Assembly (NCBI RefSeq): GCF_029269265.1
Contig: NZ_JARIXP010000001.1
Span: forward strand, 609,306-673,305
Direction: 5' to 3'
DNA from: Rheinheimera sp. 1928-s
GTDB lineage: Bacteria > Pseudomonadota > Gammaproteobacteria > Enterobacterales > Alteromonadaceae
DNA: 64,000 nt
Part shown: one piece after another, positions 1-64,000 of the stretch
Numbering within the stretch: position 1 is the first letter of the stretch
How the letters are laid out: each line of letters starts with the position of its first letter
The notes under the pieces: model-generated
The model's input: only the letters and a program-made list of their open reading frames with translations
Databases searched by the model: none
Told to the model about the DNA's origin: nothing
Program-made: the position numbers and the translations under genes

Positions 1-1
1 T

Positions 2-226
2 GAAGTCAAAGATCTGAAGATCAGTAACTTCAGAGTGAAAAAAGCCCAGCGTGCTTTTGAAATTCGTGGCTTACCCCGTGCTGGTATCAGCGGTATTCAG
101 ATGACGGATGTTAGCTTTGAGCAAGCAAGCTTAGGTGTATTAGAACATAGCAGTGATTTTAAACTGGAAAACGTCAGTCTGAATGGTAAAGCACTCACTG
201 CTGCTCTGTTAAAGCAGAGCAGCTAG
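2..226 (+). CDS. Glycoside hydrolase family 28 (polygalacturonase-like), 3' end only
   Basis: Only the last 74 codons are inside the window; the reading frame is open from base 2 and ends with TAG. The visible part repeats short beta-strand rungs (for example DLKISNFRV, then GISGIQMTDVSF, then FKLENVSLNG), which is typical of the C-terminal coils of a right-handed beta-helix pectinase of family GH28. The match is to the fold and to the pectin context; no catalytic residues are visible here. It is followed 54 bases later by uxaA on the same strand and probably belongs to the same operon, supplying galacturonate from pectin. Another beta-helix pectinolytic enzyme, such as a pectin esterase or lyase, cannot be excluded. 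Confidence 0.6.
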   Translation, partial: EVKDLKISNFRVKKAQRAFEIRGLPRAGISGIQMTDVSFEQASLGVLEHSSDFKLENVSLNGKALTAALLKQSS

Positions 227-280
227 TGTTTTTTTAAATTCAATTTGCCACCGATAGACAAGCTATTTAGCAGGTTAAAC

Positions 281-1828
281 ATGACAGAACAAACAAAAGG
301 TTGTAGCCCACATATTGCCGACCCCGCGGCTATTCAGCTGAGCCTGTTACAGGTGCATCCACGCGATAATGTGTTGGTGGTGTTGCAGCCTTTGGCTTCA
401 GGCCAATCTTTAATTGAACCCTGGCACGAAGTACAGGCAAAAGAAGATATTCAGCCTGGTCATAAAGTGGCATTGAAGTTGATTAAAAAAGGCGAAGCTG
501 TGATCAAATATGGTTACGCCATAGGAGTCGCTCAAGAAGATATTCCCTCTGGCAGTTGGGTGCATTCACATAATCTGAAAACCTTATTGTCCGACCAAAT
601 TGACTACCAGTATCAGGGCTGCAACGCTGAAGATTTAGCTTTCCCAGCCGAATTGCCAACGCATTTTATGGGCTATCGTCGCGCCAATGGCAGAGTGGGG
701 ACCCGCAACGAACTGTGGATCTTAAATACTGTGGGTTGTGTCAATCGGGCTGCAATGAAAATTGCCGAAAAAGCCAATCAACAGTTCTCCGGTTTAACGG
801 ACGGTGTCTTTGCTTATACCCATCCTTTTGGTTGCTCTCAGTTGGGTGACGATTTAAACCATACCCGCGCCGTATTGGCTGGGCTGATGCAAAACCCCAA
901 TGCCGGTGCTGTGCTGGTGCTGGGTTTAGGCTGCGAAAACAATCAACTGGCGGCTCTACTTAAAGCCTGCCCTGAGTTGGATCAAAGCCGTTTACGTTCT
1001 TTCAATGCTCAGCAAGTGGAAGATGAATTAGAGCAAGGCCTGGAAGCCGCAGCAGAACTTATTCAACTGATGCAACAGGACCAACGCACTGCCTGTCCTG
1101 TGTCCGATTTAGTGGTTGGTATGAAATGTGGTGGCTCAGATGGTTTAAGTGGGTTAACTGCTAATCCGCTGGTGGGCCGTATTGCCGATTTAGTTTGCGC
1201 TGCTGGTGGCAAAGTGGTGCTGACTGAAACCCCTGAAATGTTTGGTGCCGAACAAGTGCTGATGAGCCGTGCTGTCAACGAGGCGGTGTTTTCCGACATA
1301 GTCAGCTTGGTGAACGACTTTAAACAGTACTTTATCGACAACAAACAGCCTGTGTACGAAAACCCAAGCCCGGGCAATAAAGCCGGTGGTTTAACCACGC
1401 TGGAAGAGAAATCCTTAGGTGCCATTCAAAAAGGCGGTTCAGCCAAAGTGACACAAGTGATCCCTTATGGCGCTTTAGTGCAGCAACACGGCTTAACTTT
1501 ACTGCAAGGCCCAGGCAATGATGCGGTGTCGTCCACTGCTTTAGCAGCCAGCGGCGCGACAATGCTTTTGTTTACCACAGGCCGTGGCACACCGCTGGGG
1601 TTTCCTGTGCCTACAGTAAAAATTTCGTCCAACAGCGATTTAGCCAAACGTAAACCTCAGTGGATAGATTTTGATGCCGGCGCTTTGTTGCAACAAGGCC
1701 AGAATGCGCAGGATTTCTCTTACCAGTTTTTCCGCTACCTGATCGATATAGCTTCAGGTAAGCCCACGCAAAATGAATTATCAGACAACAAAGAAATTGC
1801 CATTTGGAAAAATGGCGTGACCCTGTAA
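281..1828 (+). CDS. uxaA: Altronate dehydratase UxaA
   Basis: A 515-residue enzyme that dehydrates D-altronate to 2-keto-3-deoxygluconate (KDG). The N-terminal SAF-like part (about residues 20-95) includes the GHKVALKLI and GEAVIKYGYAIG stretches. The large C-terminal domain carries the family motifs YRRANGRVGTRNELWI, GCSQLGDD, GLGCENNQ, CGGSDGLSG and TETPEMFGAEQ, and it ends in KNGVTL like the E. coli protein. An in-frame TTG at 245 would add 12 residues, but the ATG at 281 gives the normal family N-terminus. It is second in the hexuronate operon, 9 bases before uxaC. Its presence implies a galacturonate-tagaturonate-altronate route, although the reductase gene downstream looks like UxuB and not UxaB. 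Confidence 0.95.
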   Translation: MTEQTKGCSPHIADPAAIQLSLLQVHPRDNVLVVLQPLASGQSLIEPWHEVQAKEDIQPGHKVALKLIKKGEAVIKYGYAIGVAQEDIPSGSWVHSHNLKTLLSDQIDYQYQGCNAEDLAFPAELPTHFMGYRRANGRVGTRNELWILNTVGCVNRAAMKIAEKANQQFSGLTDGVFAYTHPFGCSQLGDDLNHTRAVLAGLMQNPNAGAVLVLGLGCENNQLAALLKACPELDQSRLRSFNAQQVEDELEQGLEAAAELIQLMQQDQRTACPVSDLVVGMKCGGSDGLSGLTANPLVGRIADLVCAAGGKVVLTETPEMFGAEQVLMSRAVNEAVFSDIVSLVNDFKQYFIDNKQPVYENPSPGNKAGGLTTLEEKSLGAIQKGGSAKVTQVIPYGALVQQHGLTLLQGPGNDAVSSTALAASGATMLLFTTGRGTPLGFPVPTVKISSNSDLAKRKPQWIDFDAGALLQQGQNAQDFSYQFFRYLIDIASGKPTQNELSDNKEIAIWKNGVTL

Positions 1829-1837
1829 GGAATTTAT

Positions 1838-3262
1838 ATGGCCAACTTTAAACCTTTAGTACTTGATCAAGACAGATTATTTCCGGCCGATCCAACAGTT
1901 CGCGCCATAGCCCGACGTTTGTATGCCGGCATTAAAGACTTGCCTATTGTCAGTCCGCATGGTCATACAGACCCAAGCTGGTTTGCCAGCAATGCCAATT
2001 TTGACAATGCCACCAGCTTACTGCTGCTGCCGGATCATTATGTGTTTCGCATGCTGTACAGTCAGGGGATTTCGCTGGAATCTTTGGGGATCCGCACTAA
2101 AGACGGCACGCCGGTTGAAACGGATTACCGCAAAATTTTCCACACTTTTGCCAAAAATTATCATTTATTCCGTGGCACACCTTCACGCATTTGGCTCGAC
2201 AGCGTATTCCATGACGTCTTTGGTTTGGAGCACGCATTAAACAGCGATACCGCCGATTTGTATTACGACAGTATTAACGAGCAGTTGGTCAAACCTGAAT
2301 TTAAGCCCCGTGCTTTGCTGGACAAATTTAATATCGAACTGATTGCCACTACCGAAGGCGCAGTCAATTCGTTAAAACACCATGCCGCCTTAAAAGGCAC
2401 AGGTTATGAAAAACGGGTGATCACCACCTTCAGACCTGACGATGTGATAGACGCCGACCGTGCTGATTTTCTGAGTAATATCAAAAAACTGGCCGAACAA
2501 ACAGGTCAGGACACGCATAGCTGGCATGGTTATTTACAGGCGCTGCGTATTCGTCGACAGTTTTTCCGCGACCACGGCGCTACGGCGACAGATCACGGTC
2601 ATCCAACAGCCAAAACAGCCAATTTATCAGAGCATGAAGCAAGTGCTTTGTTTCAGCTGTGTTTATCAGGTACTGCCAGCAAAGAGCAAACCGAGTTGTT
2701 CCGTGGCCAGATGCTGACGGAAATGGCTGGTATGAGTAGTGAAGATGGCATGACGATGCAAATTCACCCTGGTGCGTTTCGTAACCATAACCCATCTATT
2801 TTTGAGCGTTTTGGTGCCGACAAAGGCGCCGATATTCCAAGCCCGACTGAATTTGTCAGCAACTTAAAGCCTCTGCTGGATAAATACGGTAACAATGCCG
2901 CTTTGAAAATTATTCTGTTCACCCTGGATGAAACTACTTATGCCCGTGAACTGGCGCCTTTGGCTGGCCATTATCCGGCGTTAAAACTGGGTCCTGCCTG
3001 GTGGTTCCATGACAGCCCTGAAGGTATGTTGCGTTTCAGGCATCAGGTCACTGAAACCGCTGGTTTTTACAACACTGTAGGCTTTAACGACGATACCCGT
3101 GCGTTTTTGTCTATTCCTGCCCGCCATGATGTGGCACGCCGCATTGATTGTCGCTTTTTAGCAGGTTTGGTGGCTGAGCATCGCTTAAACGAAGATGAAG
3201 CCCATGAACTGGCACAGCAGCTGACCTATCAGTTGGTAAAACAAGCTTATCAGCTGGATTAA
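1838..3262 (+). CDS. uxaC: Uronate isomerase UxaC
   Basis: A 474-residue uronate isomerase of the amidohydrolase superfamily. It converts D-galacturonate to D-tagaturonate and D-glucuronate to D-fructuronate. The N-terminal metal-binding motif SPHGHTDPSW (histidines 41 and 43) is present. So are the family stretches IWLDSVFHDVFGLE, IATTEGAVNSLKHH, MQIHPGAFRNHNP and LGPAWWFHDSPEGM, and the late GFNDDTRAFLSIPARHD containing a conserved aspartate. Full length compares well with the E. coli protein (about 470). A good AAGGAA ribosome site precedes the ATG. It is third in the operon, with 9-11 base gaps on both sides, consistent with co-translation with uxaA and the reductase. Confidence 0.96.
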   Translation: MANFKPLVLDQDRLFPADPTVRAIARRLYAGIKDLPIVSPHGHTDPSWFASNANFDNATSLLLLPDHYVFRMLYSQGISLESLGIRTKDGTPVETDYRKIFHTFAKNYHLFRGTPSRIWLDSVFHDVFGLEHALNSDTADLYYDSINEQLVKPEFKPRALLDKFNIELIATTEGAVNSLKHHAALKGTGYEKRVITTFRPDDVIDADRADFLSNIKKLAEQTGQDTHSWHGYLQALRIRRQFFRDHGATATDHGHPTAKTANLSEHEASALFQLCLSGTASKEQTELFRGQMLTEMAGMSSEDGMTMQIHPGAFRNHNPSIFERFGADKGADIPSPTEFVSNLKPLLDKYGNNAALKIILFTLDETTYARELAPLAGHYPALKLGPAWWFHDSPEGMLRFRHQVTETAGFYNTVGFNDDTRAFLSIPARHDVARRIDCRFLAGLVAEHRLNEDEAHELAQQLTYQLVKQAYQLD

Positions 3263-3273
3263 AAGGACAAAAA

Positions 3274-4773
3274 ATGAGCATCGATATTCCTCGTTTAGAG
3301 CCGGCTTTACTGGAACAGCTGCAAGGCAAATTGAAGCTGCCAGCTTATGACCCAGCGACTACTGGCATTGGCATAGTGCATATTGGCCCTGGCGCTTTTT
3401 TTCGCGCGCATCAGGCCTGGTACACAGACCTCGCGCTGAAATATGGCGGTGACTGGGGCATTTCTGTAGTGTCGATGCGATCGAACGATTTAGCCAAAGC
3501 TCTAACACCACAGCAGGGTTTATACAGTCTGGTATTACTGGATAAGACAACCGAATATCAGCTGGTAGGGTCTATTCGTGAGCTGCTGGTTGCGGCTGAG
3601 CAGTACGAGCAGGTGTTGCAGCGTTTAGCTGCGCGAACCAGCTGTTATGTGACTTTAACCATCACAGAAAAAGGTTACTGTTTAAATACCTTGGGTGAGC
3701 TGGATTTAACTCATGCCGATATTCAGCATGATTTAGAAACTAACGTCAAAGCCCGCTCTGCTATAGGTTTATTAGTGCAGGCGTTGGCTTTGCGATTCGC
3801 TGCCAATGTACCTCCTTTTGTCGTGCTGAGCTGCGATAATCTGACTGACAATGGCCATAAATTACGTAATGCGCTGCTGACTTTTGCCCGGCAAAAACAA
3901 CCTGCTTTGGCCAACTGGCTGGAACAGCAACTGTTATGCCCTTGCACTATGGTCGACAGCATAACCCCTGCCACAGATGAAGAATTGCCAAAACAGCTGG
4001 CAGCAGAACTGGGGTATCAGGACAACTGGCCTATTAAACGCGAAAAATTTTGTCAGTGGGTGATTGAAGATATTCTGCCGGCCCACAGACCGGCCTGGCA
4101 TCAGGTGGGTGTGACTTACACTCAGGACGTCAAAGCTTTTGAAAAAGCCAAACTGCGGTTACTCAACGCACCCCATTCGGCTTTGGCTTATTTAGGCTCT
4201 TTATGTGGTTTGGAAACTGTGTTTGATGCGATGCAGCAAACACAGCTGCGCAATTTTGTGCAAAAGCTGGCACAAGATGAAATTATTGGCTCTTTTCATG
4301 CACCGGCCGAATTAAACCCGGCAGAGTACAGTGGCGATATTTTCCAGCGTTTTGACAACCCGGCCATCCGGCATTTGTTGGCTCAAATTGCCTGGGATGG
4401 TTCACAAAAATTGCCGATGCGGGTATTTCCGATCATTTTGGATAACTTAGCCAGCGGCCGCTCTATTCGCTTATTAAGTCTGGTGGTGGCCAGTTGGATG
4501 CTGTTTATCCGGCTGCGTTATCAGCAACAACCTGATACGGCTTTGGTTGATCCGTTAGCCATAAGCTTATTGGATTGCGCTGCAGCTTGTACTGGTGATG
4601 CACAAACTGACACCACATTATTTTTAGCTCTGGGTCAGGTATTTCCCGCGGCCTTGCAGCAGTCAGATGCTTTTAAAGCTGAATTAACTACTGCTTACCA
4701 GCAGCTTTGCCCCTTACTTTTATTACTCAAAGGCACTGACGTTGCCGCTTTTTTACAGGACCTCGTTGAATGA
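3274..4773 (+). CDS. uxuB: Fructuronate/tagaturonate reductase, UxuB type (mannitol dehydrogenase family)
   Basis: A 499-residue NAD-dependent polyol/hexuronate dehydrogenase. The N-terminus shows GIGIVHIGPGAFFRAHQAWYT, the nucleotide-binding entry of the mannitol dehydrogenase/UxuB family. Later family blocks include VTITEKGYC-like LTITEKGYC, SCDNLTDNGH, PCTMVDSITPATDEE, KLRLLNAPHSALAYLG and AWDGSQKLPMR, with the catalytic lysine expected in the KLRLLN region. These features match UxuB (fructuronate to mannonate) better than UxaB (tagaturonate to altronate). In this operon uxaA needs altronate, and no uxuA is visible, so either this enzyme acts on tagaturonate or the partner genes lie outside the window. 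It overlaps eda by 4 bases (ATGA). Confidence 0.85.
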   Translation: MSIDIPRLEPALLEQLQGKLKLPAYDPATTGIGIVHIGPGAFFRAHQAWYTDLALKYGGDWGISVVSMRSNDLAKALTPQQGLYSLVLLDKTTEYQLVGSIRELLVAAEQYEQVLQRLAARTSCYVTLTITEKGYCLNTLGELDLTHADIQHDLETNVKARSAIGLLVQALALRFAANVPPFVVLSCDNLTDNGHKLRNALLTFARQKQPALANWLEQQLLCPCTMVDSITPATDEELPKQLAAELGYQDNWPIKREKFCQWVIEDILPAHRPAWHQVGVTYTQDVKAFEKAKLRLLNAPHSALAYLGSLCGLETVFDAMQQTQLRNFVQKLAQDEIIGSFHAPAELNPAEYSGDIFQRFDNPAIRHLLAQIAWDGSQKLPMRVFPIILDNLASGRSIRLLSLVVASWMLFIRLRYQQQPDTALVDPLAISLLDCAAACTGDAQTDTTLFLALGQVFPAALQQSDAFKAELTTAYQQLCPLLLLLKGTDVAAFLQDLVE

Positions 4774-5426
4774 CCTCTTTATCTTCCTTACTCAAAGGTG
4801 GCTTGTTGTTACCTATCATTCAGGCCGATCAACCAGCCCAGGCTGTTGCAGTTGCCAAAGCGATGCAACAAGGTGGAGTCACAGCTGTGGAAGTGGTATT
4901 GCGCACAGCTGCAGCATTGGATTGCATCAGCGCTATTCGTGCTGAAGTACCAGAGCTTTTAACTGGGGCCGGTACTATTTTGTCGGCCAAAGATGCCACG
5001 AATGCCAAAGCTGCGGGCGCGCAGTTTTTGGTCAGTCCAGCCAGTACGCCTGATTTGCTCAAAGCTATGATCAATACCGAACTAGCCATAGCGCCAGGTG
5101 TGGCTACGCCTTCTGAAATGGCGATGGCGCTGGAATTAGGTTTAACAGAATTAAAATTTTTCCCGGCGCATTTAGCTGGCGGCATAGAAATGCTGAAAGC
5201 TTTGTCTGGTATTTTTCAACAGGTTAAATTTTGCCCTACAGGTGGTGTGCAGCTGAATAATCTGGCAGAGTTTTTGACTCTACCTAATGTGTTTGTTGCT
5301 GGTGGTTCCTGGTTGTCACCTAAAGATTTGGTACAACAACAAAACTGGGCTGCCATTACTGAATTGACCCGTCAGTCTGTGACTGTGGCAGAGCAAAGCC
5401 GTGTTCGGCATAGCTGCGTTGCCTGA
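4770..5426 (+). CDS. eda: KDPG/KHG aldolase Eda
   Basis: A 218-residue class I aldolase that splits 2-keto-3-deoxy-6-phosphogluconate into pyruvate and glyceraldehyde-3-phosphate. Key blocks are GGVTAVEVVLRT (general-base glutamate), LTGAGTIL, GAQFLVSPA, IAPGVATPSE, LGLTELKFFPA with the Schiff-base lysine, and FCPTGGV plus GGSW for the phosphate site. Its start overlaps the end of the reductase gene by four bases, implying translational coupling. It is followed 22 bases later by kdgK. The order eda-kdgK reverses the metabolic order but completes the Entner-Doudoroff end of the hexuronate pathway. The identification is secure; the split between 6-phosphogluconate- and hexuronate-derived substrate is inferred from the operon. 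Confidence 0.95.
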   Translation: MTSLSSLLKGGLLLPIIQADQPAQAVAVAKAMQQGGVTAVEVVLRTAAALDCISAIRAEVPELLTGAGTILSAKDATNAKAAGAQFLVSPASTPDLLKAMINTELAIAPGVATPSEMAMALELGLTELKFFPAHLAGGIEMLKALSGIFQQVKFCPTGGVQLNNLAEFLTLPNVFVAGGSWLSPKDLVQQQNWAAITELTRQSVTVAEQSRVRHSCVA

Positions 5427-5448
5427 GGCAAAACTTAAGGATTGATCC

Positions 5449-6399
5449 ATGAAACAAGTGATAATTTTTGGCGAATGTATGGTCGAGTTATTCCAGCTCG
5501 TGGATAACGTTTACCATCAGGCGTTTGCCGGAGATGTTTACAACACTGCGGTGTACTGCAAACGCAGCGCACCACAGCAGCTGAACCTGAAGTTTTTATC
5601 CGCAGTGGGCACTGATTTAGTTAGTGACAAACTGATAGCCCAACTGGAGCAGGAAAAACTCGATAGCTCCTTGGTGTTGCGCAGCAAAACAGCCCGCCCT
5701 GGCTTGTATATGATCAATACCGACTGTTTTGGCGAACGTAGTTTTGTCTATTGGCGTGACAGCTCAGCGGCCAAACAAAGCCTGGCCTTGTTTCGTCAGC
5801 AGGGCTCAGTGGCGCAATTATTACCTGCAGATGTATTTTATTTTTCTGGTATTAGTCTGGCGATTTTATCGCTGGATGATCGCAGCTATCTGTTTGCGCT
5901 GATCAAAGAGTTAAAAGCTCAGGGCGTACAAATCGTATTTGATCCAAATTACAGGCCCGCACTCTGGCCTGATGCCGAAATTTGCCGTGCTAATTTTGAT
6001 CAGGCTTATGCGTTGTCAGATATAGCTTTGCCAGGGCTGGATGACCATAAAGTGCTGTACGGCAGTACCTCTGCCGCCGATGTATTGGCGCAACTACAGA
6101 AGCTGGGTGTGAAAGAAATTATCGTCAAAAATGGCCCGGCAGGTGTGTTGGGTTATAGCGATGGCAAGAGTTTCCAGAGCCCTGCAGTGCCTGTTAAAAA
6201 AGTGATAGACACCACAGCCGCAGGAGATTCCTTTAATGGCGGTTATTTGTCAGGTCGTCTGAATGGCTTGTCGCCTTTAGCCTCTTGCCAGTATGCCGCT
6301 GCTTTGGCCAGCTTTGTGGTAGAACACACCGGAGCTATTGTGACCAAAGAGCAATTCCGTAGTTTTTCCGGTCGTTTTAATTTGAGTACATTTAGCTAA
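5449..6399 (+). CDS. kdgK: 2-keto-3-deoxygluconate kinase KdgK
   Basis: A 316-residue PfkB-family sugar kinase that phosphorylates KDG to KDPG with ATP. The N-terminal FGECMVELF and FAGDVYNTAVYCKR blocks replace the usual GGNxxN pattern and are characteristic of KdgK. The C-terminal signature DTTAAGDSFNGGYL contains the anion-hole glycines and the catalytic aspartate. The middle part holds FDPNYRPALW and the PLDDH-like GLDDHKVL block. It sits between eda and the gapN-like gene with short spacers (22 and 13 bases), so it is part of the same transcript. Assignment as KdgK instead of another ribokinase-like kinase rests on both the FGECMVE start and the surrounding hexuronate genes. Confidence 0.93.
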   Translation: MKQVIIFGECMVELFQLVDNVYHQAFAGDVYNTAVYCKRSAPQQLNLKFLSAVGTDLVSDKLIAQLEQEKLDSSLVLRSKTARPGLYMINTDCFGERSFVYWRDSSAAKQSLALFRQQGSVAQLLPADVFYFSGISLAILSLDDRSYLFALIKELKAQGVQIVFDPNYRPALWPDAEICRANFDQAYALSDIALPGLDDHKVLYGSTSAADVLAQLQKLGVKEIIVKNGPAGVLGYSDGKSFQSPAVPVKKVIDTTAAGDSFNGGYLSGRLNGLSPLASCQYAAALASFVVEHTGAIVTKEQFRSFSGRFNLSTFS

Positions 6400-6412
6400 A
6401 AGGAAATTTGTC

Positions 6413-8035
6413 ATGTCTGCTGATCTGTCTTTGTATTTTCCAACGCCTGCTGAGATCCCAAGCCAATGGCAACTCACAGGTCCGATAGAGCAGCGTGACT
6501 ATTTACTCAATGGCACCCTCTGCCAGTGGCAGGGAGATTTAGCTCCTGTCTACAGCCCGGTCGCGCTTCGCAACAGTGCAGGTGAACTGACACCCACTTT
6601 ATTAGGCGCAACGCCTTTAATGGATGAAGCAGCCGCCAAAGCTGCATTAGACGCTGCGTTAAAAGCTTATGATTTAGGCCGTGGCGTCTGGCCTTCGATG
6701 GCCGTGATGGAACGTGTAGTGGCGGTGGAGAAATTCCTTGCCGCTATGCTTTTGCAACGCGACGCAGTGATCCGTTTATTAATGTGGGAAATTGGTAAAC
6801 CTTTGCCGGATGCAGCCAAAGAGTTTGACCGCACCTGCGATTATATCCGCGATACGATACAGGCTTTAAAACAGCAAGACCGCAGTGCCAGTCACTTTGT
6901 GATAGAGCAGGGCACTTTAGGCAAAATACGCCGGGTTGCTGTGGGTGTGGCGCTTTGTATGGGGCCTTTTAACTACCCGCTGAATGAAACCTTTACCACT
7001 CTGATCCCGGCTTTGATCATGGGCAACACTGTTATTTTTAAACCTGCTAAATACGGTGTGTTGTTAATCCAGCCGCTGTTAAAAGCTTTTGCAGAGTCTT
7101 TTCCGCCCGGTGTTATTAACGTGATTTACGGCCGTGGTCGGGAAACTGTGGGTGCTTTAATGGAAAGTGGCAGTGTCGACTTATTTGCTTTTATCGGCAC
7201 CAATAAAGGCGCCAGTGATTTAAAAAAACTGCACCCACGACCACATCGCCTGCGTGCAGTACTTGGATTAGATGCCAAAAACCCGGCCATAGTACTGCCG
7301 GGCGCTGATTTAAATTTAACTATCAAAGAAGCTGTAGCTGGTGCTTTGTCCTTTAATGGCCAGCGCTGCACTGCGTTAAAGATCTTTTTTGTGCAGCGTT
7401 CAATTGCAGACGCTTTTGTCCAGCAATTGTCGGACGCCATCAGTGCCTTGCAGCTGGGGTTACCCTGGACCGACAAAGTGCAGATTACGCCTTTGCCTGA
7501 ACCTGGCAAAGTCGACTTTTTACAAGGCTTAATAGCGGATGCTATAGAGCATGGTGCACAGGTGATTAACCCTGAAGGTGGCCAAAGCGCAGGCTCGTTA
7601 ATGCGTCCTGCTTTGCTATATCCGGTCAACAGCCAGATGAGGTTGTATCAGGAAGAGCAGTTTGGACCTTTAGTGCCGGTAGTGCCTTATGACGATATCA
7701 GTGAAGTGATCCATTATGTGATTCATTCTGATTTTGGCCAGCAGCTGAGTATCTTTGGTCAGGACGCGCAACAAATAGGTGAGTTGGTGGATCTATTTGC
7801 CAATCAGGTGGGCCGTATCAATATCAACAGCCAATGCCAGCGCAGCCCGGATAGTTTCCCTTTTACCGGCCGGAAAAACTCAGCCGAAGGCACTTTGTCG
7901 GTGGAAGATGCCTTACTGCAATTTTCTATTCCCACCTTAGTGGCTTGTAAATACAATACTGAACAAATAGCGCTGATGAAAGAGATGATCAAACAAGGTT
8001 CATCACAGTTTTTAGCCACAGATTTTCTGTTTTAA
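6413..8035 (+). CDS. gapN: NADP-dependent glyceraldehyde-3-phosphate dehydrogenase (GapN-like aldehyde dehydrogenase)
   Basis: A 540-residue aldehyde dehydrogenase. The catalytic cysteine lies in FNGQRCTALK, the wording typical of non-phosphorylating GapN enzymes. The general-base glutamate is not in a textbook ELGG context; the corresponding stretch reads LGLDAKNPAIVLPGADL. Other blocks are GPFNYPLNETFTTLIPALIMGNTVIFKPAK for cofactor binding (shown here only as a family feature), and RININSQCQRSPDSFPFTGRKNSAEGT near the C-terminus. In the operon it follows eda and kdgK, so glyceraldehyde-3-phosphate released from KDPG is the likely substrate, giving 3-phosphoglycerate and NADPH without ATP. 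Related succinate-semialdehyde or alpha-ketoglutarate-semialdehyde dehydrogenases are the main alternative. Confidence 0.82.
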   Translation: MSADLSLYFPTPAEIPSQWQLTGPIEQRDYLLNGTLCQWQGDLAPVYSPVALRNSAGELTPTLLGATPLMDEAAAKAALDAALKAYDLGRGVWPSMAVMERVVAVEKFLAAMLLQRDAVIRLLMWEIGKPLPDAAKEFDRTCDYIRDTIQALKQQDRSASHFVIEQGTLGKIRRVAVGVALCMGPFNYPLNETFTTLIPALIMGNTVIFKPAKYGVLLIQPLLKAFAESFPPGVINVIYGRGRETVGALMESGSVDLFAFIGTNKGASDLKKLHPRPHRLRAVLGLDAKNPAIVLPGADLNLTIKEAVAGALSFNGQRCTALKIFFVQRSIADAFVQQLSDAISALQLGLPWTDKVQITPLPEPGKVDFLQGLIADAIEHGAQVINPEGGQSAGSLMRPALLYPVNSQMRLYQEEQFGPLVPVVPYDDISEVIHYVIHSDFGQQLSIFGQDAQQIGELVDLFANQVGRININSQCQRSPDSFPFTGRKNSAEGTLSVEDALLQFSIPTLVACKYNTEQIALMKEMIKQGSSQFLATDFLF

Positions 8036-8052
8036 TAGAGTGGAAAAATACG

Positions 8053-8442
8053 ATGAGATTTGAGCATGTGGCGCTAAATGTCGCCGAACCTAAAGCCATG
8101 GCTGCCTGGTATTGCCAGCATCTGGGGCTGAGAGTCCGGCGTGCTTTAGCTGATGACGCTCAGACACACTTTCTGGTCGATGATAGCGATCAGATGATGC
8201 TGGAGATTTATTGCAATCCAGCTGATCAGGTGCCGGATTATGCAAAGATGCATCCCTTGTTATTGCATCTGGCGTTGGTCAGCACCGATCCTTATGCCGA
8301 TAGCCGCAGGCTGCAACAGGCAGGCGCGCAACAAGTCGATGAAGTGAATTTAGCTGATGGCTCTTTGCTTCTGATGTTACGTGATCCTTGGGGATTGGCA
8401 CTTCAGCTGTGCAGACGTGGTGCAACTCTGAATCAGACTTAA
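8053..8442 (+). CDS. VOC-family (glyoxalase/bleomycin resistance fold) protein
   Basis: A 129-residue single-module vicinal-oxygen-chelate protein. It starts RFEHVALNVAEPKAMAAWYCQHLGL, the usual first beta-alpha-beta unit with a metal-ligand histidine at position 5. It continues with MLEIY (ligand glutamate), HLALVS (second histidine) and DPWGLALQL at the end of the second unit. The substrate is unknown. It is inserted between the gapN-like gene and the pectate lyase gene with 17 and 1 base spacers, so it is probably co-transcribed with the hexuronate genes. A role in handling a reactive sugar-derived carbonyl would fit but is inference only. Confidence 0.8.
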   Translation: MRFEHVALNVAEPKAMAAWYCQHLGLRVRRALADDAQTHFLVDDSDQMMLEIYCNPADQVPDYAKMHPLLLHLALVSTDPYADSRRLQQAGAQQVDEVNLADGSLLLMLRDPWGLALQLCRRGATLNQT

Positions 8443-8443
8443 G

Positions 8444-9649
8444 ATGTTTAGGCTGCGCATGGCGCTACTGGCTTTGAGTCTTGTTGCAGAAGTCTTAGTA
8501 GCAGAACCACTTAGCAACTCCTGGCGGGAGCAATTGACTACGGACCCAGAGTGGCAGCTGTATTTTTTACGCTCAACACAGTTACAACAGCTGGATCAGC
8601 AACAACTGGATGATGAATTGAGTCAGTTGCCCCAAACAGCCCCGACCTTGCCAGCCAGACATCTGAAGTTTGGCTTTCCGACTGAGCCCGACAGTGCTTT
8701 CTGGTTATCCGATGAAGCATCCCGTATTGCGAAGGTTGTTTTGTCTTTTCAGACGCCTTCAGGCGGCTGGAGTAAAAGAACGGATATGGCCACTCAGCCC
8801 CGGGAGCCTGGTCAGCTGTATGGCACCGAAGCTGGCTATATTCCGACATTTGACAATGACGCCACCAGCACACAAATTCTCTGGTTGAGCGCTTTTTTGC
8901 CTTATGCCAGTGAGGCTATGAGGCCTGAGCTGCAGCAATCTATTGAGCGGGCTATTCGGTTTGTGTTGGCAGCGCAATACCCCAATGGAGGTTTTGCTCA
9001 GACCTACCCGCTGCGGGGTGGTTACCACGATGCTATTACTCTGAATGACAATGTGATGGTGCAGCTGTTGAGACTTTTACAAAAGGTAGCCACAGAGCCG
9101 CAATTTGCTTTTGTCGAAGCCGATATAAAGCAACAAGCGCAGCAGCAGTTTTTACGTGGCATAGAGTTATTGTTAAAAGCTCAAATCAGACTCAAGGGTG
9201 AACTGACCGTTTGGGCTGCCCAGCATCATCCGCTGACACTTTCGGCTGTAAAAGCCAGAGCTTATGAGTTACCAGCTTTGGTCAGCAGTGAAAGTGCGGA
9301 AGTCACCTTGTTATTGATGCAGTTGCCAAAGCCATCCAGAGCAGTGATCCAAAGTGTAGAAGCCGCAGTTGCCTGGTTTAAAGCCAAACAAATCCACAAT
9401 ACTGAAATGCAGCGCAGCGATAGCGGAGTACGTTTTTTCAAAAAAGCTGGCGCTAGGCCGCTATGGGCGAGATTTTACGATTTACAAAAGCAGCAGCCAC
9501 TCTTTGTCGATCGTGACGGTACTATAGTTCGCAGCATGGCAGAGCTTTCAATTGAACGACAAAAAGGCTATGGCTGGTATCAATCTAATGCTGACGCTGT
9601 ACTCAAAGCGTATCCGGTCTGGCAAACGAAGCTTGGCACTCAGAGGTAA
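8444..9649 (+). CDS. Pectate lyase, polysaccharide lyase family 10, secreted
   Basis: A 401-residue lyase with a hydrophobic N-terminal signal segment (residues 1-20, MFRLRMALLALSLVAEVLVA). The PL10 signature blocks are present in order: TPSGGWSKRTDMA, TFDNDATSTQI with the conserved NDAT, YPNGGFAQTYPLRGGYHDAITLNDN, and near the C-terminus WARFYDLQKQQPLFVDRDG. The last block contains the arginine and aspartate typical of the calcium-dependent beta-elimination site. The gene starts one base after the VOC gene and closes the operon, so extracellular or periplasmic pectin cleavage is coupled with intracellular hexuronate use. A central insertion (about residues 230-300, rich in Leu and Ala) lacks recognised motifs. 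Confidence 0.88.
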   Translation: MFRLRMALLALSLVAEVLVAEPLSNSWREQLTTDPEWQLYFLRSTQLQQLDQQQLDDELSQLPQTAPTLPARHLKFGFPTEPDSAFWLSDEASRIAKVVLSFQTPSGGWSKRTDMATQPREPGQLYGTEAGYIPTFDNDATSTQILWLSAFLPYASEAMRPELQQSIERAIRFVLAAQYPNGGFAQTYPLRGGYHDAITLNDNVMVQLLRLLQKVATEPQFAFVEADIKQQAQQQFLRGIELLLKAQIRLKGELTVWAAQHHPLTLSAVKARAYELPALVSSESAEVTLLLMQLPKPSRAVIQSVEAAVAWFKAKQIHNTEMQRSDSGVRFFKKAGARPLWARFYDLQKQQPLFVDRDGTIVRSMAELSIERQKGYGWYQSNADAVLKAYPVWQTKLGTQR

Positions 9650-9676
9650 AAAAACGAAGGTGTTGCTGTCTGTACA

Positions 9677-9702
9677 CAAAAGCCCGGCGAACTCACCGGG
9701 CT
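9677..9702 (-). terminator. Hairpin terminator between convergent genes
   Basis: A 7-bp perfect stem AGCCCGG/CCGGGCT with an 8-base loop. On the minus strand it is followed by TTTT, so it serves the yqhA-like gene. It may also stop the hexuronate operon from the other side, although no T tract follows on the plus strand. Confidence 0.7.
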
Positions 9703-9712
9703 GGCCTCTTCA

Positions 9713-10222
9713 TTAAAAGTTATCTTTTTTACTTGCGTCTTTGGTGATTTTATCCAGATAACCCATAGCAAAAGCGGATAATACAAAAGTCAGGTGGATC
9801 AGCAAATACCACATGATTTTATCGTTCGGGATATTTTGGGTATCCATAAAGACTTTCAGCAAATGAATAGATGAAATAGCCACAATAGAAGCTGCGACTT
9901 TATTTTTCAGTGAGTTGGAGTCGAGCTTGCCTAACCAGCCCAGTTTATCGCCGTTGTCATTGATATCCATTCTGGAAACAAAATTTTCGTAGCCAGAAAA
10001 CATCACCATCACCAGTAAACCACCAACCAGCGAAATATCTATTAAAGACAGCACCACTAAAATCAGGTCTACTTCTTTCATGCTGAAAATGACTGGCACT
10101 ATATGCAGCACTTCCTGAAAAAACTTAATGCCCAAGGCCAGCAGAGCTAAACTCAACCCAAGATAAATAGGCGCCATCAGCCAGCGGGTGGCATACATTG
10201 TTTTTTCTATTAGCTGTTCCAT
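9713..10222 (-). CDS. yqhA: YqhA/UPF0114-family inner membrane protein
   Basis: A 169-residue membrane protein. It opens with [20 protein letters not shown], the family's characteristic start, and has four hydrophobic segments: about residues 15-35, 50-75, 105-125 and 135-155. The stretch [33 protein letters not shown] is typical of UPF0114. The function of the family is unknown. A GGGAG ribosome site lies before the ATG on the minus strand. It is monocistronic here: convergent with the pectate lyase gene and divergent from the S46 peptidase gene. Confidence 0.88.
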
Positions 10223-10402
10223 TATTGCTCCCGTCTCATTATTGACATCACTTTATGGGGTAAATACTACAGAAATTCAAGCGTCTGGCCGTTTTACTTT
10301 GCTGTAAAATATCGCACAATGAGCGCCGTTACCCGAAACAGCATGCGCACTGAGCATTGATGCTGTTAGTTTGTCTGGGCCTCTATGCCAAGGAATTTCC
10401 GA

Positions 10403-12562
10403 ATGAAAAAAACTCTGCTTGCGCTGGCTTTGTCTGCCGCTGCTTTTGCCCATGCCGACGAAGGTATGTGGCAACCTCATCAGTTACCTGAACTTGAACA
10501 ACTCCTCAAAGAAAAAGGTTTAGAAATTGATGCCAAAAGTATTGCCCAATTAACAGCATTTCCAATGAATGCTGTGATTAGCCTGGGCGGATGTACTGCC
10601 TCTTTTGTCTCAAATCAGGGCCTGGTGGTGACCAATCATCACTGTGCTTATGGCAGTATTCAGCACAATAGTACAGCAGCGAACAATTTGCTGGCTAAAG
10701 GTTTTTTAGCCAAAGATTTAGATGAAGAATTGCCGGCAGCTCCGGGTTCTAAGGTATTTGTCACTCAGGAAGTGACCAATATCACTGCGCAAATTAACCA
10801 GGAGTTGACTCCTGCGCTTAAAGGCAAAGAGCGTTTTGAGCGCATCAGCGAGTTGCGTAAAGAACAAATCGCCGCTTGTGAAACGCCGGGCTACCGCTGT
10901 GATGTCTACAGTTTTCACGGTGGTCTTGAGTATTACCTGATCAAACAAATGGAAATCCGTGATGTACGTTTAGTGCATGCGCCTGCTTCAGGTGTGGGTA
11001 AATTTGGTGGTGATATCGACAACTGGATGTGGCCACGTCATACAGGGGATTATGCGTTTTACCGCGCTTATGTTGGCAAGGATGGTCAGCCGGCAGATTT
11101 CGATGCTGAGAATATTCCATTTACCCCACCTTCTTATCTAAAAGTGTCAGCAAAACCACTGAAAGAAAACGATTTTGTGATGGTGATTGGTTATCCGGGC
11201 CGCACCAACAGATACAACACGGCCGCTGAAGTGGAAAATCAGTTCACGCAAGTTTTGCCTTTATCCAAGGCCTACCGTGAAGAAGCTATTGAGGTCATTA
11301 AACAGCATTCAGCCGAAGGTTCAGAAGAGCGTATTAAATACGAAAGCATTCTGGCGTCTTTGGCGAACTATGCGAAAAACTTTGAAGGCATGATCCATAG
11401 CTACAAAACCGGTGATATTCAACAGCGTAAAAATCAGTTTGATAAAGCACTGAACCTGTGGATTAAATCCAGCCCGGCTCGTCAGGCAAAATATGCGCCA
11501 GCTGTGCGCAGTCTGCAGCAGTTACTGACAGAAGAGCAGGAAAATCAGCAACGAGATCTGATTTTAGGTTACTTAAGTTATGGTCAGCTGTTTAGCACGG
11601 CCAAACGCTTATACCGCTTAGCTCATGAACAGCAAAAACCAGATGCAGAACGTGAAATGGGGTATCAAGAGCGCGATTTAGAACGTTTTTCTGCCAGCAT
11701 GAAAAGATTATCCCGCAGCTTCGATGCCAAAGTTGAGCAAGAGCTGATGCTGCATTTCCTGCAACATTACGCAAAATTGCCAAAGGAGCAGCGGTTAAAA
11801 GCACTGGATGGTTATTTTGCTATAGGTTCTGGTGAGCTTGAAGTGGCGGCGCTTCGCAGCAAACTTGAGGGCTTGTATCAGGCCACTAAGCTGTCGGATG
11901 AAGTGGAACGTTTAGCCTGGATGGGTAAATCAGTAGACGATTTTAAAGCCAGTGAAGATCCACTGATCCAATACGCTGTGGCTATGTACGACACTGATAT
12001 GGCATTGGAAACTGCTGACAAAGAACACAAAGGTAAACTGGCCGTCGCTCGTCCACAGGTGATGGAAGCTATTATTGCCTTTAATAAAGCCAATGGTAAG
12101 GCAGTGTATGCCGATGCTAACAGCACGCTGCGTGTGACTTATGGTTCTATCAAAGGCTACCAGCCAAAAGATGCGGTGTCTTATCAGCCATTTACGACAG
12201 CTGCTGGTATTTTACAGAAACAAACAGGTATAGACCCATTTGATGCACCACCAGCTCAGGTTGAAGCCTTAAAAGAGGGCGACTTTGGTATTTATAAAGA
12301 TGCGGTCTATAACAACCTGCCGGTGAATTTCTTAAGTACAGTAGATACCACAGGCGGAAACTCAGGTTCACCCACACTGAATGGTAAAGCCGAATTAGTA
12401 GGTTTGTTATTTGATGGGGTGATTGAAGGCATCATCGGCAACTGGGACTACGACCCGGCCACCAACCGCTCTATCCATGTCGACAGCCGTTATATGCTGT
12501 GGCAAATGGAGAAAGTAGACGGTGCTACCAACCTTCTGAAAGAAATGACAATAGTAAAATAG
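10403..12562 (+). CDS. S46-family dipeptidyl-peptidase, DPP7-type
   Basis: A 719-residue secreted serine dipeptidyl-peptidase with signal peptide MKKTLLALALSAAAFAHA, probably cleaved before DEGMW. The catalytic set is visible: TNHHCAYG (histidine 80), the aspartate in GGDIDNWMWPRHTGDY, and serine 654 in GGNSGSP. Eighteen residues after the serine, in LLFDG, lies glycine 672. In the characterised Porphyromonas enzymes this site is Gly in DPP7 (broad, hydrophobic P1) and Arg in DPP11 (acidic P1), so DPP7-like specificity is predicted. The ATG at 10403 has AAGGAA eight bases upstream, which favours it over the ATG at 10385. Likely role: peptide nutrition in the periplasm. Confidence 0.92.
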   Translation: MKKTLLALALSAAAFAHADEGMWQPHQLPELEQLLKEKGLEIDAKSIAQLTAFPMNAVISLGGCTASFVSNQGLVVTNHHCAYGSIQHNSTAANNLLAKGFLAKDLDEELPAAPGSKVFVTQEVTNITAQINQELTPALKGKERFERISELRKEQIAACETPGYRCDVYSFHGGLEYYLIKQMEIRDVRLVHAPASGVGKFGGDIDNWMWPRHTGDYAFYRAYVGKDGQPADFDAENIPFTPPSYLKVSAKPLKENDFVMVIGYPGRTNRYNTAAEVENQFTQVLPLSKAYREEAIEVIKQHSAEGSEERIKYESILASLANYAKNFEGMIHSYKTGDIQQRKNQFDKALNLWIKSSPARQAKYAPAVRSLQQLLTEEQENQQRDLILGYLSYGQLFSTAKRLYRLAHEQQKPDAEREMGYQERDLERFSASMKRLSRSFDAKVEQELMLHFLQHYAKLPKEQRLKALDGYFAIGSGELEVAALRSKLEGLYQATKLSDEVERLAWMGKSVDDFKASEDPLIQYAVAMYDTDMALETADKEHKGKLAVARPQVMEAIIAFNKANGKAVYADANSTLRVTYGSIKGYQPKDAVSYQPFTTAAGILQKQTGIDPFDAPPAQVEALKEGDFGIYKDAVYNNLPVNFLSTVDTTGGNSGSPTLNGKAELVGLLFDGVIEGIIGNWDYDPATNRSIHVDSRYMLWQMEKVDGATNLLKEMTIVK

Positions 12563-12566
12563 CCCT

Positions 12567-12595
12567 GTAGGGGCGGGTCTTGTACCCGCCCGTCT
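12567..12595. repeat. REP-like GC-rich hairpin
   Basis: GGGCGGGT and ACCCGCCC are separated by CTTGT (12571-12591), between convergent genes. It has no T tract. It resembles the short extragenic GGGCGGGT palindromes scattered in many gammaproteobacteria and may also act as a bidirectional transcription stop. Confidence 0.6.
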
Positions 12596-12626
12596 CAAAT
12601 TCAAATCAAAACCGGGGACAGTTGCT

Positions 12627-13658
12627 TTAAGGCGTTACAGTAAAACTAATAGCCCCAAGCAATTGCCCCGAATCTGTCACTACACGAATTTTCCACTGAC
12701 CTACAGCATGTTGCGGAAATTGTTGTTTGCGAGTCCAGGCTCTGTAGCCTTGTTCCCGTCCGCCGGAAATATCCAGTCGAATGCGTTCTACTGACTTACC
12801 ATTGTGAACCCATTCATGATAAATCTGTTCTTTCAGGCCTCGTGGTGCCCGCACTGAGGTATAGGCATATACGCCTTGTTGCAATTGTGACAGGGTCAGC
12901 TCTGTAAAAGTTGAACCAGGTAAACGTTGCTCATAATCCAGTTGCTGACTCAATTGAATGTCGTTTAAGCGCAAGACAGGAGCGGGGATCAAACTGCGGC
13001 CAAACCATATGCCTGTGACAAGTACAACTAATAACAGGGATAACACAGGCAAGCGCCAGCGGCCTGGTTGCGCCAATAAAGGGCGGATACTGGGAATACT
13101 CAGCAAAGCAGAAATAATCAAAGCCAGACCCAGACTCTGGGTGGTGGTCATAAAAAATAACAGTGGCAATACCACCATCAATACGGCAAATAAAGAAAAG
13201 CAGTGATAGACCAGAAACAAGGCTCGTCGTCGGGTCAACAGTTTGTTGTACACCGGGTCAATGACCGCTACCACAGCACAAAGCAATAGCAATGAGGTAA
13301 AAAGAGCCTGAGGTTGGTCCCAGTCGGTGGCCGCCAGAAAAAAGGGTAAGGCAAAAAACAAACTTTCCTGGTGCAATAACTGGGTCACAAAGCTGGTTAA
13401 ATCTTTGGATAAACTTACACCGAATTTTTTTAATAATCCTTTACGCAGCCAGTATTCGCCTGTCAGCCATACCCAGCCAACAACCATTAAAATGGCAAAA
13501 AACTGAGCGAACTGCTCACGCTGCTCCACTTGCCACAAGCTGAATAAGCCAGTGCAAAAACCAAATAAGGCCATCAGGCCGGAGTATTTTTTTGTTAATT
13601 CAATAATCCAGACAAAAGCACTGCTTATTTTATTCATCAAGCCCCCAACAGTATTCAT
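12627..13658 (-). CDS. DUF5924/DUF2914 membrane protein
   Basis: A 343-residue protein with an N-terminal membrane half, with about six hydrophobic segments between residues 25 and 215. The soluble C-terminal half begins near LRLNDIQLSQQ and carries the DUF2914 pattern (YAYTSVRAPRGLKEQIYHEW, then VERIRLDISGGREQGYRAWT, then GQWKIRVVTDSGQLLG). The C-terminal domain is a beta-rich, presumably periplasmic module. An AGAAGGAC ribosome site sits just before the ATG at 13658, which supports this start over the ATG seven codons later. No function is established. It is divergent from the next gene and shares a 235-base region with it. Confidence 0.75.
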   Translation of the reverse strand: MNTVGGLMNKISSAFVWIIELTKKYSGLMALFGFCTGLFSLWQVEQREQFAQFFAILMVVGWVWLTGEYWLRKGLLKKFGVSLSKDLTSFVTQLLHQESLFFALPFFLAATDWDQPQALFTSLLLLCAVVAVIDPVYNKLLTRRRALFLVYHCFSLFAVLMVVLPLLFFMTTTQSLGLALIISALLSIPSIRPLLAQPGRWRLPVLSLLLVVLVTGIWFGRSLIPAPVLRLNDIQLSQQLDYEQRLPGSTFTELTLSQLQQGVYAYTSVRAPRGLKEQIYHEWVHNGKSVERIRLDISGGREQGYRAWTRKQQFPQHAVGQWKIRVVTDSGQLLGAISFTVTP

Positions 13659-13893
13659 CCCTGTCCTTCTGCGGCGGTTTGAATTTATGCTGCCGCACTA
13701 TACGCTGTAATGACCCTGAAAAGCTGTTTTGGTTTCAGATTGACGGTGCTTGCTGTTAATTTCCATAATCCACAGCTAAAACCGCCTTTTTCTGCTCCAG
13801 CTATTCTTAGTAACCCTGCTTTTGCAGTAAGATACGCTTCGTTTCGTGACCATGTGGGTTGCGACTGCAGAAGTGACAGAAGGGTTAACGTTC

Positions 13894-14616
13894 GTGGATC
13901 AGAAAGTTCAGGTAAAACTTATCATACGCCGGGTGCCGATGCAGGCCGCTCTGTCATGGCTGAGCAAAGCCTGGGAATTATTCCGTCAGGCGCCGTCCAC
14001 TATGATAGCTATGGTTGCCTTTATGACGGTGCTGGGTTTAGTCGCTCAGTTTCACCCTGTACTTGGCGTTCTGCTGGTGCTGGTGAATCCATTTTTAACG
14101 GCCGGTTTTTACAAAAGCATAGTGCTGCTGCAACAGCAAAAAGAAGTGAATTTCCAGCTGATGTTTAGCGTCTTTAGCGAAGCCCGTTACCGTCGTACTT
14201 TTATCCGGCTGGCTGGGGCTAATTTACTGGCGAATATTCCGTTAATATTGCTGATGGATCAGTTAATGGAACAGACACAGGCTAAAGCGGTTGAGCCGTT
14301 GACGGCTTTGTTCTTTGTGGCCGCACTGAGTTTGGTGTTTATGTTATTTGCTTATGCGGTAGCTATAGCTTATTTCCTGAATGAACAACGTTTACAGGCC
14401 ATTTTAACCGCCAGTCTGACGGCCTGCTGGCGTAATGTCGGCGCCTTAACCTTGTTTGGTATGATGGCTGTGGCACTGGGACTCTTAGGTATTGTTACTT
14501 TTGGTTTTGCTTTTATTGTGATTGTTCCTGTGCTGCAAATCGCATTCTTTTTATCCTTTAGTGCTTTTTTTGCCCTGCAGCTGGATGATTCAGCACCTGC
14601 AGTGCTGGAAGTATAA
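13894..14616 (+). CDS. BPSS1780-family inner membrane protein
   Basis: A 240-residue integral membrane protein that fits the BPSS1780 family. It has an amphipathic N-terminal SWLSKAWELFRQAP segment followed by about six hydrophobic helices, rich in Ala, Leu and Phe. The GTG at 13894 is preceded by AGAAGGG with nine bases spacing and is the preferred start. An ATG at 13939 is a possible alternative, and an upstream GTG at 13846 has no ribosome site. Function unknown. It ends two bases before the recX start, so it occupies the place where recA is often found in related genomes. Confidence 0.7.
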   Translation: MDQKVQVKLIIRRVPMQAALSWLSKAWELFRQAPSTMIAMVAFMTVLGLVAQFHPVLGVLLVLVNPFLTAGFYKSIVLLQQQKEVNFQLMFSVFSEARYRRTFIRLAGANLLANIPLILLMDQLMEQTQAKAVEPLTALFFVAALSLVFMLFAYAVAIAYFLNEQRLQAILTASLTACWRNVGALTLFGMMAVALGLLGIVTFGFAFIVIVPVLQIAFFLSFSAFFALQLDDSAPAVLEV

Positions 14617-14618
14617 GC

Positions 14619-15104
14619 ATGACAGAGCCCGAGCCTTCGCAAGAGCCAAAGCTTCTAACAGAGCAGGAATTGCGGCAATGGCTGTTGGGTTTGTTGTCAC
14701 GCCGTGAATACAGCGCACTGGAGCTCAAACAAAAGCTCAAACAAAAAGGTGCTTCGGCAGAACAAATTACTGAATTACTGGACTGGGCACAGCAACGGGA
14801 TTACCAAAACGAGTTGCGTTATGCTCGTATGCAGGTCAATGCAAAGTTGCATAAAGGCTATGGATGGTTTTACATTAGCCAGTTTTGTGCGCAGCAGGGC
14901 ATTAAAAAAGAACTACAACAGCAACTGCTGGAAGAATTAGACATCGATTGGTTTGAGGTCGCCTCACAGGCGTACCGGAAAAAATATGCTGATAAACCCA
15001 TAGCGGATTATCAGGACAAACTTAAACGGATGCGTTACTTACAAAGCCGGGGCTTTGGCAGTGACACTATCCAACTTGTATTTGCAGAGCTTAAAGAAGA
15101 GTAA
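14619..15104 (+). CDS. recX: Regulatory protein RecX
   Basis: A 161-residue helical RecX protein, the modulator that caps and disassembles RecA filaments. The three-helix repeat layout is visible: LLSRREYSALELKQKLKQKG in repeat 1, then ELLDWAQQRDYQNELRYARMQVNAKLHKGYG in repeat 2 with the conserved aspartate-tyrosine and arginine positions. A third repeat lies at YRKKYADKP through QSRGFGSDTIQLVF. It lies four bases before alaS, in the usual recX-alaS-lysC-csrA order. recA is not directly upstream, so recX must be expressed from another promoter or together with the membrane protein gene. Confidence 0.88.
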   Translation: MTEPEPSQEPKLLTEQELRQWLLGLLSRREYSALELKQKLKQKGASAEQITELLDWAQQRDYQNELRYARMQVNAKLHKGYGWFYISQFCAQQGIKKELQQQLLEELDIDWFEVASQAYRKKYADKPIADYQDKLKRMRYLQSRGFGSDTIQLVFAELKEE

Positions 15105-15107
15105 GAT

Positions 15108-17732
15108 ATGTATATGACTTCGGCACAACTTCGCCGCGCTTTCCTGGACTTTTTTGCCAGCAAAGGCCACCAAATCGTTAGCAGCAGTTCGCTGATCCCG
15201 GGCAATGACCCGACTTTACTTTTCACCAACGCAGGTATGGTGCAGTTTAAAGATGTGTTTTTAGGTCAGGACAAACGCAGCTACAACCGCGCAGTGACAG
15301 CACAACGTTGTTTACGTGCCGGTGGTAAACATAACGATTTAGAAAACGTAGGCTATACAGCCCGTCACCATACCTTCTTTGAAATGCTGGGTAACTTCAG
15401 CTTCGGTGATTACTTCAAACAGGACGCTATTCAATACGCCTGGGAATTTTTAACTGAAGTGGTCAAGCTGCCAAAAGAAAAACTCTGGATCACTGTCTAC
15501 GCCACAGACGATGAAGCTTTTGATATCTGGACCAAACAGATTGGTGTGCCAGCTGAGCGCGCTATCCGCATTGGTGATAACAAAGGCGCACCTTACGCCT
15601 CTGATAACTTCTGGGCTATGGGCGACACAGGTCCTTGTGGTCCTTGTACTGAAATTTTCTACGATCACGGCGATCATATCTGGGGTGGCCCACCGGGTTC
15701 ACCAGAAGAAGATGGTGACCGTTTTATTGAGATCTGGAACAACGTTTTTATGCAGTTTAACCGTCATGCCGATGGCCGGATGGAACCACTGCCAAAACCA
15801 AGCGTAGATACAGGCATGGGCTTAGAGCGTATTGCTGCTATTTTGCAAAACGTGCACAGCAACTACGAAATCGACACTTTTGCGGCGCTGATTAAGGCCA
15901 CTGCAGCAATCACAGGCGCTACCGACTTAAACGACAAGTCGTTACGTGTAGTGGCTGACCACATTCGCAGCTGTTCATTTTTAGTGGCTGATGGGGTGAT
16001 GCCATCCAACGAAGGCCGTGGTTATGTGCTGCGCCGTATTATTCGCCGTGCTATCCGTCATGGCAACAAGCTGGGTGCTAAAGGTGTGTTCTTCAGTAAA
16101 TTGGTTGGCGCTTTGGCAGAACAAATGGGTGAAGCTTACCCTGAGCTTGTAGAAAAGCAGGCCGTAATTGAAAAAGTGCTGGCATTAGAAGAAGAGCAGT
16201 TTGGTAAAACCCTGGAGCGTGGTCTGGGTATTCTGGAAGAGGCTTTAGCAGAGCTTAATGGCAGCACTGTTATTCCGGGCGAAGTGGCCTTTAAGTTATA
16301 TGACACTTACGGTTTCCCTTTGGATTTAACCAGCGATGTGGCGCGTGAGCGTGGTTTAACTGTGGACCAGCCAGGCTTTGAAGCCTCAATGGAAGCACAG
16401 CGTAAACGAGCTCAGCAAGCCTCTAACTTTGGCGCTGATTACAACCAGGCTTTAACTTCGACGCAGTGCACTGACTTTACTGGCTACACCCAAATTCAGG
16501 GCAAAGCCAAAGTGGTCGAAATTCTGCTGGAAGGCAATGCGGTTAACTCATTGACCGATGGACAACAGGCGCTGGTGATTTTAGATCAAACCCCATTTTA
16601 TGCCGAGTCTGGTGGTCAATCCGGTGATGCTGGTGTATTAACACTGGCCAATGGCGCTGTGTTTACTGTGGCGGACACCATCAAAGTGGGTAAAGCTTTT
16701 GCCCATAAAGGCAGCTTAAAAGGTACTTTGGCTATAGGCGATTTAGTCGATGCGGCCATTGATAATACCCGTCGTGAAGCTATCCGTAAAAATCACTCTG
16801 CCACTCACTTATTACATGCCGCACTTCGCACCGTCTTAGGTGAGCATGTGACGCAAAAAGGTTCTTTAGTAGGTTCAGAGCGTTTACGTTTTGACTTCTC
16901 GCATTTTGAAGCGGTCAAAGCGGACGAGATTCGCCGTATCGAACAAATGGTCAACGAGCAAGTGCAACAAAACCATGAAGTGCTGACCCGTCTGATGAAT
17001 GTCGATGAGGCCAAAGCTGCAGGCGCTATGGCGCTCTTTGGTGAGAAATACGATGACGAAGTGCGTGTGCTGAGCATGGGCGACTTCTCTATTGAACTCT
17101 GTGGTGGTACTCACGTATCGCGCACTGGTGATATCGGCTTATTTAAAATTGTGGTCGAAAGCGGCATAGCTGCCGGTATTCGCCGTATTGAAGCTGTGAC
17201 AGGCGAAGGCGCTTTAGCTTTTGTACATAAGCTGGAACAGCAGGCTCAAACTGTAGCTTCCATGCTGAAGGGCGATGTATTTTCTATTGCTGACAAAGTA
17301 CAGCAAGCGATGGACAGCCGAAAAGCTTTAGAGAAAGAGCTGGAACAATTAAAAGCCAAGCTCGCCAGCGCTGCCGGTGCTTCGTTATTGGATCAAGTAC
17401 AAGTCATTAATGGCGTCAAAGTCTTGATTGCAGAACTGAAAGGCGCTGATCCAAAAGCTTTCCGTACTATGGTAGATGAGCTGAAGAACAAATTAGGTTC
17501 AGGTATTTTGTTATTGGCAACAGCTGCTGATGGCAAAGTGAGTTTAATTGCCGGCGTGACCTCAGACTTAACCGCCAAAGTTCAGGCTGGCCAGTTAATT
17601 GGCTGGGCTGCAGAACAAGTAGGTGGTAAAGGTGGTGGTAAGCCGGACTTAGCTCAGGCAGGTGGCACTGATGTGGCAGCTTTACCTGGCGTGCTGAAAG
17701 CTGCTGCCGACTATATTGCGGCTAAGCTGTAA
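15108..17732 (+). CDS. alaS: Alanyl-tRNA synthetase
   Basis: An 874-residue class II synthetase that charges tRNA-Ala. The catalytic core (residues 1-250) opens with [17 protein letters not shown] and carries [16 protein letters not shown] and [19 protein letters not shown]. The editing domain has [12 protein letters not shown] and [15 protein letters not shown], the zinc-binding H-x3-H and C-x3-H sets. The C-terminal DHHA1-like part ends [12 protein letters not shown]. Length equals the E. coli enzyme (about 875). The ATG at 15108 or the one two codons later could both serve. It is followed six bases later by lysC, so synthetase and aspartokinase share a transcript. Confidence 0.98.
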
Positions 17733-17738
17733 AGCTCA

Positions 17739-18947
17739 GTGGCTTTATATGTACAAAAATTCGGGGGTACCTCAGTCGGTACCCCCGAACGTATCGAAGC
17801 TGTGGCAGAGCAGGTGATTCAAACTGTGCATGCCGGTCATAAAGTGGTTGTAGTGGTGTCTGCTATGGCAGGCGAAACCAACAGGCTGCTTGGGCTGGCG
17901 CATCAGATTGATAGTCGTCCTTCGACTCGCGAACTGGATATGCTCGCCGCCAGCGGTGAACAGGTCAGTATTGCATTGCTGGCGATGGCGCTGATTAAAC
18001 GGGGTCATCCGGCCGTATCGCTGCTGGCCGATCAGATTGGTATTCTGACTGACAATAAATTCAGCCGTGCCCGTATTTTATCTGTCGGCACTGAGCGTTT
18101 GTGGCAGGAGCTGGAGCAGGGCCATATTGTGATCGCTGCTGGTTTTCAGGGCAGAGACATTGAAGGCAATATCACCACCTTAGGCCGTGGCGGTTCTGAT
18201 ACCACAGCAGTGGCTTTAGCCGCCGCTTTAAAAGCTGACGAATGTCAGATTTTTACCGATGTCGACGGTATTTACAGTATGGACCCGCGTATTTGTGCTG
18301 AAGCGTACCGACTGCCTTATGTCGACGCGTCCAGTATGCTCGAGCTTGCCAGTTTAGGCGCCAAAGTATTGCACTCCCGTTCTGTCGAATACGCAGCTAT
18401 GCATCGGGTGCCGGTACGGGTGTTATCTAGCTTCAGGCCCGATCAGGGAACTTTAGTGTGTTATGAGGACCAGAGCATGAGTGTACCTGCAGTAACAGGG
18501 CTGGCATGCCAGACCGGCGAAGTCTGGTTGGAGCTGAATGAGTTAAGTAGTGAGCTGCATATCGCATTACTGAAGGAGTTCGCCCGTTTAGCTATTGAGA
18601 CCGATATGTTAAAGGTGCAGTATGCGCCGTCCGGTTTAGTGCAGATGCAGTTCAGTTTGAACCAAAATGATCTGAATACTGTAGAAGATATTTGTAATGA
18701 ACTGAAAAAGAAGCAAAATTTTACGCTACAAAGCAGGAAGTCTTTGGGCAAGTTATCTATAGTAGGGATAGGGCTGAAATCAAATCCTGCCATTACAGCG
18801 ACAGTATTTGAACAATTGCAGTTATTAACAGTGCAGGTTATTGCTGTCAGTTGTGCCGAAATTAAATTATCAATAGTAGTGCCAGAAGCTGAATTGAATA
18901 AAGTGGCAATCACTTTACATTCCGCCTTATTGGGTTCAGTTAATTAA
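17739..18947 (+). CDS. lysC: Monofunctional aspartate kinase
   Basis: A 402-residue aspartokinase catalysing the first step from aspartate to lysine, threonine and methionine. The kinase signature VQKFGGTSVGTPERI opens the protein. GFQGRDIEGNITTLGRGGSDTTA holds the substrate-binding region, and FTDVDGIYSMDPR follows. The C-terminal third carries two ACT modules; the second begins near LSIVGIGLKSNPA. The start is a GTG at 17739 with only a weak ribosome site, six bases after alaS, suggesting dependence on upstream translation. No fused homoserine dehydrogenase is present, so this is the alpha/beta monofunctional type. Confidence 0.93.
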   Translation: MALYVQKFGGTSVGTPERIEAVAEQVIQTVHAGHKVVVVVSAMAGETNRLLGLAHQIDSRPSTRELDMLAASGEQVSIALLAMALIKRGHPAVSLLADQIGILTDNKFSRARILSVGTERLWQELEQGHIVIAAGFQGRDIEGNITTLGRGGSDTTAVALAAALKADECQIFTDVDGIYSMDPRICAEAYRLPYVDASSMLELASLGAKVLHSRSVEYAAMHRVPVRVLSSFRPDQGTLVCYEDQSMSVPAVTGLACQTGEVWLELNELSSELHIALLKEFARLAIETDMLKVQYAPSGLVQMQFSLNQNDLNTVEDICNELKKKQNFTLQSRKSLGKLSIVGIGLKSNPAITATVFEQLQLLTVQVIAVSCAEIKLSIVVPEAELNKVAITLHSALLGSVN

Positions 18948-19061
18948 TTTCAAGGTTTTCATAAATTTGTCGGCTGAGTTATCATAAGGCTGACAGGTCT
19001 GCGCAGTACGATCAAACAAGCGCAACCATTGGAAGCTGGGATCATACAAAAGGAGCAAAGA

Positions 19062-19265
19062 ATGCTTATTTTAACGCGTCGTGTTGGTGAGACACTGATG
19101 ATCGGTGATGAAGTCACGGTCACGGTTTTAGGCGTCAAAGGAAATCAGGTTCGTATCGGTGTGAATGCACCAAAAGAAGTTTCTGTGCACAGAGAAGAGA
19201 TTTATATGCGTATTCAGGCTGAAAAAGGCACCCCTGGTGGCTTTAGCGGCGATGACGATCAATAA
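19062..19265 (+). CDS. csrA: Carbon storage regulator CsrA
   Basis: A 67-residue RNA-binding dimer that controls translation by binding GGA motifs in mRNA leaders. The protein starts [20 protein letters not shown], followed by [27 protein letters not shown], which keeps the RNA-contacting Leu4, Arg6 and Arg44 region. The ATG at 19062 follows AAGGAG with good spacing. The leader has three GGA triplets (19031, about 19039, and 19052 in the ribosome site itself), the arrangement expected for autoregulation. It lies between lysC and a tRNA-Ser/Arg cluster, the order common in gammaproteobacteria. Confidence 0.97.
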
Positions 19266-19376
19266 GTTATAAGCTTTATTATTTTTAGAAATTGTATATT
19301 TTTAACGCTTTGTAGCGAATATTTAGTCGAATTGTTTAAAAGGTCAGCAAACGCGCTTTCCAGCTCCAAAAATTGT

Positions 19377-19404
19377 TTGACTTATTTTCCTGAGACATTA
19401 ATAT
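19377..19404 (+). promoter_or_regulatory. Sigma-70 promoter of the tRNA-Ser/Arg cluster
   Basis: TTGACT at 19377 and TAATAT at 19399 are spaced by 16 bases. They are followed by a GC-rich CGCCGC stretch of the type found in stringently controlled stable-RNA promoters. The mature tRNA-Ser begins 20 bases after the -10. Confidence 0.75.
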
Positions 19405-19423
19405 ACACGCCGCAACGTAGTGC

Positions 19424-19513
19424 GGAGAAGTGGCCGAGTGGCTGAAGGCGCACCCCTGCTAAGGGTGTATAGGGGAAACTCTATCGAGGGTTCGAATCCC
19501 TCCTTCTCCGCCA
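19424..19513 (+). tRNA. serV: tRNA-Ser (anticodon GCU)
   Basis: A 90-base class II tRNA. The acceptor GGAGAAG pairs with CTTCTCC, the CCA is encoded, the long variable arm GTATAGGGGAAACTCTATC is present, and the anticodon loop is CTGCTAA. It is first in the cluster and follows csrA. Confidence 0.97.
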
Positions 19514-19530
19514 GTTGTACTGTTAAGATT

Positions 19531-19607
19531 GGATGCATAGCTCAGCTGGATAGAGTACTCGGCTACGAACCGAGCGGTCGGAGGTTCGAATCCTCCTGCG
19601 TCCACCA
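19531..19607 (+). tRNA. argV: tRNA-Arg (anticodon ACG), copy 1
   Basis: A 77-base tRNA with encoded CCA. The anticodon stem CTCGG/CCGAG encloses CTACGAA, and the T arm is GGAGG TTCGAAT CCTCC. The acceptor GGATGCA pairs with TGCGTCC including one G-U pair. Its first adenosine in the anticodon is the target of TadA deamination in this isoacceptor. Confidence 0.97.
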
Positions 19608-19646
19608 CTTAACTACAACGACGATGTGAAAAAGAAAGTACCAGAT

Positions 19647-19723
19647 GGATGCATAGCTCAGCTGGATAGAGTACTCGGCTACGAACCGAGCGGTCGGAGG
19701 TTCGAATCCTCCTGCGTCCACCA
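19647..19723 (+). tRNA. argV: tRNA-Arg (anticodon ACG), copy 2
   Basis: Identical over all 77 bases to the copy at 19531, indicating recent duplication or gene conversion. Its 3' end and the following terminator are themselves copied again downstream at 19893-19943. Confidence 0.97.
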
Positions 19724-19729
19724 CAACTA

Positions 19730-19753
19730 AACCTGCTAAGTGCAGGTTTTTTT
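19730..19753 (+). terminator. Rho-independent terminator of the tRNA operon
   Basis: AACCTGC/GCAGGTT stem, TAAGT loop, and a run of five or more T. An exact second copy lies 188 bases downstream. Confidence 0.9.
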
Positions 19754-19822
19754 GTGCCTAAAATTCAGCTAAATAGATCGGCGATGGTGGACGCAGTAGG
19801 TGAGAACCTCCGTCAGGTTCGA

Positions 19823-19892
19823 CAAAATCGCCGGGAGCGATTTTGGACGAGCGAAGCTCGGCCCGCAGGGCAAGGGGCAGGACGCCACTTGC
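19823..19892 (+). repeat. Three-hairpin GGA-loop element A
   Basis: Hairpin 1 is CAAAATCG/CGATTTTG with loop CCGGGAG, followed by GA. Hairpin 2 is CGAGC/GCTCG with loop GAA. Then come the core CCCGCAGGG and hairpin 3 GCAAGGGGC/GCCACTTGC with loop AGGAC and one mismatch. Compared with element B, every stem differs in sequence but remains paired, and the loops are the same. Confidence 0.85.
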
Positions 19893-19917
19893 AATCCTCC
19901 TGGGTCCACCACAACTA

Positions 19918-19941
19918 AACCTGCTAAGTGCAGGTTTTTTT
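19918..19941 (+). terminator. Duplicate of the tRNA operon terminator
   Basis: Identical stem, loop and T tract to 19730-19753. It lies after a CCA-ending acceptor-like sequence that lacks the rest of a tRNA. Confidence 0.85.
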
Positions 19942-19942
19942 G

Positions 19943-20015
19943 TTTTTCGCATCCCTGCGAAAAATCCCTTCGGGACCCGCCGTGCGGCGGTCCAAAAACG
20001 CTCCAGGCGTTTTTG
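19943..20015 (-). repeat. Three-hairpin GGA-loop element C, inverted 75-bp insertion
   Basis: Read on the minus strand, CAAAAACGC/GCGTTTTTG has loop CTGGA, followed by GA. CCGCC/GGCGG then has loop GCAC, followed by GT. The core is CCCGAAGGG, and finally TTTTTCGCA/TGCGAAAAA has loop GGGA. The order, the GA spacer and the core match elements A and B although the stems are unrelated. It is missing from repeat unit 1, so it looks like an insertion, bounded by TTTTTG on both sides. Confidence 0.8.
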
Positions 20016-20085
20016 TGTATCTAAAATTCAGTTAAATAGATCGGCGATGGTGGACGCAGTAGGTGAAAACCTCCGTCAGGTTCGA

Positions 20086-20156
20086 GCCATTTGCCGGGAG
20101 CAAATGGCGACAGCCGAAGGCTGGCCCGCAGGGCTCGTGGCAGGACAGCCACGAGC
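20086..20156 (+). repeat. Three-hairpin GGA-loop element B
   Basis: GCCATTTG/CAAATGGC with loop CCGGGAG, GA, CAGCC/GGCTG with loop GAA, core CCCGCAGGG, and GCTCGTGGC/GCCACGAGC with loop AGGACA. All three stems are perfect. The flanking inverted tRNA-acceptor copy begins near 20049. Confidence 0.85.
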
Positions 20157-20244
20157 AATCCTCCTGCCGCGAACTATTCGCTTCAACAGTTTCTCTTTTG
20201 CTCTTTCGAGTTCCTGCAGAGTTAAACCACCAAACCCCAACCAA

Positions 20245-20661
20245 CTAAGCCGCTCTCTCCCCCCCAAAACAGTCCCCAAGCGACGCCTCAAGAGCTCTAA
20301 CCACTTGACCTCTATTCAGTACCCCAACCACCACGCCATTTTCAAGCACAGGCAACTGATGTAAATGCAGACTGGTAAAGATCACTGCGCTATCCACCAC
20401 GCTATCGGACGCAAGTACTGTCACCACCTTCTTACTCATCACTTGCGCTATGGTGTTGTGCAGGCTACAAAAATAGCTGGCATGTAACATAGCGGCTAAA
20501 CAGTCCTGCTCAGACAAATAACCGACCAGGTTATTGTCTTTATTAAACACTGGTGCGCCAGTCAGGTTAAACTGTCGCAGTTGCTGCACAGCCTGAACTA
20601 TCGTATCGTCTTGTTGCAGGCGTGGAAATTCGCGTTGGTATATATCTTGTACTTTGCTCAT
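20245..20661 (-). CDS. Two-CBS-domain protein
   Basis: A 138-residue protein made of two CBS modules. The first covers residues 5-60 (FPRLQQDDTIVQAVQQLRQFNLTGAPVFNKDNNLVGYLSEQDCLAAML). The second covers about 70-128 and ends VLPVLENG-type HQLPVLENGVVVGVLNRGQVVRALEAS. Such pairs bind adenine nucleotides and usually act as sensors; no catalytic domain is attached. AAAGGAG precedes the ATG on the minus strand. It is monocistronic, convergent with the tRNA-Arg repeat array. Its target is unknown. Confidence 0.85.
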   Translation of the reverse strand: MSKVQDIYQREFPRLQQDDTIVQAVQQLRQFNLTGAPVFNKDNNLVGYLSEQDCLAAMLHASYFCSLHNTIAQVMSKKVVTVLASDSVVDSAVIFTSLHLHQLPVLENGVVVGVLNRGQVVRALEASLGDCFGGERAA

Positions 20662-20846
20662 GGTTTTTCTCCTTTGAAGCTATGGAAGTAGCATAAGCTC
20701 GATAAATGCTTCGATGAAAACGAATTAATAAGCTTGTCAGTATCGTAATTTTTGATTAGAAAATTGGATAACAAGTGGGGAAGGGGCCTTAAAGGAATGA
20801 AACGTATGTTTTATGTGCAGTTAAATCAGTGCAGACAGATTTTTGC

Positions 20847-20874
20847 TTTACCTTTGATGCCTCTTTTGTATAAT
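20847..20874 (+). promoter_or_regulatory. Promoter of tRNA-Trp-holD-rimI
   Basis: TTTACC at 20847 and a perfect TATAAT at 20869 are spaced by 16 bases and followed by GGCGCC, a GC-rich discriminator typical of tRNA promoters. The tRNA begins 16 bases after the -10. Confidence 0.75.
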
Positions 20875-20889
20875 GGCGCCTCCAACGCT

Positions 20890-20966
20890 AGGGGCATAGT
20901 TCCAATTGGTAGAACAGCGGTCTCCAAAACCGATGGTTGGGGGTTCGAATCCCTCTGCCCCTGCCA
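20890..20966 (+). tRNA. trpT: tRNA-Trp (anticodon CCA)
   Basis: A 77-base tRNA with encoded CCA. The acceptor AGGGGCA pairs with TGCCCCT, the anticodon loop is CTCCAAA, and the T arm is GGGGG TTCGAAT CCCT. It lies alone, and 12 bases after its CCA the holD coding region starts, so both are on one primary transcript. Confidence 0.95.
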
Positions 20967-20978
20967 CTTCATTCTGAT

Positions 20979-21362
20979 ATGAATTCTTTATCGTCTAAGC
21001 AGCAACTGCTGCACTTACTCCAGATACAACCACTTGAATTACATCAAGAGTTTTCTGCTATGGCCAAAACGCCTGAAGCTGAAATTGGTGTGCTGGCAGA
21101 AGCTGTTGCTGATATAAAAGCTGTAGTTGAAGCTGTCGAACCAGCAGTGCCTGTTTACTCTGAACCTGACGCAGAACTGACCTTATCCAAAGACGTCTTC
21201 ATGGCACTCAGCGAGTATCAACCAGAGCTGCAGTGGCGGTTAAACCCGGCCAGTACTGAACCTATGTTGCAAAACGGACTCTTAGTAACACCTTCGATTG
21301 AATTATTACAGTCAGCCCAGCAGAAAAAGCTGCTCTGGTTGTGCCTCCAGCAAGAGAGCTGA
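20979..21362 (+). CDS. holD: DNA polymerase III subunit psi HolD
   Basis: A 127-residue protein, weakly conserved. Its C-terminal part LQWRLNPAS, TPSIELLQSAQQKKLLWLCLQQ aligns in pattern with the HolD ending (WRLG, SPALTDLRANPTARAALWQQI). The position before rimI is the usual one. The N-terminus LLHLLQIQPLELH corresponds to the clamp-loader-binding segment. A low-complexity Ala/Val/Glu stretch (residues 30-65) is inserted. No clear ribosome site is seen between the tRNA-Trp 3' end and the ATG. Psi links the clamp loader to chi and single-strand-binding protein. Confidence 0.75.
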   Translation: MNSLSSKQQLLHLLQIQPLELHQEFSAMAKTPEAEIGVLAEAVADIKAVVEAVEPAVPVYSEPDAELTLSKDVFMALSEYQPELQWRLNPASTEPMLQNGLLVTPSIELLQSAQQKKLLWLCLQQES

Positions 21363-21365
21363 TGC

Positions 21366-21812
21366 ATGCCGTTAATACGTAGTGCCACCCCTGCCGATAT
21401 CCCTGCGATGCTGCAGATAGAACAAAGCGCTAATAGCCATCCCTGGTCGGAAGGCACCTTTCACACCTGCTTTAGCGAGCGTTATTTTAATGCAGTGCTG
21501 ATGGATGATAACGACGCTATTATAGGTTTCTACATAGGCGAAAAAGTCGCAGTAGAAGCCAGTTTATTTAATATTGGTGTGGCGCCAAAAGCGCAGGGCC
21601 AGGGTTATGGCCAGCAACTGATGCAGCATTTTATTGCGCAGGCTCAGGATTTAGAGGCGCTGGACTGCTGGCTGGAAGTACGCCAATCCAATGCCAATGC
21701 CATTAAGCTGTATGAGAAATGCGGTTTTATTCAAACCGGTTTACGCCCCAGTTATTACCCAACAGCCACTGGCCGTGAAGACGCCATTTTAATGGCTTTG
21801 CCCTTAGGCTAA
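21366..21812 (+). CDS. rimI: Ribosomal protein S18-alanine N-acetyltransferase RimI
   Basis: A 148-residue GNAT acetyltransferase. RSATPADIPAMLQIEQSANSHPWSEGTF is the RimI opening. NIGVAPKAQGQGYGQQLM carries the acetyl-CoA-binding Q-x-x-G-x-G/A motif, and EVRQSNANAIKLYEKCGF is followed by YYP near the C-terminus. It starts three bases after the holD stop, in the conserved holD-rimI pair. It acetylates the N-terminal alanine of S18 after methionine removal. Confidence 0.92.
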   Translation: MPLIRSATPADIPAMLQIEQSANSHPWSEGTFHTCFSERYFNAVLMDDNDAIIGFYIGEKVAVEASLFNIGVAPKAQGQGYGQQLMQHFIAQAQDLEALDCWLEVRQSNANAIKLYEKCGFIQTGLRPSYYPTATGREDAILMALPLG

Positions 21813-21986
21813 GATTAAATCATCTCCCCCGGAAAGATAATTTCCAGAGCAAAGTGGCTAAATTCTGTGCCTATGCTCTGCTTGCTGCTATAATCGCGCG
21901 AAATTTCCCTTTATACCCAAGTAACCCAAGCCCACTCTGCTTCTTGGCTATGTTGTGGGCTTCGTTTATTGATCAAGTTGGATGGC

Positions 21987-23573
21987 ATGACTACCGAACT
22001 GTTTTTAGAAGAAATTAACAAACGCCGCACTTTTGCGATCATCTCTCACCCGGATGCCGGTAAAACCACTATCACTGAAAAAGTGTTGTTGTTTGGACAG
22101 TTGATCCAAAAAGCAGGTACGGTCAAAGGTAAAAAGTCTGGCCAATACGCCACCTCCGACTGGATGGAAATGGAGAAAGAGCGGGGCATCTCGGTCACGA
22201 CTTCTGTGATGCAGTTCCCTTATGCGGATTGTTTAGTCAACCTGCTGGATACTCCAGGTCACGAAGACTTCTCGGAAGATACCTACCGTACTTTAACGGC
22301 GGTAGACTCCTGCTTAATGGTCATCGACGGCGCTAAAGGTGTTGAAGACCGGACCATTAAGCTGATGGAAGTCACCCGTTTACGTGACACGCCTATCATC
22401 ACTTTTATGAACAAAATGGACCGGGATATTCGTGATCCTGTTGATTTATTAGATGAAGTAGAAAGCGTATTAAAAATCGCCTGTGCTCCTATCACCTGGC
22501 CAATCGCCTCGGGTAAAGAGTTTAAAGGTGTCTATCACATTTACCGTGACGAAATTATTTTATACAAGTCAGGTATGGGCCATACCATTCAGGAACTGGA
22601 TGTGATTAAAGGCATCAACAATCCTGAACTGGATAAAAGAGTGGGTTATTACGCCGGTCAGTTGCGCGAAGAAATGGAACTGGTCAAAGGCGCAAGCCAT
22701 GAGTTTGACTTAGAACTGTTCCGCAAAGGTGAACTCACCCCGGTGTTTTTTGGTACAGCCTTAGGTAACTTTGGTGTCGATCATATGCTGGATGGTTTAA
22801 CCGAATGGGCGCCTGCACCACAACACCGTGCCACCACCAGCCGTGTTGTTGAGCCATCAGAGCCAGCCTTTACCGGTTTTGTTTTTAAAATTCAGGCTAA
22901 TATGGACCCGAAACACCGTGACCGCGTGGCCTTTTTGCGCATCTGTTCAGGTAAATATGAAAAGGGCATGAAAATGCACCATGTGCGTATTGGCAAAGAT
23001 ATGCTGGTGCCACAGGCTTTAACTTTTTTAGCGGGCGATCGTGAACACGTCGAACAAGCTTTCCCAGGCGATATCATAGGTTTACATAACCACGGCACTA
23101 TTCAGATTGGTGATACCTTCACATCAGGTGAGAAGTTTAACTTCACAGGTATTCCAAACTTTGCGCCTGAATTATTCCGCCGTATTCGTTTGCGTGATCC
23201 ACTAAAACAAAAGCAGCTGCTCAAAGGTTTAGTACAGTTGTCAGAAGAGGGCGCTGTGCAGGTATTCCGTCCGCTGGATAACAACGATTTGATTGTAGGC
23301 GCAGTGGGTGTGTTGCAGTTTGACGTGGTGGTGCATCGCTTAAAATCTGAATACAGCGTCGATGCGATTTACGAAAGCGTCAACGTGACGACTGCGCGTT
23401 GGGTTTATAGCGACGATCACAAAGCCATGACTGAATTAAAGAGCAAAGCCAGCATGAACCTGGCGCTCGACGGTGGCGATAATCTGACCTATCTGGCTCC
23501 TACTATGGTCAACCTGAACTTGTCGATAGAGCGTTATCCGAAGATCAAATTCCATAAGACCCGTGAACATTAA
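21987..23573 (+). CDS. prfC: Peptide chain release factor 3
   Basis: A 528-residue translational GTPase that recycles RF1/RF2. The G1 motif [14 protein letters not shown], the switch I region [17 protein letters not shown]3 [12 protein letters not shown] and G4 FMNKMDRD are all present. The ATG at 21987 gives the normal [22 protein letters not shown] start; the in-frame TTG at 21969 would add six atypical residues. A TATAAT at 21889 is a likely -10. Length matches E. coli RF3 (529). Confidence 0.97.
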
Positions 23574-23597
23574 TTCAGGCTCGAGCAAAGGTTTGTT

Positions 23598-25337
23598 ATG
23601 AATATCAAAGAATTATTATCCGCAAAAACTCAGGCCGCTATGCTGGCTTTAGGTTTGCCTGCCGATACCAATACAGCTGTGACCATCAGCACTAAAGTTG
23701 AATTTGGTGACTACCAGATCAACGGTGCTATGGCGGCTGCCAAGTTATTAAAAACCAATCCCCGCGCTTTGGCGCAGCAGCTGGTGCAACAACTGGATTT
23801 AGCCGATATGGCTGAAAAAGTGGAGATTGCTGGCCCAGGTTTTATTAACGTCACTTTACGTAAAGACTGGTTAGCAGCGCAGTTAGTTGGAGCTTCACAA
23901 AACCCACGTTTAACTTTAAGCGCTAATCCAGCCCCGCAAACTGTAGTCGTCGATTACTCAGCGCCTAACCTGGCTAAAGAGATGCACGTTGGCCATTTGC
24001 GCTCCACCATTATTGGCGACGCCGTGGTGCGCTGTCTTGAGTTCTGGGGTGACAACGTCATTCGTCAGAACCATATGGGCGACTGGGGTACGCAGTTTGG
24101 TATGTTGATTGCGCATCTGGAAGACAAGCTGGCAGCTGGTATAGACTTAGAGCAAGTAGCTTTAGCCGATCTGGAAGACTTCTACCGCGAAGCGAAAAAA
24201 CGTTTTGACGATGAAGCAGGTTTTGCCGATAAGTCGCGTGACTATGTAGTGAAACTACAAAGTGGCGACGCCCACTGCCAGAAGTTATGGCAGCTGTTTA
24301 TCGACACTTCTATTAAGCACAGCGATGAGGTGTATAAAACCTTAAAAGTCACGTTAGGCCATGAGCATATCAAGCCTGAAAGTGCCTATAACTCTATGCT
24401 GCAGCCTATAGTGGATAGCTTAAAACAGCAGGGTTTAGCTGTGGAAAGTGAAGGCGCTTTAGTGGTGTTTTTACAGGAGCTGGCGGATAAAGAAGGCAAT
24501 CCTTCGCCTTTTATTGTGCAAAAAACCGGTGGTGGTTTCCTCTATGCCACTACAGATTTAGCGGCTTGCCAGTACCGTAGTGTTGATTTAGCTGCGGATC
24601 GCATCGTGATTTTTACCGACGCCCGTCAGGCGCTGCACTTTAAACAAGTGGAATTAGTGGCCCGCAAAGCTGGTTTATTAAAAGATCATGTCGCTTATGA
24701 TCACTGCCCCTTTGGCACCATGATGGGTGAAGACGGTAAGCCGTTTAAAACACGTACCGGTGGCACTGTTAAACTGGCTGAGTTGTTAGAAGAAGCCGTA
24801 GTGCGTGCTCAAGCAGTGGTAGAGCAAAAATCATCAGACTTAAGCACCGAAGAAATGGCTGAAGTGGCGCGTAAAGTAGGTATAGGTGCAGTGAAGTTTG
24901 CTGACTTATCGAAAAACCGCACCAGCGATTATGTGTTTAGCTGGGATGCCATGTTAAGTTTTGATGGTGCCACAGCCCCTTATCTGCAATACGCTTATAC
25001 TCGTGTCAGCGGTATTTTGCGCCGCGCTGGTATCGATGAGAGCTTTGTGGCTCCGCTGCAACTTCTGGAAGAGCAGGAAAAACAGTTAGCCGTCAAACTG
25101 TTACGTTTAGAAGAAACGCTACAGGCCGTGATGAAAGATGCGGTGCCTAACTTGCTTTGTAACTACTTATACGAGTTATCCAGCCAGTTTATGAGTTTCT
25201 ACGAAGCTTGCCCTATTTTAAAAGAAGGCATTGAACCAGATTTAAAAAACAGCCGTTTAATGCTGAGTATTTTGGTGGCCCGTACTTTAAAACAAGGCTT
25301 AGACTTATTAGGTATTGAGGTAATGGAGCGGATGTAA
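23598..25337 (+). CDS. argS: Arginyl-tRNA synthetase
   Basis: A 579-residue class I synthetase. The N-terminal Add-1 domain begins [16 protein letters not shown]. The HIGH-equivalent is [17 protein letters not shown] later block is [21 protein letters not shown], the KMSKS-like region of bacterial ArgRS. The C-terminal anticodon domain holds [16 protein letters not shown] and ends LGIEVMERM. It lies 24 bases after prfC. Nearby is the tRNA-Arg pair at 19.5-19.7 kb, but there is no sign of co-transcription. Confidence 0.97.
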
Positions 25338-25380
25338 TCCGCTTTGCCCCAGTCGCGTCTTGATCTGAAAGGACAAACTG

Positions 25381-26019
25381 ATGAAAATTGCTGATATTCG
25401 CCGCAGTTACAGCATGGACAAACTGGATCTGGATAAGCTCAATGCCGATCCTTTTCTGCAGTTTGAAGCCTGGCTGAAAGATGCGGTAGCTGCTGAATTA
25501 CCCGATCCAACAGCTATGTGTGTGGCCACAGTGGATGCGTCAGGTCAGCCATCACAACGTCTGGTGTTGCTTAAAGATGTCAGCAGCAAGGGGTTCGTGT
25601 TTTACACCAACTTAGGTAGCCGTAAGGCTTCTGAGTTGGAACATAACCCTAAAGTCTGTCTGCATTTCCCATGGCATCCGCTGGAGCGTCAGGTCATTGT
25701 TTATGGCACTGCTGAGCGGGTTCCGACCAGCCAGGTGATGAGTTACTTCTTGTCCAGGCCTAAAGAGAGCCAGCTGGCGGCATGGGCTTCAGAGCAAAGC
25801 CGTCCTGTGTCAACCCGTCAGGTGTTGATGCAAAAGTTTGCTGAAATTAAACATAAATTTGAGCAAGGCGAAGTGCCGGTTCCTTCCTTTTGGGGCGGCT
25901 TTTTAGTCAAACCCCATCAGATTGAGTTCTGGCAAGGCGGTGAGCACAGGCTGCATGACCGCTTTATGTATAAGCAGCAAGCAGACAGCAGCTGGGCCAT
26001 AGAGCGTTTATGTCCATAG
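25381..26019 (+). CDS. pdxH: Pyridoxamine/pyridoxine 5'-phosphate oxidase
   Basis: A 212-residue FMN-dependent oxidase making pyridoxal 5'-phosphate. Blocks include [25 protein letters not shown] for FMN and phosphate contacts, [16 protein letters not shown], and the signature [16 protein letters not shown] at the C-terminus. AAAGGAC precedes the ATG. The last ten bases overlap the start of the TatD-family gene, so the two are likely coupled. Confidence 0.96.
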
Positions 26020-26810
26020 TCCCTCCTTTACAGGCCGCCGATACGCGGCCTGTATTATTTGATAGCCACTGCCATCTGGATTTGCCAGAGTTGTTGCCAC
26101 AACTAGAGTTGCATCTGGCGAACGCCAAAGCTGTGGGCGTTGAAGGCTTTTTAGTGCCTGCAGTGCAATCTTCAGCCTGGTTGCCTTTGCTGGCATTAAA
26201 ACAACGTTATGGTTTTTACATTGCTTTGGGTGTACATCCCTGGTGGGCCAGCCAATCGGAGCTAGAGGCTTTATCCGGACTTGAGGCTTTAGCGGCTTTA
26301 CCCGAAGTAAACGCCATAGGTGAGATAGGGCTGGATTTTGCGTTGGATGAACAAAGTTTCGCTTTGCAACGGCAGTGTTTTGAGCTTCAGTTGCAGCTGG
26401 CAGGCCAACTGAAAAAGCCTGTGGTTTTGCACCATCGCAAATCACAGAATGAATTACTGCAGGTCATTAAACAACAGCAGTTTAGTCAAGGCGGCATTTT
26501 GCATGCGTTTTCGGGCAGCTTTGCCCAGGGCAAAGCTTTTATAGATATGGGTTTTAAGCTTGGGATTGGCGGTACTATTACTTATGAGCGCGCTGAGAAA
26601 ACCCGCAAGGCAGTAAAACAGTTTCCGCTCGATGCTTTAGTGCTGGAAACCGATTCCCCTTCGATGCCGCTGCATGGTTTTCAGGGGCAAATCAATACAC
26701 CAGCCCAGTTGCCTTTGGTGCTGAAAGAGCTGGCGGGGTTAAGAGGCGAAGATCAGCAGCCGATAGCACAAATACTGTTTAACACTACGGTTCAGTTGTT
26801 CCCAACCTAA
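26010..26810 (+). CDS. TatD-family metal-dependent deoxyribonuclease
   Basis: A 266-residue TIM-barrel hydrolase. The metal ligands are visible in [38 protein letters not shown] and [13 protein letters not shown]. Of the paralogues (TatD, YcfH, YjjV) the short inserts and the smp/serB neighbourhood make a YjjV-type protein possible; exact subfamily is not claimed. Overlaps pdxH by ten bases and the convergent smp gene by four. Confidence 0.9.
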
Positions 26811-27421
26811 AGCAAATTCGCCGCATCCGCTTGTTTATTGCGACGCCATTTTTGCCATTGATGCACAATTTTGCTCCAGGTGCCGCGCAGCATAAAAGCC
26901 ACTACCCCAGCGAGTAATAACATCCAGAATACTTGTCGCATCAACTGCTGCCAGGCTTGAGTCACAGGCAACAAGCTGGCATCAAGTTTCATACTGATTT
27001 TGATATAACCAATGACCCGATCGTCCTGCGTAATTTCCTGCACCATAGCAAGCAAAGCTTGTTCATGTTGAGGTGCATACAACAACTGAGCTGCGGCAGT
27101 ACCTTGTGAAGCAGATAACTTCACGCCGTTGGCGTCATACACCACTACATCCTGCAGATAAGGTGTAGCGGCAATATTGGTAGTCAGTTGGTTTAAGCTT
27201 TCCAATTGGTCGTTGTTTATGAGATAAGCTGCGGTATGAGACAAAGCCACCAGAGTCGAACGCATCAGTTCGGCACTTTGTTGCTGGAACAAAAGTTCAC
27301 CTTGCTGGTTACTGTTCCACCACCATTGTGAGAGCACCCAAATACCCAGCAATGCCAGCAACAGCTGGGCCAACCTGAAGTATTTTGAATTTTTGTTGTG
27401 CTGATATCCGCTTAATTGCAT
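26807..27421 (-). CDS. smp: Smp/YtjB-type membrane protein
   Basis: A 204-residue protein with an N-terminal transmembrane helix (about 16-35) and another near the C-terminus (about 165-182). The periplasmic segment between them includes LQDVVVYDANGVKLSAS and VIGYIKISM, like a small sensor fold. It ends in a basic cytoplasmic tail (WQKWRRNKQ). It is divergent from serB, as smp is in E. coli. Function in the cell is not established. Confidence 0.8.
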   Translation of the reverse strand: MQLSGYQHNKNSKYFRLAQLLLALLGIWVLSQWWWNSNQQGELLFQQQSAELMRSTLVALSHTAAYLINNDQLESLNQLTTNIAATPYLQDVVVYDANGVKLSASQGTAAAQLLYAPQHEQALLAMVQEITQDDRVIGYIKISMKLDASLLPVTQAWQQLMRQVFWMLLLAGVVAFMLRGTWSKIVHQWQKWRRNKQADAANLL

Positions 27422-27504
27422 TAATTTGCCTGATTTTTACACTGACAATGGCTTAAAAATGTCGGTAGAATGCCACGGCAACAGAATGAAGTACAGGTGG
27501 CCCT

Positions 27505-28578
27505 TTGAGCTTTTATTATAAGATTGACCCAAACTCCTTTGCTGACAACAGTTTAATTCAGTGGCTGACGGCGCAAGGCGAAACACAAGGCGCAATAAAA
27601 GGCGCAGTACAAATGCATGCCTCCGGCTTTTATCAAAGCGAACGTGAGGCAGCTGGTTCGGTCTGTACGCCAGAATTCTGGTCTGGATTAGTTACAGGGC
27701 AAAGTACCGCCAGCCTGAGGATTTTTTCCGGAAGTTTCACGTTACAGCAGCTATTTGCTGTGTTGCAGTTATTGCCTGCTGATGCGGCTTATTCCTTAAG
27801 TTTGTATCGTCCTCACGCCGATTTAGCTTTGGCGGTGCGTATCGATTTACCTTTCGCCTTAAGCACAGCGCAAATTCAGGCCTTACGCCAGTTGAGTGAG
27901 CCCTGGGCTGCTGAATTGGTCTATCTGCCAGCGCCGGTGTTTTTACAGCAACCTGGCGTGCTGGTGATGGATATGGATTCCACTGCTATTCAGATTGAAT
28001 GTATTGATGAAATCGCCAAATTGGCCGGTGTTGGTGAGCAGGTCGCTGCTGTGACTGCCCGAGCGATGAACGGTGAACTGGATTTTGCCCAAAGCTTACG
28101 TCAACGTGTCGCCACCTTAAAAGATGCCCCTGATACAGTGCTGAAGCAAGTGCTGGATGCTGTGCCGCTGATGCCGGGGTTAGAAGCCTTAGTGGCATTC
28201 TTACAGCAACATCAATGGCAAGTGGTGATCGCATCCGGTGGCTTTACTTATTTTACTGAAGCCTTAAAGCAGCGTTTACAACTGACGGCTACTTATGCCA
28301 ATCAGCTGGAGATTGTTGATGGCAAGCTGACTGGCCAGGTGTTGGGGGCTGTAGTTGACGCTCAGACCAAAGCCGATGTGGTGCAGCAGATTGCCAGTCA
28401 ATACCAGATCCCAACCAGCCAGACAGTGGCTATTGGGGATGGCGCCAACGATTTACCTATGCTGGCTGTCGCAGCCCTTGGTGTAGCTTTTCATGCCAAA
28501 CCCAAGGTACAGGCTCAGGCCAAAGCGGCGATACGGCAAGGTTCGTTATTGCAGTTGCTGTATTTACTGGAGAGCTGA
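27505..28578 (+). CDS. serB: Phosphoserine phosphatase SerB
   Basis: A 357-residue HAD phosphatase for the last step of serine synthesis. The catalytic DMDSTAIQIECIDEIAKLAG, the VIASGGFTYF block and GDGANDLPML are present. The N-terminal third is an ACT-like regulatory region, diverged from E. coli, which makes the protein about 35 residues longer. The frame supports a TTG start at 27505; no ATG or GTG is in frame near it. A second gene overlaps its stop by one base (TGATG). Confidence 0.95.
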   Translation: MSFYYKIDPNSFADNSLIQWLTAQGETQGAIKGAVQMHASGFYQSEREAAGSVCTPEFWSGLVTGQSTASLRIFSGSFTLQQLFAVLQLLPADAAYSLSLYRPHADLALAVRIDLPFALSTAQIQALRQLSEPWAAELVYLPAPVFLQQPGVLVMDMDSTAIQIECIDEIAKLAGVGEQVAAVTARAMNGELDFAQSLRQRVATLKDAPDTVLKQVLDAVPLMPGLEALVAFLQQHQWQVVIASGGFTYFTEALKQRLQLTATYANQLEIVDGKLTGQVLGAVVDAQTKADVVQQIASQYQIPTSQTVAIGDGANDLPMLAVAALGVAFHAKPKVQAQAKAAIRQGSLLQLLYLLES

Positions 28579-29474
28579 TGCAACACCAGCAAAGCTCAGA
28601 ATGGCTGACGGTCGCTGATTATCAGCTGCATTTGCGGCAGTTGACACCGGATCAGGCAGAGTCAGCTTATCCAGTGCTGATGCTGCATGGCGCTATTGAA
28701 AACAGCCGGATTTTTTACAATGAAAAAGGCCGGGGTTTGGGCTGCTTTCTGGCCGATCGTGGTTTTGCTGTCACTTGTGCTGATTTCGCAGGTCGTGGTT
28801 TATCCAATCCTCAAGCCAGCAGGCGTTTTAATCACAGTCAGCAGCAACTGATTTGCCAGGACATTCCAGCTTTAATTCATCATCTGTACGAGCAGCATCA
28901 GCAGCCCGCTGTGGTGATGGCACATTCCTGGGCTGGTGTGGTGTTGGCGGCAAGTTTAGCGCGTTTTCCAGAGCTGCTGCTGAAGGTCAAAGCCATCATC
29001 ACTTTTGGTACCAAACGAGTGATTAGCGTAGGTGGTTTTAAAAAACGGCTGCATATTGATTTGGTCTGGAACAGGCTTTCGCCGCTGCTTTGTCGTTTTT
29101 ATGGCTATTTACCGGCCAAACAATGGCGTTTTGGCGCAGACAACGAACCTGCGCAGTATTTGCTGGATACCATTGGTTGGATCCGTGGTCAGGCTTTTGT
29201 TGATCCAACTGATGGTTTTGATTATGCCGCGGCTTGCACTGATGTGAACTGGCCGGTCAGCTGGCATTTTGCCGCTATTAACGATCAGCTGTTAGGACAT
29301 CCGCAAGATGTGCAGGCTTTTCTGGCAGAAACAGGGTTAAACTCAGGGCGTTATAGCTTGCTCGGCAAAGCGCAGGGTCATCAGCATGATTATGATCATA
29401 TTTCCATGCTGACTCACCCCGGTGCCAGTTCAGATCATTTTTCCGAACTGCTGTTGTGGCTGAAACGGATTTAG
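28578..29474 (+). CDS. Alpha/beta hydrolase
   Basis: A 298-residue alpha/beta-hydrolase-fold protein. VLMLHGAIENSRIFY gives the oxyanion-hole segment after strand 3, and VVMAHSWAGVVLAA the nucleophile elbow with serine in an unusual A-H-S-W-A setting (the common form is G-H-S-x-G). A late aspartate in AAINDQLLGHP and a histidine in HDYDHISML complete a plausible triad. It is translationally coupled to serB, but the substrate is unknown. Confidence 0.78.
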   Translation: MQHQQSSEWLTVADYQLHLRQLTPDQAESAYPVLMLHGAIENSRIFYNEKGRGLGCFLADRGFAVTCADFAGRGLSNPQASRRFNHSQQQLICQDIPALIHHLYEQHQQPAVVMAHSWAGVVLAASLARFPELLLKVKAIITFGTKRVISVGGFKKRLHIDLVWNRLSPLLCRFYGYLPAKQWRFGADNEPAQYLLDTIGWIRGQAFVDPTDGFDYAAACTDVNWPVSWHFAAINDQLLGHPQDVQAFLAETGLNSGRYSLLGKAQGHQHDYDHISMLTHPGASSDHFSELLLWLKRI

Positions 29475-29484
29475 CAGGCCGAAT

Positions 29485-32034
29485 TTAAACAGGTTGTTTG
29501 AGACTGGCCAATAAAGCCAGCCGTTTGTGCTGTTGCTCTGCTATTTGTTCGTTGCTTAAGTTAAAACGCAGTAAAACTTCATCTGTGATATCTACGACAT
29601 CACCTACGCCCACCACACTCCAAAGTTCTTCTTCGAGTACTTTCGCTTTATGAATGGCGTAAGTGCTGACATAACCCAGCTCTTTGGCAATATGTTCTGT
29701 ATCAGGCCGGCCTGTGCGGGATAAAAAGATCTTAAAAGCAAACAGCAGATCGGTACTGACCACATCATCGACAAAAGCTTTTTTCGCACTATGGAGCTGG
29801 AAATCAAAATCAAACTTTGTTTCAAAGCTATGTTCTGTATTGTCCTGATCCGGCGTAAAACGCAAAAAGACTTCGTAGCTAAAGGGGATCTCCTGGCGCT
29901 TCATTTTTTTCAGCTGATTGGCAAACTGCAAATTGGTGGCATTGTTTTTCAGTAGTGGCAACATAGTTATAGAATCAGCTTCTTCACTGAACTGAGCCAG
30001 TAACTTGTGCAATGCACTGGGTTTAGCACCCAGTGCTACTACGTCCAGATTGTAACGGACGCCCTGACGATGCACATAAAAGGCGAAGGTGTCCAAAGCT
30101 TTAACGTACATATTACGCAAGGCAGGGCCCAGGCCCGGAAACTTAGGTGTCTCCTCGGCCATCGTCAGTTTGCTTCTGTTGTTATTAATGAGCTGCTGAA
30201 AGAATATTTTGCCTGGATGATCGTTGGTTGGATCTATCACTCTCATATTCATAATCAGTTTGTTTTTACTGACCGCCATTACTTCATAAGGCAGGCCTGA
30301 GAGCTGATGCTTAGTGGTGATCTTTTGCAATTCAGGCAAGCTGATTTGTACTGTATCGCCTTTTGAAAAACTGACAGGTTCGGCACATTCCAGTTGAATG
30401 CCCTTACTGGAGAAATCGCGGCTAAAGGACTGAATATCGCCGCCTTTATCCCTTTCCAGCAGTACTGTGGTTTTATATAAAAACCGACTTTCAGAACGTA
30501 AATTAACATACTGCACTGAAGCACTTTCAATAGGCGGGATCTGTTCAAGTTTGGCATGTCCAAACACTTTCAACTGATTCAACAAAGCCGCGTCGTAGGT
30601 CATGGCTTTATACAGACTGCTGCTTTGGGCCGTGCTGATATCGGTCAGCGCCACTATATAGCGCAAGTTGCGAATGAAATTTGCGATCAAAGGTGTTGGT
30701 GGTTGATTCAGCTTTTGTACTTCCTGATCCGCAGTAGCGGGTAATGACAGCGGAATATGGGCATGAGCAGGTACAGTGCGTAACACCGACATACGGAATG
30801 CGCGGAAGCTGGGTTTGGCTGCACCAAAACCGAAGAATACGGCTTTCAGTTCAGGGTGTTGCAGTAATTCTTCTGTCGTAGCCGAATAAAAAAACAATCG
30901 GCCTTTGGCCGCATGGGTAAAGGTATAAAGTACGGTGCTATTTTCATTGGCCTCTTTAGCCAGACATTGTTTTAACCGTCGCACGTGCAACAGTTGTGGC
31001 AAAACATTCTGCTGACGTTCATCCTGAAAATAGTGCATCAGGTGCCTGTTGTTTTCAGTGGTTAATACACAGGCGGGTGAGGCCTTGCCGTCGTTAACCG
31101 CCAGAAATACCGGTAGAGAGCTGATGCGGGGTAAATAAAATTGCTCATAACCTTTGATAAACACCGCTTCGTAGGTGTTATCCAGATTCACTTTGTAGCG
31201 TCTTTTATTGCCATGAATAAAATTTTGCAGGAAATCTGAAAAGCCTTTTTCATCAGCTAAAGGCAAGCGTTTTAACCGCACGTAATAACTTTTGTCGGCA
31301 GGTTCAACATCAATTACCTGATAAGGGATGCCGTTATTGATACCAAGGGCAAACTCCTGCTCTAAGCCGCGGAAAAATATGGCAACTTTTTGCCCGGCTG
31401 TCATTTCTATTGCCAGCGGGATTTTGATTTTACAGCCGGATACGGATAGGTCACTGGTGGTTGCAGGAAAACGTTCTTCATCCTGCAATACCACTTCAAT
31501 ATCGATAGAGAAATTCATTCGCTCTTCACGGCGCACGCTGTAACCGGCAAAGCGGATCAGTTGAGCTGCTTTGTAGTCATTGGCCGTAGCATCCAGATCT
31601 GAAGGAATAGCGGCTAAGTCTCTGGTGTCAGAAACTTCTCCTGATAATACGTCCTGCAGCCTTTTATTGGTTTCTTGCTGATGCCGCACTCTGAAGTTGT
31701 TATTGGTATTGGTAACGTCTTCAAAAATGCCAATAGTGTATTGGCCGTATTGCTTCAGCCCTTTCTCAAAGGTTTGGATCGCAAGTTCATCCAGATAATG
31801 GGTTTGGCCTTTATGCTCAAAAGGGCGAACTTCGCCGTCGACCCTGCCACGTAAATCGATATAATAGGTGCATGGCTGCGCCAGACGCTTTAATTCCATT
31901 TTGATCAGAAATTGCTGCGATTTGGCTAAGTCGCCGGTCAATAGCCGAAACTCCTCATCAAACAATTGAGTGTTGATAAGGGGTTTCAGACGTTCCAGGA
32001 CGCTGCTATAAGCTTGTAAGTCGTTTGTTGTCAT
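29485..32034 (-). CDS. Large protein with two PilZ domains
   Basis: An 849-residue soluble protein. Two c-di-GMP-binding PilZ domains are recognisable. The first, near residues 170-260, has RREERMNFSIDI followed by TTSDLSVSGCKI. The second, near residues 525-620, has RSESRFLYKTTV followed by SRDFSSKGIQLE. Each holds the R-x3-R and (D/N)-x-S-x2-G patterns. The N-terminal 160 residues and the central part have no recognised motif; the C-terminal 200 residues are also unassigned. It is divergent from radA. A role as a c-di-GMP effector is likely, target unknown. Confidence 0.8.
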   Translation of the reverse strand: MTTNDLQAYSSVLERLKPLINTQLFDEEFRLLTGDLAKSQQFLIKMELKRLAQPCTYYIDLRGRVDGEVRPFEHKGQTHYLDELAIQTFEKGLKQYGQYTIGIFEDVTNTNNNFRVRHQQETNKRLQDVLSGEVSDTRDLAAIPSDLDATANDYKAAQLIRFAGYSVRREERMNFSIDIEVVLQDEERFPATTSDLSVSGCKIKIPLAIEMTAGQKVAIFFRGLEQEFALGINNGIPYQVIDVEPADKSYYVRLKRLPLADEKGFSDFLQNFIHGNKRRYKVNLDNTYEAVFIKGYEQFYLPRISSLPVFLAVNDGKASPACVLTTENNRHLMHYFQDERQQNVLPQLLHVRRLKQCLAKEANENSTVLYTFTHAAKGRLFFYSATTEELLQHPELKAVFFGFGAAKPSFRAFRMSVLRTVPAHAHIPLSLPATADQEVQKLNQPPTPLIANFIRNLRYIVALTDISTAQSSSLYKAMTYDAALLNQLKVFGHAKLEQIPPIESASVQYVNLRSESRFLYKTTVLLERDKGGDIQSFSRDFSSKGIQLECAEPVSFSKGDTVQISLPELQKITTKHQLSGLPYEVMAVSKNKLIMNMRVIDPTNDHPGKIFFQQLINNNRSKLTMAEETPKFPGLGPALRNMYVKALDTFAFYVHRQGVRYNLDVVALGAKPSALHKLLAQFSEEADSITMLPLLKNNATNLQFANQLKKMKRQEIPFSYEVFLRFTPDQDNTEHSFETKFDFDFQLHSAKKAFVDDVVSTDLLFAFKIFLSRTGRPDTEHIAKELGYVSTYAIHKAKVLEEELWSVVGVGDVVDITDEVLLRFNLSNEQIAEQQHKRLALLASLKQPV

Positions 32035-32149
32035 GCTCGCTTAAACACTGACAGGGGAGTGGCAAGCCCTGTATGAATAATTTGGGTTAGAGTAAAACCA
32101 GTACGATGTAAAAGCAATAATCGTGCCTTTTAATAAGAAGAGATAAAAA

Positions 32150-33508
32150 ATGGCTAAAACTAAGAGCGCGTACGTCTGTAATGACTGTGGCGCTGACTTT
32201 GTGCGCTGGCAGGGCCAGTGTACTGAGTGTGGTACCTGGAATAGTATCAGCGAAGTACGTTTGCCCAGTGTAACAAAACAACAACGTTTTGACGGTTATG
32301 CCGGAGCCACCGCCGCTAAAGTGATTCGGTTGGATCAGGTTGACTTGCAGGACGTGCCACGTTTTAGTTCTGGTTTTGCTGAATTTGACCGGGTGTTGGG
32401 CGGCGGTATAGTGCCGGGTTCAGCGATATTGATTGGCGGTAGTCCGGGCGCAGGTAAAAGTACCTTGCTGCTGCAAATTATGTGTGGACTGGCAGTAACA
32501 GACAAAGCTTTGTATGTCACAGGTGAGGAATCGCTGCAACAAGTGGCATTGCGAGCCAACAGATTGGGCTTACCGACACAAAATTTAATGATGCTGGCTG
32601 AAACCAATGTTGAAACTATTTGCCAGCTGGCACAGCAAGAAAAACCGCGCATTATGGTCATCGACTCGATTCAGGTGATGCAGATGTCGGATATTCAGTC
32701 TGCTCCAGGCAGCGTATCTCAGGTACGGGAAAGTGCGGCTTATTTAACCCGTTTTGCTAAACAACATAATGTGGCTGTGATTATGGTCGGTCACGTCACT
32801 AAAGATGGTTCTCTGGCTGGTCCTAAGGTACTGGAGCACTGCATCGACTGTTCTATTTTACTGGATGGGGACACCGACAACAGATTCCGCACTTTACGCG
32901 GCAATAAAAACCGTTTTGGTGCTGTCAATGAGCTGGGCGTTTTTGCGATGACAGGCCAGGGTATGCGGGAAGTGAAAAACCCTTCCGCTATATTTTTAAG
33001 CCGTGGCAAAGAAGATACGCCAGGCTCTATTGTGATGGTGTTATGGGAAGGGACCCGACCTTTGCTGGTTGAAATTCAGGGGCTCGTAGATTATTCGCCA
33101 TTAAATAATCCACGCCGGGTTACTTTGGGCATGGAACAAAACCGTATTTCGATGTTGCTCGCAGTATTGCACCGTCATGCTGGTATTCAAATGGCCGATC
33201 AGGATGTATTCGTCAATGTGGTGGGGGGCGTGAAGGTGAATGAAACCAGCGCTGACTTAGCTACTTTGCTGGCGCTTGTGTCGAGCTTTAAAAATAAAGC
33301 CTTGCCCAATGAGCTGGTGGTTTTTGGTGAAGTGGGGTTGTCCGGTGAGATTAGGCCTGTACCCAGTGGTCAGGAACGTTTAAAAGAAGCAGCAAAACAT
33401 GGCTTTAAACGTGCCATAGTGCCAGTGGCCAATGCGCCTAAAGAAGCGATACCAGGTATGACAGTAGTAGCAGTCAGTAAGTTATCAGAAGCTTTGGATG
33501 CGTTGTAA
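32150..33508 (+). CDS. radA: DNA repair protein RadA
   Basis: A 452-residue RecA-like branch-migration helicase. The N-terminal zinc finger has cysteines 10, 13, 24 and 27. Walker A is GGSPGAGKST, Walker B the IMVIDSIQ region, and the RadA-specific NKNRFG motif is present. The C-terminal Lon-like domain ends GEVGLSGEIRPV and beyond. AAGAAG-rich leader before the ATG; a terminator follows at 33535. Divergent from the PilZ gene. Confidence 0.96.
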   Translation: MAKTKSAYVCNDCGADFVRWQGQCTECGTWNSISEVRLPSVTKQQRFDGYAGATAAKVIRLDQVDLQDVPRFSSGFAEFDRVLGGGIVPGSAILIGGSPGAGKSTLLLQIMCGLAVTDKALYVTGEESLQQVALRANRLGLPTQNLMMLAETNVETICQLAQQEKPRIMVIDSIQVMQMSDIQSAPGSVSQVRESAAYLTRFAKQHNVAVIMVGHVTKDGSLAGPKVLEHCIDCSILLDGDTDNRFRTLRGNKNRFGAVNELGVFAMTGQGMREVKNPSAIFLSRGKEDTPGSIVMVLWEGTRPLLVEIQGLVDYSPLNNPRRVTLGMEQNRISMLLAVLHRHAGIQMADQDVFVNVVGGVKVNETSADLATLLALVSSFKNKALPNELVVFGEVGLSGEIRPVPSGQERLKEAAKHGFKRAIVPVANAPKEAIPGMTVVAVSKLSEALDAL

Positions 33509-33534
33509 ATGCAAAGTTAAGCATAAGCAGAAAT

Positions 33535-33562
33535 AAAAAAACGGCCTAAAAGCCGTTTTTTT
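33535..33562. terminator. Bidirectional terminator after radA
   Basis: AAAAAACGGC, loop CTAAAA, GCCGTTTTTTT. A and T tracts on both sides suit both radA and the convergent bamD gene. Confidence 0.9.
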
Positions 33563-33603
33563 ATTTCTGTTTTTATACCCTAAGTCATAGTACGACTAGG
33601 ATA

Positions 33604-34356
33604 TTAATTCAGAGCGTTAGGAAAATTCAGTAATAACACAGCTTTGGCATCATCACGTAATTTCACTAAACCTAATTTGTCATAGCTTTCGACCATAATA
33701 ACCAAGGCTTGCTCTACCTGAGGCGAATCACGGTAATACTCGACAATGTATTTACAACGGTTGGCTGCCGCTAAATGAGCGCCACGACGGACGTAATAAT
33801 CAGCAACCAGTAATTCGTAACGTACCAGTCTTTCTTTAATGGCGAACATACGCTTTCTGGCGTCATCGGCGTATTTACTATTTGGATAAGTGCTGACCAG
33901 TATTTTAAAGTCATCAAAACCTTGTTTGGTGCTGGACATATCTCGGTCGGCACGGTCTATACCAACAAATTCCTGAAAAGAGTTTTCGTCAGCTTTAACG
34001 TTATTTAAACCACGCATGTAGTAGGCGTAGTCTAAATCCGGGTGGTTTGGGTTCAGACGAATAAAACGGTCTATGCTGGCTAAAGACTGAGTGGTATCAC
34101 CGCTTTGGTAATAAGCGTAGATCAGATCCAATTGCACCTGACGGGACAAAGGACCAAATGGATAACGGCTTTCCATGCCTCTTAACAGCTCAATAGCTCT
34201 GTTATACAGACCTGAATCCAGCACATTTTTGGCTTCTTCATACATTTGCTGAGCAGACTGGTTGGTATTGACCAGTTCTTCTTCGGCTTTTTTGTTCCCC
34301 GCACAGGCGGTTAGTGTTAAAGCTAGGGCGATTATGGCTAAAAAATTCACTTTCAT
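33604..34356 (-). CDS. bamD: Outer membrane assembly lipoprotein BamD
   Basis: A 250-residue lipoprotein of the BAM complex. The signal peptide MKVNFLAIIALALTLTAC ends in a lipobox with cysteine 18. It then has TPR repeats: MYEEAKNVLDSGLYNRAIELLRGMESRYPFG, YYQSGDTTQSLASIDRFIRLNPNHPD and AYYMRGLNN. The C-terminal VRYELLVADYYVRRGAHLAAANR is characteristic. It is divergent from rluD, as in E. coli. Length is close to the E. coli protein (245). Confidence 0.96.
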   Translation of the reverse strand: MKVNFLAIIALALTLTACAGNKKAEEELVNTNQSAQQMYEEAKNVLDSGLYNRAIELLRGMESRYPFGPLSRQVQLDLIYAYYQSGDTTQSLASIDRFIRLNPNHPDLDYAYYMRGLNNVKADENSFQEFVGIDRADRDMSSTKQGFDDFKILVSTYPNSKYADDARKRMFAIKERLVRYELLVADYYVRRGAHLAAANRCKYIVEYYRDSPQVEQALVIMVESYDKLGLVKLRDDAKAVLLLNFPNALN

Positions 34357-34482
34357 TTAAAAATCCGCTACTACTTAAACCTATTGGCTATTTAGTCTGG
34401 AGTAAAACCGTTAAAATAACCTTTTATGGCCCGATTCTAACCCAGACAGTTCGGGTATGCACACAGGATAACTGGTTCCGAC

Positions 34483-35457
34483 ATGACAAAACAGATAAAA
34501 CTTGCAGAAATTGTACCTGACCATCTATTTGGTAAACGCTTAGATCAGGTATTGGCCGAAATGTTCCCGGACTATTCGCGTTCCAGAATAAAAGAGTGGA
34601 TCTTAGCCGATTGGGTTCAAATCAATGGCCAGCTCTGTAACACCCCCAGAGAAAAGTTACTGGGCGGGGAGTCTGTGTTGATCCAGGCCGAGTTACCGGA
34701 TGATGAACGCTTTGAAGCTGAGCCTATAGACCTGAATATTGTTTACGAAGACGAACATATTATGGTGATCAATAAACCTGCGGGTTTAGTGGTGCATCCT
34801 GGTGCGGGTAATGCCGACGGTACTTTGTTAAATGCCTTATTACACCACTGTCCTTCTATTGCTGAAGTGCCAAGGGCCGGTATAGTGCATCGTCTGGACA
34901 AAGACACCACAGGTTTAATGGTGATAGCCAAAACTATCCCTGCTCAGACCCATTTGGTAGAAGCTATGCAGGAGCGGGAAATTACCCGTGAATACGAAGC
35001 GATTTGCCACGGCACTATGACAGCGGGCGGTACAGTGGATGAGCCTATAGGCCGTCACCCCACCAAACGTACTCATATGGCGGTGACCAGTTCAGGTCGC
35101 CCTGCCGTCACTCACTACCGTGTGATGGAAAAGTTCCGTGCTCATACCCGTTTGCGTTTACGTCTGGAATCTGGCCGTACTCACCAAATTCGTGTGCATA
35201 TGACCTACATTAACTATCCGCTGGTGGGTGATCCTGTGTACGCAGGCCGTCCACGCCCTCCGCGTAAAGCGGATGAAGCGCTGTTAACTGTATTACGTGC
35301 CTTTAAACGTCAGGCGCTGCATGCAGCTATGCTGCGTTTAGCTCACCCTATTACCAGTGAAATTATGGAATGGCATGCGCCAATTCCTGACGATATGGTA
35401 GAGCTGACTCAGGCCTTACGTGAAGACACTGACATTCACGGTCTGGATTTCGCCTGA
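34483..35457 (+). CDS. rluD: 23S rRNA pseudouridine synthase RluD
   Basis: A 324-residue pseudouridine synthase for helix 69 of 23S rRNA. The N-terminal S4 domain contains GKRLDQVLAEMFPDYSRSRIKEWI. The catalytic block GIVHRLDKDTTGLMVIAKT includes the nucleophilic aspartate, followed by GRTHQIRVHM near the C-terminus. It overlaps pgeF by one base (TGATG), matching the conserved bamD/rluD-yfiH(pgeF)-clpB order. Confidence 0.96.
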   Translation: MTKQIKLAEIVPDHLFGKRLDQVLAEMFPDYSRSRIKEWILADWVQINGQLCNTPREKLLGGESVLIQAELPDDERFEAEPIDLNIVYEDEHIMVINKPAGLVVHPGAGNADGTLLNALLHHCPSIAEVPRAGIVHRLDKDTTGLMVIAKTIPAQTHLVEAMQEREITREYEAICHGTMTAGGTVDEPIGRHPTKRTHMAVTSSGRPAVTHYRVMEKFRAHTRLRLRLESGRTHQIRVHMTYINYPLVGDPVYAGRPRPPRKADEALLTVLRAFKRQALHAAMLRLAHPITSEIMEWHAPIPDDMVELTQALREDTDIHGLDFA

Positions 35458-36191
35458 TGTTCAAAGCTGACTGGCCTGCGCCTTTGCATGTAAAAACTGC
35501 AGTTAGTACTCGGGAAGGTGGTGTGTCCTTGCCACCTTACGACGGGTTGAATTTGGGCAGTCATGTCAATGACAGACCTGAAGCTGTGGCGCAGAATCGT
35601 CAGCTTTTCAAACAACAGGCGGGGATGCCTGCTGAACCTTTATGGCTCAATCAAGTGCACGGTAAAGAGTGCGTCCTATTGGAACAGACTGATTTTTCAG
35701 TGGGTCCTTTTACAGCCGATGCCAGTACGACCAAAACCAAAGGTGTGGTGTCAGTGGTTCTTACCGCTGATTGCCTGCCGGTGTTGTTTTGTGATGCAGC
35801 TGGTACTCAGGTGGCTGCAGCTCATGCTGGCTGGCGTGGTTTAGTCGATGGCGTGCTGGAACAAACCCTGACACAGTTTACTGATCCTAGTCAGGTGATG
35901 GCTTGGCTAGGCCCAGCTATTGGCCCCACAGCTTTTGAAGTGGGGGATGAAGTACGGCTGGCTTTTATGGCAAAAGATGCCAAAGCTGACGCAGCTTTTA
36001 TGGCTGTTCCGAATAAAACAGGTAAATGGCTGGCTGATTTATATCAACTGGCGCGTTTGCGTTTGAATGCTGCCGGAGTCTCACAAGTTTACGGTGGCGG
36101 TTTTTGCACTTACACCGACTCACAGCGTTTTTATTCCTATCGTCGTGATGGCCAAACAGGCCGGATGGCATCCTGTATCTGGATTGACTGA
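35457..36191 (+). CDS. pgeF: Laccase-domain purine nucleoside phosphorylase/polyphenol oxidase-like protein YfiH
   Basis: A 244-residue protein of the YfiH/PgeF family. LTADCLPVLFCD and AAAHAGWRGLVDGVLE hold the metal-site cysteine and histidines; GPAIGPTAFEVG and FCTYTDSQRFYSYRRDG complete the family pattern. Homologues have been linked to purine-nucleoside cleavage and to correct peptidoglycan composition. Its stop lies 93 bases before clpB, separated by a heat-shock-type promoter. Confidence 0.92.
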   Translation: MFKADWPAPLHVKTAVSTREGGVSLPPYDGLNLGSHVNDRPEAVAQNRQLFKQQAGMPAEPLWLNQVHGKECVLLEQTDFSVGPFTADASTTKTKGVVSVVLTADCLPVLFCDAAGTQVAAAHAGWRGLVDGVLEQTLTQFTDPSQVMAWLGPAIGPTAFEVGDEVRLAFMAKDAKADAAFMAVPNKTGKWLADLYQLARLRLNAAGVSQVYGGGFCTYTDSQRFYSYRRDGQTGRMASCIWID

Positions 36192-36218
36192 TCTAAGTCA
36201 ATTTTTTGACGTTTATCG

Positions 36219-36248
36219 CTTGATAATTAACCTGCTCTGCCCCATCTT
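36219..36248 (+). promoter_or_regulatory. Sigma-32-type heat-shock promoter of clpB
   Basis: CTTGATA at 36219 and CCCCATCTT at 36240 are spaced by 14 bases, close to the sigma-32 consensus CTTGAAA, N13-15, CCCCAT. The clpB ATG lies 36 bases after it. Confidence 0.85.
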
Positions 36249-36283
36249 AATGCCAACAGCAGTTTGATGTATGCGGAGATGTT

Positions 36284-38869
36284 ATGAGACTCGACAGATT
36301 TACCAGTAAATTCCAATTGGCAATTGCCGAAGCTCAGTCTATGGCTTTAGGCCGTGATCATCAGTTTATTGAACCCATTCATTTAATGCATGCTTTGCTG
36401 AATCAGGAAGGTGGATCCACCAAAGATCTGTTCAGCAAAATTGGCATCAATACCAATGAACTGCGTTCCAAATTATCCCAGGCTTTAGAGCGCTTACCCA
36501 AAGTGGAAGGTGCAGATGCTAATGTGCAGCTGTCTGCTGCCACTATTAACCTTCTGAATCTGTGTGATAAATATGCGCAAAAACGCAAAGACCAATATAT
36601 TTCCAGCGAGTTGTTCGTGTTGGCTGCCTGTGAGGACAAATCTGAATTAGGCCATTTATTACGCCTGCTGGGTGTGGATAAAGCTGTGGTAGAAAAAACC
36701 ATAGAACAAATCCGTGGCGGCCAGAATGTCGATGACCCTAATGCCGAAGATAGTCGCCAGGCACTCACTAAGTACACTGTCGATTTAACAGCGCGGGCTG
36801 AAGCTGGCAAGTTAGATCCGGTCATAGGTCGTGATGAAGAAATCCGCCGTTGTATTCAGGTTTTGCAGCGGCGCACTAAAAACAATCCTGTGCTGATTGG
36901 TGAACCTGGTGTGGGTAAAACCGCCATAGTCGAAGGTTTAGCGCTGCGTATTATCAATAAAGAAGTGCCGGAAGGTTTAAAAGACAAACGTGTTTTGTCT
37001 TTGGATATGGGTTCTTTGTTGGCTGGAGCTAAGTATCGTGGTGAATTTGAAGAGCGTTTAAAAGCAGTGCTGAACGAGCTTTCTAAAGAAGAAGGCCGGG
37101 TTATTTTGTTTATCGACGAAATTCATACCATGGTCGGTGCAGGCAAAGCCGACGGTGCTATGGATGCCGGCAATATGCTCAAACCTGCGTTAGCGCGGGG
37201 CGAGCTGCATTGTTTAGGCGCCACCACTTTGGATGAATACCGCAAATACATTGAAAAAGATGCGGCGCTGGAGCGACGTTTCCAGAAAGTCATAGTGGAT
37301 GAGCCTTCAGTGGAAGACACTATCGCTATTTTACGGGGTTTAAAAGAACGCTACGAGCTGCACCACGCGGTAGAGATTACCGATCCGGCCATAGTGGCGG
37401 CCGCTACTTTGTCGCATCGTTATGTCAGCGACCGACAGCTGCCGGATAAAGCCATTGATTTAATTGATGAAGCGGCGTCCAGCATTCGGATGCAGATGGA
37501 CTCTAAGCCAGAAGAGCTGGACAGATTAGAGCGGCGTATTATTCAGTTGAAGCTGGAAGACAATGCGCTGGCGAAAGAAACAGACGAAGCGACCAAAAAA
37601 CGCCGTGACATGATCCAGGAACAAATCCGTGAACTGGATTTGAAATACAACGAGCTGGATGAAGTCTGGTCTTCAGAAAAAGCGGCCTTACAAGGCACAC
37701 AAAATATCAAAGCCGATCTTGAACAAGCCCGGCTGGATATGGAAGTGGCGCGCCGTGCCGGTGATTTAAACCGTATGTCGCAATTGAAATACGAACGTAT
37801 TCCTGCTTTAGAAAAACGCTTGGATTTGGCGTCACAAGTGGAAATGCATGAAATGACGCTGCTTCGAAATAAAGTGACGGAGCAGGAAATTGCCGATGTG
37901 TTATCCAAAGCGACGGGAATTCCGGTCAGCAAAATGCTGGAAGGTGAACGCGACAAACTGCTGCGTATGGAGCAGGAACTGCAAAAACGGGTGGTAGGCC
38001 AGGCCGAAGCCCTGGAGGCCGTGTCGAACTCCATCCGTCGTTCCCGCGCAGGTTTGGCCGATCCGAATAAGCCTATAGGTTCATTCCTGTTTTTAGGCCC
38101 TACAGGTGTGGGTAAAACCGAGCTGACCAAAGCCTTAGCCCAGTTCCTGTTTGATACCGAAGATGCGTTAATTCGCATTGATATGTCGGAATTTATGGAA
38201 AAACACACTGTCTCGCGTTTGGTCGGAGCACCGCCTGGCTATGTGGGTTACGAAGAAGGCGGTTATTTAACTGAAGCTGTGCGGCGTAAACCTTATTCTG
38301 TAGTGTTATTGGATGAAGTGGAAAAAGCGCATCCAGATGTATTTAATATTTTGCTGCAAGTACTGGACGATGGCCGTTTAACCGACGGGCAGGGCCGTAC
38401 AGTCGACTTTAAAAACACTGTGATCATTATGACCTCGAACTTAGGCTCAGATTTGATCCAGGAGCATTACCAACATCAGGATTATCAGCAAATGAAAGAT
38501 ATGCTGATGGACGTATTGAGCAAGCACTTCAGACCTGAGTTTTTAAACCGGTTAGATGAAACTGTGGTGTTCCACCCGCTGGACAGCGCGCATATCCGCC
38601 ATATAGCGTCTATTCAGTTGCAACGCCTGCGTTTGCGTTTGCAGGATAAAGGCTTTGGTTTGTCGGTGACAGATGCTGCTTTGGATCTGTTGGCAGCAGC
38701 TGGTTTTGATGCAGTCTTTGGCGCGCGGCCGTTAAAAAGGGCTATTCAGCATTATATTGAAAACCCGTTGGCTCAAACCTTACTGAAAGGTCAGATTAAG
38801 CCAAATGCAATAGTGTCAGTCGATGCCAAAGCAGGACAATTTGTGATTGAGTCCGGACCTGTTCAGTAA
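36284..38869 (+). CDS. clpB: ATP-dependent disaggregase ClpB
   Basis: An 861-residue Hsp100 chaperone working with DnaK. The N-domain opens [25 protein letters not shown]1 has Walker [10 protein letters not shown] and the Walker B block [16 protein letters not shown] coiled-coil middle domain (about 400-530) is rich in Glu, Lys and Leu. NBD2 has [22 protein letters not shown] and the sensor region [10 protein letters not shown]. Length matches E. coli ClpB (857). It has a sigma-32-type promoter and a strong terminator, so it is monocistronic. Confidence 0.98.
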
Positions 38870-38883
38870 AACTTGTGGTCACT

Positions 38884-38910
38884 AAAAAGCCCGCAGCTGC
38901 GGGCTTTTTT
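38884..38910. terminator. Bidirectional terminator after clpB
   Basis: AAAAAGCCCGCAG and CTGCGGGCTTTTTT form a near-perfect palindrome serving clpB and the convergent chemoreceptor gene. Confidence 0.92.
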
Positions 38911-38921
38911 ATAGCCAGAGG

Positions 38922-40469
38922 TTACTGGTTAAAGGTCTTACTCAAATTGGCAATCTCAGCAGCTTGCTGGTGCAGACGTTGGTTGTTGTCGGCGACCAGT
39001 TGCATATTGCCTAAGTTTTCATCTGCAATATGCTGAATATTTTGCACATTGCTGGCCACTTCACTGGCAACCTGTCCTTGCTGAGTCGCAGCGGTCGCAA
39101 TTTGCGACGATAAATGATCGATGGTATTGACCATAGCGACAATTTCCGATAATTGCTCTGTGCTGTGAGTGGTCTGGGTCACACATTCTTCTACCTGTTC
39201 ACGGCTTTGCGTCATGGTTTTGCCCCAACTTAATAGAGTTTGTTGGATTTCACCAATAGAACGTTGAATTTGCTCTGTAGCTTTATGAGTGCGGGATGAT
39301 AAAGCCCTTACTTCATCAGCGACTACGGCAAAACCACGGCCATGTTCGCCTGCCCGAGCCGCTTCAATGGCTGCGTTTAATGCCAGCAAGTTGGTTTGAT
39401 TAGCTATACCCTGAATTTCTGTCATCACAGCGCCAATACGTTCAGCTTCTACTGCTAAATTATCTGCAGTGCTGGCCGCACCTTGTACTTCTACAGCCAG
39501 TTTTTTTACTGTGTTGGCGGTTAATTGCATCACTTGTTCTGCCTGCTGGCAAATCTGCTGAGCTTCGCCCACTTTTTGGTTGGTTTCGCCTGTGCGTTCG
39601 GCGATATCCAGCACTGTACTGCTTAATTGCTGGGTGGCTGTAGCAATAGAGACTAATTCCTGACTTTGCTGATGAATGCCACGTTGTGTTAAATGAACGG
39701 CCTCTTCCAGCGTGTCGGCAATGCTGGTTAGTTTGTTAGTGCTGTCTTTGGTACGCCCTAATACGGTTCGCAAGCGGGCCTGATGCATCTGATGGCGGAA
39801 GTCTGCTACTGAAAATGCCGTTTTACCGCTATAGACATAACGGGATACAGAATCGAAGTCCTGACGCATTTTGCTTAACTGAGCCGGAATATCTACTAAT
39901 TCGTCATACATCAGCACAAAGAAAATAGCCGGAATAAGCAACGCCAACCATAACGCATGAGACCACAGCAAAGCACCTGCCGCTATTAAAACAAAGCTGC
40001 TAAGCAGTGCAATAAGACGACGTAAATTGCTGTTACCATTCCACTGGCTGATGGTTTTACCTGTATTGATCGCCTGGTAACAGCGATCGGCTTTTTGGAT
40101 TAAATCCGGAGTTGCTTTTACGCGTACTGACTGGTAGCCCACCAGTTGCTGCTGCTGATAAATAGGGGTGACAAAAGCATCCACCCAATAATAGCGACCA
40201 TCTTTGCAACGATTTTTCACCATGCCACGCCAGGATTGTCCTTGCTTTAAGTGACTCCACAGATCAGCAAAAGCGGCGGCCGGCATATCAGGGTGGCGCA
40301 CCAGATTGTGGTTTTTACCGACCAGTTCGTCTTCTGTATAACCGGCAACCAGGCAAAATGCAGGGTTGGCATAAGTGATCACCCCACGTGTATCTGTAGT
40401 TGAGACTAACTCTTGTCCGGCGTCGTATTGAACTTCCTGGTCAACAAGGTTCTGGTTGCGGCGGTTCAT
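38922..40469 (-). CDS. Aer-like PAS-containing methyl-accepting chemotaxis protein
   Basis: A 515-residue chemoreceptor. A PAS domain covers residues 15-120: [39 protein letters not shown], and [23 protein letters not shown]. It resembles the FAD-binding redox sensor Aer. Two close hydrophobic segments (about 150-195) anchor it without a periplasmic domain. The signalling tip reads [31 protein letters not shown]. The ATG at 40469 has AAGGAAA upstream and is preferred to one eight codons earlier. Likely an energy or oxygen taxis sensor; the ligand is not proved. Confidence 0.88.
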
Positions 40470-40562
40470 GCTTATTTCCTTTTTATTTATCATTCAGTTA
40501 ATCTGAATCAAAGCGGCGGCATTATTTCAAAGATCTCTCGGATAAGCGAGCTTAGGAGCATT

Positions 40563-41018
40563 ATGCAAGTATCTGCCATTATGACCAGAAAATTGACGAT
40601 GGTTGACCCGGATATGAGTTTGTCTGCGCTAAAAGACATTTTTAATCAGTCTAAATTTCAGCATGTGCCAGTGATTGATGCCGGGCGACGTTTAGTAGGT
40701 ATAGTTTCCGTCAAAGATTATTTCAAAGCATTGGCACCTGTGATGGATGCGGCCTCAGAGAAAACCTTGGATATTTTTGTCACCAGCCGCAAAATTAAAC
40801 ATGTAATGAGCAGTCCAGTGATAGCGGTGCCTGAAGATTATCCAGTGGTCAAAGCTGCAGCCTTGTTGCTCAAACATAATATTGGCTGTTTGCCGGTGAC
40901 GGATCAGGATAATGTGGCTATAGGCATAGTGTCGTGGAAAGACATTATGCGAATAGTGGTGTTGCAGGCGGCGCGCAAAAGCAGATTGGCATATGGCGCT
41001 ACTGCTGAAGAAGAGTAG
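40563..41018 (+). CDS. Two-CBS-domain protein
   Basis: A 151-residue protein with paired CBS motifs: MQVSAIMTRKLTMVDPDMSLSALKDIF plus HVPVIDAGRRLVGIVSVKDYF, and IKHVMSSPVIAVPEDYPVVKAAALLLKHNIGCLPVTD plus IGIVSWKDIMRIVV. The ATG follows TTAGGAGC. Upstream in-frame codons reach back into the chemoreceptor gene and are not used. It is separate in sequence from the CBS protein at 20.2 kb. Probably an adenylate-sensing regulator; partner unknown. Confidence 0.87.
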   Translation: MQVSAIMTRKLTMVDPDMSLSALKDIFNQSKFQHVPVIDAGRRLVGIVSVKDYFKALAPVMDAASEKTLDIFVTSRKIKHVMSSPVIAVPEDYPVVKAAALLLKHNIGCLPVTDQDNVAIGIVSWKDIMRIVVLQAARKSRLAYGATAEEE

Positions 41019-41062
41019 AATACAGCGTCAATTTATCTCACAAAACTTAATTTCTGGACACT

Positions 41063-41092
41063 CTTGTTTTTTAATTTGAGTCGCCCCATTTT
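41063..41092 (+). promoter_or_regulatory. Candidate sigma-32-like promoter before gshA
   Basis: CTTGTTT at 41063 and CCCCATTTT at 41084 are spaced by 14 bases, the same spacing as at clpB. The -35 matches only CTTG well. It ends 34 bases before the gshA start. Confidence 0.5.
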
Positions 41093-41126
41093 AACGTTTG
41101 CTCATTATCAGAAATAAGGGATCAGC

Positions 41127-42701
41127 TTGAGTCATTTCCTCGAACAACGTCTGGCTGCGCTTGGCACCACGTCATTTCAAACTGCAATTAAAGGTATCAG
41201 ACGGGGTATTGAGCGGGAGACATTGCGGATTAAGCCGGATGGTCATCTGGCTCAAACTGGTCATACAAAAGCTTTAGGATCGGCTTTGACTCACCCTTTA
41301 ATCACCACAGATTTTTCAGAGTCTCTGCTGGAGTTTATTACCCCGGCACAAACTGATATTGATGTGACTTTAAAGCAACTGACTGATATTCATAAATTTG
41401 CGTTATCTCATATAGGTGAAGAGCGGCTTTGGGCTGGTTCTATGCCTTGTTATATCGATCATCAGGATGAGATCCAACTGGCACAGTACGGTAGCTCCAA
41501 CGTCGGAACTATGAAAACTGTTTATCGCCAGGGCCTTAAAAACCGTTATGGCAGCATGATGCAGGCCATCAGCGGTGTACATTTTAATTTCTCTATTCCA
41601 GAAGAGTTCTGGCAGCAGTATCAGCAGTTGTTGGGAGACTCGGGATCCTTGCAGGATTTTATTTCTGCTCAGTACCTTCACCTTATTCGCAACTACAAAA
41701 GATATGTTTGGCTGGTGGTGTATTTGTTTGGTGCATCCCCTGCTATGTGCAGCTCGTTTTTACAAGGCCGCGAACCTAAGTATAAGTTCCAAACCTTGGG
41801 CAAAGGCTCTTTATACTTACCTTATGCCACCTCTTTACGAATGAGTGATTTGGGCTATACCAACAGTGCACAATCCAGTTTAAATATCAGCTATAACAAT
41901 TTGCCGGATTATATCGAAGGTTTACGTCAGGCTATTTCGACGCCTTCTGCCGAATACGCTTCCATAGGCGTTAAAGTCGACGGGCAGTACAAGCAGCTCA
42001 ACAGCAATATTCTTCAAATCGAAAACGAATTTTATTCGACCATACGGCCTAAACGTACCACGCAAAGTGGCGAGCGCCCAACCTGCGCTTTAAAGCGCCG
42101 TGGTGTGGAATACATTGAAGTGCGGGCTTTGGATGTCAATCCGTTCAGCGCTGTGGGTATTAATGCCGAACAAATGCGTTTTCTGGATTTGTTTTTGATC
42201 TACTGTTTACTCGAAAAAAGCCCGGATTTATCGGCTGACGAACAGGCGGTGACAGAGCAAAACCTGCGTAAAGTGGTAACCGAAGGACGCAAACGTAACC
42301 TTGATCTGAATGAGAATGGCCAGCCTCGTTTAATGTTGGATTGGGCTGAACAGCTGTTCGCTGATCTGATGCCTATAGCGAACTGGATGGACGCAGCTCA
42401 CAGCGGTGATTCGTACAGTGCTGCTATCAAAGAGTTTTATTTAGGCTTGTTAGACCCGAACCAAACCTATTCGGGTAAGTTATTAAGCCGTTTAATAGCT
42501 CAGCAGCAGGATAGTCCTTATTACGCTTTGGCTTTGGCTGAGCAGTACAGGCAGCAATTGGCTGCAATGGACTATCAGCTGTATACCGAAGCCGAGTTTG
42601 AACAAATGGCTACGGTATCCTTGCTTGAGCAACAGAAGATTGAACAGGCTGACTCGGTGAGTTTTGATCAGTACCTTGAACAGTATTTTGCTGATTTATA
42701 A
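41127..42701 (+). CDS. gshA: Glutamate-cysteine ligase GshA
   Basis: A 524-residue proteobacterial-type ligase for the first glutathione step. GIRRGIERETLRIKPDG opens the active-site domain. TDFSESLLEFITP, SGVHFNFSIPEEFW, RNYKRYVWLVVYLFGASPA and RGVEYIEVRALDVNPFSAVGI match the E. coli enzyme (518 residues). The start is TTG at 41127 with AAGGG seven bases upstream; the E. coli gene also starts with TTG, so weak initiation may be a conserved control. Confidence 0.95.
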   Translation: MSHFLEQRLAALGTTSFQTAIKGIRRGIERETLRIKPDGHLAQTGHTKALGSALTHPLITTDFSESLLEFITPAQTDIDVTLKQLTDIHKFALSHIGEERLWAGSMPCYIDHQDEIQLAQYGSSNVGTMKTVYRQGLKNRYGSMMQAISGVHFNFSIPEEFWQQYQQLLGDSGSLQDFISAQYLHLIRNYKRYVWLVVYLFGASPAMCSSFLQGREPKYKFQTLGKGSLYLPYATSLRMSDLGYTNSAQSSLNISYNNLPDYIEGLRQAISTPSAEYASIGVKVDGQYKQLNSNILQIENEFYSTIRPKRTTQSGERPTCALKRRGVEYIEVRALDVNPFSAVGINAEQMRFLDLFLIYCLLEKSPDLSADEQAVTEQNLRKVVTEGRKRNLDLNENGQPRLMLDWAEQLFADLMPIANWMDAAHSGDSYSAAIKEFYLGLLDPNQTYSGKLLSRLIAQQQDSPYYALALAEQYRQQLAAMDYQLYTEAEFEQMATVSLLEQQKIEQADSVSFDQYLEQYFADL

Positions 42702-42755
42702 GCAAAAAGTTGGATACTAAATCCGGCTTTTTAATATCCACTAAAACTCAGACAT

Positions 42756-42780
42756 AAAAAAGCGGCCAGCAAGCTGGCCG
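42756..42780 (-). terminator. Intrinsic terminator reading leftward, no known gene
   Basis: CGGCCAGC, AA, GCTGGCCG with an A6 tract on the left. On the minus strand this is an 8-bp GC-rich hairpin plus a T6 tract. It follows gshA on the plus strand without a T tract there, so it may still act weakly for gshA. Confidence 0.55.
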
Positions 42781-42809
42781 TGAAAACTAAGGATAAGGAT
42801 AATCCAGGG

Positions 42810-42845
42810 ATGAAAAACAAAAACTTGGTTGAATCCATTCGTTAG
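42810..42845 (+). other. Short leader ORF (11 codons)
   Basis: ATG to TAG encodes MKNKNLVESIR and is preceded by AAGGATAAGGAT and CCAGGG. It sits 37 bases before the lipoprotein gene. Whether it is translated is unknown; coding potential of so short a frame cannot be judged from sequence alone. Confidence 0.25.
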
Positions 42846-42882
42846 GTTAGTCTGAGTTGTGTTTTGAAAAGTTCAGCGTGTT

Positions 42883-43500
42883 ATGAAAAAAATTAAAAAA
42901 ACTTTACTCTTCTTATCGCTCGCTACTGTATTAACAGGCTGCGCTACAGCCCCACCTAAAAACAGCTCCAATTTATGTGAAATTTTCCGCGAACATGACG
43001 ACTGGTATGATGCGGCATCCGATATGCGTGATAAATGGGATGTGCCCATTCATGTGCCTATGGCAATGATGTATCAGGAAAGCAGTTTTAAGCATAATGC
43101 CCAGCCGCCTATGGAATATTGGTTTGGTTTTATTCCAGTCGGTCGTGCCAGCACAGCTTATGGTTATGCTCAGGTCAAAGACGAGACATGGGAAGACTAT
43201 GGCCGTGAAACGGGCAGCTATTTTGCGGCACGCTCAAACTTTGATGATGCTTTGGATTTTATGGGCTGGTATATCAACAAAAGCAGCAAAATCAATAAAG
43301 TGGCAAAATCTGATGCCTATGCTCAGTATCTGAATTATCACGAAGGTTGGGGTGGTTATAAGCGCGGGACCTATTACAAAAAACGCTGGCTGATGGAGAC
43401 CTCCCGTAAAGTACAGCAAAGAGCAACTATGTATCAGAAGCAATTGCAAAGTTGTGAAGAAGAATTTAAACGCGGTTGGTTTTTTGGTTTGTTTGGTTAA
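42883..43500 (+). CDS. Lytic transglycosylase-like lipoprotein (SLT fold)
   Basis: A 205-residue lipoprotein. The signal peptide MKKIKKTLLFLSLATVLTGC ends in an LTGC lipobox at cysteine 20. The lysozyme-like segment begins VPMAMMYQESSFKHNA, with the catalytic glutamate in QESSF. It continues GRASTAYGYAQVKDETWEDYGRETG, close to the GYxQ pattern, and YLNYHEGWGGYKRGTYYKKRW. Likely acts on peptidoglycan from the outer membrane or inner-membrane face. A strong terminator follows. Confidence 0.85.
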   Translation: MKKIKKTLLFLSLATVLTGCATAPPKNSSNLCEIFREHDDWYDAASDMRDKWDVPIHVPMAMMYQESSFKHNAQPPMEYWFGFIPVGRASTAYGYAQVKDETWEDYGRETGSYFAARSNFDDALDFMGWYINKSSKINKVAKSDAYAQYLNYHEGWGGYKRGTYYKKRWLMETSRKVQQRATMYQKQLQSCEEEFKRGWFFGLFG

Positions 43501-43521
43501 CTGGATAAAGACAGATGTAAG

Positions 43522-43550
43522 AAGGGCGCCGCAGGGCGCCCTTTTGCTTT
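43522..43550 (+). terminator. Rho-independent terminator
   Basis: AAGGGCGCC, GCAG, GGCGCCCTT then TTGCTTTT. It stops the lipoprotein gene and touches the end of the convergent corB. Confidence 0.88.
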
Positions 43551-44818
43551 TATGCTTTTTGCAAATGCGGCATTAACCGCACTGTTTTAATCATATTATC
43601 CTGCACTTCGATAATCTCCATTGGGCACCCTGCCAGAGTCAAACCTAAACTGGCTTCAGGGATCTCTTCCAGATACTCAAGCACCAGACCATTTAATGTT
43701 TTAGGCCCATCCGTTGGGAAATTCAGTTGCATATCCCGGTTTAAATCCCGTAAGTTGATACCCCCATCGACCAGGAAGCTACCGTCAGGCTGAGGCTGAA
43801 TTTCCTCGCTCTGGTGATCTGTGATATCAGTCGTGAAATTACCTACCACTTCTTCGAGTATATCTTCCAACGTCACCAGGCCCTGAATATCACCGTATTC
43901 GTCGACTACCAGACCTATACGCTCTTTGGAGCTTTGAAACTTATGCAGCTGGGTATTGAGTGGGGTGTTTTCCGGAATAAAATAAATTTCCCGCACTGAA
44001 CGTAATAAAGATGCTTTGTTCAGTTGTTCTTTTAAAGCCAGACGGGCCAGATCACGGCTGTGAATAAAACCTAATGCATCGTCCACGCTGTCGCGATACA
44101 ACAAAATGCGGTTATGCTGACTGTTAGACAACTGACGAACAATGTCTTTCCACTCGTCGTTGATATCAATGCCCACCAACTCGTTGCGTGGGATCATAAT
44201 ATCTTCCACTGTGGCTTTTTCTAAATCCAGCACGCCAACCAGCATACTTTGGTTGTGCTCCGGGATCAGAGCGCCAGCTTCATACACTACAGTGCGTAAT
44301 TCTTCGCTGCTTAAGCTGTTGCCATGATGTTGCTCAGCACTGACGCCAAGCCAGCCCAACAGGGTGTTACAGATTTTGTTCAGTAACCAGACCACAGGAT
44401 AAAGCAGTTTCATCAGAGGTTTGAGGACAACCGAACTTGGAAACGCAACTTTTTCCGGGTGCAAAGCCGCCAGAGTTTTTGGCGTCACTTCACCAAAAAT
44501 AAGAATAATCAGGGTAAGAGCTATGCCCGCTATAAGGATACCGTAATCACCATATAGCCTCATACCTATCAGTGTCGCAATAGATGATGCGGCCACATTT
44601 ACCAGATTGTTACCGACCAGAATTAAACCAATCAGCCTGTCGCGGCGTTCCAGCATAGCGGTTACACGCAAGGCAGCTTTATGCTGTTCATTGGCAAGAT
44701 GTTTAAGCTTGTATGGGTTCACCGACATCATGCCGGTTTCAGAAGCTGAGAAAAATGCGGAACATAACACCAGCAGTCCCAATACAATAAAGAGGGTGCT
44801 GGTTGAGATCTCGTCCAA
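43550..44818 (-). CDS. corB: CNNM/CBS/CorC-domain transporter CorB
   Basis: A 422-residue magnesium-handling membrane protein. The DUF21/CNNM region (residues 1-190) has the start STLFIVLGLLVLCSAFFSASETG, the LVGNNLVN helix and FGEVTPKTLAALHPE. Two CBS modules follow (about 205-330), with VEDIMIPRNELVGID and LVVDEYGDIQGLVTLEDILEEVVG. A CorC_HlyC module forms the C-terminus (DGSFLVDGGINLRDLNRDMQ). In E. coli yfjD/corB and ypjD lie beside ffh, as here. Confidence 0.93.
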   Translation of the reverse strand: MDEISTSTLFIVLGLLVLCSAFFSASETGMMSVNPYKLKHLANEQHKAALRVTAMLERRDRLIGLILVGNNLVNVAASSIATLIGMRLYGDYGILIAGIALTLIILIFGEVTPKTLAALHPEKVAFPSSVVLKPLMKLLYPVVWLLNKICNTLLGWLGVSAEQHHGNSLSSEELRTVVYEAGALIPEHNQSMLVGVLDLEKATVEDIMIPRNELVGIDINDEWKDIVRQLSNSQHNRILLYRDSVDDALGFIHSRDLARLALKEQLNKASLLRSVREIYFIPENTPLNTQLHKFQSSKERIGLVVDEYGDIQGLVTLEDILEEVVGNFTTDITDHQSEEIQPQPDGSFLVDGGINLRDLNRDMQLNFPTDGPKTLNGLVLEYLEEIPEASLGLTLAGCPMEIIEVQDNMIKTVRLMPHLQKA

Positions 44819-44910
44819 AAGTAGTTTACCTGTAGGGCTAATCGAAGCTATTTGATATTACGAACAGCCAATCAAGTCAAGACTTAATGGGCTATAGCGG
44901 GAAAAAGCTG

Positions 44911-45720
44911 TTATCCGAGCCGGTCTAACACCACTTCACGGACAAAACGGCTGCCAAAATAAGCAAGTGTCAGCAAAATGCTGCCAGTAAAGGTTAAGGC
45001 TATGGCCAGACGACCACGCCAGCCTAATTGAGCATGACCCCATAACAGCAGTACAAAGACCAGAAAAGCGATGGAACTCAGTATATTTTTATGCAGGTTT
45101 TGCGCTGCCAGCCAATTGTCAGTAAAAGCGGCACCACTGAATAAAGTTAACCCCAGCAACAAAGTACCAAGCAGCAAAACTCTGAACTGCAGCCGCTCGA
45201 CCTGAAGCAGCGGCGGCAAAAACTGATTGCCCAGCATAAAGTCTTTTTGTTTCAGTTTTTTACTGATGTAATGCACTTGCAGCGAATGCAAAGTGGCCAC
45301 TATTAATAAGGTGTAAGCAACGAATGCAACTATGATGTGCATCAGCAAAATAGGACTATGCTCAAAGTGCTGCATTTGCACTTCAGCAGGCAACACTAAA
45401 ACGGCTAGCTGAGTCAGAGCTGAAAAACCATAAACTATAGGTAGCAATAATACGGTTGGGGTGCGAAGTGCCGTAATAGTAATTGCAGTGCTGATCAACC
45501 AGCACACCAGCGAAATGACGTTTAGCAAGCTGAAGTTCTGACCCGCGTCGGCAAAAATAGAATCAGCCAGAAACAGCATATGGCAAACAATAGCTAACAA
45601 GGCCGCACTGAACATTAATTTATAGTTAGGGCCTTGTGGATGCACCAGACGGGACAATACCATACCGGTTGCCAGCAAATAACCAACCAACGCCACACCG
45701 GGTAACAGCTCAACTAACAT
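44911..45720 (-). CDS. ypjD: YpjD/CorE-family inner membrane protein (cytochrome c assembly fold)
   Basis: A 269-residue protein with about eight membrane helices and the cytochrome-c-assembly (CcsA/HemX-like) layout. This shows as HSPILLMHIIVAFVAYTLL and, near the C-terminus, QNLHKNILSSIAFLVFVLLLWGHAQLGWRGR, with conserved histidines and the WGH..GWRG pattern. It lies upstream of corB on the same strand and divergent from ffh, the conserved arrangement. Exact role is not settled; a link to divalent-cation resistance has been proposed for homologues. Confidence 0.88.
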   Translation of the reverse strand: MLVELLPGVALVGYLLATGMVLSRLVHPQGPNYKLMFSAALLAIVCHMLFLADSIFADAGQNFSLLNVISLVCWLISTAITITALRTPTVLLLPIVYGFSALTQLAVLVLPAEVQMQHFEHSPILLMHIIVAFVAYTLLIVATLHSLQVHYISKKLKQKDFMLGNQFLPPLLQVERLQFRVLLLGTLLLGLTLFSGAAFTDNWLAAQNLHKNILSSIAFLVFVLLLWGHAQLGWRGRLAIALTFTGSILLTLAYFGSRFVREVVLDRLG

Positions 45721-45828
45721 AAATCAGATCCTGTTGATTCGTGAAGATTTAACATTCTATTGCAAATTACTCGCATTTGACAGCTCAAGCTCGAGGAATT
45801 GCAGTGACAGCTTCAGCTAAGATGGCGG

Positions 45829-45857
45829 CTGACTCCTTACTCGCTCTGGGGTATAAT
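45829..45857 (+). promoter_or_regulatory. Sigma-70 promoter of ffh
   Basis: CTGACT at 45829 and a perfect TATAAT at 45852 are spaced by 17 bases, ending 30 bases before the ffh ATG. Confidence 0.7.
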
Positions 45858-45887
45858 CCGGCCATATTGTATATCAGGTGCTAAGTT

Positions 45888-47255
45888 ATGTTTGAAAACC
45901 TGTCGGACCGCCTAACCAAAACGCTGAAGAACATCAGTGGTCGTGGTCGTTTAACTGAAGATAATATCAAGGAAACCTTACGTGAAGTACGGATGGCTTT
46001 ATTAGAAGCCGACGTTGCTTTGCCTGTGGTGCGTGACTTTGTTAATCAGGTCAAAGAGCGTTCTGTTGGCATTGAAGTCAGCAAAAGTCTGACACCTGGT
46101 CAGGAATTCCTGAAAATCGTCCGCAAAGCCTTAGAAGATGCGATGGGCGAAGCCAACGAAGAGCTGGCACTCAATGTTCAGCCGCCAGCCGTTGTTTTAA
46201 TGGCGGGTTTACAAGGTGCGGGTAAAACCACCTCTGTGGCTAAACTGGCGAAATTCTTAAAAGATCGCAAAAAGAAAAAAGTATTAGTGGTCTCTGCGGA
46301 TATCTATCGTCCGGCTGCTATTAAACAGTTAGAAACGCTGGCTAAAGAAGTCGGCGTAGAGTTTTTTCCAAGCGATGTCAGTCAGAAACCTATCGATATA
46401 GTGAACGCTGCTATAGCGCATGCCCGCTTACAAATTTTTGATGTGCTGCTCGTCGATACCGCAGGTCGTCTGCATGTTGATGAAGAAATGATGGGCGAAA
46501 TTAAAGCTCTGCATGCAGCGGTCAAACCTGTCGAAACTTTGTTTGTGGTCGATGCCATGACAGGTCAGGATGCGGCCAATACGGCTAAAGCTTTTAATGA
46601 AGCTTTGCCTTTAACTGGTGTGATCCTGACGAAAGCCGATGGTGATGCCCGTGGTGGTGCTGCTTTATCTATTCGTCATATCACAGGCAAGCCGATTAAG
46701 TTTATCGGTATGGGCGAAAAAATTGATGCCTTAGAGCCGTTCCATCCGGATCGTATTGCCTCCCGTATTCTGGGCATGGGCGATGTGATGAGCCTGATTG
46801 AGCAAATCGAGCAGAAGGTCGACAAAGAACAAGCTGCTAAAGTCGCTGCCAAAGTGATGAAAGGGCAGGGCTTTAGTTTAGAAGACTTCCGTGACCAGCT
46901 CGTGCAGATGCGTGGTATGGGCGGCATGATGTCGATGCTGGACAAACTACCAGGTATGAAAAACTTACCTGCTGGTGCTATGGATCAGATGGGCAATAAG
47001 CAGTTCAATAAAATGGAAGCCATTATTAATTCCATGACGAAAAAAGAACGTTTATTTCCTGATTTGATTAAAGGCTCACGCAAAAAACGTATCGCTGCAG
47101 GTTCAGGTACTCAGGTACAGGATGTGAACCAGTTGCTGAAACAATTTACCCAAATGCAAAAAATGATGAAGCAGATGTCGGGTAAAGGCGGCTTAATGAA
47201 GATGATGCGTGGCATGGGCGGTAAGTTACCACCTGGCCTGTTACCTCCACGTTAA
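45888..47255 (+). CDS. ffh: Signal recognition particle protein Ffh
   Basis: A 455-residue SRP54 GTPase. The N-domain starts [20 protein letters not shown]. The G-domain has [28 protein letters not shown] and [16 protein letters not shown]. The methionine-rich M-domain (from about residue 295, with [17 protein letters not shown] and a C-terminal run of Met and Gly) binds 4.5S RNA and signal sequences. It lies upstream of the S16 operon, as usual. Confidence 0.98.
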
Positions 47256-47324
47256 GTCCAATTCCAGCCTGCCGTCAGTGGGTTTTGGTAAAAGCTGAAA
47301 TATGCGGCCAAAGCCCGAAAAACC

Positions 47325-47352
47325 TTGCAATGCAGGCAAAAATCCGTACAAT
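47325..47352 (+). promoter_or_regulatory. Sigma-70 promoter of the rpsP operon
   Basis: TTGCAA at 47325 and TACAAT at 47347 are spaced by 16 bases. It lies before an intrinsic-terminator-like hairpin in the leader. Confidence 0.7.
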
Positions 47353-47359
47353 TCACCGA

Positions 47360-47394
47360 CCCCACGGTCTGACCGCGGGGTTTGTTATTTTTTT
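47360..47394 (+). terminator. Terminator-like hairpin in the rpsP leader (candidate attenuator)
   Basis: CCCCACGGT and ACCGCGGGG pair with one mismatch around CTG, followed by TTTGTTATTTTTTT. It lies after the promoter and 28 bases before the rpsP start, so transcripts must pass it. It could alternatively be the ffh terminator. Confidence 0.65.
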
Positions 47395-47422
47395 AAATCC
47401 TGAACGATTATTAGAGGACGGT

Positions 47423-47674
47423 ATGGTAACTATTCGTTTACAACGTGGTGGCGCGAAAAAGCGTCCATTTTACCAAGTTGTGGTAGCGGACAGCCGTTTT
47501 GCCCGTGATGGCCGCTTCATTGAGCGCGTGGGTTTTTTCAACCCAATCGCTAGCGGTACTGAAGAGCAAACGCGTATTGACTTAGAGCGTATCAACCACT
47601 GGGTATCGCAAGGCGCTTCTTTAAGCGACCGCGTTGCTTCATTGGTGAAAGCTGCTAAGAAAACTGCTGCTTAA
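47423..47674 (+). CDS. rpsP: 30S ribosomal protein S16
   Basis: An 83-residue S16. The ATG at 47423 follows AGAGGAC and gives the normal start [41 protein letters not shown] is the family core. An upstream in-frame start at 47285 would run through the leader hairpin and is rejected. First gene of the rpsP-rimM-trmD-rplS operon. Confidence 0.97.
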
Positions 47675-47706
47675 TAGCTAAAATAAATAAAGGTCGGAGT
47701 TTCACC

Positions 47707-48234
47707 TTGAACGGTAAAGATTTAGTTGTCTTAGGTAAGTTTGGCGCTGTTTACGGCATCAACGGGTGGCTAAAAGTAAACTCCTATACCGATATCCCGG
47801 AAGGGATTTTTGATTACACACCCTGGCAAATTCAAGTGCAGGGTAACTGGCGTCAAATGCAAATCTCCGGTAAAAAACGGCATGGCAACGGCCTTATCGT
47901 AAAACTGGCAGACGTGGCTGACCGCGACCAGGCTCAACTCTACGTAAATGCGGATATCGCAGTAGAGCGTTCTGCATTACCCCAGCTTGCTGAGGGTGAT
48001 TTCTATTGGCGTGACCTGATGGGCATGGCAGTAGTGAACGAGGCTGGTTATCACTTAGGTGAAGTGGTCGACATGATGGAAACTGGCTCAAACGACGTTC
48101 TCGTTGTGAAAGCCAATAAATCCGATGCATTTGGCAAGACGGAGCGTTTACTCCCTTTCCTGACTGACTCTGTCATTAAGGAAGTGAATAACGCTGAAAG
48201 ACGTATCTTAGTAGACTGGGATCCGGACTTTTAA
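47707..48234 (+). CDS. rimM: 16S rRNA processing factor RimM
   Basis: A 175-residue protein that helps 30S head maturation and binds S19. The N-terminal domain has [18 protein letters not shown]. The C-terminal PRC-barrel has [24 protein letters not shown] and [13 protein letters not shown]. The start is TTG at 47707, with GGAG seven bases upstream. Its stop overlaps the trmD start by one base (TAATG). Confidence 0.96.
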
Positions 48235-49010
48235 TGTCGCAGCAAGCTGGTTTGTGGGTTGGGGTTATTACTCTGTTCCCGCAAATGTTTGATGCTATTA
48301 CAAAGTTTGGTGTAACAAGCCGTGCTGTAAAGCAAGGGTTGTTGCAGGTGGAGTGCTGGAATCCGCGGGATTATACTTCGGATAAACACAATACCGTCGA
48401 TGATCGCCCTTTTGGTGGTGGTCCCGGAATGTTGATGATGGTGCAGCCGCTGACCGACGCTATTCGCGCCGCCAAGCAAGCTGCCGGAGGAAATGTACAT
48501 ACGGTGTATTTGTCGCCGCAAGGCCGCAAATTAGACCAAAAAGGTGTACAGGAACTTTCACGTTACCCGAAACTGCTGTTAGTGGCAGGCCGTTACGAAG
48601 GCATTGATGAACGCGTAATTGAAACCGAAATTGACGAAGAATGGTCAATTGGGGATTACGTGCTGAGTGGAGGCGAGTTGCCTGCGATGACGCTGATTGA
48701 TGCGGTATCGCGACTAGTACCTGGCGTACTGGGGCACGAAGAGTCGGCAGAACAGGATTCGTTTGCAACTGGTTTGTTAGACTGCCCACACTACACCAGA
48801 CCTGCGGTGTTAGCAGACAAAGAGGTTCCACCGGTGTTGCTGAGTGGACACCATGAAAATATACGACGCTGGCGTCTGAAACAGGCTCTTGGTAGAACCT
48901 GGTTAAGACGGCCGGATATGTTAAATGCCCTGGCTCTGACTAAGGAGCAACGCAAATTACTGGATGAATTCCAATTGGAACACCAGGCGTTGCAGCAACA
49001 CGATAGTTAA
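48234..49010 (+). CDS. trmD: tRNA (guanine-37-N1)-methyltransferase TrmD
   Basis: A 258-residue SPOUT methyltransferase. [24 protein letters not shown] opens the protein. [26 protein letters not shown] and [15 protein letters not shown] form the trefoil-knot S-adenosylmethionine site. The C-terminal [15 protein letters not shown], given as [10 protein letters not shown], binds tRNA. Translationally coupled to rimM. Confidence 0.98.
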
Positions 49011-49032
49011 TTCCAGGTAAAGTGAGATTGTT

Positions 49033-49392
49033 ATGAGCAAAGTTAGCCAAAACATTATCAAGCAACTTGAAGACGAACAGTTAAAAACTGACGTGCCAGC
49101 ATTTGGCCCAGGTGACACTGTAGTTGTTCAGGTTAAAGTGAAAGAAGGTGACAAAACCCGTCTGCAGGCTTACGAAGGCGTAGTTATCGCCAAACGTAAC
49201 CGTGGTCTGCATTCAGCTTTCACAGTTCGTAAAATTTCCAACGGCGAAGGTGTTGAGCGTGTATTCCAGACGCACAGCCCTATGATTGACAGCATTACGC
49301 TGAAACGCCGTGGCGCAGTCCGCCGTGCCAAGCTTTACTACTTACGCGATCGTTCAGGTAAATCAGCGCGTATCCGCGAAAAGCTTAACTAA
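49033..49392 (+). CDS. rplS: 50S ribosomal protein L19
   Basis: A 119-residue L19 with [44 protein letters not shown] and [15 protein letters not shown], ending [23 protein letters not shown]. Last gene of the operon, 22 bases after trmD, followed by a strong terminator. Confidence 0.98.
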
Positions 49393-49401
49393 GCGACTGG
49401 A

Positions 49402-49429
49402 AAGGCTGACCTTGTGTCAGCCTTTTTTT
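49402..49429 (+). terminator. rplS: Terminator of the rpsP-rplS operon
   Basis: AAGGCTGAC, CTTGT, GTCAGCCTT, then a T tract. It directly abuts the first 75-bp repeat. Confidence 0.92.
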
Positions 49430-49579
49430 ATTCGCAGCCATCCCTGGCGCTCACCCTTTGGGCCAATGCTTCGCATTGTTAAAAATTGATCCTGACAATT
49501 TTTTATTCGCAGCCATCCTTGGCGCTCACCCTTTGGGTCAATGCTTCGCATTGTTAAAAATTGATCCTGACAATTTTTT
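49430..49579 (-). repeat. Two tandem 75-bp three-hairpin GGA-loop elements (E and F)
   Basis: Two near-identical copies with a period of exactly 75 bases (49430-49504 and 49505-49579). Read on the minus strand, each has AAAAATTG/CAATTTTT with loop TCAGGAT, AA, then CAATGC/GCATTG with loop GAA. The core CCCAAAGGG follows, then GCCA/TGGC with loop GGGA or AGGA. The order is the same as in elements A-C at 19.8-20.2 kb. Copies differ at two or three positions. Confidence 0.8.
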
Positions 49580-49595
49580 GGTCTGTAATGTGACT

Positions 49596-50198
49596 ATGCA
49601 TACCGAACTGCAAGCCGATTTAGTTACCGCACTCGAAGCTTTCCTGTTGTCCAGACAAGGAGAGATCAGCGAGCAGGAATTGCTGCACCAATTAAAAGCC
49701 TTTTTTCCTGAACCCCGCACTCTCGCTGTCGACTCTTTGTTATTCCAGCAACACTTTATTCTTTATCATCATTTATTTGTACTGCAGGCGCAGTGGCAGC
49801 AGGAACAGGTAGCCTTATTGCATATTGGTTACGCCAAAGTGATGGTTTATACCGTCACGGCACTGCCTGATAATGCGTTGGCGTTGTGGCAAGAGCAGCA
49901 GGAGAAAGCGGCTTATTATCTGGATTGGCAAAATATGCGGGCTATGACGGATGATAAATTGCAGGCTGTTTTGAATGAGTTTTGGAAAAAAATGGCGTTG
50001 TATCGGCAAAATAAAGCGCTCGATACAGGCCTGCTGCAACAAAAGTGGCAGTTAACCCCACCCTATTCTGTGGCTCAGATTAAAAAAATCTACCGACAGC
50101 AGGCGCTGCGTTTACACCCTGATAAAGGCGGAGATGCCGCCGCTTTTCAGCTGTTGCAGCAGGAATACCAATGGTTGCTGGCTGAACTTTCTTTGTAA
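49596..50198 (+). CDS. DnaJ-related protein (DNAJ_related N-terminus plus C-terminal J domain)
   Basis: A 200-residue protein. Residues 1-140 match the pattern of the DnaJ-related N-terminal domain (LEAFLLSRQGEISEQELLHQLKAFF and later VNYALFHAL-type FILYHHLFVLQAQWQ). The short C-terminal J domain (about 145-200) has PYSVAQIKKIYRQQALRLHPDKGG with the HPD tripeptide. The ATG at 49596, or a GTG two codons earlier, is preferred. The frame is open further upstream only because two 75-base repeats keep it open, so the longer form beginning at 49458 is an artefact. Likely a DnaK co-chaperone. Confidence 0.85.
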   Translation: MHTELQADLVTALEAFLLSRQGEISEQELLHQLKAFFPEPRTLAVDSLLFQQHFILYHHLFVLQAQWQQEQVALLHIGYAKVMVYTVTALPDNALALWQEQQEKAAYYLDWQNMRAMTDDKLQAVLNEFWKKMALYRQNKALDTGLLQQKWQLTPPYSVAQIKKIYRQQALRLHPDKGGDAAAFQLLQQEYQWLLAELSL

Positions 50199-50285
50199 AC
50201 AGCATAGCTAACTTAGCGTTTATCAATCACTTAGCAATATCCTCTTCTATCCTTACTTTATAAAGCCCACTACAATAGCTGTATT

Positions 50286-51539
50286 GTGTTGCAACGCGAC
50301 AAGGACCCTCAAGTGGATTCCGCCAGTTTTATTGAAAAACGCCGTTTTATCGTCAAGCTTGGCAAAATGCTGCATAAGTTTGGTACCCCTGCTTATCGTT
50401 TGGAGGCGCACTTACAGGAAGTGGCACAGTTGCTGAAAATTGGCGGCTCTTTTGCTATTACGCCTACAGTGCTGACTTTTGTGCTGTGGATCCCAGGTGA
50501 TGAAAATGAATATACTCATGTTGCACGAGTCTTACCCGGCGAACTGGATTTAGGCTCCTTATCGTACACAGACGAGCTGGTGGATGCGCTTGCCAGCAGC
50601 AAGCTGACCTTGCAGGATGTGGATCAACGTCTTGATCAAATAGCAGCTGCGCCGAACCCTTATTCCCGTTGGGCGACATTAGCTGCTTTTGGTGCCGCAG
50701 GCGGTGCTTTTGCCATGTTAATGCGGGCCAGCTGGCACGATGTATTCTGGGCAACAGTGCTGAGTCTTATTGTGTATTTGTTTGTGCTCTGGTCTGTGAG
50801 GTCGCGTCGCGTGGCTCATATGCTGGAGCCTTTAGTTGCTTTAGTCTCTGCGTCACTGGCCACAGCTGTGGCTGTCTATATTGACCCGATGATCAATGTG
50901 CCCTTGGTGATATTGTCTTCCATCATTGTATTTATTCCTGGTTTAGCTTTAACCCTTGGATTAGCTGAGCTGGCGGCCCGTCACTTGGTATCAGGTACTG
51001 CCCGGGTGATGGATGCAGTCATGCTGTTGTTTAAGTTGTATTTTGGTGCATTTTTAGGTGTTGCTTTAGGGCAAGTATTATTTGGCCAAATTCCGCCACA
51101 AATTGCACCTTCAGTGCCGCAGTGGACCAGTTGGCTGGCTGTCTCGATTTTATGTGGCAGCTTAGTGGTGGTATTTAAAGCCAGGCTGAAGCATGCACTG
51201 TGGGGCTTGCTCTCAGGTTTTATTGCCTATGCCGCCAGCTTAATAGGCGCCTATTATCTGGGATTAGCATTAGGAGCTTTTGTTGGTGCTTTCGCTGTGG
51301 GTTTATACGGCAACTTATTTAACCGACTGATGAATGCACCTGCCAGCATCGTCTCTTTACAAGGCATGATAGTACTGGTGCCTGGCAGTAAAACTTATAT
51401 GGGTTTAAATGCTTTTGTTTCAGGGCAACAGATGGTATCCACTGAGCAATTAGGTCAGCAAACCTTTCTGATTTTTATGTCGCTGGTGGCAGGCTTTATT
51501 TTTGCCAACGTGGCATTGCCACCGAGGAAGGCGTTGTAG
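50286..51539 (+). CDS. Threonine/serine exporter ThrE family protein
   Basis: A 417-residue membrane protein. The N-terminal ThrE domain (residues 1-260) begins with the soluble FIVKLGKMLHKFGTPAYRLEAHL block, and AITPTVLTFVLW follows. It then has about five helices. A second ThrE_2-like domain (about 275-410) has LSGFIAYAASLIGAYY and SLQGMIVLVPGSKTYMGLN. Both halves are fused, as in Corynebacterium ThrE and unlike the split E. coli YjjP/YjjB. The start is probably GTG at 50286; no good ribosome site is seen. Confidence 0.85.
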   Translation: MLQRDKDPQVDSASFIEKRRFIVKLGKMLHKFGTPAYRLEAHLQEVAQLLKIGGSFAITPTVLTFVLWIPGDENEYTHVARVLPGELDLGSLSYTDELVDALASSKLTLQDVDQRLDQIAAAPNPYSRWATLAAFGAAGGAFAMLMRASWHDVFWATVLSLIVYLFVLWSVRSRRVAHMLEPLVALVSASLATAVAVYIDPMINVPLVILSSIIVFIPGLALTLGLAELAARHLVSGTARVMDAVMLLFKLYFGAFLGVALGQVLFGQIPPQIAPSVPQWTSWLAVSILCGSLVVVFKARLKHALWGLLSGFIAYAASLIGAYYLGLALGAFVGAFAVGLYGNLFNRLMNAPASIVSLQGMIVLVPGSKTYMGLNAFVSGQQMVSTEQLGQQTFLIFMSLVAGFIFANVALPPRKAL

Positions 51540-51597
51540 AAAATTCGATTTTCACTCACATCGTCCATGATGCTCGCCTTCGGCAGCTGAAGCTGTG

Positions 51598-51624
51598 AAA
51601 AACGGCTATCTTGCCGTTTTTTTT
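51598..51624 (+). terminator. Terminator after the ThrE-family gene
   Basis: AAAACGGC, TATCTT, GCCGTTTTTTTT. Confidence 0.9.
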
Positions 51625-51628
51625 AACA

Positions 51629-51756
51629 TTGGAGCGAAGCGACGATGGCCCGTCAGGGCGAAGCCAATAAAAGCATTGCCAACAGTTTGGCAATGCTCGG
51701 GTGAGCGCCAGTGGCTCTGCCCGCTGGCCGGAACATTTTGCAGGACAGCAAAATGT
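51629..51756 (+). repeat. Divergent member of the structured repeat family (element D)
   Basis: It contains GGAGCGAAGCGA and CCCGTCAGGG. Hairpin GCATTGCCAA/TTGGCAATGC has loop CAGT. GGGTGAGCGCCA is shared with elements E/F. GCCAG/CTGGC follows. Finally ACATTTTGC/GCAAAATGT has loop AGGACA, the same 9-bp stem and loop as hairpin 3 of element B. It looks like a composite of two modules. Confidence 0.65.
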
Positions 51757-51781
51757 AAAAAAGCTGCGATTAACGCAGCTC
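51757..51781 (-). terminator. Terminator overlapping the end of the HTH-REC gene
   Basis: On the minus strand AGCTGCG, TTAAT, CGCAGCT and a T tract. The stop codon of the regulator gene lies inside the loop. Confidence 0.88.
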
Positions 51782-52348
51782 TTGTAGTAACTTCTCTAAG
51801 CGGTCTTTTAAGTCGCTGAACAGCAGTGGTTTGCGCATCAGTTGGACTGAATCCGGTAAACCGCCACCAGAGGCAATTTCTGCATCTGTTAAAGCAGTCA
51901 CCACAATAATTTTCATATTCTCGTGGCGAGGAGATAACTTCAGTTCACGGATCATCTGAAAACCATCCAGTTCAGGCATTTGCAAATCTGAGATCAGAAT
52001 TTGTGGTGCCCATTCGCCGATTTTTAATAAACCAGCTATACCGTTGGTAACTGATTGCAAACTGATAGGTAAACCCCAGGATTCAATTTGCAGACTATAA
52101 AGTTGTTTGAGTAACTCATCATCTTCCGCCAAGAGAATGCGAACTGAATTATCAACAGGTTGAGTTTGATTTTTCAGCAGAAGGCGTTCGACAGAAGATT
52201 GAGTGACGCGACGATGACCACCAGGAGTTTTCCAGGCGTCCAGAGCACCTTTCTCCACCCATAACTGCACGGTGCGTAAAGAAACACCAAGTAAATCAGC
52301 AGCTTGTTGAGTCGACAATAAAGGTTCTGTGTGCTTACTTTTGTTCAT
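51770..52348 (-). CDS. Orphan regulator: N-terminal MerR/excisionase-type HTH plus C-terminal receiver
   Basis: A 192-residue protein. Residues 10-60 form a winged-helix excisionase-like DNA-binding domain (STQQAADLLGVSLRTVQLWVEKGALDAWKTPGGHRRV). Residues 68-190 form a response-regulator receiver. The acidic pair is in LLAEDDELL, the phospho-acceptor aspartate in ISDLQMPELDGF, the threonine in VVTALTD, and the lysine in MRKPLLF. All phosphorylation residues are kept. The order is reversed relative to classical regulators. No kinase gene is near. Confidence 0.85.
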   Translation of the reverse strand: MNKSKHTEPLLSTQQAADLLGVSLRTVQLWVEKGALDAWKTPGGHRRVTQSSVERLLLKNQTQPVDNSVRILLAEDDELLKQLYSLQIESWGLPISLQSVTNGIAGLLKIGEWAPQILISDLQMPELDGFQMIRELKLSPRHENMKIIVVTALTDAEIASGGGLPDSVQLMRKPLLFSDLKDRLEKLLQELR

Positions 52349-52451
52349 ACGGGGCTAATGGGTATCATATTTTGTATTTTTATCAATTCTAGACGAGAAC
52401 ACAGGTCGCTGTCACTTTATTTTTTGTGATTTTAAACCGCTTTTTTTTCAC

Positions 52452-52802
52452 TTATCGCTCCTGACTCTTTGACCTGAAAGGCAAAATGGTAGCACAAGGC
52501 TTTTTCGGCGGTTTTTGCGGCGCGCATAACTGCTCCAGGGCATCCTGCATCCGGCTCATTTCTGACAACATGAGTTGATAGGCTCTGGTTAGCCGGACCA
52601 GAGGCGCTTTATATCTTAACTGTTCTGACTGCAGCCTGAACAAGGTTTGTTGAATAGCTTTTTTCCCTTTGTCATCACTTTGTGCATCGATCAGTTCTTG
52701 ATTTAATTTTTTCTGTAGTTCATCCAGCGCAGCCGGATTTTGTTTTGCCATGCTAAGCAGTTCATCAAAAGCGGGCAGTGGTGAATAAGGGGGCGCAGCC
52801 AT
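52452..52802 (-). CDS. DUF3135-family protein
   Basis: A 116-residue, mostly helical protein. LPAFDELLSMAKQNPAALDELQKKLNQELI matches the DUF3135 opening; LFRLQSEQLRYKAPLVRLTRAYQLMLSEM follows. The C-terminus is Pro/Lys-rich. Starts at ATG 52802 or TTG 52808 are both possible. Function unknown. It is divergent from aroF and shares its regulatory region. Confidence 0.7.
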   Translation of the reverse strand: MAAPPYSPLPAFDELLSMAKQNPAALDELQKKLNQELIDAQSDDKGKKAIQQTLFRLQSEQLRYKAPLVRLTRAYQLMLSEMSRMQDALEQLCAPQKPPKKPCATILPFRSKSQER

Positions 52803-53002
52803 ACGCAAGCCTGTACAGAGTTTGAGTGGACTATGTTTTAGTGTAGACCATCCAATTCAGAGCGTTGTTCCTGTGATTTTAATACTCGCAACAGGTAGAA
52901 ACCTGAACTATTGTGCCCATCGTTCTAGGGTGTAACTCTAAGTGTACGATTGGCTTTTTGTCATATTTTCCATAATTATCTTTATTTGTTTGGCTTTAAT
53001 GG

Positions 53003-53031
53003 TTGACTTGTGGGCCTTTGGTTTTTAATAT
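53003..53031 (+). promoter_or_regulatory. Sigma-70 promoter of aroF-tyrA
   Basis: TTGACT at 53003 and TAATAT at 53026 are spaced by 17 bases. The rest of the 348-base gap before aroF shows only the TyrR-like box. Confidence 0.72.
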
Positions 53032-53061
53032 GCCTGAATTCGTAATTAATTAAATACGTGT

Positions 53062-53079
53062 TGTAAATATAAGTTTACT
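53062..53079 (+). promoter_or_regulatory. TyrR-like box in the aroF leader
   Basis: TGTAAA, TATAAG, TTTACT fits the TyrR consensus TGTAAA-N6-TTTACA with one mismatch. It lies about 25 bases after the predicted transcription start. Confidence 0.7.
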
Positions 53080-53150
53080 GGTGTTCTGCTTGCATTTATC
53101 AAGTAAAAACCGGCGCTTTGGCAACGCATGATGCAAACAGGAACATTTAA

Positions 53151-54233
53151 ATGAGCAAGATTGTTGACGATTTACGTATAGTCTCGGAGCAGCTATTAAG
53201 CCCGCCAGCGGTATTGAAGCAGGCTTTACCTTTATCCGGTGCAGGTTCTGACTTTATTCAGAAATCCCGCCAGGAGATTGCAGATATAGTGCATGGTCGC
53301 GATCCGCGTTTACTGGTGATCACTGGTCCTTGCTCTATTCATGACCCTGTGTCGGCTATGGATTACGCCCGTCGCCTGAAACAGCTGCAACTGCAATACA
53401 AAGATACGTTGTACATTGTGATGCGGGTGTACTTTGAAAAACCCCGCACTACAGTCGGCTGGAAAGGTTTTATCAACGATCCTCATCTGGATGACTCTTT
53501 TGATCTGGAAACAGGCTTAACCAAAGGGCGTCGTTTACTGTTGGATTTAGTGGAGATGGAATTACCTGCGGCAACTGAAGCTTTGGATCCAATCAGCCCA
53601 CAGTACCTGTCTGATTTAATCAGTTGGGCAGCCGTAGGTGCCCGTACTGTGGAATCACAAACTCACCGTGAAATGGCCAGCGGCTTGTCGATGCCTGTTG
53701 GTTTTAAAAATGGCACGGACGGTAATTTAAATATTGCACTTAATGCGCTGCAATCAGCTGCCAGTGGCCACAGCTTTATTGGTATCAACCAAAAAGGTCA
53801 GGTTTCTCTGGTGCAAACCGCAGGTAACCCAGACGGTCATGTTATTTTACGGGGTGGCACTAAACCTAACTATGACGAAGACAGCGTGCAAGCTGCTTTA
53901 GCTGCGCTGCGTAAACATGGGTTGCCAGAAGGTTTGGTGATTGACTGCAGTCATGGCAATTCCAGTAAAGATCACAACAGACAAGGTATTGTGGCTCAGT
54001 CAGTGATTGAACAGCGTATCAACGGCAATAAAGCTATTATAGGCATTATGCTTGAGAGCCATATTCATGCTGGCCGTCAGGATTTAGTGGATGGTAAAGC
54101 AGAACTCTATGGCGTGTCTGTGACGGACGCCTGTATCGACTGGGCAAGTACAGCCGGATTATTGGCTGGCCTGGATCAACAGCTGTCGTCCCAAAGATCG
54201 TCAGAACAATCATCACGTGAAGTTGCAGCCTGA
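53151..54233 (+). CDS. aroF: 3-deoxy-7-phosphoheptulonate synthase, class I (AroF type)
   Basis: A 360-residue DAHP synthase joining phosphoenolpyruvate and erythrose-4-phosphate. LLVITGPCSIHDPVSAMDYA holds the metal-binding cysteine. RVYFEKPRTTVGWKGFINDPHLDDSF, GARTVESQTHREMASGLSMPVGFKNGTDG and GLVIDCSHGNSSKDH are the catalytic blocks. Coupling to tyrA with a 9-base gap and the TyrR-like box suggests the tyrosine-sensitive isozyme; feedback specificity is inferred. Confidence 0.93.
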   Translation: MSKIVDDLRIVSEQLLSPPAVLKQALPLSGAGSDFIQKSRQEIADIVHGRDPRLLVITGPCSIHDPVSAMDYARRLKQLQLQYKDTLYIVMRVYFEKPRTTVGWKGFINDPHLDDSFDLETGLTKGRRLLLDLVEMELPAATEALDPISPQYLSDLISWAAVGARTVESQTHREMASGLSMPVGFKNGTDGNLNIALNALQSAASGHSFIGINQKGQVSLVQTAGNPDGHVILRGGTKPNYDEDSVQAALAALRKHGLPEGLVIDCSHGNSSKDHNRQGIVAQSVIEQRINGNKAIIGIMLESHIHAGRQDLVDGKAELYGVSVTDACIDWASTAGLLAGLDQQLSSQRSSEQSSREVAA

Positions 54234-54242
54234 GAACAGCAA

Positions 54243-55385
54243 ATGAATGATGTAGAAGTTCAAGACCCAATGGCTGCTCTGCTGCCGCTGCGTCAGCAAA
54301 TCGATCAGTTGGATAGCCAACTGGTCGAGTTATTGGCCAAAAGAGCCGCAGTAACGGCAGAAGTAGGGCGGGTGAAGCAGCACTATGCTTTGCCTTTGTA
54401 TGTGCCAGAACGTGAGCAAGCCTTAATTAAAGCCCGTCGTCAGCAAGCGGAAGATGCAGGGGTTTCTGCTGATCTGATTGAGGATGTATTACGTCGTGTG
54501 ATGCGTGAGTCTTATCAGACTCAGGAAGCAGGTTTTGTTTGCTGCCGTAACACCGGTGATAAAGTGGTGGTAGTGGGTGGCGCAGGTGCTTTGGGCAAAC
54601 GTTTTGTCAGTTTATTTCAGCGCTCTGGTTATCTGGTTGAAGTGCTGGAGCAACGCAACTGGCATCAGGCTAAAGATTTGGTGCAGGGCGCGGCTTTAGT
54701 GCTTATTGCAGTGCCCATAGCTGTCACTGAACAGGTGATAACGCAATTGCCTGAATTGGATGCCGATACTGTACTGGCCGATTTAACCAGCACCAAAACC
54801 GGGCCTCTGAGCGCTATGCTGGCGAAACACAGTGGTGCTGTTGTTGGGTTACATCCTATGTTTGGCCCTGATATCAGCAATATAGCCAAACAAGTCGTAG
54901 TGCTTAGCCATGGCCGTGATGCTGAAAAGTATCAGTGGCTCGTTCAGCAATTCAAAGTATGGGGCGCTGTACTGACAGAAAAATCTGCGCAGCAGCATGA
55001 TGAACTGATGCAGCTGATTCAGGCAATGCGCCATTTCAGTTCTTTAGTCTACGGCGTGCATCTGGCAGAAGAGCAGGCAGATTTAAAGCAGTTGCTGGAG
55101 TTGAGCTCACCTATTTACCGGCTGGAGCTGGCGATGGTAGGCCGCTTGTTTGCGCAAAATGCTGAGCTGTATGCCGACATTATGTTGTCTTCCAGCGCTG
55201 TCACTGGTTTATTGCAGCGGTATCAGCACAGGTTTAATCAACTATCGCACTTGCTCGCTGCGCGGGACAAAGCAGGTTTAATGGCCGAGTTTGCCAAAGG
55301 TCAGCAGTTTTTTGGACCCTTAGCCGAACAATTCTTACAGGAAAGCCGTCGTCTGTTGCAAAAAGCGTCGGATGAACGCAGTTAA
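54243..55385 (+). CDS. tyrA: Bifunctional chorismate mutase/prephenate dehydrogenase TyrA
   Basis: A 380-residue fusion. The AroQ chorismate mutase (residues 10-95) has LLPLRQQIDQLDSQLVELLAKRAAV and VPEREQALIKARRQQAE. The dehydrogenase starts VVVVGGAGALGKRFVSLFQRSG with the NAD fold. VLADLTSTKTGPL and VVGLHPMFGPDI carry the catalytic histidine region. MQLIQAMRHFSSLVYGVHL lies in the helical dimerisation domain. It forms an operon with aroF. Confidence 0.96.
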   Translation: MNDVEVQDPMAALLPLRQQIDQLDSQLVELLAKRAAVTAEVGRVKQHYALPLYVPEREQALIKARRQQAEDAGVSADLIEDVLRRVMRESYQTQEAGFVCCRNTGDKVVVVGGAGALGKRFVSLFQRSGYLVEVLEQRNWHQAKDLVQGAALVLIAVPIAVTEQVITQLPELDADTVLADLTSTKTGPLSAMLAKHSGAVVGLHPMFGPDISNIAKQVVVLSHGRDAEKYQWLVQQFKVWGAVLTEKSAQQHDELMQLIQAMRHFSSLVYGVHLAEEQADLKQLLELSSPIYRLELAMVGRLFAQNAELYADIMLSSSAVTGLLQRYQHRFNQLSHLLAARDKAGLMAEFAKGQQFFGPLAEQFLQESRRLLQKASDERS

Positions 55386-55416
55386 AGTGTCGTGTTCCCC
55401 CAAATGATTCCACCTA

Positions 55417-55543
55417 TATACCCAAAGCAATTGGAGTTGCAGTGCGGCGACCAGTGAGCGAGACCCCATGAGCATAGATACACTATGCGATTGGGGCGAG
55501 TAGCGCCGCCAACAATGCTGCGACTTCAAGTGTGAAAGGTATA
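55417..55543. repeat. ERIC-like 127-bp imperfect palindrome
   Basis: It begins TATACCCAAAGCAATTGGAG and ends TTCAAGTGTGAAAGGTATA. The central hairpin GCATAG/CTATGC lies inside CCCC and GGGG arms. The length is exactly 127 bases, that of enterobacterial ERIC elements, and the ends and centre match the ERIC pattern as remembered. It lies between tyrA and mtgA. Confidence 0.85.
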
Positions 55544-55622
55544 CAGTAACTAATGCTGGCTCATTTTGTTATGTCGCTTTACACTCAAATTCCAATAATG
55601 CTGACACTTATCTGGAAAGTCT

Positions 55623-56321
55623 TTGATTTCACTTTGGTTTGGTAAATTTCTAAAGCTTATTAAATACCTGATTGTTCTGGCTTTAAGCTTGGTGCTTATC
55701 TTTGCTTTTGTGCCAGTCCCTGTCACTGGAGTGATGATAGAGCGGCAAATTCAGGCGTTGTGGAATAATCATAAAAGTTATGAATTGCAGCATGACTGGG
55801 TGCCTTTTGAGCAAATTTCTGCCGCTATGAAACAAGCTGTAGTGGCTGCTGAAGATCAAAAGTTTCCGGAACATTACGGCTTTGATACTCAAGCTATCGA
55901 AAAAGCTTTGGAGTACAACAGCAGAGGCCAGAAAGTGCGTGGTGCTTCCACCATCAGTCAGCAAACAGCAAAAAATGTATTTTTATGGACGGGGCGCAGC
56001 TGGTTTCGCAAAGGACTGGAGCTGGTGTTTACCGGTCTGATTGAATTAGTTTGGGGTAAAGAACGTATTTTAGAAGTGTATTTAAACAGCGTGGAGTTTG
56101 GCCCTGGGGTATTTGGGGTGGAGGCCGCCGCACAGAAGTTTTTCAAGCGGCCAGCCAGTAAGTTGAGTCGTCATCAGGCGGCCTTGTTGGCAGCTGTGTT
56201 ACCTAATCCGCTGCGTTTTAAAGTACAGTCCCCATCGCCTTATATGTATAAACGCCAGCAATGGATTTTAAAGCAAATGGGACAGTTGGCTCCTATTGAA
56301 CAACGTTTAGCTGATAATTAA
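55623..56321 (+). CDS. mtgA: Monofunctional peptidoglycan glycosyltransferase MtgA
   Basis: A 232-residue GT51 enzyme polymerising lipid II. It has an N-terminal membrane anchor (residues 10-32). Motif 1 is [16 protein letters not shown] with the catalytic glutamate. Motif 2 is [34 protein letters not shown] and [17 protein letters not shown] follow. The only in-frame start consistent with the anchor is TTG at 55623, after TGGAAAG. Confidence 0.94.
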
Positions 56322-56455
56322 ACAAGTGTGACTTTTTTATGACTCAGGTATGACTGTTCGATGAAGATTTCTGATTTTTAACGCTTTTTCGATGCAAACT
56401 TTGCTCAGGCTGTTTAGGATCCGGCGCAACTGAAGAGTTGAAGCGGAGTTTAATC

Positions 56456-56665
56456 ATGGGCAAAAGAACATCTGAATTTATGCGCTCTGTGCATATAAAA
56501 ACTATCCGGGCCGGTTTGTTGCAAGGTGAAACTATAGAGCAAGCAGAACAACATTTACGTTTTGTTGGCGTTTGCGAAGAGGAGCTGGCGGATTTGCTGC
56601 TTGAAGCTGGTTACAGCCCTGATCAACATGCTAACCAAGTCTCTTCAGAGCACTGCGGAATTTGA
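56456..56665 (+). CDS. Small protein of unknown function (69 aa)
   Basis: MGKRTSEFMRSVHIKTIRAGLL, then acidic helices (GETIEQAEQHLRFVG, EEELADLLLEAGYS). The ATG follows AAGCGGAG. It has no membrane segment and is predicted to be two or three helices. No family is recognised. It is monocistronic, after mtgA. Confidence 0.6.
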   Translation: MGKRTSEFMRSVHIKTIRAGLLQGETIEQAEQHLRFVGVCEEELADLLLEAGYSPDQHANQVSSEHCGI

Positions 56666-56699
56666 GCTGCAGTTTCCCATTGAGCACATATAAAAATGC

Positions 56700-56728
56700 A
56701 AAAAAGCAGGGACTGCATGCAGTCCCTG
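56700..56728 (-). terminator. Leftward intrinsic terminator at a perfect 22-base palindrome
   Basis: CAGGGACTGCATGCAGTCCCTG is preceded by A6, which on the minus strand is a T6 tract. It is located 35 bases after the small gene at 56456, without a T tract for that strand. Confidence 0.5.
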
Positions 56729-56832
56729 AATCGCAAGGTATAGAACAGGAATAGAGCTGCGTCTTGCTGCAGCCATGGCTAAGATGGCCAAAACTTGTGT
56801 CAGTTCTGTGACAATTTCTAATCCACCCCCTG

Positions 56833-56846
56833 TGAATACGTATTCA
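56833..56846. promoter_or_regulatory. ARG-box-like perfect palindrome (candidate ArgR site)
   Basis: TGAATACGTATTCA fits the ARG-box core TGAAT-N4-ATTCA exactly. It is 126 bases before the decarboxylase start. The rest of the 306-base gap (56666-56971) also holds TGTCA-N6-TGACA at 56798-56813. Confidence 0.6.
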
Positions 56847-56971
56847 AGTTGTGATTTCAGCTCAAATTCGGCTGATTTACGATTTTTCTGCAGGAAAAAC
56901 AGGTCGGATTAGAGGAATTTTCTGCAAAATAAAGTATTCTTTGCGCACTTTTAATCGGCTTGGGGTACTCC

Positions 56972-59239
56972 ATGCGTTTTTACTTTCCTCTGATCATCAT
57001 TGATGAAGATTTCAGAACCGAAAATACCAGTGGTTCAGGTATTCGTGAACTGGCTGCAGCCATTGAAGCTGAAGGCATGGATGTAGTGGGGTACACCAGC
57101 TATGGTGACCTGACCTCTTTTGCTCAGCAACAAAGCCGGGCCGCTGGTTTTATTTTGTCTATTGATGACGAAGAATTTGGTGGTGGCTCTGCAGAAGACA
57201 GCCATTCCGTACTGGCAAACTTAAAAGGTTTTGTCGATAAAATCCGTCATCGCAATCCGGACATTCCAATTTATCTGTATGGTGAAACCCGTACTTCACG
57301 CCATATTCCTAATGCTATTTTGCGTGAGTTGCATGGTTTTATTCATATGCACGAAGACACGCCGGAGTTTGTGGCGCGGCATATTATCCGTGAGGCGAAA
57401 AGCTATTTAGATACGCTGGCTCCACCGTTTTTCCGTGCTTTAACCAACTACGCACAGGACGGTTCCTACTCATGGCACTGCCCTGGACACTCAGGTGGTG
57501 TGGCCTTTTTAAAATCGCCTGTAGGTCAGATGTTCCACCAGTTCTTTGGTGAAAACATGCTACGTGCAGACGTCTGTAATGCGGTTGATGAATTGGGGCA
57601 GTTATTGGATCACACAGGTCCAGTGGCGGCGTCTGAGCGTAATGCGGCTCGTATTTTTAACGCCGACCATTTATTTTTTGTGACTAACGGCACTTCAACC
57701 TCCAACAAAATTGTCTGGAACTCCACTGTAGCGCCGGGTGATATCGTAGTGGTTGACCGTAACTGCCATAAATCTATTTTGCACGCCATTATGATGACGG
57801 GCGCTGTACCGGTATTTTTAATGCCAACGCGCAACCACTACGGCATTATTGGTCCTATTCCTCGTAGCGAGTTTGAACCTGCCACTATCCGTAAGAAGAT
57901 GATGGCAAACCCATTTTGCCGGGAAAAACTGGAACAAAATCCAGATGTGAAACCACGGGTTCTGACTATTACTCAGTCGACTTATGATGGCGTCTTGTAT
58001 AACGTCGAAGAAATTAAATCCATGCTCGACGGCGAAATTGAAACTCTGCACTTTGATGAAGCCTGGTTACCTCACGCTGCTTTCCACGACTTCTATGGCG
58101 ATTACCATGCGATAGGTGAAGGCCGTCCGCGTTGCGAAACTTCGATGGTGTTCTCGACTCAGTCGACGCACAAACTGCTGGCCGGTATCTCACAAGCTTC
58201 GCAAATTCTGGTGCAGGACGCCAAGCAGAACAAGCTGGATCAGCATTTGTTTAACGAAGCCTACCTGATGCATACCTCTACCAGCCCACAGTACGCCATT
58301 ATTGCCTCCTGTGACGTGGCTGCGGCCATGATGGAAGCGCCAGGTGGCACAGCCTTAGTGGAAGAGTCACTGGACGAAGCACTGGAATTCCGCCGTGCTA
58401 TGCGTAAAGTCGACGACGAATACGGTGATGATTGGTGGTTTAAAGTCTGGGGACCGGATGATTTAACTGACGAAGGTTTGGATCACCGCGACGCCTGGAT
58501 GTTAAAAGCGGGCGAAAGCTGGCATGGTTTCGGTGATATTGCCGAAGGTTTTAACCTGCTTGACCCAATCAAAGCGACTATTTTAACGCCAGGACTGAAC
58601 GTAGACGGCGACTTTGATGATTCAGGTATTCCAGCTGCTATCGTGGCTAAGTACTTGTCTGAGCACGGTGTCGTCATCGAAAAAACTGGTTTGTATTCGT
58701 TCTTCATTATGTTCACCATCGGTATTACCAAAGGCCGCTGGAATACTATGGTGACAGCGCTGCAGCAGTTTAAAGACGATTACGATAAAAATGCGCCATT
58801 GTGGCGCGTGTTACCTGAGTTTATCGCCAAGTACCCTCAATACGAGCGTATTGGTTTAAAAGACTTATGTGATCAAATTCACCAAATTTACCGTGAAAAC
58901 AACGTCGCGAAGATGACCACTGAGATGTATTTATCTGAGTTGGTACCAGCGATGAAACCATCCAAAGCCTTTGCTGCTATGGCACATAAAGAACTGGACA
59001 GGGTGCCACTGGATAACCTGATAGGCCGCATTACTGCTGTGATGTTAACGCCTTATCCACCAGGTATCCCACTGTTGGTGCCGGGTGAAGTGTTCAACAC
59101 TATTATTGTGGATTACCTGAAATTCGCCCGCGAGTTTAACGGCCGCTTCCCAGGCTTTGAGACTTATATTCACGGTCTGGTTTGTGAAGAGCGTAATGGT
59201 AAAAAAGAGTACTTTGTTGACTGCGTAAAAGCTCAATAA
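56972..59239 (+). CDS. Arginine/lysine/ornithine decarboxylase, inducible type
   Basis: A 755-residue PLP enzyme, the length of E. coli AdiA. The N-terminal receiver-like wing domain covers residues 1-140. The PLP domain has VTNGTSTSNKIVWNS, VVVDRNCHKSILHAIMMTGA, LHFDEAWLPHAAFH and the lysine in FSTQSTHKLLAGISQAS. ESWHGFGDIAEGF and PYPPGIPLLVPGE are C-terminal family blocks. It resembles AdiA and Pseudomonas LdcA similarly, so the substrate is open. The ARG-box upstream favours arginine. The ATG at 56972 is preferred to the TTG at 56960. No antiporter gene is adjacent. Confidence 0.88.
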   Translation: MRFYFPLIIIDEDFRTENTSGSGIRELAAAIEAEGMDVVGYTSYGDLTSFAQQQSRAAGFILSIDDEEFGGGSAEDSHSVLANLKGFVDKIRHRNPDIPIYLYGETRTSRHIPNAILRELHGFIHMHEDTPEFVARHIIREAKSYLDTLAPPFFRALTNYAQDGSYSWHCPGHSGGVAFLKSPVGQMFHQFFGENMLRADVCNAVDELGQLLDHTGPVAASERNAARIFNADHLFFVTNGTSTSNKIVWNSTVAPGDIVVVDRNCHKSILHAIMMTGAVPVFLMPTRNHYGIIGPIPRSEFEPATIRKKMMANPFCREKLEQNPDVKPRVLTITQSTYDGVLYNVEEIKSMLDGEIETLHFDEAWLPHAAFHDFYGDYHAIGEGRPRCETSMVFSTQSTHKLLAGISQASQILVQDAKQNKLDQHLFNEAYLMHTSTSPQYAIIASCDVAAAMMEAPGGTALVEESLDEALEFRRAMRKVDDEYGDDWWFKVWGPDDLTDEGLDHRDAWMLKAGESWHGFGDIAEGFNLLDPIKATILTPGLNVDGDFDDSGIPAAIVAKYLSEHGVVIEKTGLYSFFIMFTIGITKGRWNTMVTALQQFKDDYDKNAPLWRVLPEFIAKYPQYERIGLKDLCDQIHQIYRENNVAKMTTEMYLSELVPAMKPSKAFAAMAHKELDRVPLDNLIGRITAVMLTPYPPGIPLLVPGEVFNTIIVDYLKFAREFNGRFPGFETYIHGLVCEERNGKKEYFVDCVKAQ

Positions 59240-59244
59240 GTTAC

Positions 59245-59322
59245 AGGGTCAGAGCCTTGGCTCTGACCCTCACATTGAATTCCGCGACCTGATTTGCGGG
59301 TCAGAGCTGATAGCTCTGACCC
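59245..59322. repeat. Pair of related hairpins between convergent genes
   Basis: AGGGTCAGAGCC/GGCTCTGACCCT with loop TT (59245-59270) and GGGTCAGAGCT/AGCTCTGACCC with loop GAT (59298-59322). The two share the arm GGGTCAGAGC. They lack T tracts. Likely a REP-type pair that also blocks read-through. Confidence 0.7.
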
Positions 59323-59326
59323 TTAG

Positions 59327-60205
59327 TTACAACTGATAACAATGGCAAATCGCTTGCCAGGCTTGTTCCGGTGTATCGACAAATTGGATCAGCTGCATAT
59401 CTTCCGCTTTAATCAATCCTTCCTCGACCAGTAAATCGAAGTTAATCAAACGGCTCCAGAAATTTTTGTCATACAGGATCACTGGTACTGTATTGGCTTT
59501 GCCGGTTTGCAATAAAGTCAGGGTTTCAAACAGCTCATCCAAAGTGCCAAAACCACCAGGAAAGGCGACTAAAGCTCGGGCTCGTTGTAGGAAATGCATT
59601 TTACGAATGGCAAAATAATGAAAGCGGAAACAAAACTCTGGAGTGATGTAAGGGTTAGGCTTTTGCTCGTGCGGCAGTACTATATTCAGGCCAATACTTT
59701 GCCCACCCGCCTGATAGGCGCCTTTATTCGCAGCCTCCATGACACCTGGTCCACCACCGCTGATAATCATCAACGAGGTATCGGGGCAACTTTGACTATG
59801 CTCTGTCACAATACGCGAAAACTTCGCCGCCGCTTCATAATAGGCACTGTTTTTGAGCTGACGTTGTGCCACTTTCAGCTTTTGCTGCAGTTCCAAAGCT
59901 TCAGGGTATTGTGTCAATTGAGTAGTGGCTTCGGCTACCATTTGCTCTGCCTGTTGACGCGATACAAAGCGGGCGCTGCCAAAGACTACCACAGTAGCTT
60001 TGATCTGATTTTGTTCAAGGATCAGCTGAGGTTTCAGATACTCCAGTTGCAAACGTACATGCCGCAATTCGTCCTGCATTAAAAAGTCGTCATCGGCAAA
60101 AGCCAGTCGATAGGAAGGGTGTTCGAGTAAATCCTGACTTTGTTGCTCCGTCGCTTCGCGGGCTGAACTCAGATGGCGTTGATATAAGGGGTTGTCACCG
60201 GACAT
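59327..60205 (-). CDS. LOG-family protein
   Basis: A 292-residue Rossmann-type protein. VVVFGSARF opens the core. MIISGGGPGVMEAANKGAYQAGG and LVAFPGGFGTLDELFETLTLLQTGK contain the PGGxGTxxE nucleotide-binding motif. An N-terminal 80-residue helical extension is present. Homologues cleave nucleotide 5'-monophosphates (cytokinin-type LOG activity). Older annotations as lysine decarboxylase are wrong for this fold. It is convergent with the true decarboxylase. Confidence 0.88.
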   Translation of the reverse strand: MSGDNPLYQRHLSSAREATEQQSQDLLEHPSYRLAFADDDFLMQDELRHVRLQLEYLKPQLILEQNQIKATVVVFGSARFVSRQQAEQMVAEATTQLTQYPEALELQQKLKVAQRQLKNSAYYEAAAKFSRIVTEHSQSCPDTSLMIISGGGPGVMEAANKGAYQAGGQSIGLNIVLPHEQKPNPYITPEFCFRFHYFAIRKMHFLQRARALVAFPGGFGTLDELFETLTLLQTGKANTVPVILYDKNFWSRLINFDLLVEEGLIKAEDMQLIQFVDTPEQAWQAICHCYQL

Positions 60206-60339
60206 AAAAGAGCTCCATACAAAGGAAAGCTGAATAAACTAACATGTTGTTTGATATAGACTAATCTTTTAACACTTCAGTTCAGTTATAACATGGACAT
60301 AACACCACCACAGCCAAGAAGAAAGTCGGAGTGTACCCA

Positions 60340-61746
60340 ATGCCATTAGATGCCAGTTTAACCTTTTTAGGGGCTGCCGAGCAGGTCACAGGCTCTTGTT
60401 ATCTGCTGAAGCTGCAAGACAAACAAATTCTGCTCGACTGTGGCATGACCCAGGGCGAAAACCAAATCACCGAATGGAATAAATTCCGTTTTGCCTTTCG
60501 CCCCAAAGATATCGATTACGTGATTTTATCGCACGCTCATATAGACCATAGTGGTTTATTGCCATTGCTGGTGGCTAAAGGTTTTCAGGGCAAAATTTAT
60601 TGTACTCAGGGTACGGCCTTATTGCTTGGCGTGTTATTAAAAGATTCAGTGCACCTGTATTTAAAAGATCTGGAATGGCAAAACAAGCAGTTGGCCCGAC
60701 AAGGTAAAAAGCTGCTGGACCCTGTGATGGCGGTACAGGATGTAGAGCAGGTGCTGGAGTACTGTCATCCGGTCGGGTACAAGCAAAAAGTAACGGTCTG
60801 CGAAGGGCTGGAGCTGGAGTTTCTCGACGCCGGTCATATTCTGGGGTCTGCTATAGTGCAGCTTGCCGTCAAACAAGGCAAGGCGATGCGTCAGTTAGTG
60901 TTTTCCGGTGATTTAGGCAACCCGGCTACAGTGCTGATGCCAGATCCAAGCCCGGTCAAAACAGCCGATCTGGTACTGATGGAAAGTACCTATGGCGATC
61001 GTAACCACCAGCCATTACAAAATACCTTAGAAGAGTTTGCCACTGCGCTGGATGAAGCCCACAAAGCGGGCGGCAATGTATTTATTCCGGCTTTTGCCTT
61101 AGGCCGTAGTCAGGAAATATTGTATTACCTCGGACTCTTGTACCATCAGGGCAGGCTGAAACAAAAAATGGTGGTGCTGGATAGCCCTATGGCGATAGAG
61201 ATCACTAAAATTTATAGTGAGCTGATGGCCGAGTTTGATCGCAAAGACACCAAAGTACTGCATGGCTACGGTGCCCGTGATTTGCAGTCCTTTTTGCCTA
61301 TCTTACGGCTTGCATCCAGTATGGAAGAGTCTATGGCCATGAACCGCATCAGTGGCGGTGCTATTGTGATTGCAGGTTCTGGCATGTGTAATGGTGGTCG
61401 TATAGTGCATCACTTAAAACACAACTTATGGAAAAGTAGCAACCATCTGATTTTTGTTGGTTTTCAGGCTAAAGGCACTTTAGGGCGACGACTGGTGGAC
61501 GGCGAAAAACGAGTGAAATTGTTTGGTCAAAATGTAGCGGTTAAAGCCGCTATACACACCATAGGTGGTTTTTCCGCTCATGCAGGGCAGGATGAGTTAT
61601 TAGGCTGGGCTAGAATGATAGGCGGTCAGCCACGGTTCTATCTGGTACATGGTGAGCCTAAAGCTCAGGTAGCGCTGCAAAGCCGTATGCTGGAATACGG
61701 CCTGCATTGCCAAATTGCTGAAAAAGGTCAGCAAATTAAATTATGA
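60340..61746 (+). CDS. Beta-CASP metallo-beta-lactamase-fold hydrolase (RNA-processing type)
   Basis: A 468-residue protein. The metal motif VILSHAHIDHSG (H-x-H-x-D-H) and DAGHILGSA are in the lactamase core. LVFSGDLG and MESTYGDRNHQPL follow. The beta-CASP part has VFIPAFALGRSQEILYYL and AGSGMCNGGRIVHHL. IHTIGGFSAHAGQDELL gives the final histidine. The architecture is that of CPSF/YSH1-like exonucleases or endonucleases. ATG at 60340 has GGAG nine bases before it. Its 3' end overlaps pheA by six bases. Confidence 0.9.
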   Translation: MPLDASLTFLGAAEQVTGSCYLLKLQDKQILLDCGMTQGENQITEWNKFRFAFRPKDIDYVILSHAHIDHSGLLPLLVAKGFQGKIYCTQGTALLLGVLLKDSVHLYLKDLEWQNKQLARQGKKLLDPVMAVQDVEQVLEYCHPVGYKQKVTVCEGLELEFLDAGHILGSAIVQLAVKQGKAMRQLVFSGDLGNPATVLMPDPSPVKTADLVLMESTYGDRNHQPLQNTLEEFATALDEAHKAGGNVFIPAFALGRSQEILYYLGLLYHQGRLKQKMVVLDSPMAIEITKIYSELMAEFDRKDTKVLHGYGARDLQSFLPILRLASSMEESMAMNRISGGAIVIAGSGMCNGGRIVHHLKHNLWKSSNHLIFVGFQAKGTLGRRLVDGEKRVKLFGQNVAVKAAIHTIGGFSAHAGQDELLGWARMIGGQPRFYLVHGEPKAQVALQSRMLEYGLHCQIAEKGQQIKL

Positions 61747-62907
61747 AGTCTGTTGGTTCACCACTGTTGGACTGACATCCTCACTTGGATAACAGCCCAA
61801 CACTTTGACAAAACGGGTGATGCGGTTCAGTTCATCCAAAGCACGGGTCATAGCGTAGTCATCCAGATTGGCGAACACATCCACATAAAACATCTCTTCC
61901 CATGGATTACCGGGAATAGGGCGGGATTCGAGTTTACCCATGCTGATACCATGTTGTTTCAACACAGTTAAGGCATCAACCAAAGCACCAGGTTGCTGGC
62001 CTGTGTACATAATGAAAGTGGTTTTGGCCGGTATGGCTTTCGCCACATTAATAGCCTTACGCGCCACGACAATAAAGCGGCTGGCGTTGTCTTTTTGATT
62101 GGCTAAACCCCGGCCTAATACTTCCAGGCCATAGAGTCTGCCACCTTCTTCACCGCCAATGGCGACCACAGATTTATCCTGAGCTTTGCGTACCCGTTCA
62201 AAAGCATCAGATGAAGCATCACAGTATTCAATTTTGACGTTGGATAAACCCTGTAAATAGTTACTGCACTGAGCTATCACCTGAGGGTGAGCACAAATCT
62301 GGCGGATTTTACTCAGCTCTGTACCTTCCACACCTAACAAACAATGTTCAATAGGGTGGGTCAGCTCGCCTACGATCGACAAACGGGTATGCTGCAGTAA
62401 GTCGTACACTTCGTTGATACTGCCGGACGATGTATTTTCAATAGGCAATACTGCATAGTCGGCATGACCTGTTTCTACTGCTTGTACTATTTCATTAAAA
62501 CTGTCGCAGCCAATTTCAATCAGCTTTTCAGCACGACGGGTGAAGTACTTTTGTGTTGCCCAGTAACTGTATGAACCCTGACGCCCCAAAAAGGCGACCC
62601 GGCAAACCGGACCATTGTCACCATTCAGCTGGCCTTGTACTTTGGCTTGCTGCTGCAATACAGAGTCTTCAATAATCACATGGTAAATTTTAGTGACGTA
62701 CTGAGCGTCCAGTCCCAGTGTTTTGCCGCGTTCAATCAGTGACACCAACAACTCTTCTTCCCGCTTTTGATCACGAATAGGTTTGTTTTGCGCCAGTTTG
62801 GCGTCGGCTACGCTTAAGGCGAGCTGACGTCGGCTTGCCAGTAATTGCAGCAGATCTTTGTCCGTACTGCTGATCTGCTGGCGAATGTGGTCTAAATCTA
62901 TGCTCAT
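61741..62907 (-). CDS. pheA: Bifunctional chorismate mutase/prephenate dehydratase PheA
   Basis: A 388-residue fusion for phenylalanine synthesis. The AroQ mutase (1-90) starts IRQQISSTDKDLLQLLASRRQLAL. The dehydratase (about 105-280) has VAFLGRQGSYSYWA, VLPIENTSSGSINEVYD and NASRFIVVARK (Ser replaces the common Thr before RF). The ACT domain has PGALVDALTVLKQHGI and LESRPIPGNPWEEMFYVDV, the phenylalanine-binding GALV and ESRP motifs. AAAGGAC precedes ATG. Expression is under the attenuator upstream. Confidence 0.97.
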   Translation of the reverse strand: MSIDLDHIRQQISSTDKDLLQLLASRRQLALSVADAKLAQNKPIRDQKREEELLVSLIERGKTLGLDAQYVTKIYHVIIEDSVLQQQAKVQGQLNGDNGPVCRVAFLGRQGSYSYWATQKYFTRRAEKLIEIGCDSFNEIVQAVETGHADYAVLPIENTSSGSINEVYDLLQHTRLSIVGELTHPIEHCLLGVEGTELSKIRQICAHPQVIAQCSNYLQGLSNVKIEYCDASSDAFERVRKAQDKSVVAIGGEEGGRLYGLEVLGRGLANQKDNASRFIVVARKAINVAKAIPAKTTFIMYTGQQPGALVDALTVLKQHGISMGKLESRPIPGNPWEEMFYVDVFANLDDYAMTRALDELNRITRFVKVLGCYPSEDVSPTVVNQQTS

Positions 62908-62925
62908 AAAAGCGTCCTTTAAGCT

Positions 62926-62957
62926 AAAAAAAAACCTCCCGATGCTGGGAGGTTTTT
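62926..62957 (-). terminator. pheA attenuator terminator
   Basis: On the minus strand CCTCCC, AGCATC, GGGAGG and a T9 tract, 19 bases before the pheA start. The CCTCCC arm can alternatively pair with GGGAGG inside the end of the leader ORF. Confidence 0.88.
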
Positions 62958-62979
62958 TGGTTTATCACGCGCGCGCGAC

Positions 62980-63042
62980 TTACCGCCTCCCCGTTGGGGT
63001 GGTAAAGAGGCGAAAAAAGCGAGCGATCTGAATTGGTTTCAT
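62980..63042 (-). CDS. pheL: Phenylalanine leader peptide
   Basis: A 20-codon ORF reading MKPIQIARFFRLF and a short tail, with TTT TTT and a third TTT codon. Stalling at these would cover arm 1 (CGCCTC). Arms 1 and 2 (CGCCT with CCCC, pairing GGGGAGGCG), 2 and 3 (GGGAGG with CCTCCC) and 3 and 4 (terminator) are all visible. The arrangement matches classical pheA attenuation though the peptide has fewer Phe than in E. coli. Confidence 0.8.
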   Translation of the reverse strand: MKPIQIARFFRLFTTPTGRR

Positions 63043-63053
63043 GGCCACCACAA

Positions 63054-63079
63054 TAGTAAGTCTGGACGTCTAAAGTCAA
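63054..63079 (-). promoter_or_regulatory. Candidate promoter of pheL-pheA
   Basis: On the minus strand TTGACT (63079-63074) overlaps the stop codon of the penicillin-acylase gene. TACTAT lies 15 bases after it (TATTGT at 18 is an alternative -10). Confidence 0.55.
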
Positions 63080-64000
63080 GCTTTAGGTTGCAACTTCAGT
63101 AAGTATTTTTGCTCACCAGGTAAAAAGCCTAAAGCCTGCTCCTTTAACCAGAAGTCGTGGTCCGCATCATAAAAGGGGGATAACGGATGGCCTGACTGAC
63201 CTGCCGGTATCACTAAAATACCTTCAGCTTCTTTGCCTGGTGACACCACCATACGTTCTGACTGGCCATGCACTCTGTTTTGTACTCTTGGCATATGACT
63301 GTCACCATTCATCGGCATTGCAGGCATATTCAGCCAGTCGCCGAAGAAAGGTACTGCAGCTGAGAGTGGATGCACTATAGAGCTTTGATTGATGTTGCCC
63401 CAGCTTGCGCTGGCTAAAGAGCCATAATCTGTTTCCAGCTTTTGTTTACTTTGCAGAACGGCTTGTTGCAATAAGCTGCGCCAGGAGCTGAATGTGGCAG
63501 GTAGGGTGTCAGTTCGCTGTTGCTGCAGCATTGCCCAGCCTGCAGTCTCCAGAGAGTATTTCAGGTCCCGCCCTGATAAGTTATTTTCCTCCAGCAGAGC
63601 CGTTAAAGGCGCAAAGCTCAACTCCAGTGTTTTGGCCCGAAAAGAGCGCAGCAATGCGTAGCCCACTGAGCCAATACTGGCATGGCTGGCATCTTTCATC
63701 ACGTAATCCAGATAAGACTCTAAGTTATGTTCTGCGACAAAGTCTTTGGTCAGCACTGTGTCTAATAACAACTGTTGCCAGCGGGCCAGCATTAAGGCGC
63801 GGTGATCCAGCTGAATGTCATGCAAACTTTGTTCGGTATGCAGGGCTGTTGCTGTTAAGGCATCACGGATTTGCTGGCCACGGGCACCTAAGTCGTAACC
63901 GCCATTACCAATCAATGCTAAGTCTTTGCCGCCTATCACTCTGCTGTTGGCTGTCCAGAGCTGACCGGATTGCGGCTGGTAAATTTGTGGGGAACGGCTT
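63076..64000 (-). CDS. Penicillin acylase family (S45) hydrolase, 3' part
   Basis: The last 307 residues of a longer protein; the frame is open to the window end. QLWTANSRVIGG, GNGGYDLGARGQQIRDAL, the later TWGxxN-like ASWGNINQSSIVHPLS, and SGQSGHPLSPFYDADHDFW-type AGQSGHPLSPFYDADHDFW are typical of the beta-chain C-terminus of Ntn hydrolases such as penicillin or acyl-homoserine-lactone acylases. The catalytic serine of the beta-chain lies upstream, outside the window. Substrate unknown. Confidence 0.85.
   Translation of the reverse strand, partial: SRSPQIYQPQSGQLWTANSRVIGGKDLALIGNGGYDLGARGQQIRDALTATALHTEQSLHDIQLDHRALMLARWQQLLLDTVLTKDFVAEHNLESYLDYVMKDASHASIGSVGYALLRSFRAKTLELSFAPLTALLEENNLSGRDLKYSLETAGWAMLQQQRTDTLPATFSSWRSLLQQAVLQSKQKLETDYGSLASASWGNINQSSIVHPLSAAVPFFGDWLNMPAMPMNGDSHMPRVQNRVHGQSERMVVSPGKEAEGILVIPAGQSGHPLSPFYDADHDFWLKEQALGFLPGEQKYLLKLQPKA

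Follow-up and report, generated by a model that had tools for sequence, protein, structure and literature searches.

Several described repeat systems resemble parts of the locus analysed here. RtT repeats (RF00391), which include the tyrT repeats (rttR) of E. coli K-12 with family scores of 133-138 bits, follow a tRNA gene in tandem and end in a copy of the tRNA 3' end. Inside ERIC elements, insertions of about 70 bp were reportedly described by Cromie, Collins and Leach in 1997. Small palindromic repeats without genes are furthermore known as REP, BIME and REPIN sequences and as YPAL, which according to the available excerpts of its descriptions is 168 bp long, duplicates 3 to 26 bp of target sequence (PMC2229807) and in its printed sequence also shows CAAGGATGG and CATGGATG (PMC2759123). 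On the RNA side, the consensus bound by CsrA is given in the accessible part of PMC7652899 as RUACARGGAUGU, with RsmE binding an ANGGAN hexaloop. We investigated a stretch of 64,000 nucleotides from Rheinheimera sp. 1928-s (NZ_JARIXP010000001.1, positions 609,306 to 673,305; referred to as the window), in which three structured elements, A, B and C, lie downstream of tRNA-Arg genes. All three represent one module, about 75 nt long, that is also found in ERICs, in rRNA and tRNA trailers and beside terminators, and A and B are RtT-like.

The module features four hairpins in fixed order: H1 (9 bp, loop CNGGA with a free N position), H2, H3 (CCC-GNA-GGG, enclosed by a G-C or T-A pair) and H4 (loop A(N)GGAN). 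In the initial annotation, A, B and C were described as paired, covarying stems with invariant loops around a CCCG(C/A)AGGG core. All three elements are present and fold as drawn there, with MFE z-scores of -2.3 for A, -4.3 for B and -3.6 for C (folded as 19943-20015), values that are equalled by 4, 0 and 1 of 200 shuffles, respectively. The last stem of A, however, contains one mismatch, the core is not plain sequence but itself the small hairpin H3, and the loops had to be corrected to the H1 and H4 forms given above. The stems of C had been called unrelated, but C retains the loop types of H1 and H4 together with the GGAC and the core. Further copies had been mentioned as D, E and F without coordinates, and the covariance model finds three, all on the minus strand (Table 1). 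Taken by itself and with one mismatch tolerated, the 12-mer of the core gives 4 matches in the window, a number reached by 13 of 100 shuffles and thus not significant, while the whole structure is significant, A, B and C each reaching E 2e-14 or better with model R1. This model was built on 10 copies, with C in the seed and A and B outside it; a second model, R2, was built on 49 matches. A and B each lie in one copy of a direct repeat of 138 nt; the two copies share 83% identity and differ, as judged by eye, mainly in the stems. Terminator-like hairpins number 3 in the stretch against 1.8 expected in shuffles.

Table 1. Module copies and neighbouring features, in window coordinates.
Feature	Position	Strand	Description
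csrA	19062..19265	+	Upstream of the tRNAs, context only; PF02599 90.1 bits
First tRNA-Arg(acg)	19531..19604	+	Rfam scan
Second tRNA-Arg(acg)	19647..19720	+	3' end repeated (direct and inverted) in units A and B
Intrinsic-terminator-like hairpin	19729..19749	+	After the tRNAs
RtT-like unit A	19780..19911	+	RF00391 1-130/130, 33.7 bits, E 7.8e-5, cut-off 45
Module A	19823..19893	+	H1-GAC-H2-H3-H4, T-loop position of partial tRNA-Arg copy; R1 61.7 bits, E 1.9e-14
Hairpin copy	19917..19937	+	3' of unit A; C directly beyond its T-run
Module C	19941..20015	-	Bare 75-nt unit adjoining second terminator; R1 95.5 bits (seed member)
RtT-like unit B	20043..20175	+	RF00391 1-130/130, 33.7 bits, E 8e-5, cut-off 45
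Module B	20086..20157	+	Site type as A, other stems; R1 64.6 bits, E 3.1e-15
Module copy, tandem pair 1	49429..49503	-	R1 38.5 bits, E 2.8e-8; R2 67.3 bits (in R2 seed)
Module copy, tandem pair 2	49504..49578	-	R1 36.1 bits, E 1.2e-7; R2 63.6 bits (in R2 seed)
Divergent module copy	51553..51621	-	R1 30.2 bits, E 4.5e-6; R2 42.8 bits, E 1.2e-7 (outside seed)

Further copies are abundant in the covariance-model search that the initial annotation had proposed. At least 50 matches were obtained in this genome (two of the 50, C12:647564 and C18:30, are identical including their flanks and could represent a single site at the end of a contig) and at least 61 in each of two complete sister genomes, the search of the three genomes giving 172 matches in total, of which 150 are listed. 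Of 147 relatives, 88 contain matches, among them all 22 genomes of the genus, and five genomes from other families of the order have 15 to 56 each; copy numbers are lower bounds because 33 to 150 candidates were scored per genome. The core pattern was matched in 21 of the 22 genus genomes, with the reversed-pattern control lower in 17, equal in 3 and higher in 2. When named genomes were scanned with a pattern, at least 116 stretches emerged, and the 80 loci examined include Pseudoalteromonas, Alishewanella, Halomonas, Methylomonas, Thioalkalivibrio, Pseudomonas and Stenotrophomonas as well as Serratia, Kosakonia, Phytobacter and Salmonella enterica subsp. diarizonae, a few carrying other labels (the betaproteobacterium Methyloversatilis and one archaeal-labelled metagenome bin). 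Copies occur partly in tandem and also in inverted arrays. A blastn search with the copy at 49429-49503 against plasmids and phages gave no match; other versions of the module do occur on plasmid records. In the literature searched, which lay largely outside the subscription journals, no description of the module was found.

The tandem units around modules A and B link the locus to the RtT family. Each consists of an inverted tRNA 3' end, a small hairpin, the module and a tRNA 3' end, and both share with RtT repeats the tandem arrangement after a tRNA gene and the terminal copy of the tRNA 3' end, shortened in unit B. The full-length RF00391 match is seen in E-value mode and stays below the curated cut-off of 45 bits, at which an Rfam scan shows no RtT. 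A and B are RtT-like tRNA-3'-end repeats, a point absent from the earlier reading, as is the mobile behaviour of the unit. The K-12 tyrT repeats in turn score 12.1 bits (E 0.26) against R2. The RtT cut-off is passed by a repeat beside Kosakonia tRNAs (L264, 57.5 bits) and by repeats in two genomes of the order (L329, 45.2 bits; L330, 45.5 bits), and these three bridge the window units and E. coli RtT. RtT matches were found in 9 of 40 relatives, 2 of which reach the cut-off; in 14 control genomes, E. coli alone matches. Given the plan of the E. coli tyrT repeats together with the bridging repeats, RtT is most plausibly a tRNA-3'-end repeat with the module in it. The T-loop position of partial tRNA copies is occupied in A and B and also at a locus beside tRNA-Ser(gga) (L032). 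At two other loci (L015, L019), relatives without GGA loops adjoin a repeat CTTTCTTTG..CAAAGAAAG and perhaps form a subclass like E. coli RtT.

We compared occupied and empty sites as well as flanks. C is a unit of 75 nt, as the genome of a sister species (G005) has the terminator and the flank without it. Copies are preceded by an A in 83 of 88 cases in the named set and in 84 of 91 distinct flanks from the genus; of 79 copies, 72 end in A and 65 are followed by A. At position -2, G is found in 60 of 88 flanks of the named set vs 16 of 91 in the genus set; being common in the named set only, it indicates that the target is not one motif. For site groups drawn from three genomes (99 for gene calls, 98 for hairpin and AAAA counts), a strong hairpin within 25 nt lies on the 3' side in 43 of 98 and on the 5' side in 12 of 98, with 12.6% at random places, and AAAA directly follows the copy in 57 of 98 vs 1.2% of random places. 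The test for a hairpin plus T-run was weaker (46 vs 27; random places 27%). No terminal repeats and no clear case of a target duplication were seen.

The orientation of neighbouring genes was assessed with a simple ORF caller, whose crude calls err in rRNA regions: among 97 site groups with a gene called 3' of the copy, the nearest such gene faces the module in 72, while the 5' gene reads into the GGA strand in 39 of 97, and in roughly half of the site groups a hairpin or A-run lies between module and 3' gene. Since the 3' gene is antisense towards the module, this orientation weakens a pure 3'-UTR decoy model and favours landing beside a hairpin and T-run. At one locus (L006), modules situated after rRNA operons lie in apparent copies of the 3' end of 5S. 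Three loci from three genera (L189, L213, L259) have, by our own reading, a module in the same codon of an IS110-type transposase gene, shifting its frame. At three others (L233, L247, L258), we read an in-frame 75-nt copy after ATGA at the start of an hsdS-like gene, which adds 25 codons. Modules at L064 and L057 adjoin hairpins that resemble the ends of an IS200-type element of this genome.

A second present-or-absent comparison comes from E. coli, where 137 of 5426 complete genomes have one copy each, 136 on the chromosome and 1 on a plasmid. The sequence around the copies inspected we take to be ERIC by its core CCCCAGGAGCTTAC...GTAAGTGACTGGGGTGAG, recognised by eye. The queA-acpH region exists in three states, namely no ERIC, ERIC alone and ERIC with the module, as seen in one, one and three of the chromosomes compared; the latter two states differ by 77 nt, with flanks otherwise almost identical. 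The query is covered over at least 80% in 805 of the 5426 genomes, ERIC-alone sites covering 82% and module sites 100%. The plasmid copy (L304 2500-2573; 74 nt by the model) also reads as lying within an ERIC, here from the occupied site. For the plasmid pESI, the available excerpt of PMC11225919 reports a 201-bp insertion in the leader of ybtA, treated as different from ERIC, and a transcription start 266 bp before the start codon. The E. coli plasmid of L304 contains the ybtA region including the Fur-box letters of that excerpt (PMC11225919) and, by our own reading, an ERIC with the module inside, and its ybtA stretch matches 172 plasmid records, 170 of them from Salmonella and 165 over at least 80% of the query. 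By inference from this plasmid, the 201-bp insertion upstream of ybtA on pESI is probably an ERIC plus module, which would probably place a module copy within the mapped 5' leader of the gene.

The reading we favour, with a probability of roughly 0.6, sees in A, B and C a mobile but non-autonomous module, about 75 nt long, whose moving form is a folded single strand. In support of mobility, a precise unit is present or absent at the compared sites (75 nt for C, 77 nt in the E. coli ERIC), copies are dispersed, partly in tandem, across the Gammaproteobacteria, and the GGA loops are kept while the stems change. An enzyme supplied in trans would recognise the folded strand by its shape, its GGA loops and its ends after A. 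Only copies with paired stems would keep moving, so that compensatory change would accumulate without the stem sequence being kept. In A and B the module sits in the T-loop position of tRNA-Arg 3'-end copies and thereby makes up an RtT-like repeat, whereas C is a bare unit beside the terminator. Against this reading count the negative search for a mobilising gene near the named copies, the lack of terminal repeats and of a clear target duplication, the differing base at -2 and the about equal folding of both strands. As mobility is read from the comparison of sequences, the present and absent pairs could alternatively represent losses.

A tentative alternative, to which we give a smaller though real chance, would make the module a regulatory RNA domain that binds CsrA/RsmA and serves as a decoy or as a control site in leaders and trailers, one CsrA dimer sitting on two GGA-loop hairpins about 45 nt apart. 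The H4 loop has GGA in 130 of 138 copies of the broad alignment set described below, with A(N)GGA.. closed by C-G in 113 of 138. For the named elements, where the search pattern left H4 free, H4 was found by script in 80 of 88 and has GGA in 70 of the 80. These loops fit the published consensus as far as the excerpt of PMC7652899 gives it, a csrA gene lies upstream of the window tRNAs, and one copy is probably located in a mapped 5' leader (ybtA on pESI; excerpt of PMC11225919). The rsmX model RF02144 also recognises A with the adjoining terminator, but the score of 31.8 bits (E 2.8e-4) falls short of the cut-off (56). H1, however, is a CNGGA pentaloop rather than ANGGAN, and because the named-genome pattern fixed this loop, the H1 GGA counts of the named set are not evidence; most SELEX hairpins in the excerpt of PMC7652899 are also short-stemmed. 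E. coli RtT units share the plan with no GGA in the H1 or H4 loops (own reading), which together with the antisense position at most site groups argues against CsrA binding as the original function.

Genus and broad alignments were fitted to the covariance model. The broad set (138 copies, 136 distinct rows) was sampled from 96 loci, of which 71 are from the 80 named ones (9 from Rheinheimera left out) and 25 were chosen from relatives. Double changes occur in 24 of 26 pairs in the genus set (46 distinct rows) as well as in the broad set. In the genus set 94.3% of cells are paired vs 67.9% in shuffles, with 0 of 500 shuffles as high, and the broad set contains 889 double-change cells, where shuffles give 259 and slid versions no more than 159. 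The covariation expected in the initial annotation thus exceeds the shuffle and slid controls in two sets, although these controls remove relatedness incompletely. In duplex DNA, a G·U and an A·C mismatch are one event viewed from opposite strands. Counted over distinct stems, the broad set has 48 G·U against 15 A·C mismatches (binomial p 4e-5), the genus set 37 against 20. By this excess, the fold of the GGA-bearing strand appears to be constrained, as RNA or as single-stranded DNA; the bias may have been helped by model-guided alignment and shared ancestry. Covariation and G·U excess together bear out the earlier suggestion of selection on folded RNA or single-stranded DNA beyond copying.

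The same data bear on the doubtful possibility that arm-to-arm template switching in DNA palindromes alone keeps the stems paired, in which case no selection on folding would be involved. This would agree with the near-perfect Watson-Crick stems, in which G·U is scarce, making up 64 of the 3120 standard pairs of the genus set, with the nearly even G·U and A·C counts of genus-set H1 (10 vs 8) and with the about equal folding strength of both strands. The G·U excess is, however, unexpected for correction at the duplex level, which would moreover erase the kept GGA loops and the tandem G·A/A·G mismatch found in H4 of 44 of 138 broad copies. As to the age of the changes, sister genome G005 has the stems of units A and B nearly as here, so the difference between A and B is older than the split, and hybrid copies with H2-H3 in common and a different H1 or H4 indicate that modules exchange parts. 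A and B are therefore best taken as two old module alleles rather than as a recent change, and the compensatory change is seen at the level of the family. Composite copies of about 200 nt by eye (L011, L033, L113, L056) contain an inverted half-module between H1 and H2 and have GGA loops on both strands.

In an equally doubtful combination of mobility and regulation, a transposable CsrA-binding RNA domain might wire genes into the Csr network, the RtT RNAs being a domesticated branch that has no GGA. If true, landing in leaders, in tRNA and rRNA trailers and in other repeats would link genes of many Gammaproteobacteria to Csr.

Least probable, and very unlikely in our view, is that a RAYT (Y1) transposase moves the module as a repeat of the REP/REPIN type. 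The module is indeed small and hairpin-rich, has neither a reading frame of its own nor a clear target duplication and forms tandem and inverted arrays. REP-type transposases, however, do not follow its copy number: NF047646 has no match in 8 of the 38 genomes for which at least 10 copies were scored (7 with zero and 1 absent from the listed positives), while it is present in 15 of the 20 zero-copy genomes listed, beyond which there are 39 more. Nor do they adjoin copies, as 0 of 20 RAYT loci carry the module and the RAYT of this genome has other flanks, so that these transposases are not supported as the mover. GTAG, which we take to be the REP tag motif, is missing from the module. No gene was found to travel with the module near the 80 named copies, where the largest protein clusters span 6 loci and are signalling proteins by our own reading; a further cluster, of 3 loci, corresponds to the IS110-type gene that houses the module.

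The many copies, in which the fold persists although the stem sequence is free to vary, make up a large natural data set, so that what sets such modules in motion and whether CsrA binds their GGA loops become directly testable questions. Compared with known systems, it shares with REP, BIME, REPIN and YPAL the small palindromic build that carries no genes, and differs from REP, BIME and REPIN in that no RAYT link was found. Like RsmX/RsmY/RsmZ and CsrB/CsrC it has GGA hairpin loops, together with an rsmX match below cut-off; the module, however, occurs in dispersed copies rather than at a single conserved sRNA locus, and its RtT relatives have no GGA loops. As in the reported ERIC insertions of about 70 bp, the chromosomal copies compared in E. 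coli correspond to 77 nt that an ERIC either has or lacks, but the module is also found at many non-ERIC sites and outside the Enterobacterales. The likeness to the RtT/tyrT repeats extends from the tandem position after tRNA genes to the GATGAGAA..GGTTCGA hairpin, the four-hairpin unit with CCCGAAGGG in the T-loop position and the unit end in GAGTA or similar, followed by ATCC...CCACCA. In contrast to E. coli RtT, units A and B have GGA in their H1 and H4 loops, derive from tRNA-Arg rather than tRNA-Tyr and have a 9-bp H1, the window has a terminator-like hairpin between tRNA and unit A, and the module also occurs outside tRNA repeats. In other words, one four-hairpin module links the tyrT/RtT repeats of E. 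coli, the extra sequence within ERICs and the repeats beside terminators, tRNA genes and rRNA genes.
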